From: Rugalucina vietnamica
Lineage: Eukaryota; Mollusca; Bivalvia; Lucinida; Lucinidae
DNA: 64,000 bases
Direction: 5' to 3'
NCBI GenBank assembly: GCA_964017185.1
Contig: OZ024877.1
Span: 5,434,006 to 5,498,005, forward strand
The position numbers were made by a program, and so were the translations under genes. How positions within the stretch are numbered: the first letter of the stretch is position 1; each line of letters opens with the position of its first letter. The notes under the pieces were generated by a model that made no database searches, had not been told where the DNA came from, and worked only from the letters and a program-made list of their open reading frames with translations. Shown here piece after piece: positions 1-64,000 of this stretch.

Positions 1-936
1 CGCGAAATTTAATACATAAAAACTAAACCAATGCCGCTTCACGGCAACGTAGCGTGCAGAAATATAGAAATTTTCATTTTTACAACCCTATCAATGTGCT
101 TTCCACCATAATGAGCTACATTATTATGGCTATACAATCTCACTGTACAAAATGTATATTTATGAACTGTTATAACTTACCGACGGCCGACTACTCAGAC
201 TGGCGCTGACCATGACCAGGTGTACCAGATAAACCCATATCCAAACATCTCAAATTCATGCCCAATCTTTACATTCCTTCCGATAATTCATATTGATTTC
301 ACACAAAATAAGCTGCCTATTTATACGCATAAGTTTGTGAACATTTCCCTGAAAACCATACCGTTTTCCATCATATATTCTAAAACCATTCATCAGAACA
401 TGTGAATAACCCACCGTGAGCAAGTAAATAACAATTCTAAATGCACATACACTGACAACCACACCCAGATCAGCTTGCAAAAAGTTATATTGCTAACCAT
501 AAAATCAGCAATACAAATTTTCTCTGGATTATACCTCAAGGTGTAAATCATATGATTCAAATCCCCGGACTTCATGTTTTCGTTAAAGCCGTGTCACTCT
601 CAGAAACCATTTATAGCAAACTGATAAAACACGAATCTGAGCCCAGTACAGAATCCAATTAAACTGCACATAATGCCAATTTCCACGCCACAAATCAACA
701 AATACCATAACACAAAAAGAATGTTAAAATATCACAATTGAGCATAAAATTCTTCATGGCACAAATATTTTTTGCCGTGTCTAACATACATAGATATCCT
801 TGACAATGCAGTAAACATGTCATGTTTACTCCTGTGTAAGTTTCCCAAATACCTATTATGCTCAACTAAACATTTAAAAAATCAAACAAATTATCCAAAC
901 CCCACAAACAGCAAAAGTACATTTTTTATCGTGACA
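1..936 (-). repeat. 3' LTR of the Gmr1-like element (partial)
   Basis: This is the first 936 bp, in element orientation, of the 3' LTR; the rest lies left of the window. It is matched base for base, as far as I compared, by 8899-9834. It is preceded in element orientation by a purine-rich tract. Confidence 0.9.
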
Positions 937-953
937 TACCTTCCCCCTTTTGA
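937..953 (-). other. Polypurine tract next to the 3' LTR
   Basis: On the minus strand the bases just before the 3' LTR are a run of A and G (AAAAGGGGGAAGG, then TA). This is the usual site for plus-strand priming in LTR elements and fixes the LTR boundary at 936/937. Confidence 0.75.
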
Positions 954-1116
954 AGTGTGAAGCATCTTAAAAATGCGTAACACTAGATCTACGCGATAAA
1001 AAATTTACTAAATGAAGTCATATCTAGAGAATCATACTTGCAAAAACCTGCTTCCACGTATCGCAATCTAAATCATTTATGATAAATGGAACATACTCGG
1101 ATCTCGGAGGAAACTG

Positions 1117-1390
1117 CAAAGCTTTCTGTGGTGGTTCTTTTTGTTTTATGTCTTGGTGTATAACATTTTTTGTGCTGTTGGCGCCTTATGTATGTTTTCA
1201 TATTTTTAGTTAAGTTAAGGTAACTGAGTGGCCACCTATTGGGAAAATAGCTGCTCATTCGGCTTACGATATGTTTCATGGTATAAGCACCTGATTGTTA
1301 GTTTGGTTTTTTCCCACCTCGGTTTTTGGAGTGGGAATCTTTTTCTGATTGCGCCTTTTCCTGATCTTTGCCTACTTGTACCTTTTTCTT
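1117..1390 (+). mobile_element. Penelope-like pLTR fragment inside the LTR element
   Basis: About 265 bp match the 3' part of the 369-bp terminal repeat of the Penelope-like element at 35881-40465. The match runs from the CTGTGGTGGTTC stretch to the CTACTTGTAC stretch with few differences. It lies between the end of the gag-pol frame and the polypurine tract. Related sequence occurs on both sides of it (about 1010-1110 and 1470-1600), so it interrupts or joins a local duplication. Confidence 0.7.
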
Positions 1391-1601
1391 AGCCTTGATT
1401 CACTACATACGCCACAAATAGATAACCTTAATGCACAATACTCATGTTTCACAGCATAACACTAATTGAAGTCATATTTAGAAGATTATACTTTCAAGAA
1501 CCGTACCCCGATTACCGCGAACTTAAACTTTTCATGACAATCGGCTCTATACTCGGATTCCGGAGGAAACAGCAAAAGCTATCGGCGTTAACCGTAATCC
1601 A

Positions 1602-4600
1602 CTAAATACGCGACAAATAGTCAGCCCCTACGTTCTCAGAACCTTTTATTGCATTTATATGCATTCGATATGGCTGCAAGATGAGAGCCCATCGCATCAA
1701 TCTTGAATTCTTGAGTTTAGCCTCATTCAAATACTTTAACGGACAGTGATCTGTTTCAACAATGAAATCAGTGCCATACAAGTATCTTGAAAATTTTTGA
1801 ACAGCCCACACCAGTGCTAAACATTCCTTTTCTACAACTGCATAAGCCTTTTCGCTTGGTTTTAATTTCCTGCTGGCATATGCTACTGGAATCTTTTTAC
1901 CATTTTCTTCTTGTAGAAGAACTGCTCCTAAACCTACATCTGACGCATCCACTTGAAGCGTAAAAGCTTGTGAAACATCTGCCATTTTTAAAATGGGTTG
2001 GTTTACTAAAGCCTTACGGAGTTGATTGAATGCCTGTTCTTGTGGCTCACCCCATTGGATTTCATGGTTCTTTTGCCCTTTCCTCGTCAACTCTGTCAAA
2101 GGTGCTGCAATTTCTGAAAAGTGCTCAATAAATGACCTATAGAAACCTACCAATCCAAGGAATGAACGTAACTGTTTCTTGGTAGTTGGTCTTACAGCAT
2201 TCTGGATTGCAACAATTTTCTCCTCGCAAGGTTGGAGTGTATTCTGGCTTACCATATGTCCCAAGCATTCTATACTAGAATATCCTACAAAACACTTACA
2301 CGGTTTCACCGTCAAGTTAGCCTCTCGTAGTCTGGACAACAATGATCGCAATACATCTAAATGCTGTTCCCATGTCATGGTAAAGATAATAATATCATCT
2401 ACAAAATTATCAATATTTGACAAATTTTGCAACAATTTCCGCATCAAGCGACTACAACTCGCTTGGGCCGTTACCAAACCGAATGGTAAAACAGTAAATT
2501 GAAATAATCCTAGCGGTGTCTGGAATGCTGTGTACTGCTTGGAACGGTCAGATAATGGAATTTGCCAGTAACCCTTTGAAAGGTCCATTTTTGTTATCCA
2601 TTTATATCCTGCCAATTTTGAGAATATTTGTTCCATACTCGGCATAGGCTCAGCATCAAAGACTGTAATTTTGTTTAGCACACGAAAGTCAATACAGAAT
2701 CTGTTCGAGTTATCTTTCTTCTTGACAATGACTATGGGTGAGCAATACGGACTTTCTGATCTCTCTATTACCTTTAATTCTAACATATTTCTTACCTCAT
2801 CTCCTACAGCCTCCATCATACTATATGGTAAAGGGTATTGCTTTACTCTAACAGGCGTATCTGTAGTTAATTTAATATCATGTTCCATTAAAGTCGTTCT
2901 ACCAGGTTTCTCAGAGAATGTTTCTGGAAATTCTTGTATTAATTCTTCTACTTGTTTCCGTTCTTTTGGATTAAGAGCTGGATTGATATTTACCTGTAAC
3001 ACATCACCTTCATTTTGTCCTGATGGCGTTTCCACAAGACCCCCTCTACTCTCATCATCCATGTTCTCTACCGTTAAGTCTATCAAAGATACAGCACACA
3101 CCTGTGACTCATCTCTAGCTTGACACTCTACATTCCCATTTTGTCGCACAACGTATTGCTTTAACATATTGATGTGAAATAACTTGTCTTTCTTACCCAC
3201 ACGTAATTTGTAGTCTAATGGGCTAAGTTTTTCAACCACATCATAAGGTCCCTTCCATGCCATCAATAATTTGTTGTTGTCTGTTGGCAATAACACTAAT
3301 GCTTTGTCACCTACCTTCAGTGTCCGTTTTCCCGCCTTCCGGTCATAATGGCGTTTGTATTTCCTTGACATCTTACTCAAATTGTCTTGCGCTATAGCTA
3401 GCGTAGTCTCTAATCGTTCTCTCAATTCGATAACATACTGATATGTGCTTCTCAGACTCTGATCTTGGATTTCTTTGCTCCATAACTGTCTTAGAATTTG
3501 CATAGGACCACGTACTGGCCATCCATATAAAAGCTCAAAGGGTGAAAATCCCAAGCTTTCTTGGGGAGCTTCTCTATAGGCAAACAACAAAGGATCAATA
3601 TATTTATCCCAATCCTTTGGGCGCTCGGCACACATTCTCATGAGCATTTTCTTGATCGTTTGATTGAACCGCTCTACGAGTCCATTACAAATAGGATGGT
3701 AAGGGGTAGTAACTAATTGCTTGAATGATAGTAACCTACTCACTTCTTTCATAATTGATGATGTGTACTGTGACCCTAAATCTGAGAGAATCTCACTCGG
3801 TACTCCTACTCGACTAAAGATACTTACCAATGCCTCTGCCACAGTTTCTGTGTCAATCGACGCTAGTGGTACTGCTTCTGGGTATCTTGTCGCATAGTCA
3901 ACTACAGTGAGTATGGACCGGTTCTTACTGTATGTCACAGGTTTCAAAGGTCCTATCAAATCAGTTGCAACTCTCTTGAATGGTACATCTATTCTAGGCA
4001 TCTTTCCTAAGGGTGCTCGAATTATCTTACCCTTGGGTACAGTACGTTGACAAATGTCACATGACTGACAAAATCGTTTTATGTCGCTACTGATGCCTGG
4101 CCAATAAAATTCTGAGAGAACCTTTTGTATGGTTCGTTTAACAGCTAAATGACCTGCCATTATTGACTCGTGAGCCAACTTCATTACCGTTTTGCGAAAT
4201 TGCTGTGGCACTATAAGTTGTGTAAATAACCTACCTCGCTCAATGTTCGGCGAGCTAAACTTCCGGTACATCAAGTTATTTTTAATAAAATATGATGCAT
4301 TCTTAAGACACTCTTTGGCTTCACACCGTGCCTTCATTACCTTCAAACTCTGATCTTCATTCTGGGCCTTCCGAATTTGATCCGGTGTAGCTTCTTGTAT
4401 AACTATTTCTGGTGTCTTCATACTCACATGTGTTCCTTCCTGTTTCTTCTGTGCCCTAGTTTGCACTGCTAATGTTGGCACCCAGTCTATATCCGGTTTG
4501 TTGCGTTCCCGTGCACCTGGAATATTACCTATGATTAAATCAACCAATGGCTTTTCCACACATAGTGCCAATACTTCTCCTTTGTAATATGGTGTGTCAA

Positions 4601-6359
4601 TGTTTACCTTCACTTCCGGTACAACTCTTGTAGAATAATCTACCATTACCATAGTTTGATTTCTTCCTGTATATGCACCTTCCGGGACTACATGTTTACT
4701 TACTATCACGCCCGAACATCCAGTATCTCGTAAAACCTCAACTGGTTTCTCTTCAACCATTCCTTGTACAGTACTAAGTTCTGAAAGAGATGATACTGAA
4801 CTCACACTTACTTGGTGTTTCTCATGTATGTTATCCTTACTCTCCATTGCTGCTTTGGAATAACTGACAGTATTTGTATACGTCAAGCAAGCTCCACATT
4901 TCTTAACATCTGTTGTTGTATCCTCATGACTGTCTTCATATGTAGTCTGTACCTCCGAATCTTTGCTCTGAAAAGTAACCTTCTTTGTTGGTGATCTACC
5001 TCTATGTCCTACCGCACCTACTTTCATGATACCGGGTTTTAGTTCCGGACACTCCCTCCTGTAATGTGTTCCACCACAATTATAACATTTCAAACCTGGA
5101 TAGTATTTACCTCTTCCTCTTCCATATGAGTTTTGATTATTAGGATTCTGGTCTCTTTTCACTGGTGACCTTGATCTGGATGCTGAATTAGAACGAGATC
5201 TACCTCTGTCATTCTTGAAGGTCAAATTAACGATATCCACATACCTAGCTTCCTTGTAGGAATCCGCCAATTTACTAGCTTGCTCCAACGAAGTTGGTTC
5301 TCTCTCCCGTAGAAATAACTCCAGTTCTCTGTTACAAATAAATGTAAACTGGTCTCTCAACATGAGATCCTGCAAACCTTCAAAAGTTTTAGGAATACCT
5401 GACATATCTATCCATCTTGTAAAGTAGCTCTTCAACCATGCTGAAAACTGCTGAAATGTCTCACCGGTTTCTGGTCTACACTTTCTGTACTTACGCTTGA
5501 ATCCTTCCTCTGTTAATTGATACCTTTGTAACAATGCACACTTCAACTTGTCATAGTCCATTGCATCCTCCTGTGGCATCAATGCGTACACATCTAACGC
5601 TTTACCCTGTAATAACGCACTCAAATCAGTTGCCCATGTTTCTCTTTTCCACCCTTGTGCTGAAGAATACCGTTCAAACCTTAGTAAATATGCATCCATT
5701 TCGTCCTTACCTTCATTAAATGCCGGGATTTTAGGCGTTCTTGCCTTAATAGTGTCTCTTGGCGCTGGAATTGGCCTCTCCGCCCTTTGCGCTGTGATCC
5801 TCTCCATTTCTGCGAAATGTCTTCTGTCCTGTAATTCAATCTGCATTTCATACTCACGTTCTAACTTCTCTCTCTCTGCTACTAACCTCTCTCGTTCCAA
5901 TGCAATCTCTGCCTCATACTTAGCCCTATCTGCAATTCTGATCTTACGCTCTTCATCTGCCTTAAGCTCCATTTCTTCATTTGCATGCCTGTATTGTACT
6001 TCCAGTTCACGCTCTTTTAATTCTTTCTGTCTTACCTTTTCAGCTTCTTGCGCTAGCAACTCATTCCGCTTCAGTTCAATTTCCTGTTTCTTAAGTTGTA
6101 ATTCATACTCCTTAATTTCTCGCTGCTTTTCTTGTTCATCAGCTTTGGCTTTTAACTCGCGCTCATGGCGTTCGCGTTCAGCTCTTACTTCCATCTCGCG
6201 GATTTCGCGTTCTGCTTCTCGACGCTCACGTTCTGCATCACGCGCTGCTTGACGTTCATCACGTAATATTACTTGTTGCTCTGAAACAAACGTATTAAGT
6301 GCTTCACCTTCAAGACCTAAATCTTTCCCCACTTTGGTTAACTCTTTAACTACATCCAT
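1602..6359 (-). CDS. Gag-pol polyprotein of the Gmr1-like element, 1585 aa
   Basis: A single long frame. In order it shows a very charged coiled-coil region (about residues 10-200), a gag-like domain (about 200-390), a CCHC-type zinc knuckle (about 425-437), an aspartic protease core with DTG (about 540), an integrase with its HHCC zinc domain and D,D,E core (about 730-1010) followed by a GPY/F-like end, then reverse transcriptase with VDD (about 1180-1370) and RNase H to the C-terminus. Integrase before RT is the mark of the Gmr1 group. The frame looks whole. It belongs to a mobile element and is not a host gene. Confidence 0.92.
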   Translation of the reverse strand: MDVVKELTKVGKDLGLEGEALNTFVSEQQVILRDERQAARDAERERREAEREIREMEVRAERERHERELKAKADEQEKQREIKEYELQLKKQEIELKRNELLAQEAEKVRQKELKERELEVQYRHANEEMELKADEERKIRIADRAKYEAEIALERERLVAEREKLEREYEMQIELQDRRHFAEMERITAQRAERPIPAPRDTIKARTPKIPAFNEGKDEMDAYLLRFERYSSAQGWKRETWATDLSALLQGKALDVYALMPQEDAMDYDKLKCALLQRYQLTEEGFKRKYRKCRPETGETFQQFSAWLKSYFTRWIDMSGIPKTFEGLQDLMLRDQFTFICNRELELFLREREPTSLEQASKLADSYKEARYVDIVNLTFKNDRGRSRSNSASRSRSPVKRDQNPNNQNSYGRGRGKYYPGLKCYNCGGTHYRRECPELKPGIMKVGAVGHRGRSPTKKVTFQSKDSEVQTTYEDSHEDTTTDVKKCGACLTYTNTVSYSKAAMESKDNIHEKHQVSVSSVSSLSELSTVQGMVEEKPVEVLRDTGCSGVIVSKHVVPEGAYTGRNQTMVMVDYSTRVVPEVKVNIDTPYYKGEVLALCVEKPLVDLIIGNIPGARERNKPDIDWVPTLAVQTRAQKKQEGTHVSMKTPEIVIQEATPDQIRKAQNEDQSLKVMKARCEAKECLKNASYFIKNNLMYRKFSSPNIERGRLFTQLIVPQQFRKTVMKLAHESIMAGHLAVKRTIQKVLSEFYWPGISSDIKRFCQSCDICQRTVPKGKIIRAPLGKMPRIDVPFKRVATDLIGPLKPVTYSKNRSILTVVDYATRYPEAVPLASIDTETVAEALVSIFSRVGVPSEILSDLGSQYTSSIMKEVSRLLSFKQLVTTPYHPICNGLVERFNQTIKKMLMRMCAERPKDWDKYIDPLLFAYREAPQESLGFSPFELLYGWPVRGPMQILRQLWSKEIQDQSLRSTYQYVIELRERLETTLAIAQDNLSKMSRKYKRHYDRKAGKRTLKVGDKALVLLPTDNNKLLMAWKGPYDVVEKLSPLDYKLRVGKKDKLFHINMLKQYVVRQNGNVECQARDESQVCAVSLIDLTVENMDDESRGGLVETPSGQNEGDVLQVNINPALNPKERKQVEELIQEFPETFSEKPGRTTLMEHDIKLTTDTPVRVKQYPLPYSMMEAVGDEVRNMLELKVIERSESPYCSPIVIVKKKDNSNRFCIDFRVLNKITVFDAEPMPSMEQIFSKLAGYKWITKMDLSKGYWQIPLSDRSKQYTAFQTPLGLFQFTVLPFGLVTAQASCSRLMRKLLQNLSNIDNFVDDIIIFTMTWEQHLDVLRSLLSRLREANLTVKPCKCFVGYSSIECLGHMVSQNTLQPCEEKIVAIQNAVRPTTKKQLRSFLGLVGFYRSFIEHFSEIAAPLTELTRKGQKNHEIQWGEPQEQAFNQLRKALVNQPILKMADVSQAFTLQVDASDVGLGAVLLQEENGKKIPVAYASRKLKPSEKAYAVVEKECLALVWAVQKFSRYLYGTDFIVETDHCPLKYLNEAKLKNSRLMRWALILQPYRMHINAIKGSENVGADYLSRI

Positions 6360-6476
6360 GATTATTTCCCTTTTGAAAAATTATTACTGTTTGTAAGGAT
6401 GGTCACAATAAAACGAAATCTGAGTTATCAATTGATTCTCAACAATGTAAACTTCACAGTATTCACATCAATAAAT

Positions 6477-7058
6477 GGTGGCAGCACATTTGCGCACATT
6501 TTTGAAAGAATGTGGTTCATTTGCGCACACAATTTTCCCAGGTAAACGTTTTTATTTGCGCACACAATTTCCCCAGGTAAATGTTACATTTGCGCACATC
6601 AAATTTTCTCCGGTAAATGGTATGTTTGCGCTGGCGGGTCTGTAAAGACAAGCCAAATGGAACATTTTAAAACAAATCCTTTTATATGAAGGTTTTAGAT
6701 TCAGAAAAGAAAAAGACAGTAAGACGGTACACTTGTGGTGATGCATAAAGATAACTTGCAAACCCAGCTAAATGATACAATGATTGTTTGAGGGAGACTC
6801 GAACATGACCACGTGGAAGAAGAGTCCAGGGCTGCGACTCCTGAAACTCTTCACATCCAGGCCGGTGAACAGGGGTAACAATGATGATACTTTATTTGTC
6901 GTACCTTGATTTAATAAAAGCTGGCCAAGGAAGAGGCGTAAAAACATGTGCGCAAATGTAACAGTAAAACTGTGCGCAAATGATATACATTTCTGTGCGC
7001 AAATGAAAACTGTGCGCAAACGAAATTTTTGAAAAATGTGCGCAAATGTAATAGCACC
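6477..7058. mobile_element. MITE (582 bp) nested in the LTR element leader, 8-bp TSD
   Basis: The direct repeat CAATAAAT flanks it exactly at 6469-6476 and 7059-7066. The ends are inverted: the left starts GGTGGCAGCACATTTGCGCA, and the right end read in reverse starts GGTGCTATTACATTTGCGCA, with the match continuing for about ten bases. TTTGCGCACA or its complement recurs at least nine times towards both ends. There is no coding capacity. An 8-bp duplication fits hAT, P or Merlin-type transposases; the ends do not let me choose. Confidence 0.85.
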
Positions 7059-7629
7059 CAATAAATAAGCAAAACCCAATGCTTACCAAGCTTCAACTTT
7101 TGTTTACCAATTGCCTCAACGCAACCTATTCTTAATAACCCATTAAGAATCACCCAGACATTCTACCACAATCAACTAATGCCTTTAACCGTTGCGTAAC
7201 AATTTACAAAAGTAAGCCCATACTCATGAATACTTTCAACAAACCGTTCAATTGACAAACCTCAAATTTCAGGATCACCTGGTGCTTCACTGGTACACCC
7301 CGTCTCTGGTGCTCGCCAACCCTGACAGTCGGTCGACGGGAATATGAATTATCGGAGGACTCCCATCAGTCTAACCATCGGCCCTCATAACTGAAATATA
7401 CTTTGATATCTTGTTCTTAAGTGACAGTGTGACTGTAACATATACCAGAACAATGAAATTTTAGAGTTTACATTTGCATTATTTTAAACAATTACTTTTA
7501 CTTTGCTTAAGCATTGCTTACTTTGGTACACTAGAGAATTTCACTGTGATTCACATTTGGTTCTCTAAATCCTAGCATATATAAACACCTCCAAGAGTTA
7601 CTGATATCCAATGCAGAAATGTTGGGCGT

Positions 7630-7647
7630 ATCCCACTTCTGACACCA
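7630..7647 (-). other. tRNA primer binding site
   Basis: On the minus strand this reads TGGTGTCAGAAGTGGGAT, two bases inside the 5' LTR. It is complementary to a tRNA 3' end finishing in CCA; the sequence resembles tRNA-Leu, the primer used by many gypsy-type elements. The tRNA assignment is from memory of the family. Confidence 0.8.
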
Positions 7648-7649
7648 AA

Positions 7650-9834
7650 TGTCACGTACTGACTCTACTTAATATAAAGTCAGAGGATACAATGGCTTGT
7701 TGTGCCCAACAAATCATGTATCGAATGACCAAGGGTATACGCTTCCTGCTATGAATGACCAGCAAATCTATGGGAGGGTTCAATTAAACAGAATTTTCAA
7801 ATTATGATGATTTATTTATAATGATGTTTAAAGTGAGAAGCAAAGAAGGAGAAAAAAGATAGAAAGAGATTACAAAAAGAAATTACTGAGAAAAGAAAAA
7901 AAAAAAAAATACGTCCTTTGTTCATCAATGTCCCACACACTTTCCCATTGGCATCTCCGGGTATACTGTCACACGTTCGTCTCACTAGTACACTCCACAC
8001 CACTGCTTGCAAAAACAGTCCAGTGTTCCCAATACGAACTGTAGACCACGCCCGTCCATAGTAAACCAAACACCAATGATTTTATATCGTCCCGTTTATA
8101 CCGTCACTGCCACCCCATATAATTTAGCCCAGTTTAGTTTCAGGAATTCAGATTACGTCCATAGATTACAATTTCAGCTTCAAGGCCTGAAATAAAGTAA
8201 CTGTGTCTTAACAACAAAATAACTGATAGTGTCGCAATTTATCATAACGAAATCTCCTGCAGCTATGCACGTCACAACATCCAATTGCAAATAACCTCCC
8301 ACAATTCCGTATCCCGGAACTGTATTAGTTTATTCGCTAGATTGCTTGTACTATACATATAAACTATAATACTCCAGTATCTACATTGAAACATTTATTC
8401 ACATGTACGATACAGTTAAGCCATATATGTCGCGAACTAACCCTAGTTCCTTACCCAGCGACATCACAAGCAAATCTCCGACATGCATCCACAATTCCTC
8501 ACCCAGGAATTGGTCCTGCCAATCTATGACCAAATTCATAGAAAGCCATTTCTCAGAATACGATAAATCTTGCGAGACAATCTTGTTACAATATGAAACC
8601 TTTCTTAAATGACATCACTAATTTCAGTAATAGCGAATATTCTTAATGACGTCATTAACGTCAAATTTAAGCGTTACGTTACTATAACATAAAACTTAAA
8701 ATCTGAAATTTCCAGCCTTACAGCTTTGTTCCGAGTCAACATTAACTTCCTTTATGATGAGATGATTAGATAACATAACATAACATGAAACTAAATGTAC
8801 GTCAATGACAATAACGTCGCTACAAGTAACGTAGCACATAACAGAAATTTCCATTTTACAACTTTGGTTGACATACATACCGTGCAATGTCATTCTTACG
8901 CGAAATTTAATACATAAAAACTAAACCAATGCCGCTTCACGGCAACGTAGCGTGCAGAAATATAGAAATTTTCATTTTTACAACCCTATCAATGTGCTTT
9001 CCACCATAATGAGCTACATTATTATGGCTATACAATCTCACTGTACAAAATGTATATTTATGAACTGTTATAACTTACCGACGGCCGACTACTCAGACTG
9101 GCGCTGACCATGACCAGGTGTACCAGATAAACCCATATCCAAACATCTCAAATTCATGCCCAATCTTTACATTCCTTCCGATAATTCATATTGATTTCAC
9201 ACAAAATAAGCTGCCTATTTATACGCATAAGTTTGTGAACATTTCCCTGAAAACCATACCGTTTTCCATCATATATTCTAAAACCATTCATCAGAACATG
9301 TGAATAACCCACCGTGAGCAAGTAAATAACAATTCTAAATGCACATACACTGACAACCACACCCAGATCAGCTTGCAAAAAGTTATATTGCTAACCATAA
9401 AATCAGCAATACAAATTTTCTCTGGATTATACCTCAAGGTGTAAATCATATGATTCAAATCCCCGGACTTCATGTTTTCGTTAAAGCCGTGTCACTCTCA
9501 GAAACCATTTATAGCAAACTGATAAAACACGAATCTGAGCCCAGTACAGAATCCAATTAAACTGCACATAATGCCAATTTCCACGCCACAAATCAACAAA
9601 TACCATAACACAAAAAGAATGTTAAAATATCACAATTGAGCATAAAATTCTTCATGGCACAAATATTTTTTGCCGTGTCTAACATACATAGATATCCTTG
9701 ACAATGCAGTAAACATGTCATGTTTACTCCTGTGTAAGTTTCCCAAATACCTATTATGCTCAACTAAACATTTAAAAAATCAAACAAATTATCCAAACCC
9801 CACAAACAGCAAAAGTACATTTTTTATCGTGACA
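7650..9834 (-). repeat. 5' LTR of the Gmr1-like element (2185 bp)
   Basis: Its segment 8899-9834 repeats window positions 1-936 at a constant offset of 8898 with no difference seen. The outer end is placed where the two copies diverge (after GTGACA). The inner end is placed two bases from the primer binding site, where TGTCACG mirrors the outer CGTGACA. At about 2.2 kb the LTR is long for the group. It contains no convincing open frame. Confidence 0.9.
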
Positions 9835-10238
9835 ACACCTGCTAGGCTATTTTTGTCTCTGACAGTTGACACCTAGCTCATCACTTCCTTATATGGAAGT
9901 AAGCATGAGGTGTACATTTCTATTAGCTAAATACAGAAATGATTGACATTTTGAGACAGCTAAAATTGTACTAGTTCTGAGACAGAAATATCCCAGACAG
10001 GCACACAAAGGAATATGCTTGTCTGGTGGGTGAGAATATCTTATTCCTATTTCATTTACTCATACTAGTCTTGCATTCTTAATTTTATGTTTCAATCTTT
10101 GGATGACAAAAGTAGCTGTCAGAGCAGATGTGGAAAAATCTTAAAATTGAAAACCTTCCAAACAATCCTGTCAACTTTGTTTGACTGGATAGTGTGATGA
10201 CATATATGTATAGACAATATTGTTAACACACAGGTTAG
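9835..10238. other. Unassigned AT-rich sequence
   Basis: No exon, repeat boundary or RNA gene is recognised between the 5' LTR and the first hairpin MITE. Confidence 0.5.
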
Positions 10239-10450
10239 TCGCGACACGAGAAAATTGGTCTTCGGTGTTTCCAACTCAAACCCTCTTATACAGTCACAGA
10301 AGCAGGCTAGAAGCTTGAAATTTCAGATTTAAGAAGAAGAGAGATTGTACTATCCAAGTAGGGAAAACAAAGTCGCTGATCAGCTTGGCAGTTACTGTGA
10401 AGCTGATCTGCGCCTTTGTTTTCACATAGGCAAAATTCCTGTTTTCTCAT
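10239..10450 (+). mobile_element. MITE-A hairpin element, copy 1
   Basis: Member of the family described at 26854-27091. It shows the shared body (AAGCTTGAAATTTCAGATTT and ATTGTACTATCC), the central self-complementary block around CTGATCAGCTT and an imperfect TIR ending TTTTCTCATGATGCGG. Confidence 0.75.
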
Positions 10451-10588
10451 GATGCGGTTCAATTAATAATATAAATAATAAATAAATGAAGAGGTTGAAT
10501 CTTTTTATTTCAACGAAGTTGAGAACAGTCATCTTATGTTGAAAACTTATAAACAATTTGAAAAGTATATTTTGTTTATCACAAATAG

Positions 10589-10686
10589 ATTTAGATGACT
10601 TCATGGTAGTAGGAGAAGATGAAGAAATTGAACCAGTTATTACAGCGAAGAAGAGAAAAGTATTGAAAATTGACTCTGGCACATAG
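10589..10686 (+). pseudogene. Diverged copy of the UBA2-like last exon
   Basis: Translates as a shortened relative of the two exons at 11523 and 11691: LDDFMVVGEDEEIEPVITAK and then KRKVLKIDSGT before a stop. It is preceded by a T-rich stretch ending in AG. Relative to the other copies it lacks the first nine exon bases and is out of step with the SAKKLK part beyond the early stop. The entry phase is still compatible with the other copies, so a minor alternative terminal exon is possible, but a decayed duplicate is more likely. Confidence 0.5.
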
Positions 10687-10723
10687 TGCTAAAAAAACTG
10701 AAATATGACAGCGAAATAGATAA

Positions 10724-11445
10724 AAATGCGTACTGCGTATGTACGCACGATTTTTCACCCTGTACACATAGAAATATCAGACCTGTGCGTACCATGTACG
10801 CAGTAAAAATCAGCGGTACGCAAACAGTTTACGATTTAATGCGTACACAGATAAAAATACCTTTAAAATTGTCACAAAATGACAATTTGTCAACTAGTAT
10901 TGTGAGGCTGCTCTGTCAACAATCGAAAAGAAGATACAATATGAATGCAGCTTCTGATCGTTTCATATTACATACCATGCAATATATTATGTATCTTCAG
11001 TAGTTATACCATAAACGTGTATTCCGTTCAGTGTCTGTTAACCAAAGGTTTATTCATGAATTTATTAGTAATGTGTCACTTTGGTTTATTGAATAGGCAT
11101 TTTGCATCGATTTCTGGTCATATTTTTTTTAATTCAAAACTTGATGTATTCAATGTTCTACAGCCATGCCAGTTATGTTTTTCCTCACTTTTGCTCTCTT
11201 ATTATCTATACTGGATACAAAAGTATGGTTTAACAAGCATTAATGACAGAATAACATGTAATTTTAGGATTATCAACCAGTTTACTTGAATTTTCATACT
11301 TGAATAAATGGTCTTATCCATACGTGTGCATATCTATAAGTTTGATTCTGAATGAGAGGTTAGAATATGAACCTTCAGAAAACGTGTACACAGTAATATT
11401 GTCGGTACGCACTGTACATTTATTCTGATGCGTACAGTACGCATT
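10724..11445. mobile_element. MITE with GTACGC-rich inverted ends
   Basis: The left end reads AAATGCGTACTGCGTATGTA and the right end, in reverse, AATGCGTACTGTACGCATC. GTACGC or GCGTAC recurs several times near both ends (10740-10850 and 11390-11440). It lies between two copies of the UBA2 terminal exon. No coding capacity and no clear target duplication. Confidence 0.55.
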
Positions 11446-11522
11446 GCGAAAAATAATTATCTACATCACTGATATGAGACAAACTTTGACAAAATATATA
11501 AAAAAATGTACTTATTTTTCAG

Positions 11523-11656
11523 AAGTAGAAGATTTAGATGACCTCATAGTAGTAGAAGATGAAGACGAGGAACCAGTCATTACAGCAAATAAGAGAAAAC
11601 TGGAGGAAATTGATACACCTAGTGCTAAAAAACTGAAAATATCAGACAAAATTTGA
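11523..11656 (+). CDS. UBA2: UBA2-like last exon, tandem copy 1 (short tail)
   Basis: Begins after the acceptor TTATTTTTCAG and enters with two bases of a split codon. It reads VEDLDDLIVVEDEDEEPVIT, then ANKRKLEEIDTPSAKKLKIS, then DKI and stop. The KRKL-E--SAK--K block matches my recollection of the C-terminus of the SUMO-activating enzyme subunit 2 (human KRKLDEKENLSAKRSRIEQ). LIVV followed by acidic residues resembles a SUMO-interacting motif. In this copy the reading frame stops in sequence that matches the intron preceding copy 2, so it lacks the acidic DDDLIIL end. The rest of the enzyme (adenylation and catalytic Cys domains) is not in the window. UBA2 assignment rests on this short tail only. 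Confidence 0.6.
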
Positions 11657-11690
11657 CCAAAAAATATAAAAAAATGTACTTATTTTTCAG

Positions 11691-11860
11691 AAGTAGAAGA
11701 TTTAGATGACCTCATGGTAGTAGAAGATGAAGACGAGGAACCAGTCATTACAGCGAAGAAAAGAAAATTGGACGAAATTGATACACCCAGTGCTAAAAAA
11801 CTAAAAATGTCTGATGGTGCTGCTAATGACAGTATGGATGATGATCTGATAATATTGTGA
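11691..11860 (+). CDS. UBA2: UBA2-like last exon, tandem copy 2 (full tail)
   Basis: Lies exactly 168 bp downstream of copy 1, with the same acceptor sequence and phase. It reads VEDLDDLMVVEDEDEEPVIT, AKKRKLDEIDTPSAKKLKMS, then DGAANDSMDDDLIIL and stop. This full-length ending, lysine-rich then acidic and hydrophobic, fits the nuclear-localising, SUMO-binding tail known for UBA2 (SAE2), which pairs with SAE1 to activate SUMO in the nucleus. Two SIM-like stretches are visible (LMVV plus acids, DDDLIIL). Upstream exons must lie left of the window, or left of the LTR element inserted at 1-9834. Confidence 0.65.
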
Positions 11861-11883
11861 GGTGTTTTAGTAGAGATATGAGT

Positions 11884-12118
11884 CTGTGCATGAGAAAAAC
11901 AACAATTTGGGTTCCGAGCAGGTCCGACACAAACTGGGCTGTAATTCATAGGAGGTGGTCAGAAGCTTGAAATTTCAGATTTAAGATGAAGAGAAATTGT
12001 ACTATCCACGTAGTGAAAACAAAGGCGCTGATCAGCTTCGCAGTTACTGCGAAGCTGATCTGCGCCTTTGTTTTCGCATATGCAGATTGTTTGTATTCTT
12101 GTGCAGTGGCTCATATAA
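11884..12118 (+). mobile_element. MITE-A hairpin element, copy 2
   Basis: Starts about 20 bp after the UBA2-like stop codon and so probably forms part of that gene's 3' UTR. The central palindrome around GCGCTGATCAGCTTCGCAG is well preserved; the terminal repeats are decayed. Confidence 0.75.
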
Positions 12119-12325
12119 GATTCTGATGTACAGATAAAACAGATTTTTGATGGGATTAAAGGATGCTTTAAACTCTGTAGTAAACACTTTTTGAGTATAA
12201 AGCCAGTTTACCTCATGATTTGTAAATTTCAAACTTCTTTCAGGCATTTTACCAGTGTCATGTGAAGCATGTTACCATAATATAATCATATTATTGAAAA
12301 CATACCCATCTGAAACAATCAACAA

Positions 12326-12577
12326 ATGAGCCGCCTTGTGGGAAAACCAACTATGTGTGGTTTCGGAAAAGGTCTGACACAAACCGACCTGTACAAGCAC
12401 AGAAAAGAGCTATAAGCTTGAAATTTCGGATGTAAGTAGAAGAGGATGGGGACTATGCGAGTAGCGAAAACAAAGGCGCTGATCAGCTTCGCGGTTACCG
12501 CGAAGCTGATACCGCGAAGCTGATCTGCGTCTTTGTTTTCGCATAAGCAGATTGATGGTTTTCTCATGAGGCAACTC
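12326..12577 (+). mobile_element. MITE-A hairpin element, copy 3
   Basis: Ends ATGAGCCGCCTTGTGGGAAA and GGTTTTCTCATGAGGCAACT. The centre carries an extra repeat of the GCGAAGCTGAT block, making a longer palindrome than in other copies. Confidence 0.8.
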
Positions 12578-12717
12578 AAATGCATACCAATGTCACAGGT
12601 AAACTGGCAGGGTTGCAGTGTCTTGAAAAAAACTCTTTCAGGGCATTTCCAATGAGGACCAACATAATAACATCAATCAGACTGCACTGACACAGATAAT
12701 AAATAATTGAACCTTCG

Positions 12718-12951
12718 CATGATAAATCCAACAATTTTAGTTTTCGACCAGCTCCGACATAGTTTGACCTGTACAGTCACAGAGGAGGGCTGAAAGCTTT
12801 TAATTTAGCCTGGGGTTTAAGAAGAGGGATTGTACTATCCGTGCAGTGAAAAGAAAGGCGTCGATCAGCTGAGCTGTGCAGTTACTGCACAGCTGATCTG
12901 TACCTTTGTCTTCGCATATGCAGATTGTTGGTTTTCTGATGCAGTGTTTCA
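12718..12951 (+). mobile_element. MITE-A hairpin element, copy 4
   Basis: Diverged copy. The centre is GATCAGCTGAGCTGTGCAGTT and its complement. The body still carries TTGTACTATCCGTG. Confidence 0.65.
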
Positions 12952-13094
12952 TTATAATTAAAAAGATCATTTTCACAATCAATTGTAGCAAAAAAGCAAA
13001 GATTTTGACAATTTTGTTTTGGTGTTATACCTGGTTGAGGAAATTATTGAACTACAGTGAACCACCAGCACAGTGAAGATCAAGGAAGAGGATA

Positions 13095-13597
13095 TGGGCC
13101 TCGTTGCAATAACACCAGTTTTGGGGGTTCCAGCCAGGTTCAGCACAAATCGGCCTGTACAGTCACAAAATAAGGTTACAAGCTTGAAATTTTGGGTATA
13201 AGAAGGCGAGATAGTGTTATCTCTGAAACAAAAAATAAAGGCGCTGATCAGCTGTGCAGTTACCATTTCGAAAACTTGACAATGCAATAAACAGAGATTT
13301 TTTTTAGCTTTAAAAATTGAAAATTTTGAGCTGAAAAGTTTTGATAGTTTTCTTATTTTTGCTCAAAAAATAGATTGTGGGTGCACGTTAGAACCGCCTC
13401 GCAACATTGTACCTTCAATCTATGTTTTGGAGCAAAAATAAGAAAAAAATATGTATACCCTGCATACCCCAGTTTTGCTATATAAAAATGGGTTCCTATT
13501 AAAGGGGTATACATTACACGGATATGTTTTCGTAATGCTGATCAAAACCTTTGGTTTTGCATAGGCAAAAAGTTGGTTTTGTCATGATGTGGCTCAT
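13095..13597 (+). mobile_element. MITE-A hairpin element, copy 5, split by a MITE-B
   Basis: The left part ends at CTGATCAGCTGTGCAGTTAC (about 13263) and the right part resumes with CTGATCAAAACC (13538 on). A MITE-B copy lies between them, near the centre of the palindrome. Confidence 0.7.
13264..13537 (+). mobile_element. MITE-B hairpin element, copy 1
   Basis: See the copy at 46315-46570 for the family. The ends are CATTTCGAAAAC and GTTTTCGTAATG; the inner arms are TTTCTTATTTTTGCTC and GAGCAAAAATAAGAAA. Confidence 0.75.
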
Positions 13598-13702
13598 AAG
13601 TTGGTAAGACTTTGGGAAATTAAGATGTACATGTGTTTATAGCCCCGCTTTGAAAAAGTGGGGCTATACTGGATTCACCCTGTCCTTCCGTCGTTCTGTT
13701 AT

Positions 13703-15472
13703 TATAGCCCCGCTTTGAAAAAGTGGGGCTATACTGGATTCACCCTGTCCTTCCGTCGTTCTGTCCTTCCGTTATTCCGTCATTCCGTTATTCCGTCCAT
13801 AATTCTGTTACCACTCATAACTTGAGAACCAGTTGTTAGACTTCAACCAAATTTGGCATATGCATCAAGTTTGACAATATCTACTTATGTATCTATGCAT
13901 GTTGTTTTCCCCCAAATTTGCAGAAGAGTTATTGCCCTTGGATGACCCTATATTGATGTCAGAATTTCGTTTCCGCTCAATATCTTGAGAACGAATGGAC
14001 AGAATCTGACCAAATTTTGTATGCACATCAACAGTGACATGATCTAAGCTGGGATTGTCGCCCATCATTTTTCGCAAAATTTTGATGGAGTTATGGCCCT
14101 TGATTGACGTTAGAATTTTGTTTCCGCTCAATATCTTGAGAACGAATTGACAGAATCTGACCAAATTTTGTATGCACATCAACATTGACAAGATCTAGCT
14201 TGGGATTGTTGCCCATCATTTTTTGCAAAATTTTGACGGAGTTATGGCCCTTGATTGATGTTAAAATTTCGTTTCCGCTCAATATCTTGAGAACCAATTG
14301 ACAGAATCTGACCAAATTTTGTATGCACATCAACATAGACAAGATCTAGCTTGGGATTGTTGCCCATCATTTTTCGCAAAATATTGACGGAGTTACGGCC
14401 CTTGATTGACGTCAGAATTTCGTTTCCGCTCAATATCTTGAGAACCAACTGATAGAATTTGACCAAATTTTGTATGCACATGAACATTGACAAGATCTAG
14501 CTTGGGATTATTGCCTGTTATTTTTTGCATAATTTTGACGGAGTTACGACCCTTAATTGATGTCAAAATATAGTTTCCGCTCAATATTTTGAGAATGAAT
14601 TTACAAAATCTGACCAAAATTTATATGCACATCAACATTGACAAGATCTAGCTTGGGATTGTTACCCTTCATTTTTCGCAAAATTTTGACGGAGTTACGC
14701 CCCTTGATTGACGTCAGAAATTCGTTTCCGCTCAAAATCTTGAGAACAAATTGACAGAATCTGACCAAATTTTGTATGCACATCAACATTGACAAGATCT
14801 AGCTTGGGATTGTTGCCCATCATTTTTCGCAAAATTTTGACGGAGTTACAGCCCTTGATTGACGTTAGAATTTTGTTTCCGCTCAATATTTTGAGAACGA
14901 TTTGACAGAATGTGACCAAAATTTGTATGCACATTAACATTGACAATATCTAGCTTGGGATTATTGCCTGTCACTTTTTGCAAACTTTTGAAAGAGTTAT
15001 GGCCCTTGATTGATGTCAGAATTTTGTTTCCGCTCAATATCTTGAGAAAGAGTTGACAGAATCTGACCAAATTTTGTATGCACATCAGCATTGACAAGAT
15101 CTAGCTTGGGATTATTGCCCGTCATTTTTCGCAAAATTTTGACGGAGTTACGGCCCTTGAATGACATCAGAATTTCGTTTCCACTCAATATCTTGAGAAC
15201 GATTTGACAGAATCTGACCAAAATTTGTAAGCACATCAATATTGACAAGATCTAGCTTGGGATTGTTGCCAGTCATTTTTTGCTAACTTTTGACAGAGTT
15301 TTGGCCCTTGATTGACTCAGAATTTTGTTTCCGCACAATACCTTGAGAACAAATTGACAGAATCTGACCAGTCTTTTTATGTGCATCTGTATTAATAAGA
15401 TCTAGCTTGGGATTGTTACCCTGGCAAAAAGCTCAGAAGCGGGGCTATAGTCAGATCCTCTGACAATTCTAG
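13703..15472 (+). mobile_element. HINE-1 inner copy nested in another HINE-1
   Basis: A second 5' end (TATAGCCCCGC, hairpin, ACTGGATTCACCCTGTCC) begins 65 bp after the first. A second 3' end (hairpin GTCAGATCCTCTGAC, then CTAG) occurs at 15440-15472, followed at once by more array sequence. The order 5'-5'-3'-3' means one element inside another of the same family. Confidence 0.65.
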
Positions 15473-17390
15473 TTCCGTCAAAATTTCATTTTCGCTGAAT
15501 GTCTTGAGAACCAGTTTACAGAATCTGACCAAATTTTGTATGTACATTAACATTGACAAGATCTAGCTTGGGATTGTTGACCGTCATTTTTCGCAAAATT
15601 TTGACGGAGTTACGGCCCTTGATTGATGTCAGAATTTCGTTTCCGCTCAATATCTTGAGAACAAATTGACAAAATCCGACCAAATTTTGTGTGCACATCA
15701 ACATTGTCAAGATCTAGATTGGGATTGTTACCCGTCATTTTTCGCAAAATTTTGACGGAGTTACGGCCCTTGATTGACGTCAGAATTTCGTTTCAGCTCA
15801 ATATCTTGAGAACAAATTGGCAGAATCCGACCAAATTTTGTATGCACATCATCATCGACAAGATCTAGCTTGGGATTGTTGACCGTCATTTTTCGCAAAA
15901 TTTTGACGGAGTTACGGCCCTTGATTGATGTCAGAATTTCGTTTCCGCTCAATATCTTGAGAACAAATTGACAAAATCCGACCAAATTTTGTGTGCACAT
16001 CAACATTGTCAAGATCTAGATTGGGATTGTTACCCGTCATTTTTCGCAAAATTTTGACGGAGTTACGGCCCTTGATTGACGTCAGAATTTCGTTTCAGCT
16101 CAATATCTTGAGAACAAATTGGCAGAATCCGACCAAATTTTGTATGCACATCATCATCGACAAGATCTAGCTTGGGATTGTTGATCGTCATTTTTTGCAA
16201 AATTTTGACGGAGTTACGGCCCTTGATTGACGTCAGAATTTCGTTTCCGCTCAATATCTTGAGAACTAATTGACAGAATCCGACCAAATTTTGTATGCAC
16301 GTCATCATTGACAAGATCTAGCTTGGGAATGTTACCCGCCATTTTTCGCAAAATTTTGACGGAGATACGGCCCTTGATTGACGTCAGAATTTCGTTTCCG
16401 CTCAATATCTTGAGAACGAATTGACAGAATCCAACCAAATTTTGTATGCACATTAACATTGACAAGATCTAGCTTGGGATTGTTACCCATCATTTTTCGC
16501 AAAATTTTGACGGAGTTACGGCCCTTGATTGACGTCAGAATTTTGTTTCCGCTCAATATCTTGAGAACGATTTGACAGAATGTGACCAAATTTTGTATGC
16601 ATGTCATCATTGACAAGATCTAGCCTGGGATTGTTACCTGTCATTTTTCGCAAAATTTTGACGGAGTTACGGCCCTTGATTGACATCAGAATTTCGTTTC
16701 CGCTCAATATCTTGAGAACGAATTGACAGAATCCGACCAAATTTTGTGCTCACATCAACATTGACAAGATTGAGCTTGGGATTGTTACCCATCATTTTTC
16801 GCAAAATTTTGACGGAGTTATGGCCCTTGATTGACGTCAGAATTTTGTTTCTGCTCAATATCTTGAGAACAAATTGACAGAATCCGACCAAATTTTGTAT
16901 GCACATCATCATTGACAAGATCTAGCTTGGGATTGTTACCCGTCATTTTTCGCAAAATTTTGACAGAGTTACGGCCCCTGATTGACGTCAGAATTTCATT
17001 TCTGCTCAATATCTTGAGAACAAATTGACAGAATCCAACCAAATTTTGTATGTACATCAACATTGACAAGATCTAGCTTGGGATTGTTACCCGTCATTTT
17101 TCGCAAAATTTTGACTGAGTTACGGCTCTTGATTGACTTCAGAATTTCATTTCCGCTCAATATCTTGAGATTGAATTGACAGAATCCGTCCAAATTCTGT
17201 ATGCACATCATCATTGACAAGATCTAGCTTGGGATTGTTACCCATCATTTATCGCAAAATTATGACAGTCATGGTCCTTTATTGAGGTCAGACTTTCGTT
17301 TCCGCTCAATATCTTGAGAACGAAATTTTGTATGCGCATCAATATTGACGAGATCTAGCTTGTGATAGTTACCTGTCATTGTTTTTTTTC
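13930..17390 (+). repeat. Tandem array, 151-bp unit, about 22 units
   Basis: Units carry TTTCCGCTCAATATCTTGAG, then CCAAATTTTGTATGCACATC, then GACAAGATCTAGCTTGGGAT. Between about 15480 and 16200 a 302-bp double unit recurs nearly unchanged, so part of the array grew as dimers. Each unit holds an 83-codon minus-strand frame that overlaps the next unit. 151 is not a multiple of three, so these frames rotate and look like by-products of the repeat. Confidence 0.9.
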
Positions 17391-17445
17391 ACCCTGCAAA
17401 AAAGCTGAGAAGCGGGGCTATAGTCAGATTCTCTGACAATTCTAG

Positions 17446-18260
17446 TTATTTATTGTCATATTATCTTAAGAGTGCTATCCTGCAAGTTCATAGTCATAAG
17501 CATTCTATCACTGACACAGCATTATTTGAGAGCTGCATGCTCAGTTTTGTCTTTTGACAGGCTAGAGCAAGCTTTGATTAAGCCAGAATATAGGAGAAAT
17601 CAAGACATGAGAAAACATATTTTGTTATTAATGTATGAGAAAATGAGAAAGAGACGAATGACCACAAACACACACACACACACAAATAAAACACAGGATC
17701 ACAAGAGATAGATTGTCCCTTATAATGGACAAGTTCCTAAATATTTGAAAATACATGTATACACAGAATTATGGGGGGTGGTGTATACGGATGGTAGTAA
17801 CAAATGCCTTCTTTTTCGTTTTAGGACAAAACAATGTTCTTTTTTTTTCAGTTTGATAGACTGTCATATGCAAGGGGGTTTTAGTGACCAGCATGTTTGT
17901 TTTTCAGAAGCAGCTTAAACTTACCTAGTATATGATGTTGAGACTGTACATCTTAGGCTGATTGCTAAAAACTTTCACAACATATGAAGTCAAATATAAC
18001 AACAAAACAATCTAATCCCCAAAATATGAAAATAATGACAACTAAAACCATCCTATGTTATGTTGTACCCTTTGTGGTAGGTAGGACTGTATTTCACTAG
18101 TTAAGTTTCTTTGTGCAATGTTGTTTAATGATTGTTGTCAAATAGTGCTATAATTGTGCTGCATATTTTTGTTCAGTTAGACTTGTCTGATTATTTCTGG
18201 GTTAGTCATATATTCTGCATAAGATTTAAGTTGAGAAAATATCAGAGCGTGTTTACATTT
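17446..18260. other. Unassigned AT-rich sequence with a short (CA)n
   Basis: Nothing recognised except a (CA)n run near 17667-17690. Confidence 0.5.
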
Positions 18261-18480
18261 GAGCCGCCTCATGGCATCATGGGAAAACCAACGATGTAGT
18301 TTCTGAACAGGTCCGACACCATAGAAGATAGCTAGAAGCTTGAAATTTCAGAAGTAAGAAGAGGGATTGTACTATCCGTGTAGCGAAAACAAAGGTGCTG
18401 ATCAGCTTTGCGATTACTGGAAGCTGATCTGCGTCTTTGTTTTTGTATAGGCAAATTGTTCGTTTTCTCATGAGGCAGCT
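18261..18480 (+). mobile_element. MITE-A hairpin element, copy 6
   Basis: Ends GAGCCGCCTCATGG and CGTTTTCTCATGAGGCAGCT; usual body and a slightly decayed central palindrome. Confidence 0.8.
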
Positions 18481-18865
18481 AAGTCACCTAAGCATACTAG
18501 CATTTTTACACCAAAGACAATTGTGTTATCCATTGGAGAAGGTTGTTGAAAACCTTTTTGGTGAATTTAGATAAAGTTGGTTGCTACTATGTTCGTTTGT
18601 GTAAAAATGTTCTTTACTCTGTTCTAAGCTTCTGTCAATAAATAATCATTAATCATTGTCATTCATGAATAAAAACATTTTGTCACATCTTATTTTTGTT
18701 TTCTTATACCCCAAAGACCAGATTGCATTACGAGGAGCATTGTTTATAGCCAATTTAAGCAGTCTTTTTTGAAGTGTATACCTGCTACAGGTCCGGGGTG
18801 GTGAGGGGGAACACAGCTGAAGGTGCAATATACCCTTCTATCATAAGGCTACTCTTATATCAGCC

Positions 18866-19030
18866 CCATCGTGAGAAAACTGGTCTTCGGGGTTTCCAAC
18901 CTGGTCTGACACAAACCGGTCTGTGCTGCTACAGAAGATGGCTAGATGCTTGAAATTTCAGATTTAGGAAGAAGAGGAATTGTACTATGCGTGTAGCGAA
19001 AACAAAGGCGCTGATCAGCTTTGCAGTTAT
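18866..19030 (+). mobile_element. MITE-A hairpin element, copy 7 (left half)
   Basis: Runs from CATCGTGAGAAAACTGGTC to CTGATCAGCTTTGCAGTTA and then stops. The right half is absent and a HINE-3 element begins about 30 bp later. Confidence 0.7.
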
Positions 19031-19061
19031 GTTAAATATCTGTTAATTACAAAAAATAGTA

Positions 19062-20586
19062 CCAGAGGACCAATGGTCCTGTAAACGCTCACCTGAGATC
19101 AGCTGCATATACCAATAAACATGTTTGAATATTATGGTATTTAACTCCAGTGCAGGGGCAGATAAGCCCTTGGGCCATTTTCTTTTTTCAGAATCTTCAA
19201 TATTCTGTCCATTTGCCAATTTCCTGTTGGCTTTTTCCTTCAAATGACATTTTAACAGTTTTCCCAATTCAGATGCACAGGCAACCCATGTTGACCTTGC
19301 CATAAACTTGGTCATGGTCATCACAGGGTCATGATTTATATATACATTGGAGTACTTTAGCCATCGATGCCTCACGCCAAGTTTCCTTGAAATCAGTCTA
19401 TTGGTTTCAGAGAAGATGATTTTTGATGGGTTTTTACCATATATGGGCATGGCGGCCATCTTGGTCATGTGACCTAGATTATTTATATACACATTGATTC
19501 CCCCATTCTATAGATGCTTCACTTAAAATTTGGCTTTGTTTGGCCAAGCGGTTTCAGAGGAGAAGACGTTTGAATATTATGGAAATATACATGTATATTG
19601 CCCCGGGGTGGGGGCACATGAGCCCCTGGGGTCCAATTTTTTTCAGAATCATTAATATCCAGTCCTACTGCCCATTTCCTGCAAGACTTTCACTTTAAAT
19701 GACATTTTAAAAGTTTTCCCCATTCAAATGCATTGGTGACCTATGTTGACCTTCCCGTAAAATAGGTCAAGGTCATCACAGGGTCATGATTTATATACAC
19801 ATTGTAGTGCTTGAGCCATCGATGCTTCGTGCCAAGTTTCGTTGAAATCGGTCAACCGGTTCTGGAGAAGAAGATTTTTGAACGGTTTTTACCATATATG
19901 GGCATGGCGGCCATCTTGGTCATGTGACCTGTATTTTTTATATACATATTTGTTACCCCTTCCTATTGATGCTTCACATAAAATTTTGCTTTGATTGGCC
20001 AAGCGGTTTCAGAGGAGAAGATGTTTGAATATTATGGAGATATACATGTATATTGCCCCGGGGTGGGGGCGGATGAGCCCCTGGTGCCCAATTTTTTTCA
20101 GAATCATTAATATTCAGTCCTACTGCTCATTTTCTGCAAGATTTTTCCTTTAAATGACAATTTAACAATTTTTCCCATTCAAATGCATTCGCGACCTATG
20201 TTGACCTTGCCGTAAAATATGTCAAGGTCATCATAGGGTCATGATTTATATACACATTGTAGTGCTTGAGCCATTAATGCTTCATGCCAAGTTTGGTTGA
20301 AATCGGTCCAGTGGTTCCGGAGAAGAAGATTTTTGAAGGGTTTTTACCATATATGGGCATGGCGGCCATCTTGGTCATGTGACCTGGATTATTTATATAC
20401 ACATTGGTTCCCCCTTCCCATAGATGCTTCATGTAAAATTTGGCTTTGATTGGCCAAGCGGTTTCAGAGGAGAAGATCTTTTAAAATGGTGGACGACGGA
20501 CGACGGACGGACGACGGACGGACGGACGACGGAGCATGGGTATACTATAAGCTCACCTTGTGAGCCTGACGGCTCAGGTGAGCTAA
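19062..20586 (-). mobile_element. HINE-3 element, copy 1 (about 1.5 kb)
   Basis: On the minus strand it starts TAGCTCACCTGAGCC, has a GAC/CGT-rich microsatellite (GTCCGTCCGTC), then three units of about 460 bp (each with CTTGGCCAATCAAAGCCAAA, AAGATGGCCGCCATG and AGGTCACATGACC), then the subterminal repeat TCAGGTGAGCG and a 3' hairpin AGGACCATTGGTCCT directly followed by CTGG-T. This is the same layout as HINE-1. Confidence 0.75.
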
Positions 20587-20915
20587 AAACCCAAAGGTCA
20601 CCTTGTAAAAGGACCGTAAAGAGCAGCAAAAATACATAACTGCATGTTGGCTAACCCTTGATAAAAATGTGTGTACACCAAATTGAGATAACCTGGTCTT
20701 TATATACACAATGAAGCAGACAAACTACACCTCATGGCTTAAATCACCACCTTTGTCCTTGCTGATTTTGCTATTTACAAATTCATACTATCTTTAAAGT
20801 AGAAATTTTAATCTCTAGCAATCTCCCATGGCCATAATCCAACTGGTCAAAAACAAAGAAGACCGGTTTCCTTTTGACATAGCTCCTCTTCAGTATTTGT
20901 GACATTAGACTCCCC

Positions 20916-20946
<31 letters not shown>

Positions 20947-21167
20947 AAAAGTCCACTGCTTTTTACTTGTTTAAGTTTGACCTTACTGCTCTATTCTTTC
21001 TCTCCCCTCTTTCTCCCACTCTTGCTTTTTCTTTCTTGTGATTCAAATATAATAGGTGACAATATAAACATATATAATGTAGAGTATCTGAGACATGTAA
21101 TAATGTTGCTCACATATATGTTTGTAATTATGTTTGTACTGAAAATATGTTTATTCTAGATAAAACA
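20587..21167. repeat. Unassigned sequence with a long C tract and A tract
   Basis: A run of about 27 C followed by 14 A near 20910-20950 is prone to length error. No gene is seen. Confidence 0.5.
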
Positions 21168-22899
21168 AGTAGCCCAGGGGCAACGATCGCTCACCTGAGA
21201 GTCAACAAGTACAGTCACTGGACAAAGTAATTGGGGTTTTTACCATATATGGGTATGGTGGCCATCTTGGTCATGTGACCTTGAAACCCTACTTAATCAG
21301 CAGAAGAGCTCTTGTCTGGATTGTGTATCCTCTTTTCTGCCATTTTGATTCACTTGAAAAAATCATCCAACAAGGTCAGGGTCCTATAATGACCCCCGTG
21401 GTGGGGCCATATTTGACCTCAGGGGCAAGATCGGCAGGATTTATGTAGAGCTCCACATGACAATGTTGTATATCAAATATACAAGCTTTGTGTCATGCTG
21501 TTGCAGAGAAGATTTTTTCATATATTTCCATTATAAGTCTATGGTAGATAATGACATGCCTGGGGTGTGGCCTGTATGGACCCCATGGGCACTGTTGGCA
21601 GCATTTATAAAGGAGAGTATCATACATTGGTCCACACAACATATGAAAGCTCTGGGCCATATGGTTTCGGAGAAGATTTTTTTTCGTTTTTCCAATGACG
21701 CCCCCGGGGCGGGGCCCGTATGGACCCCAGGAGCACAGTTGGCAGGATTTATAAAGAGGACCACTATACATTGCTAAAAACAAAATATGAAAGCTTTGGG
21801 CCTTGTGGTTTCGGAGAAGAAGATTTTTTAAATAATTTTCCAATGACGCCCCCGGGGCGGGGCCCGTATGGACCCTAGGGGCACGGTTGGCAGGATTTAT
21901 AAAGAGGGCCACTATACATTACTACTGACAAAATATGAAAGCTCTGGGCCTTGTGGTTTTGGAGAAGATTTTTTGTGTTTTTCCCATTGTAAGTCTATGG
22001 GAGCTATTGACCCCCGGGGCGCGGCCATTTTTGACCCCAGGGGCATGATTGGCAAGATTTATATGGAGGACCACTAAACATTGCTACATACAAAATATGA
22101 AAGCTTTGGGCCTTGTGGTTTTGGAGAAGAAGATTTTTTTGTTTTTCCCATGACACCCCCGGGGCGGGGCCCGTATGGACCCCAGGGGCACGGTAGGCAG
22201 GATTTATAAATAGAACCATTATACATTGCTACACACAAAATATGAAAGCTCTAGGCCTTGTGGTTTCAGAGAAGAAGATTTTTTAAAGTTTTTCCCATTA
22301 CCCCCCCCCCCCCCCGGGGCGGGGCCAGTATGGAAGGTTTTTTTATGTTTTTCCCATTGTAAGTCTATGGGAGCTAATGACCCCCGGGGCGGGGTCATTT
22401 TTGACCCCAGGGCCATGGTTGGCAGGATTTATAAAGAGGACCACTAAACACTGCTACACACAAAATATGAAAGCTCTGGGCCTTGTGGTTTCAGAGAAGA
22501 AGAGATTTTTTTTATATTTTCCCAAAGACGCCCCCGGGGCGGGGCCCGTATGGACCCCAGGGGCACGGTTGGCAGGATTTATGAAGAGGACCACTAGACA
22601 TTGCTACACACAAAATATGAGAGCTCTTGGCCTTGTGGTTTCAGAGAAGAAGATTTTTACATGTTTTTCCATTAAAGTCTATGGGAGCTATCTGTTGCCA
22701 TGGAAACCAGAGTTCTGATCCGACCTGGCCCAAAACTATCACAACCTTTCCCCCTCCTCAATGATGCTTTAGATAAAATTTGGTCACGTTTGACCTTGTT
22801 GTCTTAGAGATATTCAAGTTTGAAAATGTGGACGGACGCACGCCGGCTCGACTACTATACTATAAGCTCACCTTGTGAGCCTTTGGCTCAGGTGAGCTA
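21168..22899 (-). mobile_element. HINE-3-related element with GC-rich repeats
   Basis: The minus-strand start (TAGCTCACCTGAGCC, then TATAGTATAGTAGTCGAGCC) is that of HINE-3. The inverted partner CTCAGGTGAGCGATCG lies at the other end. The inside holds a different minisatellite of roughly 150-170 bp per unit, each with CGCCCCCGGGGCGGGGCCCG and GGCACGGTTGGCAGGATTTA. The 3' hairpin is weak (GCCCCTGGGC) and no clear CTRR end is seen. Confidence 0.6.
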
Positions 22900-22966
22900 A
22901 AAAAAGTTGCAAAATATCTGCCCAGTCCAAAGCACACACATACAAGAATGCAGTAGAAGCCTCTGT

Positions 22967-23290
22967 GGTTACAGTAGTTAAGCTACTCTCCTTGTATAAC
23001 AGTTTGTTGGTTCAATCCTAGGCTTCTACAGTTAGGATATTGACTCTAAATTAAGGTCCTGTCTACATATGACCTTAGCTCTTGAAGGGACCCAGATAGT
23101 GTAGTGGATAACACACTCGCTTGTCACCTCTGTGATCTGAATTCAAATCCAGGTCAAGGCATGTAACAGGGTAGTGGTCGCCCATTCAAAGACGGTGGGT
23201 TACCCTGGGATCTCTGCTTCCTCCACCACGTTTGACCTCATAACGCCAACATGAGCTTTCTGTGTAATTGAAATAAAATAAGGTTTAAAA
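22967..23290 (+). repeat. tRNA-related SINE, probably with two tRNA-like heads
   Basis: The second head (about 23088-23150) has a box-A-like TAGTGTAGTGG and a box-B-like GAATTCAAATCC, the spacing expected of a tRNA-derived promoter. It is followed by a SINE-like body and an AATAAAATAAGG tail. The first head (about 22967-23030) has GTGGTTACAGTAGTTAAGC and GGTTCAATCC. Neither folds convincingly into a real tRNA. Confidence 0.5.
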
Positions 23291-23534
23291 CCGAACATTT
23301 GGATGTATACCAAATCAACCAACAGTGCATGATGCAGACAGACATCAGTGAGCCAAGAGTATAGCATCAACTTCTATCCTGTCTGCTTATTGAAAACAAG
23401 ATAAAGCTTGTGATACTGCCAAACTCATATGCCAGTTTGCATGAATTCCTCCACCACTTGAAGACCTTTCATTTAAAAGTTTGTACACTTGCAGGAACAT
23501 TGATAAAATTGACCAAATAAATCACACTTTTTTT

Positions 23535-23540
23535 TTTATT
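23535..23540 (-). terminator. Candidate ATMIN polyadenylation signal
   Basis: AATAAA on the minus strand, about 365 bp past the ATMIN stop codon and directly next to an A-rich run on that strand. It is the first canonical hexamer I notice there. Confidence 0.45.
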
Positions 23541-23903
23541 GATAAACATAAACAGATCTATATATTAAATACGTATGTGTATCAACAAACAAAATAATAA
23601 ATATAAACTCATAATCTATTGACCACCTTTCAAAGCTGCATAATGAAAGTTAGCACCTCAAAGATACAATTAACTTTCCTTGCTATCAAAAATTGGACGG
23701 AAGATGCTGTTTCTAAATTTCTCAACCATCATATTTGTTCATGCAAAAACAGAGCAAAATAACCAAAAGCCAGCAAAATAACTCTTAACAATAGTATTGC
23801 TAAAGGCGACTTCCACCAAAGCTGGACTGTACCTTTGTTACCCCAAATAAACACAAGGAGTTTTCATATGACCAAAACCACTATAGAACTCTAAAATAAG
23901 TCA

Positions 23904-26121
23904 TTATGATGCTAACTTTTCTAACTCATCAAATGCTGTTTGAGTTTCCATATTTGTCTGAAAACCTTCGGACTGATCCTGTTCAGAATTTGTAGTTTTT
24001 TGTGGCTCAGCAGCAGCATCTTTGATGGCATTATTATTCTCTTTGACACACTTTGCCTCAGCATTTCTATTATTACCTAAAATTGTAAGAGCAGTTGCTG
24101 CACTTATGACTTTCTCTGTCATAGTTTCAGATGTCTTACTGGTTTTGGTTTTATCCACCATAGTTGTGTTATGATCAACATTTCTATTTCTATCCATTCC
24201 AGAATTAGTACCACTTTCGACTAGAGATACAAGACTAGTTTGTGTTTCAGAACTTTTCAAGTAATCCATTTCCATACAGAAAGGTTCTATAGATGTATGA
24301 GCAGCGTCCATCAGTCCCAGGTCTATCAAATCTTGATCACTCAGTGTTTGAGTTTCCATGTTTGTCATCACAAGATCTAAGAAATCAATGCCAGAAACAG
24401 TCTGTGTATCTGAATCCATCGGCCCTAGCAAGCTACCAAAATCTGTTATTGTTTGTGTATTCATATCTATTGTTGATGAGCTTTCGTTAAGGAAATCAAA
24501 CTCTGTCAAGGTTTCAGTTGCCATTTCTTTATGATCAAATCCTGTTATTTTATTGTGGCCACTAAGAGAGGCAGTATTACTAAGATTTGGTGTGCCATTC
24601 TGAATTCCATACTCCAAGATAGGTTCTGTTTGTGCTCCAACTTCCAACAGAAGCCCACTAGATAACAGAAGCTGTTCGAATTCACTCGCAGACATTGCCT
24701 GAGCTTCCATATCAATTGTATTAGTATTAGAATTTTCATTTTGTCTACCACCCAACATCTGATCCTGTATAGGGTTGAACAGCTTGTGACTATCATAATC
24801 TGGCTGAGCAGAGTGTTCATAAGGAGAGACTGATGATGAAGCTGCAGTTTTATTAGAACTTGTACCTGTTTGGGCTGTGTGTGAATTTGAATAAGTTGCT
24901 AAACTATTATTGAAGGTTATACCAGAAGTTGTAGAAATAAACGGTCTATAAATTCTAGTTGATTCTGAAATTGGTACATAGTTCTTTTCGGACTCTGTCA
25001 ATAAGTTTCTGATAGTATTTCTTTTAGGTTTCATTGTCTTATCTTTAGTAGTACTAGCTATAGTCCCACCTGTATTTTCAAATCTAGAGCTTGTAGCATT
25101 GGTAGGTTCAGAGCTTGAGGTACTTATCTGTTTAGATACCATACTTTGTGTCTTTGTAGCTTTAAGACCTAGGGATTCAACAAATGTTGGTGCTATATCT
25201 GCTAATGGATTTACAGCATTGCCAGCCTTTTGAGCAGACGCACCAGAACTCGATGGTGAAATAATCAAATTCCCATTTGGAGTTATAGACAGTATGTTGC
25301 CACTGACTGTGTTAACACCCATCTGCTTGTTTCTTTCAATGTTTGACTTAAATGATTGAGCTGATGCTGGAAAAGAGTCACTCAAAATTTCAGCAACTTC
25401 AATTTCTTTTTCAAACTGCACACCACTTTCAACAGAGCCATCAGTCAAACCTGTTTCTGCATCATCTTTAGATTTCTTCTCTGGTGATATACCAGTCTGT
25501 GTCTCACTAGAACATGTTGCTCTCTTTCTGGCTAATTTTGCTCCGGGTTTCTGTGGAGTCACCTGAGAACCTACAGTTTTTCTTTGTATTGGTATATCAG
25601 CACTAGCCATGGCTTTCTTCAGAATATAATCCCCCGATGTCTGAGTACCGGTGACAGTTTTAAGTCTTTTTCTAGGAAACAAACTCACTGAAGTTTGCAT
25701 TCCTGTTGTTGACTTCTTGTTTGTTGACATTTGTAAGTTCTCCTTATCTGGTTTTAGTCTACTTTTAGCAGTCCTTTGAACAGGCTTTATAACATTTTTG
25801 TCTTGTTTGGTGCCTACAACTTTAGCATTAGGCTGATTTTCCCTCCCTTCAACAGCCAGGTTTTCCACGCCATAAATTTCAGTCTGAATAACAGCGTTTT
25901 GCCTGACAGGTGTTTCTGTTTCTCTAGATGCTGATTCCCCTTCCTCCAATTGCTCAGTGTTCACAGCCTCCATGGGTTTCTGTACATCAACAGGGAGAAT
26001 AGCTCTCGGTAATTTTGGTTTGTCTTTGGGGGGTGGGGGTAGACCCAGGATCAGAACTGCAACAGGCATTGGTCTGGGTTCTGGTACAGGTGTAGATGAT
26101 GATGGGGCTGTCTTGTTAGCT
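23904..26121 (-). CDS. ATMIN: ATMIN exon 4 (TQT-rich tail)
   Basis: Enters after TTTCTCCTCAG and completes the split codon to Arg (RANKTAPSSS). Low-complexity, Ser/Thr/Asn-rich, with basic patches (RKRLK, KKSKDD) and repeated LC8-binding sites such as GTQTS, ETQTG, NTQTI, DTQTV, ETQTL, ETQTS and ETQTA, the last only nine residues from the C-terminus. The repeated xTQT-x-D-D/E-L pattern in the last third suggests the sites multiplied locally. Confidence 0.92.
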
Positions 26122-29100
26122 CTGAGGAGAAAATACATATACACAATCAGAGAAGATATGTAAATAAAAAATCTGAAACCTCCGAATTGGATCGGGATCT
26201 TATGAACGAGACATTTAATAAGGTTATTCTCACAACCAAGATATTCTAAGAAATGTTAGTAACAGTTTTTAATTAGATTAGTATTTGATGCATATCTGAA
26301 GCTGTTATCATTCAGTACAATACTATTACATGTTTATACATGTACCTATATGAGCCATTATACATATATACATTGAACACACTTTCTTATTACATGCCTA
26401 CTTAAATACTTAAGCAATTATACCCTAGAATCTGACAGGTTTACAAATGGACTATGCCAGTAATTCAATCTTCTTTTTAGGTCTTTTACTCAAGTGCAAA
26501 GAGTGAATTCACTTTGTTCAATTTTAACAGTGAAAAGCTTGTCTAAAAAATATACTGTAAGTTCAGAAATTTTTGTGTCTAAAAAATATACTGTAAGTTC
26601 GGAAATTTTTGTGTAATTTTTATTTCGCGAATTTTTGATTTCCTAATTATAAGCCAGTTCTTGAAATCACGAGCGAGTACTCCCCCGTCTATAAAGCTTA
26701 TAGTAGTTCTTTATTAGGGAAAACTTTATTTTTGTGAAGCAACAAATTCGCGAATGTTAGCGAAAATTATGTTCTTGCGAACATTTCCGAATTTACAGTA
26801 AACTTGTCCTTACCAACACAAAAGAGTGAGAGCTTGAACTTGTGCTAAAGCATATGAGCCGCCTCATGGGAAAATCAACAATGTGGTTTCCGAACACGTC
26901 TGACACAAACCAGGCTGTACAGCTACAGAAGCAGGCTAGAAGCTTGAAATTTTGGAGTTAAGTAGAGGAGGAATTATACTATCCGAGTAGCGAAAACAAA
27001 GGCGCTGATCAGCTTCGCGGTTACCGCGAAGCTGATCTGCGCCTTTGTTTTCGCCTATGCAGATTGTTGGTTTTCCCACGTGGCGGCTCATATTTCATTT
27101 ACCTCTGTTTCTGTTTGCTGCCTTTCTTCACAGAATACTCTTCAGGAAAGTTGTGTTCCTTTCTATTACAGTGGGACTGCAGAGTCTCCTTGGTGGTATA
27201 TGACACAGGACAGGATCCACACTTGAACAGTACCCCACAATGCTCTAGGTGCCGCCGAAGCTCACGCTCCAGGCCGTACGCTGCTGGACATTTATCACAC
27301 TTGAAAACTTTCTCAGCATGGACTTTCTGGTAATGCTAGATAAGGATACCGTAAAGGAGACAATAAATTTGTTTGTATATGAAATAGTTTTCAAAAGGTC
27401 TGACATGAAAGTTGTGTTTCCAAACAGGTCCCAAACAAACCTGGCTGTGTTAAAAGGTTTTAAATTTGGACTCAAGATGTGGAAATGATATTATAAATAT
27501 ATGCACAGAAAACAAATATGCCAAATAAGATGCTCAATGTAGGAAATACACTGTAGCTGATACATGCATGCACCTTTATTTGCTTACATGTACAAAGAGC
27601 AGGTATTCTCAAGGTATACCCTTATAAGAATATTTTGAATAAAAAAACAAACAAAAACAACAACAACAACAACAACAAAAAAAAAACTTACTTGCTTTAG
27701 TAGCTTAAAAGTTGAAAAGTATCTGCTAGCCTCTGGATCATTCTGGTGTTTCTTGTATATACACTTCTCGGCAGGACAGTAGTACTGGAAGCTACAGCTG
27801 TCATTTACCTTCTTCCCCCTGATGCTGGAATACAGACATCTGTCTTGGTCGGTCTGTGAAAAAAGGACGGGGATTATGACTTTTCAGCTTTCATTGCCTT
27901 GCTATAAGCCCCAACCCCAGGGGACAGTACCCCCACAGTAAAGTTCAAACGTTGCTCTTTGCTCTGCACTTTGCAATACACACATCCAATGTTTTATTTA
28001 TATTTGCTATGTGCAGTATTGTGCACCAACCCAGAGATAAGTCAAATTACCTGGATTTATATGTTTCCCCTTCTGGTGGGCAAATGTGCTGACCTTTAGA
28101 AGTATAAACTTGTGTGATTATGGTATAGTTCAATTTATTTCTTTATTTTGTTGAAGTATAAAATCAAATCATTGCTTAAAGACAAAGGATGAATAGATAA
28201 ACATCTTTAAATTCAATTTCAAGCCAATTCAATATTTATGTTATTTTTGTGGTCAGATATTTTAAAGATATTGTCAATAAATCAATTAATCATCATAAAA
28301 AATAATGGAAATCTTATAAAAAGATTACAGCTTCATCAAATATGGATAAGATCAGTAAAATTTACTTATCTTATCCATATTTAATGAACAATTATCATAT
28401 GTATATAAAACTGAAAACCTGGAAATTAGGCAAAACAATAAACACTTTTCAGTATTGATATTTTGCCACCCACCAGACACTGACATTGATGTTCGATTCT
28501 GAAAAAAACATCATGTAACCCCCCCCCCCCAGGATTACCCCTCAATCCTCACTTTTATATAGCAAAACTCAGGTTTGGAGGGGTATACCTACCTTTCTTA
28601 TTTTTGCTCCAAAACATACATAGTAGGTACTTGTTATGCAAAAATGAGCAAAGATAAGAAACATATAAAAAAAAATTCTACTGATAATTTTCAATTTTAA
28701 CAACTGAAGAAAAATCTGAATATTACATGGACATGTTTTCGTAATGATAGTATGATTGTCTGATGATGTAAGCTGTGTACTAGTCTACAGAAGATCTCCC
28801 TTAAAGATCCTAATGTCTAAACCCAGTCATTTCCCCTGTACTGTGGGTACAGTCAAAAAAGTTATCAGATGATGATCAGAAATTGATTGACACAGTACAC
28901 TTCAACCTAATTATAACACGCCTCAATATAATGTGGTTTTCAATATAACATGGCCATGTCATGGCTCCTAAATTGAATATTTTATAATTCAAAGAATATC
29001 TCTGTTTTATCTCTGAATAATTCAAAGATTTCAGAGTTTACTGGTCATCTATCCATGTGAACTTGATATTTAAAGGACACAACCAAGTCCAGTATATCTG

Positions 29101-32100
29101 CCTCATACCTAGATTGTTATCTCAATATTGACAATGGAAAGCTCATATTACTACAGTAGGCTTTATGACAAGAGGGATGACTTCAATTTCCCAATAGTTA
29201 ACTTTCCATTTATGAGTAGCAATGTCCCATCAGCACCTGCTTAGGGAGTATATGTCTCTCAGCTAGTTCGCTATGCTAGAGCCTGCTATAACTACGAAGA
29301 CTGTTGATAGGGGGAAGTTACTCACCAGCAAATTGTTGTCACAGGGATATCGCAGGGAGAAGTTTGTGTCAACTCTTAAAAAGTTCTATGGGAGACATCA
29401 TGATCTTGTTGATCCCTACAGTGTGGCCGCATCTTAACTTGTGCCTTATGCCAATGGCCAATTAATAATAGGGCTTTCAATTACCGGACATTCGTTTCTT
29501 ACCAGATATTCATTTTCTCGGCTTTCACGGCTTTGTAAAATGTCATATAGACATGGCGGGTGCATTATAAGGGGCAGGTGATACTCACCCTTCGCGAACA
29601 CCTGATCACACCTACTGTTTTGGGTGGTCCATGCCTGTATGACTACATATCTTGTATTCGTCAATGTTATTACGGATTTTTATGAGCTACAATATACAAT
29701 TTTGGTACTTTGACCCCTTTACCTTACTGTATATGGGTGATTTTCAAAAAAATAAAGTAAAAGTGTGACATTGACCAATTTTAGGTCAAAATTGAGATGT
29801 GCATTTGCCTTTTTAATTTTTGTTCCAGGTTTTTCTATGGATGTCAAAATCAGAGAAATCAACATTCAAATCTTTTTGACAACAGCCATTTTTGTGATTT
29901 TCTTGTTTCTGTACTTTTTGTTGTTTATTTTCAAAACTGGTGATATACCTTATAAGTAGTGCTACATTTGTAACATACACTTTATGTTTCAAATTTGTTC
30001 TTAGTTTGATAGACCCTATACTGGGACTAGACTCTATGCCATTAATTTGATGAAATTCTCCCAAAAAATTTTTTTTCACACATTTATTTGATAAATTTGA
30101 CCCTAAAATTGCTTTCTGCACTTATAAATGTTTCCATAAACACTCAAATGATCAATGTATTTAATGATGAACAGTATCTTACAAGTGTACAATGCTTCCT
30201 GTGATTGCCATGTAAATTTATAAGAGTGAAAGTAATATGTATCGTTAGGAATTAGCGTTCAATTGTTTAGACTAGAAAATATGCGTTGCACTTGTGACAT
30301 CACTTTTGTTAATTATTAGAAACCAATATGCATAACTGTATGCAAAGGGTTGTTTTGTTGGTTTCTGTCTGACCTGCTAGACTAAAATATAAAGCAAAAT
30401 AACAAGTCATACATGATATGCTTATATGGTCAGTCAAGAAATACAAAACGTTGCACTTGTGACAAAAATGGTTAACTGATTAGATCAGCTACTTTTCAAA
30501 ATATAAGAAAGGGTTTTTAATGAAGCACCTCTGATAATCAATCCAGATACATCAGACTTGATCAGTAAGAGCATACAATAGATGTAGGGCTTACAGTGAT
30601 TGAACACTGGCTTTCACAAGTTTAAGCTAAGCTATTTTTACTGTAGTTTATTTTTAGGGGTATAGTTATCATTTATAAATGCTGAAGAGGCAACAAAGGC
30701 GAAATACATCCATGTTTCATTGGCAACTCTCAAGTACCTAATTGTTTGTAACTTTTTAGAGATTTTGTTTTGTTAGGTAATCAAATAATTGTTTTCTGAC
30801 CACTTGAAAATGGCTTAATATTTAAAATGTCACGCTAAAACGTTGCACTTGTGACATTTTTAGGTATATATTATAGGAATGAATTTTATTTTTGTTGATT
30901 TTATCGATGTGTAAACTCAGGCGAATCACTCACAAACTAAATAAAGCCCGAAGGGCTTTATGAAAAAGTTTGTGAGTGATTCGCCTGAGTTTACACATCG
31001 ATAAAATCAACAAAAATAATAATTCATTCCTTATAATTCCAACTTTTTCCCATTACACTGCATTTATTTACATTGATTTCATTTTTTATAGCCAGCGGAA
31101 GGAAAATAGAGGAAAACGGATCTTCATGAGGCAGCCATCTTGAAAATTTCCAAGGCACAGAACTCACTTCTCGCAATTATTAGAAGCTATAACTGGCTTC
31201 CTAAAGGCAAGCTGTAAAAGCGGGAGCTTTAAAACATCTCCCCTTCATTCAAAATTGTTCTTTTGGGGGGAAATGTCGCCGTCTGGGCCGATAGAAAGAC
31301 ATGTCGATTTTGAATGGGGCTCGGAACATTAGAAATTCAAACGTCAAATTTCAACACACAACAAGAAGATAAAAACGCTTACCTTACGATGTTGTATTAA
31401 AAGAAAAAGCGTCCATGTTTATTAAAAATTCCAAATATTCATTTCGACGCCTTCAAAACGCGTTCATCCATTGTTTTTATGACGTTTAGATTTGGTGACG
31501 TCAACGTTTCCTCGAGGAAACGTCACGTAATCACGTAACGTCGCGCCGTTTTTAAGGTGAAAACCAAGTATTCTTACGCATTGCTTTTATCGAAGTATAA
31601 AGTCTTATAAACAACCAATCAGAATGTAGGAAATTAGTGAAGTTGGAATTATTGTTGTATAAATCTGGTATAGATCCATCTTTTCTTATGAAATTTTGCA
31701 TGGAGTTTGACACCTTAATAACACACATTTAAGGTATAAATGAGACCTTATATGTATAAAGCTTATCAGTTCAGCTTTAATATTGAAAAATACTTCATTT
31801 TTTTGAAAACCACCCATATCTATGGTAAGGAACCTCATTATAACACGGTTTCACTAATAACATGGTCTGCTTCTATGGATCCCAAAGATAGCGTTATAAT
31901 GAGGTTGTACTGTATATGAAGATTGATCTTGTCAGAATGACATATTCGGTCCTTCGTACCCGGTGAATTACTCGGTGTTTATCCCTATGACCTTACTGAA
32001 TTAAAAGAAGTATGAAAACAAAATCAATTTTTTTGTAAAAGCTTTGCACATACACAAGAACAAGGCTTACGTCATAAGGTAATGATACTTTTTTCCGGTA

Positions 32101-35100
32101 TCAAACATCAATGTCTGGTGGGTGGTAAAACATCGATATCGGCTTTATTGGTCTATTGAAAGTCTGTGTTTATTGTCTCCCCTAATTCCCAGTTTTTCAA
32201 TTGTATAGATTTGATCATCGTTCATTTACTCATCTAATCCATATTTCATGAAGTAGTGGTCTTTTTTCAGATTAATAAATAAAGCTACAGATGAACCTAT
32301 ATCACATGTTTATACGAAGATCGGCACTTTCTGTCCACCAGAAAGGCATACAATCCAGGTAATCTGAGTTATCTCTGGGTCAGTGCGCATGCGCATAGAA
32401 AATGTAAACACAACCAGAACTGCCTCGTCCAATCAGGGACCACAGATTTTGATTGGGCAACAAGTTCCGAATGATGTAAACAAAAACATTGGTTGTGTGT
32501 ATATATTTAGATCGTTATCATTTCCACAACTCAGGGTATAAAGCCCATAATGTTTCTGGCAAATTTTGATTTTATAAGTACCTAAAAATGATTTAACCAT
32601 AACGATATTGGAATTTTTCCAGGTCCATCACAAACCAGCCTGTACAGTCACATAAGCACGCCAGAGTCTTCAAATTTCGGATTTAAGAAGAAGAATGATT
32701 GTCAGCTGTGCAGTTACCTGCGTCTTTGTTTTCGCCTATGCATATTGTTGGTTTTCTTATGCGATTTTGGTCGGCTTAAAGTGAAAAGAAATTTTAAATA
32801 CCATTAAAATAATGGCTTTTAAAAGCTATGAAAAAGATCAACTTTGTTACAGCTGACTGTGCAAGTTTGAAAGTCAAATTCTATTAGATACATGTACTAT
32901 GTTTACAGATTTTATATAGACTTCTTAGAATTCTCTGAGATGGGATTGTTAAGTTGCATTGTACATGTAAAGCTTAGATTGCATTTACTGGTTTCATTTC
33001 TGTTTGATACAGTAGTGTTTCCCCTAGCCCACTAAAAGGGCATGGTAAGGTTGCTAAAATAGGGCACTTTCAGCGAGCGGCAGCATGTCAAAAGGGCACT
33101 TTCAGCGCGCCACGACAAGCAAAAGGGCACCTTTTTAAGTGACCCAAGGCATATTAGGAGGGCTTTAAGGCATGGCGTGGCATCATTGTAAAAGTGGCTA
33201 GGGGAAACACTATACAGGCATTACTCTAGAAATCTCTTAAGTTGACTTTTTTCAAAATGATTTTTAGTTTGAGATGAGAAAATGTAAGGAAAATTATGAA
33301 ATTAAACTGTTTGTGCTTTTTTGTTTTATAAACCATGACACCATAGAAATGACCATTGTAGTTTCTCTATTGTTTTTAATGGAATACAGATGCAAATTTT
33401 TCATCCTGTAATAGACCCAAGTACCCTTGCAAGACTGGCTGCATGGTGGACGGAACAAAAAGTCACAGGAAAAGTCACGGAAATAAAGTCACGGAAAAAA
33501 AGTCACAGGAAAAAAGTCACAAGAAAAAAAGGCACAAAATTAAAGACTAAAAGAAAATACATATAATCTGTACATAAATGAAGTAGGATATAATTTTCAT
33601 GTTTAAAGTAAGAAATGATGAGAAACTTTCATTATTAAAACTAAATTCCTAATCTAGAAATTGAAAATTACTGAAACAAATAAATGATGGGAACCATCCT
33701 AGTATATGGGGCAAGGTGGTACAATGGTAAACCATGGAGCCAAAGGAAAGGGGCTGGATACCTAATGCTGCAATATATACATATTGTGCACTTGAACAAG
33801 CCTCTAATAAGTTCCCAGAGCACTGGTTTAGTACTCGGGTAGCATCATGGCATGACTGAAACGTAAAAACAAACCCAAAACAAAAATATTTTCACAATGT
33901 TTGTAATAATAAAAATGATGTCATTTTCTAACATAATCAGATAATGTAGATAAAAAAAAAAGATTTTATGTTTGTGACTTTTTTTCCAGTGACTTTTTTT
34001 CCTACCCAAATCTGTGACTTTTTTCCATGACTTTTTTTCCTGTGACTTTTTTTCCTACATTCTGTAAACTAGCCTCGTATAACATACACATCTTGCATAA
34101 AGTATGGTGCAGTCCGGTTACATTGCGCACCTAAGGCAAATTAGGCTGCGTATTTGCGTAATTACCCAATTAAAATATGAAAAAACGCAATTCATAACGA
34201 TCTGGTAGCGTAAGAAAACGCAAAAGAAATCGCCGATACGCAATACCGGAAAAATCAATTGCGTACTGGTTTTTATCGGTGTGCGCCGCACAACAGCTTA
34301 CGCCGTCTACATTAAACAAAAATGTCATTGGACAATGGACATGCGCAAATCGATCTATTGGAAGCCATTCTTTTCTGTTTTTTCGTTGGTTGACTGCGAT
34401 TTTAGTTAATTCTCACAACCAATCAATGCTTCCCTTTTATTTTATGCTCTGCAAAAGCGAAAGTAGAAGAAAATAAGGAAAGTACACCTAGAACACCATT
34501 TTTACCAAATTGTTTTCCATTTTACCCAATTGATTGAAAATAGAGTGCATAGCCCACAGAATTGAACTTACCCAATTAAAATTCCAGATACGCAATTGAA
34601 TGAAAAAGGGGTGCGTAAATACCCTATAGGTAGATATAACAAGCCATTTTTAAAATCTAAACTTTTTTCAAAAATTTTAACATCAGATAAAAATTCATTT
34701 TTTCTGGAAAATAATGGTGTTTGAATTATTAAAATCCATTCATTATTAAGCGAGATATGCACCTTTGAACTTTACTACTATTCCGAAAACCATCTGTCAA
34801 AATCGATTGATTTTTACAGGTAAACACAGTACACAAATATGTGTATTGGGTATATCGGTCAATGCACTATAATGGGAAATCCCGCGAACAGGTATTGACT
34901 TCTAGAGCAAAGCGCAGAAAAGCGCATGCGTCAATGTTGCCAAATTTAGTTTCATTTTGTTGGGAAGGCCCAAATCTTTCGTTCCGCGCAGGTCCGAAGA
35001 GGTCCGATTCAAAACGAGGCGAGGCACACGTGTTCAAAGTTCACCAATCTTTAGGCTTCATTTAGTCATGTGATATATGAGACATTGAAAAATGTTTTTT

Positions 35101-35807
35101 GATTGGATCATAGATGAGTTTCTCCTGCGTCATATGGTCTAAAAATATTCGAAATTAGATCACTACAAGATATTTTTAAATTAATTTTGCACACACGACA
35201 CAGCGGGTCAGCATAAAAATGGCGTCACGCTTTTGCTGTAAAATTGTAACGATCATGGAGTTTGACCTAATTTCATGACTGAATGCATCAATCAATGCTT
35301 ATAAAAAATAGATGCAAATAAAGAAAAAACATTCCGCTACAAAATCAATGTTTTCTTTAAATTTTATCTCTTTTATCAGCTTTGTAATGAGCGAGTTTTC
35401 TGAGTGAACTTTGCATGTTGACAGATAGGCCGGCCATTATTGATCGATACCGTTGTCATTACTACTATAGGCAAAAAAATTAATTAAGGTACAGTCGTAC
35501 TGCCTAAGGTATTTCATGCCAGGTCTGACGTAAAATATAGACATTGCCTAACATCACTTACCATGAGACGTTTTAGTGATTCAAAAATATGAGAAAAATA
35601 CGAAATTATGTACCTGTCGAAAAAGATACAAACCTTTACCAATCCATGAGACTTAACCAAGTGCATGCTCAGAGCTCCGTTGTGCACAAAAGTCTTTTTA
35701 CATCCTTCCTGATGACATTTAACATTTTTCTCAGTAGTTTGTAATTCATTAGCGGTAACAAAAACCTCAAAAACTTGATTTTGTTTTTGACAGCTTTTTG
35801 TTGTCAT
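23904..35807 (-). CDS. ATMIN: ATMIN/ASCIZ-like zinc-finger protein, 4 coding exons, 928 aa
   Basis: Exons 35807-35634, 27853-27692, 27335-27103 and 26121-23904 sum to 2787 bp (929 codons with stop); every junction is GT-AG and the phases agree (0, 0, 2). ATMIN is a nuclear transcription factor that drives the dynein light chain gene DYNLL1, is held in check by LC8 binding to its many TQT motifs, and takes part in ATM signalling and base-damage response. Here four zinc fingers fill about residues 30-175, including the family signatures ALSMHLVKSH and HAEKVFKCDKC, and the tail holds seven TQT motifs plus related MQT, IQT and AQT sites. Human ATMIN, as I recall it, is about 820 aa. The start codon has A at -3. 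A Penelope-like element begins 73 bp upstream of it. Confidence 0.9.
26854..27091 (+). mobile_element. MITE-A hairpin element, copy 8 (best preserved)
   Basis: Lies in ATMIN intron 3. The terminal inverted repeats are ATGAGCCGCCTCATGGGAAA and its partner TTTTCCCACGTGGCGGCTCAT. The centre is a near-perfect palindrome of about 60 bp: AACAAAGGCGCTGATCAGCT, then TCGCGGTTACCGCGA and the complement. No coding capacity. At least eleven copies or halves occur in this window (10239, 11884, 12326, 12718, 13095, 18261, 18866, 26854, 32612, 45984, 52120). No target duplication could be fixed. Confidence 0.85.
27103..27335 (-). CDS. ATMIN: ATMIN exon 3 (zinc fingers 2-4)
   Basis: 233 bp, starting HYQKVHAEKVFKCDKC and ending KGSKQKQ plus two bases. 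It has finger 3 (C-x2-C-x12-H-x3-C) and finger 4 (C-x2-C-x12-H-x5-H), with spacing as in ATMIN. The donor is AGAG-GTAAAT. A MITE-A copy begins 11-12 nt into the following intron. Confidence 0.9.
27354..27470 (+). mobile_element. Possible decayed MITE-A fragment in ATMIN intron 2
   Basis: GGTCTGACATGAAAGTTGTG, then GTTTCCAAACAGGTCCCAAA and ACCTGGCTGT, resemble the left part of MITE-A (GGTTTCCGAACAGGTCCGAC). The match is partial. Confidence 0.35.
27692..27853 (-). CDS. ATMIN: ATMIN exon 2 (start of zinc finger 2)
   Basis: 54 codons between the acceptor TTTTTTCACAG and the donor CAA-GTAAG. It carries the cysteine pair C-PAEK-C of finger 2; the histidine pair (H-YQKV-H) is supplied by exon 3, so the finger spans a 356-bp intron, with a CAA and A-rich microsatellite beside the donor. 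Confidence 0.9.
28509..28746 (-). mobile_element. MITE-B hairpin element, copy 2
   Basis: Reverse-orientation copy with ACATGTTTTCGTAATG at the upper end, TTTCTTATTTTTGCTCCAAA inside and a C-run near the lower end; the terminal repeat at the lower end is worn. Confidence 0.65.
29155..29440 (+). pseudogene. Penelope-like RT fragment (C-terminal thumb region)
   Basis: Translated pieces include MTRGMTSIS in one frame and GKLLTSKLLSQGYRREKFVS then TLKKFYGRHHDLVDPYSV in another. They align with NKSLTAKLLQQGYRYHKLRK and FSKFYRRHYELISKYNV of the Penelope-like element at 38087-39841. It is a different, more decayed family, truncated on both sides. Confidence 0.65.
30863..31037. mobile_element. Hairpin MITE, about 175 bp, nearly all inverted repeat
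   Basis: The arms are about 70 bp, including CGATGTGTAAACTCAGGCGA and TCACTCACAAACT with their exact complements. The outer ends are TTATAGGAATGAATT and AATTCATTCCTTATAA. The short loop carries its own hairpin, AAAGCCC-GAA-GGGCTTT. Confidence 0.75.
31040..31660. other. CpG-rich stretch with CRE and palindromes
   Basis: Contains TGACGTCA near 31496, the 20-bp palindrome ACGTTTCCTCGAGGAAACGT just after it, several ACGT cores and GCAGCCATCTT (YY1-like). It is flanked by inverted AATTCCAACTT and AAGTTGGAATT, so it may itself be a mobile element. No exon is recognised. Confidence 0.45.
32612..32770 (+). mobile_element. MITE-A hairpin element, copy 9 (shortened)
   Basis: Keeps CACAAACCAGCCTGTACAGT, TCAAATTTCGGATTTAAGAA and TTGTTGGTTTTCTTATGCG but lacks most of the central palindrome. 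Confidence 0.65.
33013..33212. mobile_element. MITE, 200 bp, TIR TAGTGTTTCCCCTAGCC
   Basis: Perfect 17-bp terminal inverted repeats, TAGTGTTTCCCCTAGCC and GGCTAGGGGAAACACTA, flanked by the direct repeat TACAG (33008-33012 and 33213-33217). The GTGTTTCCC start recalls hAT-type ends. Inside, AAAGGGCACTTTCAGCG is repeated. No coding capacity. Confidence 0.75.
33451..34056. mobile_element. Foldback-like element with repeated AAAAAGTCACA arms
   Basis: The left arm (33451-33535) is five to six tandem copies of roughly AAAAAAAGTCACAGG. The right arm (33972-34056) is the same motif inverted (CCTGTGACTTTTTTT). About 430 bp lie between, including a possible tRNA-like SINE start near 33712. Inverted arms built of short tandem repeats are the hallmark of foldback elements. 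Confidence 0.6.
35634..35807 (-). CDS. ATMIN: ATMIN exon 1 (zinc finger 1)
   Basis: 58 codons from ATG to the donor AAG-GTTTGT. It carries the first C2H2 finger, C-x4-C-x12-H-x4-H, with the family motif ALSMHLVKSH. An upstream ATG at 35815 opens a three-codon frame (ATGACAGGATGA) whose stop overlaps this start; its context is weak. Confidence 0.9.
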
Positions 35808-35880
35808 CCTGTCATTCGAGCGCTTGCAAAATTAAAAGCGTCTATCGAATCATGAATAGTTATTTGCCGGAATTGGTTTT

Positions 35881-36249
35881 ATGTTATGAACCACTGCAGA
35901 AGCTGAGGGTGAGGTTACGGCCGTGTAAAATCGATTTAAACCCGCCAGTAACTTTGTGTTACTGATCGTTCCAAGTCGATACTTCTGTGGTGGTTCTTTT
36001 TGTTTTATGTCTTGGTGTTTAAAATATTTTTGTGCTGTTGGCGCCTTATGTATGTTTGCATATTTTTAGTTAAGTTAAGGTAACTGAGTGGCCACCTATT
36101 GGGAAAATAGCTGCTCATTCGGCTTACGAAATGTTTTCATCGTATAAGTACCTGATTGTTAGTTTGGTTTTTTCCCACCTTGGTTTTTGGAGTGGGAGTC
36201 TTTTTCTGATTGCGCCTTTTCCTGATCTTTGCCTACTTGTACTTTTTTT
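35881..36249 (+). repeat. Left pLTR of the Penelope-like element
   Basis: 369 bp, ATGTTATGAACCACTGCAGA to GCCTACTTGTACTTTTTTT; matches 40097-40465. Partial copies of the same repeat occur at 1117-1390 and 62380-62556. Confidence 0.9.
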
Positions 36250-36535
36250 ATATCAGAGTTCTTGTGGTTGTGCCGTGTGGCGGCCCTAAAAAGTCTCCCC
36301 GTACATCCATTTAATGCTCTTATTTTTCCAATCCTCAGGGATTGCTTGCAATCAGTTTGTATTTTCCTATCTCTAACTATACCGTATTGAAGGTCATTAG
36401 TTGACCGTCACTCGTATCTCGTTGTATAAGCGATTCTTACGTTTCTATCCATAGACTTGTATTAGACATGGACCTGAGATGTGGGCTTCGGTTATACCTT
36501 GTTCTTTCATTTGAGAGATTTTGCATTACGATTAA

Positions 36536-37006
36536 GTGCATTATTTTTTCTATAACCGGTATGAGTGTCGCGCTTCTTTTGGCAGTATCAACACAGAACT
36601 CCCAACTATGACTATCACAAAAAGATTAGGAATTACATTAACTCCCCTTAGGTTGCATGCCGCGTCTACTGTACGGATTCCTCATTCAACTAACAATTTT
36701 CAAAATTTAATACCTACTGTTAGGGTGACACCTCTTAATTTATTTTCGGCATCTACTGTTAATCTACACGGAGCTTCTAATTCTAATATGTTTCGAAATA
36801 ATCTTCAGATAAGGTTATCTCCACTTAAATCACCAATTTTACGTAAATATATTAATCCGTTCAAGAGACCTGGAATGTACCCTAGTATTTCTAAGTGCAA
36901 TGCCAAGAAGTGCAACTGTTGCAATCATTTATGCTCTAAGACTACTATCACTTCATCTGTGAATGGTAGGACATTTTCAGTGGTTAATGATTCTGATTTA
37001 GACTGA
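36536..37006 (+). CDS. Penelope-like element, N-terminal Cys-rich segment
   Basis: 156 codons. The C-terminal part reads SKCNAKKCNCCNHL then NGRTFSVVND, matching the zinc-binding C-x-C module that precedes GIY-YIG in Naiad-type elements. The rest (LTPLRLHAAS, VTPLNLFSAS) is repetitive and unassigned. Confidence 0.65.
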   Translation: MHYFFYNRYECRASFGSINTELPTMTITKRLGITLTPLRLHAASTVRIPHSTNNFQNLIPTVRVTPLNLFSASTVNLHGASNSNMFRNNLQIRLSPLKSPILRKYINPFKRPGMYPSISKCNAKKCNCCNHLCSKTTITSSVNGRTFSVVNDSDLD

Positions 37007-37057
37007 AAATCAATGGATCTTGTATATGTTCTTACTTGAAATACAAACAATTGTAGG

Positions 37058-37918
37058 ATGCAGTATGTTGGACAAACTTGTCGAACTTTGCAAAAACGAT
37101 TTGGTGAGCACTATCGTAGAATCAGAAAGCCCAAAAATAATGATACCTTTCTGTACCAGCATTTTAAGCGCACTGGTCATTCTCCCAATAATGTTGTAGT
37201 TCAACCAGTGGAAAAAATCTCATATGATGAAAATTCTTCTGTTAGATTCAAAAACATCAAACGATTTGAAACTGAACTTAAATGGATAAAATTATTGCAA
37301 ACTCCCTTTCCACTGGGATTTAACGACAACATTTACCATGAGGGAAATATTTCCAAAATGCCCGATTTTGATGTACTTACACTTTCAGAGTCTCGTAAAC
37401 GTAAATCTAGATCTCATGGTATACGGAAAAAGGGTAATGACAAACGTAAACGGTGTGCTACAATGAAATTGAACACTTCCCTTAATGATTTAGCTGTTAA
37501 ACTAAGGATTCACGGTCGACATCCAATGCTGTCTTATCTTAGTTCTCTACCTATTGCTGTATTACGTTCCTTGGACACAGAGGCTGATAGATTTTACGAT
37601 AGAAATCATCAAATGTATGACGCTGCACTGTTAACAAGATGCTATACTCAGCATGCTCTTCGTCCATTTATCGATTCCGAATCTAATCACATTAGAAGTT
37701 TTATTAAAATTCCTTTCATTAATAAAGGAATTGACTTTATTGATTTACCAAGCATATTCCAGGATAAATCAGTGATACAGTCTATACCTACGTACTTCCA
37801 AAATTCAGAACCTCCTATTATTTGTTACAAATATAATAAACCAATCAGAAATACTATTTTTAATTTCAATAAACTTGTTTCTGATCTTGATATCTATGCT
37901 AATACTCCTAAGTCTTGA
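37058..37918 (+). CDS. Penelope-like element, GIY-YIG segment
   Basis: 286 codons. It opens MQYVGQTCRTLQKRFGEHYR, where QYVGQT is the YIG half of the nuclease and R-K-R-F-G-E-H is the usual following helix. FETELKWIKLLQTPFPLGFN ends the domain. The remainder has a lysine-rich patch (SRKRKSRSHGIRKKGNDKRK) and continues towards the RT. Confidence 0.75.
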   Translation: MQYVGQTCRTLQKRFGEHYRRIRKPKNNDTFLYQHFKRTGHSPNNVVVQPVEKISYDENSSVRFKNIKRFETELKWIKLLQTPFPLGFNDNIYHEGNISKMPDFDVLTLSESRKRKSRSHGIRKKGNDKRKRCATMKLNTSLNDLAVKLRIHGRHPMLSYLSSLPIAVLRSLDTEADRFYDRNHQMYDAALLTRCYTQHALRPFIDSESNHIRSFIKIPFINKGIDFIDLPSIFQDKSVIQSIPTYFQNSEPPIICYKYNKPIRNTIFNFNKLVSDLDIYANTPKS

Positions 37919-38086
37919 GATTGTAAAGATTCAAAATTTGTTTATCAACCAGCCGGACATATAGTTACTGGAAATTTAAAAATAATTTCGGATTCTAGAA
38001 TTCGTAAAATTGTTTCTAAAGGTCCGAAATATAGATTCCCCTCCTACATCAATTTCGATAAATGTAGAGAGGAGATTGCATCTGCA

Positions 38087-39841
38087 TTGAATGATTTCGG
38101 TAATCGATGGTGTAAACGAGAGGGTGTTGAGGATAATGCTCTTAAAGAATGGAAAAGAAGTATCTTCACTATCGTGGATAAACGTATACAGTTTTATTCA
38201 CAAAATACTAATCTTTTACCTCCTAAACCTAAATCGTCATTTAGGCATTTGAAGCAGGGTATCCAAGAATTTCACAGAAAGTATGTCTTGGTTCCGGCAG
38301 ACAAAGCCGCAAACAATGTTGTTGTTGTTTGTAGGCTTCACTACGTTAACACCTTAAAACAGGAGCTGGATGGTACCAGGGCTTATCTGGAGACAGATAC
38401 TGATGAGGTGTCTGTAGTAAATGCCCACTTAAACGATTTACCTGTTAAGTTTTCTGTTTGTGTCAATGAAGGCCAAGACAAACTTCCTACGATGTATTGG
38501 TTACCTAAGCTTCACAAAAGACCATACAAAGCAAGATTTATTGCAAATTCTAGCTCTTGTACAACTACTGAACTTTCTAAATTATTAACTTCCTGTCTTA
38601 CTGCTATCAAATCTCATGTTATAAGATACTGTGAGACAGTGTATGAAACTTCAAATAAAAATTGGTTTTGGTCAATAAAAAATTCTGGTGAGGTGCTCAA
38701 TAAATTGAAGTGTAGAGGGTTCCGTGCGACGAGCTTGTCCACATATGATTTTTCTACTCTGTATACAACTTTACCACATAATCTAATTAAAGAAAAACTT
38801 CTGGATTTGATAGAGTGGACATTCAAAAGGGCATTAAAAAACTATGGTTCACTTTATTTGGCATGTAACGACAGAAAGGCTTTTTTCACATCCTCTGACC
38901 AAAGTCGGTATACACTTTGGTCATGTCAGAATGTGTGCGACGCCTTATCCTATCTCCTGGATAATATTTATATTAGATTTGGGACCAAGTTATACAGACA
39001 AATTGTTGGAATTCCGATGGGTACAAATTGCGCACCTCTCGTAGCTGATTTATTTTTATACTGCTACGAAAGAGATTTCATGGATTCTCTTAACCATGAT
39101 AATCAAGCTGATGTTATCGAGGCTTTTAATTCCACTTCTAGGTACCTCGATGACCTTTTGAACATTGACAACCCTTATTTTGAAGGTATGGTCAATCAAA
39201 TTTATCCATCTGAACTACAGTTGAACAAAGCCAATATCTCGGATACCGAAGCCCCCTTTTTAGATCTACATCTTTCTGTTGCAAATGGATTTGTTTCTTC
39301 TAAAATTTATGATAAGCGCGATGACTTTGATTTTGATATAGTAAATTTTCCTTTTTTGGATGGTGACGTTCCTCGTCGTGCTTCTTATGGTGTATACATT
39401 TCGCAACTTATTAGGTTTGCTAGAGTCTGCAATCATGTTACAGACTTCAACGCTCGAAATAAATCTTTAACGGCCAAACTTCTCCAACAGGGCTATCGGT
39501 ATCATAAACTTCGAAAAACCTTTTCTAAATTTTATCGTAGACACTATGAATTGATTTCCAAATATAATGTTGGGTTAAAGACGCTTTTAAGTGAGGGTCT
39601 TTCGGAACCAGAATTTTATGGTGACTTGGTTTACAAATTTAAGAAACTTATAGGAAGTAATGATTTTTCTTTTCAGTTTAGAAAAATCATAACACGTTAC
39701 AGACGTATAGGTTATAACTTGAATGTTATGCGACAGTCTGCATGCTTAGTTTTTAACCCAATCACGGTTGATAACTATGCTGCCTTCTTTAATTGCACGC
39801 CGGTGGGTCGGGCGTCAGACTCTATGATGGCCCCGACTTAA
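38087..39841 (+). CDS. Penelope-like element, reverse transcriptase
   Basis: 584 codons. RT motifs run in order: KYVLVPADKAANNVVV, LPTMYWLPKLHKRPYKAR, STYDFSTLYTTLP (first catalytic Asp), GIPMGTNCAPLVADLFLYCYE, SRYLDDLL (catalytic DD) and the thumb AKLLQQGYRYHKLRKTFSKF. These are the Penelope-family forms, closest in style to telomerase-like RTs. It is not a host gene. Confidence 0.88.
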   Translation: MNDFGNRWCKREGVEDNALKEWKRSIFTIVDKRIQFYSQNTNLLPPKPKSSFRHLKQGIQEFHRKYVLVPADKAANNVVVVCRLHYVNTLKQELDGTRAYLETDTDEVSVVNAHLNDLPVKFSVCVNEGQDKLPTMYWLPKLHKRPYKARFIANSSSCTTTELSKLLTSCLTAIKSHVIRYCETVYETSNKNWFWSIKNSGEVLNKLKCRGFRATSLSTYDFSTLYTTLPHNLIKEKLLDLIEWTFKRALKNYGSLYLACNDRKAFFTSSDQSRYTLWSCQNVCDALSYLLDNIYIRFGTKLYRQIVGIPMGTNCAPLVADLFLYCYERDFMDSLNHDNQADVIEAFNSTSRYLDDLLNIDNPYFEGMVNQIYPSELQLNKANISDTEAPFLDLHLSVANGFVSSKIYDKRDDFDFDIVNFPFLDGDVPRRASYGVYISQLIRFARVCNHVTDFNARNKSLTAKLLQQGYRYHKLRKTFSKFYRRHYELISKYNVGLKTLLSEGLSEPEFYGDLVYKFKKLIGSNDFSFQFRKIITRYRRIGYNLNVMRQSACLVFNPITVDNYAAFFNCTPVGRASDSMMAPT

Positions 39842-40096
39842 AGCTATTCATTTTAGTTGGTTGGGGCCGGAGCTTCTTGTCTGTTGCTTGGCCCACCGGG
39901 GTCCAACTGATGTTTTTCTTTAGCTCCGGAGTTAGTAAGTTATTTGGCGCCCAGGGATCTCCATCGTCGGGCAGCTTACTGAATCTGTGAGTCCTGGTTT
40001 TTGATTCATCAGGATGTTTATCATGATTTATTTGTTTGTTCTTGATGATTCATTTACTAGTTAGAGATTCACCACGAGGACCGAAGAACTAACTAA

Positions 40097-40465
40097 ATGT
40101 TATGAACCACTGCAGAAGCTGAGGGTGAGGTTACGGCCGTGTAAAATCGATTTAAACCCGCCAGTAACTTTGTGTTACTGATCGTTCCAAGTCGATACTT
40201 CTGTGGTGGTTCTTTTTGTTTTATGTCTTGGTGTTTAAAATATTTTTGTGCTGTTGGCGCCTTATGTATGTTTGCATATTTTTAGTTAAGTTAAGGTAAC
40301 TGAGTGGCCACCTATTGGGAAAATAGCTGCTCATTCGGCTTACGAAATGTTTTCATCGTATAAGTACCTGATTGTTAGTTTGGTTTTTTCCCACCTTGGT
40401 TTTTGGAGTGGGAGTCTTTTTCTGATTGCGCCTTTTCCTGATCTTTGCCTACTTGTACTTTTTTT
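40097..40465 (+). repeat. Right pLTR of the Penelope-like element
   Basis: Same 369 bp as the left pLTR, ending at a T run. The preceding GATTCACCACGAGGACCGAA block marks the element's 3' part and recurs at 50541-50580 (inverted) and 62038-62060. Confidence 0.9.
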
Positions 40466-41225
40466 GAAATACCGGTCTTGGTCGGATATGAAAGCCTATG
40501 CCGAAACTCCACCCAGATGACCACTCGTTCGTCAAGAATATCGTCGACGCTACACTTGTCTCTCCATTGCATACAGGACCACCTGACTGCTGTCCTCTGT
40601 ACGTTCTCCTCATAGGGATACCAGATAGGTGTTGCTTACATAATCTACTAACTGTTCTGAATCTGAATGGTTTACTGGTGACACGCCAAATTGACAATAC
40701 CTCACCAGGGGGTTGCGCCAGGAGGGAAATTAGTCCCTAGCTCTCACAAGAGATGCGAACTTGGACACACAGTCATCAGACATTTCAGCAGAGGAGATCA
40801 GAGAATCAGGGAGGTCATTCCAGTCCCTGATAGTCTGTGGAAAGAAACTACTTTTGTACGCTTCTTTGCTAGCTGAAGGTATCTGAAAAGCCAAAGACTG
40901 TTGATTTCTACAACGCCTATTCTTCGGGATAAGGTCATCTGTGGGTATTCTGGCTTTACCCTTTAGACCTTTGTATAGCAATATAAGTCTACTATCATTC
41001 CTCCTTTTCTTAAGATTCCCATTTCAGTTGACCTAAAATGCCAGTCATGCTCCCAGTTTCAAAAACATAATTTCCCGTCACAAACCTTGCCGCACGATTT
41101 TGGACCTTTTCCAGTTCTTCCTGGAGGCCATGAGTGTAGCGTCCCAAACTGAGCTTCCATATTCCAAGACCGGCCGCACCAGTCCTTTATAAGCTGCTTC
41201 TTTCACATCTGGGGGACAAGAATAC

Positions 41226-43014
41226 TGTAACGGGATAGTCTCCCTTGTAGAATACGTTGGTGCAACGTATTAGCGGCATATTAGCGGGTAGTAATATGCA
41301 AATTAGAAACTTGAAACTTTGTGATTAGAGTAAGTGTTAGGTATATAGCGCAGTAAACCACCCTTGGTGGATGAGCATGCTTTTCCACCGACGGGGTTTC
41401 TGTGGCTTGGTTCGGCCGAACGTTACATTTGGTATAGCAATATAAGTCTACTATCCACAAGAAATGCAGTGGAATCAAAGGCCCCTTACGCCCTGATCCT
41501 GATTTCAGATGTGCTCGATGTCTGGGAAAGGCACGTCCAATAGATGGAAGACTAGTGAAGGAGGTTCAGGTTGATGACGAAACAGTTGAGGCTGTTCCAG
41601 AGTTCTGTTATCTAGGAGACATGCTTTCTGCTGGTGGTGGTTGTGAACTGGCTGCAGTTACGCGTTGCAAATCCGCTTGGGGCAAGTTCCGACAGCTACT
41701 CCCCCTCCTCACCAACCGCAATCTGCCACTTTTGACCAGAGGTCGAGTGTATTCAACTTGTGTGAGAAGTGTAATGCTGCATGCGGCAGAAACATGGGCC
41801 ATGACTGTGGCTACACTTAACCGCCTACGGCGCAATGACCGTGCGATGATCCGCTGGATCTGTAATGTCAAGGCGAATGATGAAGTAAGCTCAGACTCCC
41901 TTCTCTCAAAGCTTGGACTCCAGGATATAGATGTGGTGCTTCGCTCCAGCAGAATGAGATGGTATGGACACATAGAGCGCAGCAAAGGCTGGATTGCTCA
42001 AGTACGCAAGCTAAACATAGTTGCACAGAAAAGATCTGGCAAGCCAAGAAAATCATGGGATGAAGTGTTGTTAGACGACAGAAAAAAGCTAGGAATGGAT
42101 ACTGCTGATCCTCAGAATCGCTCAGAGTGGAGAGGTCGTCTAAGAAGGAGACTTGTCAAACAAGTCCAACCCTCAGTAGAGGACAACGGACTATAAAACG
42201 GATATGATGATGATGATGATGGTGGCAGCGGTGGGATGATGACAACTGCCAGAACGGAGTTGCCTTACCCATGTAGTCCCCAGGCCAAGACTCGGGGCGA
42301 GTCTTCTCGGAGGGGGAAGTAATGTAACGGGGATAGCCTCCCTTGGAAATATGCAAATTTCAAAACTCGAGACTTTGTGAATTGAGTAAGTGTTAGGTAT
42401 ATAGCGCAGTAAACTACCCTTGGTGGATGAGCATGCTTTTCCACTGACGGGGTTTCTGTGGCTCGCCTCGGCTGTTCGTTACATTTGGTGGCAGCGGTGG
42501 GATGATGACAACTGCCAGAACGGAGTTGCCTTACCACTGTAGTCCCCAGGCCAAGACTCGGGGCGAGTCTTCTCGGAGGGGGAAGTAATGTAACGGGGAT
42601 AGCCTCCCTTGGAAATATGCAAATTTCAAAATCGAGACTTTGTGAATTGAGTAAGTGTTTGGTATATAGCGCAGTAAACCACCCTTGGTGGATGAGCATG
42701 CTTTTCCACTGACGGGGTTTCTGTGGCTCGCCTCGGCTGTTCGTTACATTTGGTGGCAGCGGTGGGATGATGACAACTGCCAGAACGGAGTTGCCTTACC
42801 CATGTAGTCCCCAGGCCAAGACTCGGGTCGAGTCTTCTCGGAGGGGGAAGTAATGTAACGGGGATAGCCTCCCTTGGAAATATGCAAATTTCAAAACTCG
42901 AGACTTTGTGAATTGAGTAAGTGTTAGGTATATAGCGCAGTAAACCACCCCTGGTGGATGAGCATGCTTTTCCACTGACGGGGTTTCTGTGGCTCGCCTC
43001 GGCTGTTCGTTACA
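41226..43014. mobile_element. Miniature LTR element in a tandem array (4 LTRs) with LINE sequence inside
   Basis: LTRs at 41226-41427 (diverged), 42323-42483, 42589-42748 and 42854-43014, each TGTAACGG to CGTTACA. They are separated by 105-bp internal pieces with a primer-site-like TGGTGGCAGCGGTGGGAT and a purine run GGAGGGGGAAG. The whole block is flanked by ATAC (41222-41225 and 43015-43018), so it entered the LINE as one unit or expanded there. There is no gag or pol of its own, as in TRIM elements. The last three LTRs are nearly identical (recent expansion); the first is older-looking. Confidence 0.75.
41445..42205 (+). pseudogene. Captured LINE fragment (RT C-terminal region)
   Basis: A frame open from about 41445 to 42196 reads HKKCSGIKGPLRPDPDFRCA, RCLGKARPIDGR, FCYLGDMLSAGGGCELA, then RVYSTCVRSVMLHAAETWAM and ICNVKANDEVSSDSLLSKLG. 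This is the region after the RT core of LINEs of the FCYLGD type, 5'-truncated. It ends in a (GAT)n tail. The first 25 bp before it copy a stretch of the host LINE (40974-40996). Confidence 0.65.
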
Positions 43015-44101
43015 ATACAAATTTCTCCTCAAGAATCCGAGAGTTCTGTTAGCCTTTGTACAAACATTGGAAATATGAGTATTCCATTTCAAATTATTTG
43101 TGATAGTTACACCCAGGTATTTTATGCCTTCAACGTTTTCCAGTACAGTGCCCTCAAGGGTGTAGTTAGCCTGTATCTTACTAGACCGTTTATTTGTCAG
43201 CTGCATCATATTGCATTTGACGGGTTGAAATCTCATTCCCCATTTCCTAGCCCAACTGCCTAAACGATCAATGTCTCTCTGAAGTTTCAATGTATCCTCT
43301 TCATTCTTGATTTCACGATAGAAAACACAATCATCAGCAAAGAGTCTTATTTCAGACTCAATGTCTGCTGAGATGTCATTTATATACAAGGAAAACAGCA
43401 AGGGGCCGAGAACGGTGCCCTGAGGGACACCCGACACAACTGGAGCCCAATCCGATTTAATACCATTTACCACTACCCGTTGTTGTCTGAAACAAAGGAA
43501 AGCATTTATCCAACTCAGTGTTGTTCCACCTATTCCATAGCTAAACAAATTGCTTTTAAGAAGTTCATGGGGGAGGAGTATCGAAAGCCTTTTCAAAATA
43601 CAGTATAAAAATGTCAACCTGGCCTTTTTTGTCTAAGATTTTTGCCCAATCATTTATCACCGTAGTCAACTGAGTTTCACAGCTATGCCATTTCCTAAAT
43701 GCGTGTTGCCTATCTGACAGGAGTTCATGTTCGCCATAATATTTCAGCATACAATATGTTCAAGAAGCTTACAAGGAATGCATGTCAAAGAAATTTAACA
43801 GGGCGGTAATTGCGGGAAAGAGACCTGTCACCCTTCTTAAACAGAGGGCAAATATTAGCAAGAGACCATTCTTTAGGAATTTCAACTGTATTGACTGCTG
43901 GAACAGATGGGCGAATACCGGACCTAATTCCATTGCCAGTTCCTCTAGGACTATGGGATGAAGCTTATCAGGCCCTAAGGCTTTAGACGGGTTAAGACCT
44001 TTAAGAAATTTGGTCACCCCTTCCTTTGTGACCACAATATCATGCATGAACGGGGCAGATCTATTGTTGCTTCGAAATTTTGTCTTTCGATGTTTTGTCA
44101 T

Positions 44102-45663
44102 ATACCGGCATGCTCGAGCTAAGAGAGGACAAATGATCTATACTATTTACAGCAAATTATATACAGTTAAAATCTGTGCTTTAAGACGCCTTTGTGATTG
44201 TCTTTAAAATAAACTTGTGGTACCATAAGTAAGGCTGTCATTGCGGGCGTTCACGAACGCCCGCATATATATACGTTGATGCAAACACACATCAATCCGG
44301 AAATGACGGCCATTAGACCGATCCCACTGTTGCTCCCGCATCATCATAAGTCAGTACCTGGCGAAAAACGAGTAGGGAACCAACCATAATGATACATGCT
44401 AAGAAAAAAAATAAGATCGTGAACGAATTATGTCGGAATTAGACCGAACCCGTCATTGTTTCCGCGTCTTCATCCACAAGTCCACAGATGGCGAATAATG
44501 AGTGGGGAACCAAATCAGCTGTTCCAAGAATTGAACGTAATGGCAATTGATTCCATGTGTTAACATTATTCGTTATTGTGAAGAAAGATGATAAAAAAAT
44601 AATCCAAAATTACTGTTTTGATTTAAAAAAAGGCCATTTAAAAGTTTTATTTTGAATGGTCAGAAAACCATTGCTGTCTTGAAGCCCAGTATATTTTGAT
44701 AAAATGATACTTATTTATTTGGAGTTTTTCTGATGATATTAAAAGCGAAGCATAGTGAGGTCTATCTATGCTGCGAAGATGAAGTTAGCGGAAGCGGGTC
44801 AACTCGGCCTGATACCAAGTCGGCTCCTGAGTCAACTCGGTCCTGTGTCTACTTGGCCGGGTCAACTCGGTCTGGTATTGTTTAAGGTAATATGATGTTG
44901 TGCGTGTTTTTGGCATGCCATAATTTGTCACAATTTGACTATCCATTTTTTTCTGCACACCAGGAACCAGGAATTAAAGCACATATGTTGAATAGGGTCA
45001 GCTTTCATCCTATAACTAGGGCTAAACGCCCGCAAGCTTTTTGAAAAAGCTAATACTTGTCCATATCGCTTTTATTGTCATCCCATTGGCTTTTATACCT
45101 AGCCACCGGTCTAAATCTTGGTAACGGTAGGTCCGGCAAATAGGACTTATACTTTATTTCCGGCGTACATAATAAGGTACAAGATAAGGAAGTGTCATCT
45201 AAAGATTTAAGAAATTGATCCATTCCAAATGAATTCCCCTTGAAATTACAGTATGATTAATTTTGTGTTGTGAGTGCTTGGTATTTTTGGTAATTATGTT
45301 ATGTATATCGCTATCAGCTGAGTTTTATAGCGTGGAATTAAGTATATTTTGTTCAAATCGAAAGTGAAAGTAGGAATTCTAATCCAATGCAAAACGAAAG
45401 TAGGACATTTCTATCTGGCCCCATGTGTCCCTGATGAGGAAAGAAAATCAAAAAGCATTTTAAAGCAAACACATTTCTGCTTTTACTAAGCAATTCTGAT
45501 TTACTAAACTAATCTGAACTGAAACCAGGCACTGAAAGTGAAAGTAGGAATTCCAATTGATGGAAACAAAGTTGTTTGGTCTATCAACTCGGTAAATAAA
45601 GATAGAGATACGTAACTAAGCCGTTCAACTATTTTGTCAATTAAGACTTTCACCTTATTTTAG
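44102..45663. other. Unassigned region upstream of the first NAPE-PLD exon found
   Basis: Contains a strong hairpin GCGGGCGTTC-AC-GAACGCCCGC (44229-44250), a related AACGCCCGCAAGC plus AGCTTTTTGAAAAAGCT hairpin near 45013-45050 (possible ends of another HINE-type element), and several GTCAACTCGG repeats (44790-44880). No promoter or first exon is recognised. Confidence 0.4.
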
Positions 45664-45819
45664 ATGGCTACTGCAGATGAGTTTGCTGGTTTAATGCCCA
45701 TTGAGAAAGGAGACGGATACCAATGCCCTTGGGAGAAATGGAAACGTCCTGGTGCATTAGACCTTTTGAAATGGAAATTTCGTACAAAAGATAACAGCAA
45801 AGTACCAACAAATGAGCAG
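45664..45819 (+). CDS. NAPEPLD: NAPE-PLD exon with the first Met
   Basis: 52 codons, [20 protein letters not shown], then [20 protein letters not shown], to the donor CAG-GTTAAT. The W-x-x-W-x-x-P and LLKW features match the human NPWPTWKNPS and VLRW region. The ATG follows an acceptor directly, so an upstream 5' exon must exist. Confidence 0.85.
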
Positions 45820-48800
45820 GTTAATAAAAGCAAATATAACAAATATATTTGTTTTTGTATTTCAAGTAAATTCCTCAATTCTCATGAATTATATTAAATC
45901 TATTTATTTTATTTTTATCTTTTTTTATTAAGCCAACCATTAGGGAAGCAACAAACACACATAAAACATCTTTTAAATTATGTGCCGCGACGTGAGAAAA
46001 CCGGATTTTTGCCTATATAGATGCGAAAACAAAGGCGCAGATCAGCTTCGTGGTAACCGCGAAGCTGATCAGCGCCTTTGTTTTCGCTACACGGATAGTA
46101 CAATTTCTCTTCTTCTTAAATCCGAAATTTTAAGCTTCAAGCCTGCTTCTGTGACTGTACAGGCCGGTTAGTGTCATACCTGGTCAGAAACCCCGAAGAC
46201 CGGTTTTCTTGCGTCACGGCTCTTATCATACAAGGTTTAGAGATATATTTAGAAACCTCTGACCTTGACCTATATATATCGGACTGCCTTATCTGACGTT
46301 CAAAAAAATTATTTGATTACGAAAACTTGCCCATGCAATATACAGTGATTTTTAAGGTTGTAAAAAATGTAAATTTTGATTAATGTTCAGTAGAAAATTT
46401 TCGATATTTTTCTTATTTTTGCTCAAAACATAGATTGTGAGTACCCACAATCTATGTTTTGGAGCAAAAATAAGAAAAATAGGTATACCCCTGCATACCC
46501 CAGTTTTGCTATATAAAAGTGGGGTTCAAGGGGCTGGGGGTATACATTACACGGACATGTTTTCGTGATGATTTCTACTACTGTGAGATGAAGATGAATT
46601 GAGGACATTCATTAAACCTGTTTCAGTTTACCCATTTCAGGTACTAGATAAAGTTCTTCCACTGATTGGAATAGACAGAGGGAAACTTGACCAGCCACCG
46701 AAGGACAAAGTACAAGTGATGTGGATAGGCCATGCAACAGTTCTCGTCCAGTTTGATGGTATCACTGTCCTCACAGACCCAATATTCAGTGATATCTGCG
46801 GGCCAATTAACTATGGAATGTCTGAACAATGGGGGTTGTTCGGCTATAGAAGATTTAGACCACCGTCATGCAAAATTGCAGACTTGCCGAAGATTGATGC
46901 TGTAGTGATCAGTCATGATCACTATGATCATTTAGACAAGCCTTCCGTAATTGAATTGAATGCAAAATTTCCACAGCTACATTGGTATGTGGGTAAGGGG
47001 TTGAAGAAATGGTTCACGCAGACACAGTGTAAGAATGTGTATGAACTGACATGGTGGGAGAAGAAAGAATTGATGCTGGGAGAGAAAAAGTTTGAGTTTG
47101 TTTTCACACCAGCACAGCACTGGTGTGGGAGAGGGGTTAGAGATGAGAATAAGGTAAGATGTTTCATGAGAAAATCTAAAATCTGTCTACTCGGTTTCTT
47201 ACCAGTACAAATCTATGGGATGGTTTTACCAAACCCCAATTAACGGTATCCGGACAAAATCCCCCCCCCCCCCCCCCCCCCCCCCCCTATTAACATTTCA
47301 AGGAGTATCAGAAATAATTATGCCCCCAACTTTGCCCCCAACTTTGAAAAAGTTGGAAGGGCATATTGCTTTCGGCTTGTCTGTCTGTCTGTCTGTCTGT
47401 GTGTCTGTCTGTGTGTTAACATTTGAATGGTGAATGCTAGGGTTTTGAAATTTCATATGCACATTCCTCATGAAAAAATAGTTGACCCGTATTTTTTTTC
47501 ATGTCCGAGTTACACCCCTTTTCTGAGTTATGTCCCTTTGAAAACAAAATTTGAAAATCTTGTGTGCAAGATATCTCAAAAAGTATTTAAGCTAGAGCCT
47601 TCATATTTGGTACACTTGTTGGGGCTGAGGAGTAGATGACCTGATTAACTTTTGAGAACTTTCCGTCAAATTTTTACAAAAATACGGTATTTTGAAATTT
47701 TGATTGATTTTTCCACTTTTCGGTGAAATTTGAAACTTTTGAACGGTGAATGCTAGGGTTTTGAAATTTCATATACACATTCCTCATGATAAAATAGTTG
47801 ACCCGTATTTTTTTGTATGGCCAAGTTATGCCCCTTTTTTGAGTTATGTCCCTTTGAAAACAAAAATTGAAAATCTTGTGTGCAAGATATCTCAAAAAGT
47901 ATTAAAGCTAGAGCCTTTATATTTGGTTCACTTGTTGCGCCTGAGAAGTAGATGACCTGATTAACTTTTGAGAACTTTCTGTCAAATTTTTACAAAAATA
48001 CGGAATTTTGAAATTTTGATTGATTTTTCCACTTTTCGGTGAAATTTGAAACTTTTGAACGGTGAATGCTAGGGTTTTGAAATTTCATACACACATTCCT
48101 CATGATAAAATAGTTGACCGTATTTTTTTGTATGGCCAAGTTATGCCCCTTTTTTGAGTTATGTCCCTTTGAAAACAAAATGTGAAAATCTTGTGTGCAA
48201 GATATCTCAAAAAGTATTGAAGCTAGAGCCTTCATATTTGGTACATTTGTTGGAGATGAGAAGTAGATTACCTGATAAACTTTTGAGAACTTTTCGTCAA
48301 ATACAGAATTTTGAAATTTTGATTGATTTTTCCACTTTTCGGTGAAATTTGAAACCTTTGAACGGTGAATGATAGGGTTTTGAAATTTCATATACAGATT
48401 CCTCATGAAAAAATAGTTGGCCTGTATTTTTTTCATGTACGTGTTATGCCCCTTGTTGGAATAATGTCCCTTTGAAAACAAATTTTGAAAATCTTGTGTG
48501 CAAGATATCTCAAAACGTATTTGAGCTAGCTAGCTAGAGCCTTCATATTTGGTATGCTGGTTAGGGCTGAGAAGAAGATCACCTGATTAACTTTTGAGGA
48601 CTCTCTGTCAAATTTTGACAAAATTACTCCATTTTTAAATTTTTACTTCATTTCTAACTCGCCTGCAAAAAAGCTTACATTCTGTTGGTGCATACTAATT
48701 GCCGGGAATGTCCGGGAAGATATGGTCGGGATGTATAGGGTAATGGTGGTTCGGGCTTTGTTTCTCCTTTAATGTTTAACAGAATTTAATGATTTTGGTA

Positions 48801-51800
48801 TCACAATAAAAGTATTGTTTCAATCTAAATGAATATGTAAAGAAATTTTGTTAAAAGTTATTTTAAAATGTTGTTTTTAGGGTTTGAAATTTCCGGGAAG
48901 ATCCGGGAAGATTCGCCGGGAAACTGGAGTAGTGGTGCTTCGGGCTCTGTATCTCATCTAATAAGTATCCGATTTTAAAAATGTTGAGATCAAAGTAAAA
49001 GTATTGTTCTATTCTACCTGAAAATCGAAGAAAATATTTAATGAAACCACTCCGTTATGTTTTATTTGGGTTTGAAATTTCCGGGAAGATCAATAATTCT
49101 CCGCCGGGAAAATTTGTAAGTCAACACTAATCCGTGACTGAAGTAGTGTTGCGTCAGTATTAATATCTGAAGTATAAATGATCAGTTTTTCCATGATTTT
49201 GTACCATATTAAAGGTAATGCATCATTCTAACATATGATATAAAATTGAAATTAAATATATGAACATTTATTATATGGTATATTTACGTTTGAAATTTGA
49301 AATTTATGAGATCCGCTGTGGTAGCAGCCGGACTTCGATAGAGAATTTATATCTTATTTTGAAATAACTGCTATTTAGATGTTTCAGATTAAAACCTTTC
49401 ATGAACAATACATTAACATATTTTGATGATCATATCCATACATCTTACATATACGTTTTGATTAATTAGAATAACTATGATCTGGATATAGTTCATCTTT
49501 TCTAATACGGAAAGACATGCAAAGAATTAGCATTTTCGTCTTTCAAAACGCGTGTGCATATGTTTCGTATATTTATTAAAATATTGACTAACAAATATTC
49601 TGTGTTTTTGAATTTTGACACCATATCTTTTTGAAATTCCAAGCGTTCTGAAAGCCCAACATCTAATCAATTCGACGATCACTATAAGTACTATAATACA
49701 CTAAAATGTTATATACATATATGCTCTGAATACTGAAAGTTGAATTTAGCGCAAACATTTACGGGTCGTTAACTCTCAATTGATAGTTTATGATCCGTGA
49801 TCGGGACTAATGAGTTTGTTTAACTCGTGAAGTGAGGCACAAATTATCTATATGTTCAAAAGAAATTTATATCGGCATAAGTTCTAAGTTAGCCACAGCC
49901 TTAAATATTTTAAACATATTTTTATTAACAAATACATGTATGTTATTCGCATGCAGAACATTTAAAGGGTACTGATGTTGCAGTTTTACTGGCAAACACA
50001 CAAGAGCATAAATCGCATTTGCAAACTCAAAATTAAGTATTTGTAAACAAACAAAAATGTCATCACTAAAGCGCACATGTAAAACAATCAGGAACAGAAT
50101 AGAACAGAACAGAATTTTATTCAGAACTCCGAAAGGCTATAAAGCCGACGAGGATACAACATATTACATAATAGATGGCATATGTGACCGTGACAGTGTT
50201 TTATGCAATACATAAAGAGCAAATTAATAATAATTAATAAAATATAAAGGTTTGATCCTTTGGAAGCATTAAGAACATTCAAAGGGAGAAAATATGGACT
50301 ATATTGCGCAATTTCGGGTAATGAACCCTCATCAGTAGCCCTTTAAAACCCGGTGACGAAAGCCAGACTATTGTACTGTAATTTGGAAAATTTACACGAG
50401 AAGTCTAAATCAAAGACACATTACTAAACGGGGTCAAATAATTTAAACATTGCTTAGAAGTATGTAAACATACATGTATATGTATCAGTTTTACAAGCTT
50501 CTAACATCACCCTCATCTTCTGTACTGATTTACATATTTTAGTTAGTTGTTCGGTCCTCGTGGTGAATCTCTAACTAGTCAATGAATCATCAAGGGCACA
50601 CAAATAAATCATGATAACCACCATGATGAATCATAAACGAGGACTCACATATTCTCTAAGCTGCCCGACGATGAATATCAATGGGCGCCGAATAACTAGC
50701 TGAAATCTGGAGCAAAAGAAAAACACCAGTTGAACCCCGATGGGTCAAGCAACAGACAACCAACAGACAAGAAGCTCCGGCCCCAGCCAACTAAAATGAA
50801 TAACTTTATGTCGGTGCCATCATAGAGTCTGACGCCCGACCCACCGGCGTGCAATTAACGAAGGCAGCATAGTTATCAACCATGATTTGGTTGCATAACA
50901 TTTAAGTTATAACATATACGGATATAACGTGTACTGTTTTTCGGAACTGAAAGAATATCATTCCTTCCAAGAAGTTTCTTAAAGTGAACCAAATCACCAT
51001 AAAATTTTGGTTCGGAAAGGCCCTCACGTAAAAGCGTTTTAGCCCAACATTAAATTTGGAAATCAACTCAAAATTTAGAAAAAAAAAAATAAATAAATAA
51101 AATAAAGCTAATTTCCGAATATTCTTATTTTCAATGTTTGCTATAGCCGATATTTACCACTTTAATTTTTGCCACACTTCCCGAGCTAAACAAGCTAATT
51201 AGTCCCGATCACGGATCATTAACATTGAATTGCGAATTAATGACCCGTAAATAATTGTACATAATCAGCTTTCAGTATTCAATGAGCATACATATTAGTG
51301 TTGACATATTTTTTCACTGATCTTCCCGGAAATTTCAAACCCGAATAAAAAAGTTAAAAAATACTTTTTTTTAAACATTTTGTTCGATTTTCGGATAGAT
51401 TAGAACAATACTTTTATTTTGATGCAAACAATTTTAAATTCGAATGATTATTAAATGGGATACAGAGCCCAAAGCACCACTACTCCAGTTTCCCGGCGAA
51501 TCTTCCCGGAAATTTCAAACCCAAAAAACGGCATCTGAAACTAAAATTTTACCAAATTTCTTTACATAGATGTTTAGATTAGGACAATACTTTTGTTTTG
51601 ATATCAAAATGATTAAATTCTGGTTAGCATAAGATGAGATACAGAGTCAAAAGTATCATTACCCCAATTTTCCGGCGAACCTTCCCGGATCTTCCCGGAA
51701 ATTTCAAACCATAAAAATGGCATTTAAAAATAAAACTTTACGAAATTTGATTATATCATCATTGAGATTACAACAATACTTTTATGTTGATAGCAAAATC

Positions 51801-54800
51801 ATCAAGTTCTGATAGATATTAAATGAGATACAAAGCTAGAACCACCACTACCCCCTTCATCCCGACCATATCTTCCCGGACATTCCCGGCAATTAGTATG
51901 CACCCATTCTGTTTCTGGATCGAGGTCAAAACAGACGCAACCGAACAGCTTCTTCAGGAAATTAAATTTGACTGCATTCGAATGAAATAAATAAATCATA
52001 CAAATTGCCAGTTTAGGGACAAGCATACAGTTGGGGGCATAGTGAAACATTCAAATGTTAATTATTTTATTCCTTACAACATAGGCATAGTTCATATGGT
52101 TTGATCATTATCTAGTACTGAGCCACATCATGAGAAAGCCAACATTTTGCATATGTGAAAACAAAGGCGCAGTTCAGCCTCGCAGTAAATGTGAAGCTGA
52201 TCAGCACCTGTGTATTCACTACGGTGATAGTACAGTTCCTCTTTTTTCTTTGTCTAAAATTTCCAGTCTCTAGCCATTTTCTGTTCTTGAACAGCTTGGT
52301 TTGTGTCAGACCTATTTGAAAACCACATTGTTGGTTTTTTCATGACACGGCCCATATTTATTTCAGGTATTATGGGGCAGCTGGGTAGTGAAGGGTCCTA
52401 CAAAGTCATTCTTCTTTGCTGGAGATACAGGGTATTACCAACCAGTATTCAAAAAGATTGGTGAGAAATTTGGACCCTTTGATCTTGCAGCTCTTCCTAT
52501 TGGTTGTTATGAACCAAGGTAATTATTTCATTTGATGGTGTGTTATATGTTCACTCGTAAATTTTAAAATATACATAATACGTAGGTTGTCAGGAAAGTT
52601 CATAGACACCGTTAATATTTTCAACAGGAAAAGAAATGCATTCAATATGAATATATTTGGGTTTGCGAAAATATTTCATGAACAAATAGATGAAATTTTA
52701 TGAAAATCTGACCAGCACGGCATGTTCTACAGCCTTTTATGTGCACCTCCCTGACCTGAGGCGGGGCAAGGGTCAACGTCACAGTGACGTTATATGAAGT
52801 TTATTGCTGTCAGTGTTGTAACAAGTTCAACCGATGTTTCAGAGTTTTTCCACATAGATTCCTTGGATATCGGTACATTTCTATTTAAGGTGTCTTTGAC
52901 TTTGATTCCAATTCTTCACAGCATAAGACGTGAAAAACTGGTACCGATTCTTCACATCTAAGAAAACTCATACCAGTTCTTTACAGATAGGATGGATGTG
53001 TTCCATTTCTTCACACGTCAAAAACACTGAATCGTCACGTGTGAAAATTGGTACCATTATCTCGCATATGAGAAATATGCATGCCAGTTCTTCATAGATG
53101 AATACATACTAATTTTTCACATGCCATATCATAAAAGTGTGAAATTCAAGTATAGATTACTAACCCCTAAAATTATCGAAATTAAATGGTCGCAAATGTG
53201 ATATTTCTCAAATGTGACATATTGGTACCAATTCTTCACATAGGTGCAAAATGTGAAATTGCAAAATGTGAAATTTGCGGTTCAACAAGATTTTGCAGCT
53301 ATTTCTATAGTTTTTTAGCTCACCTGAGCGAAAGGCTCACAGGAGAGCTTATAGTATACCCATGCTCCGGCGTCCGTCGTCTGTCCGTCGTCCACAATTT
53401 CAAAGATCTTCTCCTCTGAAACCGCTTGGCCAATCAAAGCCAAACTTCATGTGGAGCATCCTTAGGAAGGGGGAACGAAAGTTTATATAAATGGTCCAGG
53501 TCACATGACCAAGATGGCCGCCATGGCTATAAATAGCAAAAACCTTTAAAAATCTTCTTCTCCAGAACCAGTGGGCCGATTTCCACGAAACTTGGTATGT
53601 AGCATCGGGGATTCTTATATAAATCATGACCCTAGGATGACCTTGACCTATTTTACGGCAAGGTCAACTTAGGTCGCCAATGCATTTGAATGGGAAAAAA
53701 TGGTAAAATGCTATTTAATGGGTAAAACTTACTGGGAATAGGCAAATGGACAGAAGATTAATGTTAATGGAAAATTTTAGCCCCTGGGGGGTTGTCTGCC
53801 CCTGCCCCTGCCCCATATACATGTATATATCTATAATAATGAAACATCTTCTCCCCTGAAACCGCTTGGCCAATCAAAGCCAAACTTCATATGGAGCATC
53901 CTTGGGAAGGGGGAGAGAAAGTTTATATAAATGGTCAAGGTCACATGACCAAGATGGCTGCCATGGCTATGAATAGAAAAAACCTTTAAAAATCTTCTTT
54001 TCCAGAACCAGAAGGCCAATGATTTTGAAACTTGGTGTGAAGCATCAGTGACTGGAGCTCTACAAAGTTTATATAAATCATGACCCTCGGATGACCTTGA
54101 CCTATTTTACGGCAAGGTCAACGTAGGGCCCTCATGCATTTGAATGGGAAAAAGTGTTAAAATATTATTTGTTGGGAAAAACTTGCAGGAAATGGGCAAA
54201 TGGACTTAAGATTGATGATTCTGAAAAAAATTAGACCCCAGGAGTCTGTCTGCCCCCAGCTCCGGTTAGTATACATGTACATGTATATTACAGAGATATT
54301 CAAAGATCTTCTTCGCTGAAACTGCTTCGCCAATCAAAGCCAAACTTTATGAGGAGCATTGTCAGGAAGTGGGAACGAAAGTATATATAAATGGTCAAGG
54401 TCACATGACCAAGATGGCCGCCATGGCGCCATGGCTATAAATACCAAAAACCTCCAAAAATCCTCTTCTTTAGAACCAGAGGGCCTATGATTTTGAAACT
54501 TGACATGAAGGATCGGGGCGAGAAGTTCTATAAAGTTTATATAAATCATGACCCTGGGATGACCTTGACCTATTTTACTGCAAGGTCAACATAGGTCAGC
54601 CATGCATTTGAATGTAGAAAAGTGTTAAAATGTCATTTGAAGGACAAAACTTGCATGAAATTGGCAAAGGGACTGAAGTTTTATGATTTGAAAAAGAAAT
54701 TGACTCCAGGGGTTGCTCTGACCCGGCCCTGGGGTTATATACATGTACGAGCGTATATTACCATTCTAGTCAAACAAGTTTATTGGTATATATTTCAGGT

Positions 54801-57800
54801 TTCAGGTGAGCGTTTACAGGACCATTGGTCCTCTGGTTTTCAGTTCTATAGGCTGTGTTGGTTGCCTTAGTGCAATATAACACTAAAATATATATTTTGT
54901 TGTAAAACTTTTATAGCTTTAGGTGTTTGAAGTATTCCGATTATCGGAAAAGATGGCGTGACGTCATCAGCCAGCATCCGGGTCACTCTCACGGGTACAA
55001 ATCCGTAATGGCGGCTTTATTAAAAGCCAATATACGTAATATTTTATTTGCACAAATGACCCAAAACGCCCAAATCTTTAAAAGTTTGTTGTGTAATGAT
55101 GAAAGATTGTTTCCAGAATGCATGTATTTATACCCCCCGCAAAACGAAGTTTTAGGGGGGGGGGTATACTGTTTTCAGCCTGTCCGTGATTCCGTAATTC
55201 CGTGATTCCGTGATTCCGTCATTCCGTCAACATTTTGACATCTTTGCTAAATAACTTAAGTAGTTTTTGCCCGATGTTCTTCAAATTTTCAACACACCTG
55301 CACCATTAGACAACTCATGTGTGGTATGAATTTAGGGGCCAAAGGGTCAGTTTTGCATGAGTTATGGGACTTTTTAAATCTATACATAGAATGTTTGCCA
55401 TAGTGCTAATAGTGCATACTTTGTGAAATCAACTCCTCCTACAGCTTTCAATATTCTCTTTTGATACTTTGCAGATACGTGCCAGAGATATTGAAGATAT
55501 GCATGAAGAAGTATTATGCTGAAAAAATGAATTTTGACAAATATACAGTATTTTGAACTTAGCCAATTTGCGATAATTGCCATATTCAATAATGGTTGGT
55601 TGTGCATAGTTTGTGAAATCAACTCCTCCTAGGGCTTTCAGTATTTCTTTTCAATACTTTGCAGACATGTTCCACACATATTGAAGATGTGCATGAAGAA
55701 TTATAATGCTGAAAAAATAATTTTTGACAAATTTACAGCATTTTTCAACATAGCCATTTCTTGACCATTGCTTATATACAATACTGGTTGGTAGTTCATA
55801 GTTTGTGAAATCAACTCCTCCTAGGGCTTTCAGTATTTCTTTTCAATACTTTGCAGACATGTTCCACACATATTCAACATGTGCATGAAGAATTATAATG
55901 CTGAAAAAATAATTTTTGACAAATTTACACCATTTTTTAACATAGCCATTTTTTGACCATTGCTTATATAATGGTTGGTAGTTCATAGTTTGTGAAATCA
56001 ACTCCTCCTAGGGCTTTCAGTATTTCTTTTCAATACTTTGCAGACATGTTCCACACATATTGAAGATGTGCATGAAGAATTATGATGCTGAAAAATTAAT
56101 TTTTGACAAATTTACAGCATTTTTTAACATAGCCATTTTTTGACCATTGCTTATATACAGTAATGGTTGGTAGTGCATACTTTGTGAAATCAACTCCTCC
56201 AATGGCTTTGAGTATTTCTTTTCAATACTTTGCAGACATGTTCCTCACATATTGAAGATGTGCATTAAGAATTATAATACTGAAAAATTAATTTTTGACA
56301 AATTGACAGCATTTTTTAACATAGCCATTTTTTGACCATTGCTTATATACAATAATGGTTTGTGAAATCAACTCCTCCTAGGGCTTTCACTATTTCTTTT
56401 CAATACTTTGCAGACATGTTCCACACATATTGAAGATGTGCATGAATAATTATAATACTGAAAAAGTGATATTTGACAAATTTACATCATTTTTCAATAT
56501 ATCCATTTCTTGACCATTGCTTATATACAATAATGGTTGGTAGTGCATACTTTGTGAAATCAACTCCTCCTAGGGCTTTCAGTGTTTCTTTTAAATTCTT
56601 TGTAGATTTGTTCCAGATATATTTTAGATGTGCATGAATAATTTTCATGCTGAAAAATTAATTTTTGCCAAATTTACAGCTTTTATTTAACTTAGCCAAT
56701 TTTTACCATTTCTCATGATAAACAAAGATCATAGTGCATACAGTGAAATCAACCTCAAGCTTTCAATATATTCTTTTCTTTTAATATCTTATAGATGTAA
56801 CTGGCATACTGGGGATGTACATGAAGGATTATAATGCTGAAAAGATATCTTTGACAAATTTTCTGCATGTTTGACTTAGGAAGTTATTGGCCAGCTTCAG
56901 ATAATTTTGCGGGGGGTATACTGAAAGCCTTGCTTGCAGCCAATTTCTAGTTTGAATTTGGAAGGAAAATATCGTGAATAGCGCAATATTTCCGTGTTTA
57001 TTTATAGTTAAAAGCGGGCGGCTTTGATTTCGTTTTATTTAACATGCACACACTTTCAGTCACTGCTGTCTCGAATTACATTGAATTTTTTATGACAATT
57101 TTACACTGTCAACATAGTATTTCTGCTGTCATTTTGTAGGATCTGTTTTTGGAGGAAACATATTTAAGATTTTAAATAACATATCGGCCACACACGCTTG
57201 GATTTTAAAACTCCAACAACTTCAACGACACGGTTATTGTACATTTCTATCTATTATCATATTAAATAATAATAATTACAAAATAAAATCGTGAAATATA
57301 AGCTGCCGTTAGATAAAAACAAATCTAGAAAAATGTGAGCTGAAAATAATGATGCATAATTGAAAACATTGGATAAAGTTATCCAATTACATGCAACTCT
57401 TTCTCTAGATCATTCAGTTTTCTCAGTTTAAAACAAACCTTGCCAGAATAATTTTTCAGACAGATGGCGGATAATTCTTTTTCAGTGGTTCTTATATTAA
57501 GTTATTTTTTTTTAGTTAATTCATCATTCTTTGATTTCAACGAATATTTACAATTTAAGACATATTTTCCCGCACAAATATGTGTATTAAGTCTGTGTAT
57601 TTATTGACTCTGTACCCGTGAGTTCACAGGTAAGTTATCGATGACGTCATCGCCATCTTTTCCGATAAGCGGAATACAAACATTATACTTGCTGTTTAGA
57701 TACACTTTCTGTTTATTTTCATATGACATATTTGGATGCACTAACCTTTTGCCCTTAATTACTTCTTTTTACATAGTAGGCAAATTATATTCAATAGAAT

Positions 57801-59043
57801 ATTAAGTGAGCTGAATCAAAGAAAGTTGCAAAGAAAACAATTTGCATAGAAAATATTTTGATGTCAGAGTACCGTAATGGTTGCAAGATTTTGTACCCAA
57901 ATTTAAGTCTGGCATGTCCTTCTCTCTTTACCAAATTGCAACAGTCATTTGATCAGCCCAGGAATGTAACTATTCCTTTCATTCATATACTACTTGTTGT
58001 GGCAAATTGTGCACGCCTTGTCACAATTTGTTATGTTATATAAGCTGCTATTAAATGTATGCTTTTTACAGATGGATTTTAGAATATCAACACTCAAGTC
58101 CAGTTGAAGCTGTGAAAATTCACCAAGACACATTTTCCATGTTTTCTATAGGGATGCATTGGGGCACATTTAAAACAAGTGCCTGCGAGGTATATGTGCT
58201 GCATAGTTACATTTTACTGTTTTATTGATAAGGCCAAGATATAATATATTTGTGGCTGTCCAGTTCTCTACCATATTCAAAAAATTTGTATGTTGAGATA
58301 TAAATTTACATAAGACAATATTATGAATATATATAATATAGTTCAAGACATTTTTAAAAGACAGGTGATGAACGAAATTGCATTAGCCAGCGCTATAGAA
58401 GAAAGCAGGAACCACATATTTATTTTTATTTGGCCTTACAAATGTTTGCTGTTGCTAGCCTATGTTCATGGTCTTGAGAGGTGGTGGAATAATATGTATT
58501 TACAATAAGTCATGATTTTGTTGGCATGCTTTTGTTTTAAACAGTTGATTTGGTTTATTTTAGGGCATTATGCTGTTGTTTGGATAGTTTCTCGATTGTG
58601 ACAAGTACATGCTATTTTATGTTTTAGACCAGTTTTATTCAACTATTTTGTTGAAATATTTACTGTCCCCCCACAAACATCCCTATTTTTAATGTTTAGG
58701 TTTATTACAATTTGATTTGTCAGGAAAATGTGGATCCCTGGCTCATCTTCAAAATGATGAGTATAGTTTGCTAGCCATGCAGTGAGTATCAGTTCCTGTT
58801 TTAGTACAGTTTTTGTCACAGAAAGAAACACAAAGTATTCAACTGTTGATACTTTTCTACTAAAACGAAGGGCAACTATCTCTGAAAATCCTTCATGTCT
58901 GAGTCTTGCCTTATAAAATGTATTTCAGGTACATAACCAAATACCAACACGTTGACCCTGAAGAAGCAGTGAAAATTCATGCTGAAGTCAACTCGCAATA
59001 TTCCATAGGCATCCACTGGGGATCCCTGGTTATGACTAATGAG
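45664..59043 (+). CDS. NAPEPLD: NAPE-PLD-like phospholipase, exons present (3' end missing)
   Basis: Exons 45664-45819, 46641-47153, 52367-52518 and then either 58072-58189 or 58929-59043; all junctions are GT-AG and phases agree (0, 0, 2). NAPE-PLD is a membrane-associated metallo-beta-lactamase-fold enzyme that splits N-acyl-phosphatidylethanolamine into N-acylethanolamines (anandamide and relatives) and phosphatidic acid. Visible family features are [21 protein letters not shown], the zinc motif [41 protein letters not shown] and the last ligand in HWG. The exon coding the human-like end after ANE is outside the window. Whether 45664 is the true start or an internal Met is open, because an acceptor (TTATTTTAG) abuts it. 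Confidence 0.9.
45984..46222 (-). mobile_element. MITE-A hairpin element, copy 10
   Basis: Reverse orientation in NAPE-PLD intron 1. Central palindrome intact: AACAAAGGCGCAGATCAGCT, then TCGTGGTAACCGCGAAGC and the complement. Ends GCCGCGACGTGAGAAAAC and GGTTTTCTTGCGTCACGGC. Confidence 0.82.
46315..46570 (+). mobile_element. MITE-B hairpin element, copy 3 (best preserved)
   Basis: The terminal inverted repeat is roughly CATTACGAAAAC(A/T)TG(C/T)CC, with the partner ACGGACATGTTTTCGTGATG. At the centre TTTCTTATTTTTGCTCAAAA and CATAGATTGTG face their complement across five bases. The right half carries GGTATACCCCTGCATACCCC and AGTTTTGCTATATAAAAGTG. Four copies in the window (13264, 28509, 46315, 62098). 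Confidence 0.8.
46641..47153 (+). CDS. NAPEPLD: NAPE-PLD catalytic exon (zinc motif)
   Basis: 171 codons, [10 protein letters not shown] to GRGVRDENK, between the acceptor CCCATTTCAG and the donor AAG-GTAAGA. It contains [10 protein letters not shown], the HxHxDH zinc site (SHDHYDHLD) and the next zinc histidine in AQHWC. A MITE-B copy ends about 70 bp upstream of it. Confidence 0.92.
50091..50530 (-). pseudogene. LINE 3' tail fragment
   Basis: On the minus strand the sequence ends CCTTTCGGAGTTCTGAATAA, then AATTCTGTTCTGTTCTATTC, a polyadenylation signal followed by a short tandem tail as in LINE 3' ends. No coding part remains. Confidence 0.5.
50541..51085 (-). pseudogene. Penelope-like element, 3' fragment
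   Basis: Inverted match to about 39540-40095 of the full element: CGGTCCTCGTGGTGAATCTC, GAAGCTCCGGCCCCAGCCAA, GACGCCCGACCCACCGGCGT and CCCTCACGTAAAAGCGTTTT. It keeps the last part of the RT frame and the 3' tail; the rest is absent. Confidence 0.75.
52120..52355 (-). mobile_element. MITE-A hairpin element, copy 11, abutting a splice acceptor
   Basis: Ends GAGCCACATCATGAGAAAGC and GGTTTTTTCATGACACGGCC. The last base is about 11 nt before the NAPE-PLD exon at 52367. The central palindrome is worn. Confidence 0.78.
52367..52518 (+). CDS. NAPEPLD: NAPE-PLD exon with the bridging Asp
   Basis: 152 bp, [20 protein letters not shown], then [20 protein letters not shown] and [10 protein letters not shown] plus two bases of Arg, to the donor AG-GTAATT. 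GDTGYY holds the zinc-bridging aspartate. Its acceptor lies only about 11 nt after the end of a MITE-A copy. Confidence 0.92.
52519..53315. other. Intron sequence with a cluster of TTCTTCACA motifs
   Basis: Between about 52905 and 53250 the motif (C/A)AATTCTTCACAT, often preceded by GGTACC, recurs about nine times in both orientations. GGTTGTCAGGAAAGTTCATA near 52584 recalls a mariner-type end, but no partner was found. Confidence 0.35.
53316..54836 (+). mobile_element. HINE-3 element, copy 2
   Basis: Starts TAGCTCACCTGAGCG, has GTCCGTCGTCTGTCCGTCGTC, three units of about 450 bp (CTTGGCCAATCAAAGCCAAA at about 53426, 53866 and 54326), the subterminal repeat TCAGGTGAGCG, the hairpin AGGACCATTGGTCCT and CTGG-T. 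Opposite orientation to the copy at 19062-20586; located in a NAPE-PLD intron. Confidence 0.78.
54932..57677. mobile_element. TIR element with CRE-bearing ends, carrying HINE-2
   Basis: The left end is GTATTCCGATTATCGGAAAA, then GATGGCGTGACGTCATC. The right end, in reverse, is GTATTCCGCTTATCGGAAAA, then GATGGCGATGACGTCATC. Similarity continues to CTCACGGGTACA on both sides (about 75 bp). No target duplication or transposase found. Confidence 0.65.
55130..56950 (+). mobile_element. HINE-2 element with repeats of about 187 bp
   Basis: 5' TATACCCCCCGCAAAA forms a hairpin with TTTTAGGGGGGGGGTATA. TTCCGTGATTCCG repeats follow, then seven to eight units starting TTTGTGAAATCAACTCCTCC (from about 55420 to 56550), then the subterminal repeat TTTTGCGGGGGGTATA and a terminal CTAG-T. 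The 3' hairpin is weak. Inserted in the TIR element 54932-57677. Confidence 0.72.
58072..58189 (+). CDS. NAPEPLD: NAPE-PLD alternative exon A
   Basis: One base completing Arg plus 39 codons: [20 protein letters not shown], then [19 protein letters not shown]. Acceptor GCTTTTTACAG, donor GAG-GTATAT. It keeps the zinc histidine (HWG) and the YQH start but has HSSPVEA where exon B and human have HVDPEEA, and is one codon longer than B. Confidence 0.8.
58929..59043 (+). CDS. NAPEPLD: NAPE-PLD alternative exon B
   Basis: One base plus 38 codons: [20 protein letters not shown], then [18 protein letters not shown]. Acceptor ATGTATTTCAG, donor GAG-GTACTA. Same length as the corresponding human segment ([14 protein letters not shown] to HWGTFALANE, from memory). 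Same entry and exit phases as exon A, 739 bp upstream. Confidence 0.85.
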
Positions 59044-59576
59044 GTACTACTTACAGTACAGTTGTCGCGATGCTTTGAGCGATCGCGCAACGCGCATAAA
59101 ATTTTAATCCCTTCTAAAAACGTTTTGCGAGTGACTCGCGCGTCACTCGCGAGTCACGCGAGTGACGCGCAAGTTTTACGTAATACAGTTTGCGAGTGAC
59201 GCGCAAAGTTCTTTTGGTTCGTCGCGCATCGCGCATGGATCTTTGCGCGATGCTCGACGTGATTCATCGCACTATAACATTCAAGTATATGTTGTTATAA
59301 AAAGTATTTGTAAATAACTCCTTTTTTGCCTAGTTTCAACGCTTTTTTTAAATGACGCTCAATTTAACTACAATTACATGTACGTTTGGCTTTTAATCAA
59401 TTGTTTTGTCCTTTATGTTTGGGACTACTTCGGACAGTCCTTTATGTTCGGGGCTATTTCGGGCATAAAAAAAACAACAACAAATAAAACAATTAACTTG
59501 TTCACTGTGAAGTACATGCTAGCCAATTAGCCAGGCTACTGTTTGACAGTGAGTTGGTATTAGTCAATCATCAAAA

Positions 59577-61730
59577 TTGTTTGAATTCAATTCAATTCAG
59601 TTCAATAGTTTATTTGAGTCTCATGTTGATATACAATATACATACAATTATAAACATAAAACACTATGAAATATATCAACCCAATCTATATAGAATTATA
59701 AGAGACTATCGTTGGCAAATATCTAAACATTATACATACATATATAAATATAAAACAGATGAGCACTATTTCAACGAGTAGCAGGATACTTCAAAACGTA
59801 TTGACATAACCTATATACATCAGAATGTACAAGAGGCAGAGCGCCTGTGGCGGAAACCGGTGTCCAGACAGCAAGCGCTCTGCCTCGAAAATGTTCCGAC
59901 AAGGACATATTCGTAGCTTAAATCTAATCTAATCTTGCAATATCAATATTTATGTACATAAGGTACTTAACTGTACAAAAGAAAAGGAAACAAAAATAAA
60001 TTGGCCTTTCTAAACAGAAAAATATAAAATGCCTACTAAGGTGCTTCTAGCGTCATGTGGCTAACGCAAGGTCATAGTTCACAGCAACCGAATGCACAGT
60101 TGGTGCAAAAACCACCAGCAATGCACACAGAATATGAACTTGAAGATTTCGTTTTATTTACACAGATGTACAGGTTACTGTGAAAAAAAAATAGCAGTGA
60201 CATCACAACATGACACTTAAAAATTGTACTTTACAGGGTATCTGTACATATAAATGCATCGTACATAATATGGTACAGTTAAAATGAAAGCAACACAATA
60301 GCTTGCGTGCCCCACACCGCCCACACTCGGGGCCCGAAACCCAGCAATTCTTGTATAAGAAGCTATAAAACCACAGAGCAAAAGGAGTGCGTCGAGAAAC
60401 AGTCTTATAGGGGGTGGTCCTACAAAGGTCGTTCCCAACACACACCCCGTCTGTAGTTTAAGAAATGACAAGAAAACGTATACTTGTGCAGAGATACGGA
60501 CACACGAGCGCGTGCGATGCATGACACACAATCTATTGTGTATTAACACTTAATTACAATTACAAGACTTGTGTTATTACCAGTAATATATACAAAATCA
60601 ATGATACAGAAGTGTGCGTCTTCTTTCTAAAATTAAGTGACAGGTTTTGGCACTCGCCTTTGCTACTAAAGGATTCGACAGAATGAAGGAAAGTTTATCT
60701 GTATCAGAGAAACCATCAAAATCAATAGATAAATTCCTAATTTCATCAATTAGATTATTTCTCAATGATTCGTATATTGGACATTTCAATATAACATGCA
60801 TTTCATCTTCAACGGTATTGCAGCAGTGAAAACACTTCCTATCGCTTAAAGACGAACCATTGTAACGACCTGTTTCTAAGGCAATGGGGGCCGTACCACT
60901 TCTGAATTTCGCAAGGGCGCTACGATGACTACGATTAAAGACAGTTTTGCAATAAGTCTCGACTTGAAAGGTCTGTTTAAAAGTTTTGTAGGTTCTAAGT
61001 TTATTCCCGCCATTTCCTGTACGCGATTCATCTCTATTTACATCAGTTTGCCATTGGTCGATGAACTGTTGTGTAATTCTTGGTAAAATTGTATCTAACA
61101 TATATTTTACATTAATATCTGCAGCTATATCACAAAACTCCTCGGAGTCAAAATCTGATAGCAGTTTACATATTCTGAAATTCCAGTTTTTGCATCTATT
61201 TCCAGACTTATGATTGGACCAACAGAAAACCTTTTTGTTTAGTCTATTATTTTCCATTTTTACACTCCGGCACCAAAATTTTAGAACTGATTTCCAACAT
61301 TTTGTTGTAACTGGCGTCCAACCAATATCCCCAGTTACTGCTGCGTTTGGGGTATATCTTCCAACATTAAGAAAGTATCTTGCTGCTCTGTTCTGAACGG
61401 CATGAATGCATTTAAAGGACTGTGTGCCCCAAATGGAAGCACCGTACGAGACAGGAAAAACCATTGATTCGTATAATTTAGTAAATGCATCGTACTGAAT
61501 CCAAGGACTGCGCGACGATTTTGGCAGTTAGTGCATAATCAAGATGCTCGGAGAGTACTAAACCTAAGTATTTATAGTTTGAAGCGTATTCGACTGTTAC
61601 GTCGTTGACTTTGAAGACGAAGTTGGATTTATTTACAGAGGGATTGCGGAAGTGAACAATATTTGATTTAGTTGTGTTGATAGACAACTTATTAGTATAA
61701 CACCAATCGCCCAAAGCATTAAGCATAACA
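59577..61730 (-). mobile_element. LINE, 5'-truncated, minus strand
   Basis: Upper part (61726-61478): LGDWCYTNKLSINTTKSNIV and NYKYLGLVLSEHLDYALTAK, the end of an RT domain. After one frame change, 61464-60598 gives a 288-codon frame with YGASIWGTQSFKCIHAVQNR and a zinc-like C-FHC-C...H...C (CFHCCNTVEDEMHVILKCPI). The 3' end has CAAATAAAC and an ATTGA-type tandem tail (GAATTGAATTGAATTC) near 59577-59600. A hairpin GGCAGAGCGC/GCGCTCTGCC lies in the 3' UTR. Confidence 0.75.
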
Positions 61731-62029
61731 AGTCATTTTTATCAAATGAAAAAAGAATGATTGAGGCTCATCTTGCTTATCTTATTTTTACCATCATCTA
61801 TGTAAAATAAACCACAGCCCACCGCGTATAATTGCATGCGTGCAAAAAGTTTAGACTAGTATTCGCACATGAACTTGCTGTAGTTGTATTTATGTTTTCC
61901 TGCTTTCTGTAATTTTTGTTTTTTGTGTAACTGAAATTGTTTATCGGGACGTAAAACCACAAATCAAAATAACACAGGTTTATATGTACATACACGACAT
62001 ACTGTACATGTTTGTGTGTTTAAATTCAA

Positions 62030-62560
62030 TGGTGTTTAGAGATTCACCACGAGGACCGAACAACTACAATGTAACTAATTGATGCACGTTTTATCGTCAT
62101 TACGAAAACATGCCATACTGACTTTTCCAAAGTTGTAAAAATTGAAAATTTTCTGTAGATTTTGTTTACTTTTCTTATTTTTGATCAAAACATAGAATGT
62201 GGTTACACGTTAGAACCGCCTCCGCGAGGCGAGGCAGTTCTAACGAATACCCACGATCTATGTTTTGAAGCAAAAATAAGAAAATTAGGTATACCCCTGT
62301 ATACCCCAGTTTTGCTATTAGAAAAGTGGGGTTCAAGTGAGTATATATTACACTGAAATGTTTTCGTGATGTTGAGTTAAGTTCGGGTAACTGAGAGGCC
62401 GCCTATTGGGAAGTACATGTAGCTGCTCACTCGGCTTTCGATATGTTCTCTAATATAAGTACCTGATAGTCATTTTTTCCCACCTCGGTTTTTGGAGTAA
62501 GAATTTCTTTCTGATTGCGGCTTTTCCTGATCATTGCCTACTTGTATCTCTTTAATTACC
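62030..62560 (+). pseudogene. Penelope-like 3' end and pLTR fragment, split by MITE-B
   Basis: GAGATTCACCACGAGGACCG at 62041 and the pLTR part GGTAACTGAGAGGCCGCCTA to GCCTACTTGTA at 62386-62550 match the full element, separated by MITE-B (62098-62371). Confidence 0.65.
62098..62371 (+). mobile_element. MITE-B hairpin element, copy 4
   Basis: Ends CATTACGAAAACATGCC and GAAATGTTTTCGTGATG. It shares GGTTACACGTTAGAACCGCC with copy 1 and has an extra CCGCCTC-CGCGAGGCGAGGC hairpin. Confidence 0.78.
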
Positions 62561-63335
62561 AAGCCTGAGAAAAGGATTTCTTTGTTTAAATGAAAATTCA
62601 TCTCCATACGTGTATTTGGGATAGCTAAGCTTCTGTTTACACTATTTTCTTCTCATTATTTAGATAAAAAACATACAGTGTATCAATTTTCCTTCGGGTC
62701 AGACGAATATTCTACATGTACATGTATCTCTAGCCCAGTTGCTTTGTACTACCTTTGTACGAAGCATATCTACATGTATTAAGTATGAATACTTGGAGGG
62801 ACCAGACAATAATCGATGCAATCAAATTTGACATACATGTTGACATCAGGCGGGCATGAAAATTCAACATGAAACGTTTTTTACAACACACCTTACGAGC
62901 AAGATTGTTTAAATTGTATAAATCGCGCATATCTGATTCACGTCGCGCGTTTGGTAAATCGAGATGATCGCGCAAGATTGCGCGAAGTTTGCGAGTGACT
63001 CGCGAGTCACTCGCGAGTCACTCGCAAGTAAAGATAATCCCCTACGCGCAACCACGCGCAACGCGCAAATGCGCGTACGCTCAAAGCATCGCGACAGCTG
63101 TACTGTAATTGTTTCAACATTTTCAAGTGATGTTCAAACAAAAAGACCAAATTAACTGTTAAAATTCATTCTTTCAAACAAAAATTGAAGTTCCTGGAAT
63201 GTTGAATATCAAATGGTAAAAACTCCAATCTTCTCTTTGAGACTTTAAATCTGGGTCTGTCCTTTATGTTTTTAGACATTTTGCCCAGTTACTTAGATAC
63301 ATGTAGATTTGTTATTTGTATCAATCATTGTTTTT

Positions 63336-64000
63336 TAGCTCACCTGAGCCGAAGGCTCATAGGTGAGCTTATAGTATACCCATGCTCCGGCGTCCGTCCG
63401 TCCGTCCGTCGTCCGTCGTCGTCCACAATTTCAAAGATCTTCTTCTCTGAAACTGCTGGGCCGATTGTTCTCATATTACACATACACCATCTACAGGTAG
63501 GGGGAAAGAATAATTGTGTTTTTTGTTTTGATCGGATAAGGACTCTGGTTGCTATGGCAACTTATGCTTCCCATAGACTTGTAATGGAAAAAAGTGAAAA
63601 TTGCCAGTTTTTGCTGTCTAGTTGGAGATATTTGAATTTTGTTTTTGCAGAAATGTTTATAGAGTAGTCCTCTACGTTTCATGTGACGTTTGTCCTAATC
63701 CTTCATTTTGATTGGTTGCAGGGGCCCCATATAAGGCAAAATTTCGAAAAACATTCAAAAATCTTCTTCTCAGAAACTGTCAAGGGGATGAAGCCTATAC
63801 TTTGTATACATGTTCCTGACAGTGGCCTCTACATAATTTGTGTTTTTTATTCCAGGCGGATAAGAACTCTGGTTGCTATGGCAACTTAAATTTTCCATAG
63901 ACTTATAATGGGAAAAGTGGAAATCGGCTATTTTTCCGCTAAAATTGCAGACATTTGAATTTTGTTTTTGCAGAAATGTTTATTGAGTAGTGTTTGACGT
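63336..64000 (+). mobile_element. HINE-3 element, copy 3 (runs off the window)
   Basis: Starts TAGCTCACCTGAGCCGAAGG, then (TCCG)n and CACAATTTCAAAGATCTTCT. Its repeat units differ from those at 53316 (GGTTGCTATGGCAACTTA and TGTTTTTGCAGAAATGTTTA, about 325 bp apart). Confidence 0.72.

Follow-up and report, generated by a model that had tools for sequence, protein, structure and literature searches.

A probable pair of mutually exclusive, tandem-duplicated internal exons in a NAPE-PLD gene of a bivalve genome

Results

A NAPE-PLD-like gene with two candidate versions of exon 4

The window, i.e. the whole stretch of 64,000 nucleotides that was analyzed, belongs to a genome of 1.09 Gb in 47 contigs and carries a NAPE-PLD-like gene on its plus strand, the terminal exon of which is located beyond the end of the window. 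The gene and its neighboring repeat comprise the following features:

45664-45819, plus strand: NAPE-PLD exon 1, the first coding exon of the gene model (MATADEFAG...), open frame, donor CAG/GTTAAT, phase 0
46641-47153, plus strand: NAPE-PLD exon 2, encoding the metallo-beta-lactamase core, in which QHW and the metal motif HDHYDH are found; Pfam PF12706
52367-52518, plus strand: NAPE-PLD exon 3, VLWGSW...GDTGY...GCYEPR, phase 2 at its end
58072-58189, plus strand: NAPE-PLD exon 4 version A, 118 nt, 1 leading nt completing Arg (AG/A) and 39 codons
58190-58928, plus strand: intron between A and B, 739 nt, GT...AG
58929-59043, plus strand: NAPE-PLD exon 4 version B, 115 nt, 1 leading nt completing Arg (AG/G) and 38 codons
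59052-59585, no strand assigned: copy of a high-copy repeat, its shared border falling on intron base 9 downstream of B
+65624-65830 (L016:1624-1830), plus strand: NAPE-PLD terminal exon, outside the window with its start 1.6 kb past the window end, starting in phase 0

The start codon of exon 1 and its join were picked by fit to the N-terminal part of the human protein. The protein read from exons 2, 3 and B (278 aa) matched human NAPE-PLD (4qn9) with an E value of 7.6e-86, and the only other match to a solved structure up to 0.001 had an E value of 6e-4. When the exons were joined, both isoforms scored well above the cut-off for the Pfam family Lactamase_B_2 (130.6 bits for the B isoform and 125.1 bits for the A isoform). 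The part shared by the two isoforms contains HDHYDH, QHW and GDTGY, and H343 (human numbering) is present in both A and B. H253, D284 and H343 are residues that we take to be further metal-binding positions of NAPE-PLD, with H343 acting as a zinc ligand. The HxHxDH motif is named for the NAPE-PLD family in excerpts of PMC13392021.

Two NAPE-PLD genes were found in this genome, the window gene and a second one on contig C7 (L015; G000:C7:11259000-11268900), in which the exon corresponding to A and B is present in single copy and has the same phases. Over 188 upstream sites, the C7 gene shares 118 with the human protein and the window gene 109; the sequences suggest that the window gene is the more diverged paralogue of the two. 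Apart from the coding exons, the window contains two tandem arrays in the intron preceding A (53399-54748, three copies of a 468-nt unit; 55410-56710, approximately seven copies of a 192-nt unit) as well as long open frames on the minus strand (42796-43632 and 60598-61527), which appear retroelement-like by eye.

Reading frames of the joined exons

A first-pass annotation of this DNA had described A and B as homologous, phase-matched exons of which only one can be used at a time. What was stated there on their coordinates and phases, on the GT-AG borders and on the open frames was confirmed: both exons have acceptor phase 2 and donor phase 0, both are flanked by GT-AG introns, and their lengths are one codon apart (118 vs 115 nt). 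They are neighboring internal exons, with exon 3 upstream and a single terminal exon, which begins in phase 0, downstream. The criteria applied for mutually exclusive exons were those of PMC3228551, as given in an extract of that paper; they concern length, splice-site types and frame, homology, a neighboring internal position, and the presence of only one of the pair in any transcript.

Joining the exons with A alone yielded a reading of 381 aa and joining them with B alone a reading of 380 aa. In contrast, the reading including both A and B ran into a stop after 321 aa, located within B at 27 nt from its start and 88 nt from its end, and the reading that skips both exons reached a stop after 283 aa, which is located in the last exon. 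Since the single-exon readings are full-length and the two others are broken, the frame argument of the first-pass annotation is right. A productive transcript would take one copy only; the succession of phases (2, the completing base, 0 and 0) would permit A or B alone. For the double form, decay is expected on the basis of the 50-nt rule: as its stop is located 88 nt before the last junction, the mRNA should be degraded, and this decay would act as proofreading. The form skipping both exons carries its stop in the last exon and thus need not decay, having no obvious decay trigger; it could give rise to a truncated protein of 283 aa without His343.

Homology of A and B

A and B are identical at 19 of 38 aligned residues (50%). 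A genome-wide protein search with A, considering E values up to 10, returned three places: besides the query exon, these were B, with an E value of 5e-6, and the equivalent exon of the C7 gene, with an E value of 2e-5. In addition, the introns of the gene were scanned in a manner similar to WebScipio, collecting candidates that consist of an AG, an open frame and a GT with the right phase and a length within 5 codons of B, and these were scored against B using BLOSUM62. A obtained a score of 96 and the next independent candidate a score of 8, as compared with a best score of 27 when 60 Markov-random sequences of 19.8 kb were treated in the same way. The homology of A and B asserted at first pass is borne out by these values: with its matching phases it is far beyond chance, and chance is excluded.

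No further copy of exon 4 beyond A and B was detected by the scan of the gene's introns. Comparison of the introns flanking A with those flanking B, covering 600 nt on each side, revealed similarity at chance level, besides self-overlap of the query and one match of 17 nt that falls within the exons. As the flanking introns are alike at chance level only, the exon duplication should either be old or have diverged fast.

Position of the swapped segment in the enzyme

The exchanged segment was located using a bacterial homologue (L019), of which a folded model with a mean pLDDT of 92.4 was obtained with 32 of the 80 loci of the alignment described below. These 32 loci were hand-picked: from 34 first chosen, L095 was removed owing to a stop codon and L093 was left out, too. 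The best solved match of the model is again 4qn9 (E 6e-32; TM 0.96 by model length), and according to the alignment H198, P201 and H220 of the model correspond to H321, P324 and H343 of the human protein, respectively. On this bacterial model the swapped segment equals human residues 315-352, and exon 4 comprises most of the short helical turn 314-317, the loop with H321, the helix 324-334 and, running up to H343, the strand 339-342.

The location at the active site, which had been claimed for the segment from the outset, agrees with the bacterial model. Likewise, the final zinc histidine (H343) is retained in both versions as had been noted, whereas the contrasting motif does not lie beside it: it belongs to the loop with His321 and to the start of the helix, which are not adjacent to H343 in sequence. 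As HxHxDH, QHW, GDTGY and His343 are kept in both forms, the A form and the B form should both be active metal hydrolases. Since the segment holds the His321 loop, the helix and the strand to His343, as placed on the bacterial model, exon choice should tune the rim of the active site.

Probable constraint on A in comparison to B

Bacterial homologues were fetched by patterns located outside exon 4, and of the 588 relatives that were confirmed, the best 80 were used. Residues are present in the exon 4 segment in 79 of the 80 aligned homologues. Among the 12 columns conserved in at least 80% of them, 10 are retained in A and 7 in B. One extra codon is present in A, and whether A matches at E352 hinges on the placement of this codon. 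H321 and H343 are kept in A, in B and in 79/79 bacterial homologues. At W315, T346 and F347, which are common to human and C7 and are kept in A, B alone departs, having Y, S and L, respectively. Conversely, K318, V322, D323 and I342 are kept in B, these positions being occupied by E, S, S and M in A. Scores against the family profile were 57.4 bits for A, 75.6 for B, 100.4 for the C7 exon and 103.5 for human, i.e. A is the lowest of the four animal copies, and both A and B are below 83.7 bits, which is the ninth-lowest score of the 80 bacterial rows building the profile.

These differences bear on the possibility that A has recently gone out of use or is rarely used, being a once functional alternative exon that is no longer spliced in and that owes its intact appearance to the short time since its loss. 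We consider this unlikely, although several observations are compatible with it. The profile score of A is below that of B, and A has more private amino-acid changes than B (7 vs 4 with human as outgroup, 7 vs 3 with C7 as outgroup). The nucleotide changes assigned by parsimony to the A branch are close to evenly distributed over codon positions 1, 2 and 3 (6/6/9). In the codon model, omega of the A branch was 0.16, and the likelihood ratio test against an omega of 1 did not reject neutrality (p=0.21; 38 codons, 3 sequences, branch length at bound); a single omega for all was not rejected either (p=0.46). However, the frame of A is intact, 10 of the 12 most conserved residues are kept, and the splice-site scores of A are above those of B (see below). 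Moreover, simulated neutral drift almost never reached the score of A, and only a fairly recent loss would fit this outcome. Starting from the inferred ancestor and introducing 36 changes, 26% of 4000 runs remained stop-free, and 0 of these 1022 stop-free runs reached 57.4 bits (mean -13.8, sd 15.0), with an ancestor that is assigned the base of B at three-way-different sites and a simulation free of indels. Drift from B reached the score of A in 0/1405 runs with 26 changes and in 0/803 runs with 52 changes, and drift from C7 with 25 changes did so in 3/1445 runs. From its sequence, we read A as an exon under constraint that is somewhat looser than that on B, and by its looks relic status appears unlikely.

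Splice sites and repeats next to the exons

Splice sites were scored using a generic position matrix that is based on general frequencies and is not mollusc-trained. With this matrix, A obtained 7.82 for the acceptor and 4.07 for the donor. The acceptor of B scored 0.38, a value matched by 40% of the AGs in the locus, and its donor (GAG/GTACTA) 2.65; for the corresponding exon of the C7 gene the values were 6.65 and 9.17, respectively. Good splice sites had initially been ascribed to both exons, which by these scores applies to A but not to B.

The high-copy repeat downstream of B was analyzed by scoring 40 of 426 candidates in the genome. In 28 of the 39 other copies scored, the repeat starts at the base equivalent to 59052, in 9 it starts 1-3 bases earlier and in 2 later. 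In a one-strand alignment, to which 17 of 29 repeat copies could be aligned, 9 of the 17 start at 59052 and 12 of the 17 end at 59585. Intron bases 1 to 8 after B are untouched by the repeat. Given the splice-site scores and the repeat border at intron base 9, the weaker borders belong to B and not to A. The repeat itself contains palindromic GAGTGACTCGCG-like units, and the intron after B holds a second, inverted copy near 62990-63121, i.e. approximately 3.9 kb further downstream. Inverted repeats, which were considered for intronic pairing as a means of exon choice, do exist in the form of 37 pairs; among the 25 listed, the longest one near B involves the high-copy repeat.

The weaker borders of B raise the alternative that A is the main working exon and that B is losing ground, in which case transcripts would mostly use A. 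This alternative, which we regard as improbable, would account for the site scores of B (0.38/2.65 vs 7.82/4.07 for A, generic matrix), for the nearby repeat border and for the residues W315, T346 and F347, at which B is the deviating copy. However, the overall family score of B is higher than that of A, B is the copy that keeps K318, V322, D323 and I342, the matrix behind the site scores is generic and of non-mollusc origin, and the repeat spares the first 8 bases of the intron. Very improbable, and the least likely of these alternatives, is that A is no alternative exon of this gene but either remained from a tandem duplication of the gene or forms part of another transcript: the two NAPE-PLD genes show that gene duplication has happened in this genome, but exons 1, 3 and the terminal exon have one significant match each within an 84-kb stretch, exon 2 has one match on the contig of the window, and A is located inside the gene on the same strand and with matching phases.

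Discussion

The reading that we consider likely is that one of the two NAPE-PLD genes contains A and B as internal exons which arose by tandem duplication and are used in a mutually exclusive manner. Judged by sequence, the two are very likely a pair of alternative exons and probably mutually exclusive ones. As the gene has two alternative copies of an active-site exon, the animal can probably make two versions of the NAPE-PLD enzyme. The choice between them would likely be made by competition of the stronger sites of A with the weaker sites of B, as ranked by the generic matrix, with tissue or condition modulating the outcome. Exclusion of A and B by crowding was rejected, as the intron between them is too long with 739 nt. 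Incompatibility of U2 and U12 sites was rejected as well: the five introns of the gene are all GT...AG, and their donors are by eye unlike the U12 donor consensus.

If transcripts confirm the exon choice, one gene would give rise to two NAPE-PLD enzymes that differ only in a loop, a helix and a strand. The differing segment would surround two conserved histidines of the active-site region, and the two forms would provide a natural pair for finding the residues that set substrate or rate in an enzyme making anandamide-type lipids. In agreement with the first-pass annotation, which knew of no such report, we found no report of a mutually exclusive exon in NAPE-PLD among the open-licence papers listed.

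As to the substrate, the yeast protein Fmp30p is instructive. According to excerpts of PMC13392021, Fmp30p is a relative of NAPE-PLD that has a conserved catalytic core and uses another lipid substrate: it hydrolyses phosphatidylinositol, no NAPE activity could be measured for it, and it acts as a restraint on ubiquinone synthesis. For human NAPE-PLD, expression in E. coli is described there. As its substrate differs, homology alone does not settle the substrate, and its action on phosphatidylinositol indicates that a change of substrate is possible within the family (PMC13392021, in the same excerpts). Fmp30p is, however, a separate gene product as described there, whereas A and B are predicted splice forms. 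N-acylethanolamines are present in bivalves, and in a mussel both NAPE and NAE increase after death, as stated in a section of the review PMC7924210. One may speculate that exon choice switches the lipid substrate of one NAPE-PLD gene with oxygen or stress, in parallel to a coq-2 exon switch in this genome (see below), but we assign little probability to this idea. If it were true, one form would produce N-acylethanolamine signals, the substrate of the other would be a different phospholipid, as is the case for Fmp30p, and one splicing programme would run a lipid-signalling switch together with a quinone switch in animals living through anoxia.

A tandem exon pair that swaps a segment of an enzyme's active site is of a kind already known from coq-2. 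As described in excerpts of PMC7434440, coq-2 has two mutually exclusive homologous exons (6a/6e) in molluscs, annelids and helminths, the swapped part is believed to make up the tunnel that leads to the active site, and deletion of one or the other exon in C. elegans changes the quinone that is made. The NAPE-PLD pair is similar to it in consisting of two homologous internal exons of an enzyme. Two differences emerge from the same excerpts. First, for coq-2 both the splicing and the quinone change have been demonstrated, by transcripts and by C. elegans exon-deletion strains, unlike for NAPE-PLD. Second, the coq-2 copies are reported to be exactly equal in length, whereas the NAPE-PLD copies differ by one codon. 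The genome containing the window also has a UbiA-family gene (G000:C7:41299001-41313900, minus strand; L148, L149) in which one exon is duplicated; its copies are 52% identical over 46 aa and can both be read as 131 nt with equal phase. We call this gene coq-2-like from its UbiA match and its exon pattern, i.e. its identity is putative, and the duplicated exon resembles the pair published for coq-2 of rhodoquinone-making animals (PMC7434440, excerpts); its presence is compatible with a mollusc, an annelid or a helminth as source. Taken as a control within one genome, the coq-2-like pair is similar to the NAPE-PLD pair in divergence (52% vs 50%) and in design.

A further comparison is offered by exon 10 of the oyster alternative oxidase, which, like the NAPE-PLD pair, is a tandem-duplicated exon of a bivalve metalloenzyme. 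Its copies are used alternatively, with the first-copy form being favoured on air exposure, and the first copy is more diverged near functional sites, the second being closer to other taxa (PMC5589949, in the portion consulted). At the two alternative oxidase loci of the genome analyzed here, which are approximately 1.3 Mb apart on opposite strands (G000:C12:24810108-24813943 and 26063712-26074501), a duplication of the last exon did not appear in the family search. In the oyster, the exon is terminal and contains stop codons, and one form carries the second copy and one both copies, whereas the exons of NAPE-PLD have an internal position and are constrained by the reading frame (oyster data from the same portion of PMC5589949). 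If the reading of A and B as a mutually exclusive pair is true, NAPE-PLD would join coq-2 and alternative oxidase as enzymes that are reportedly varied in molluscs via duplicated exons.
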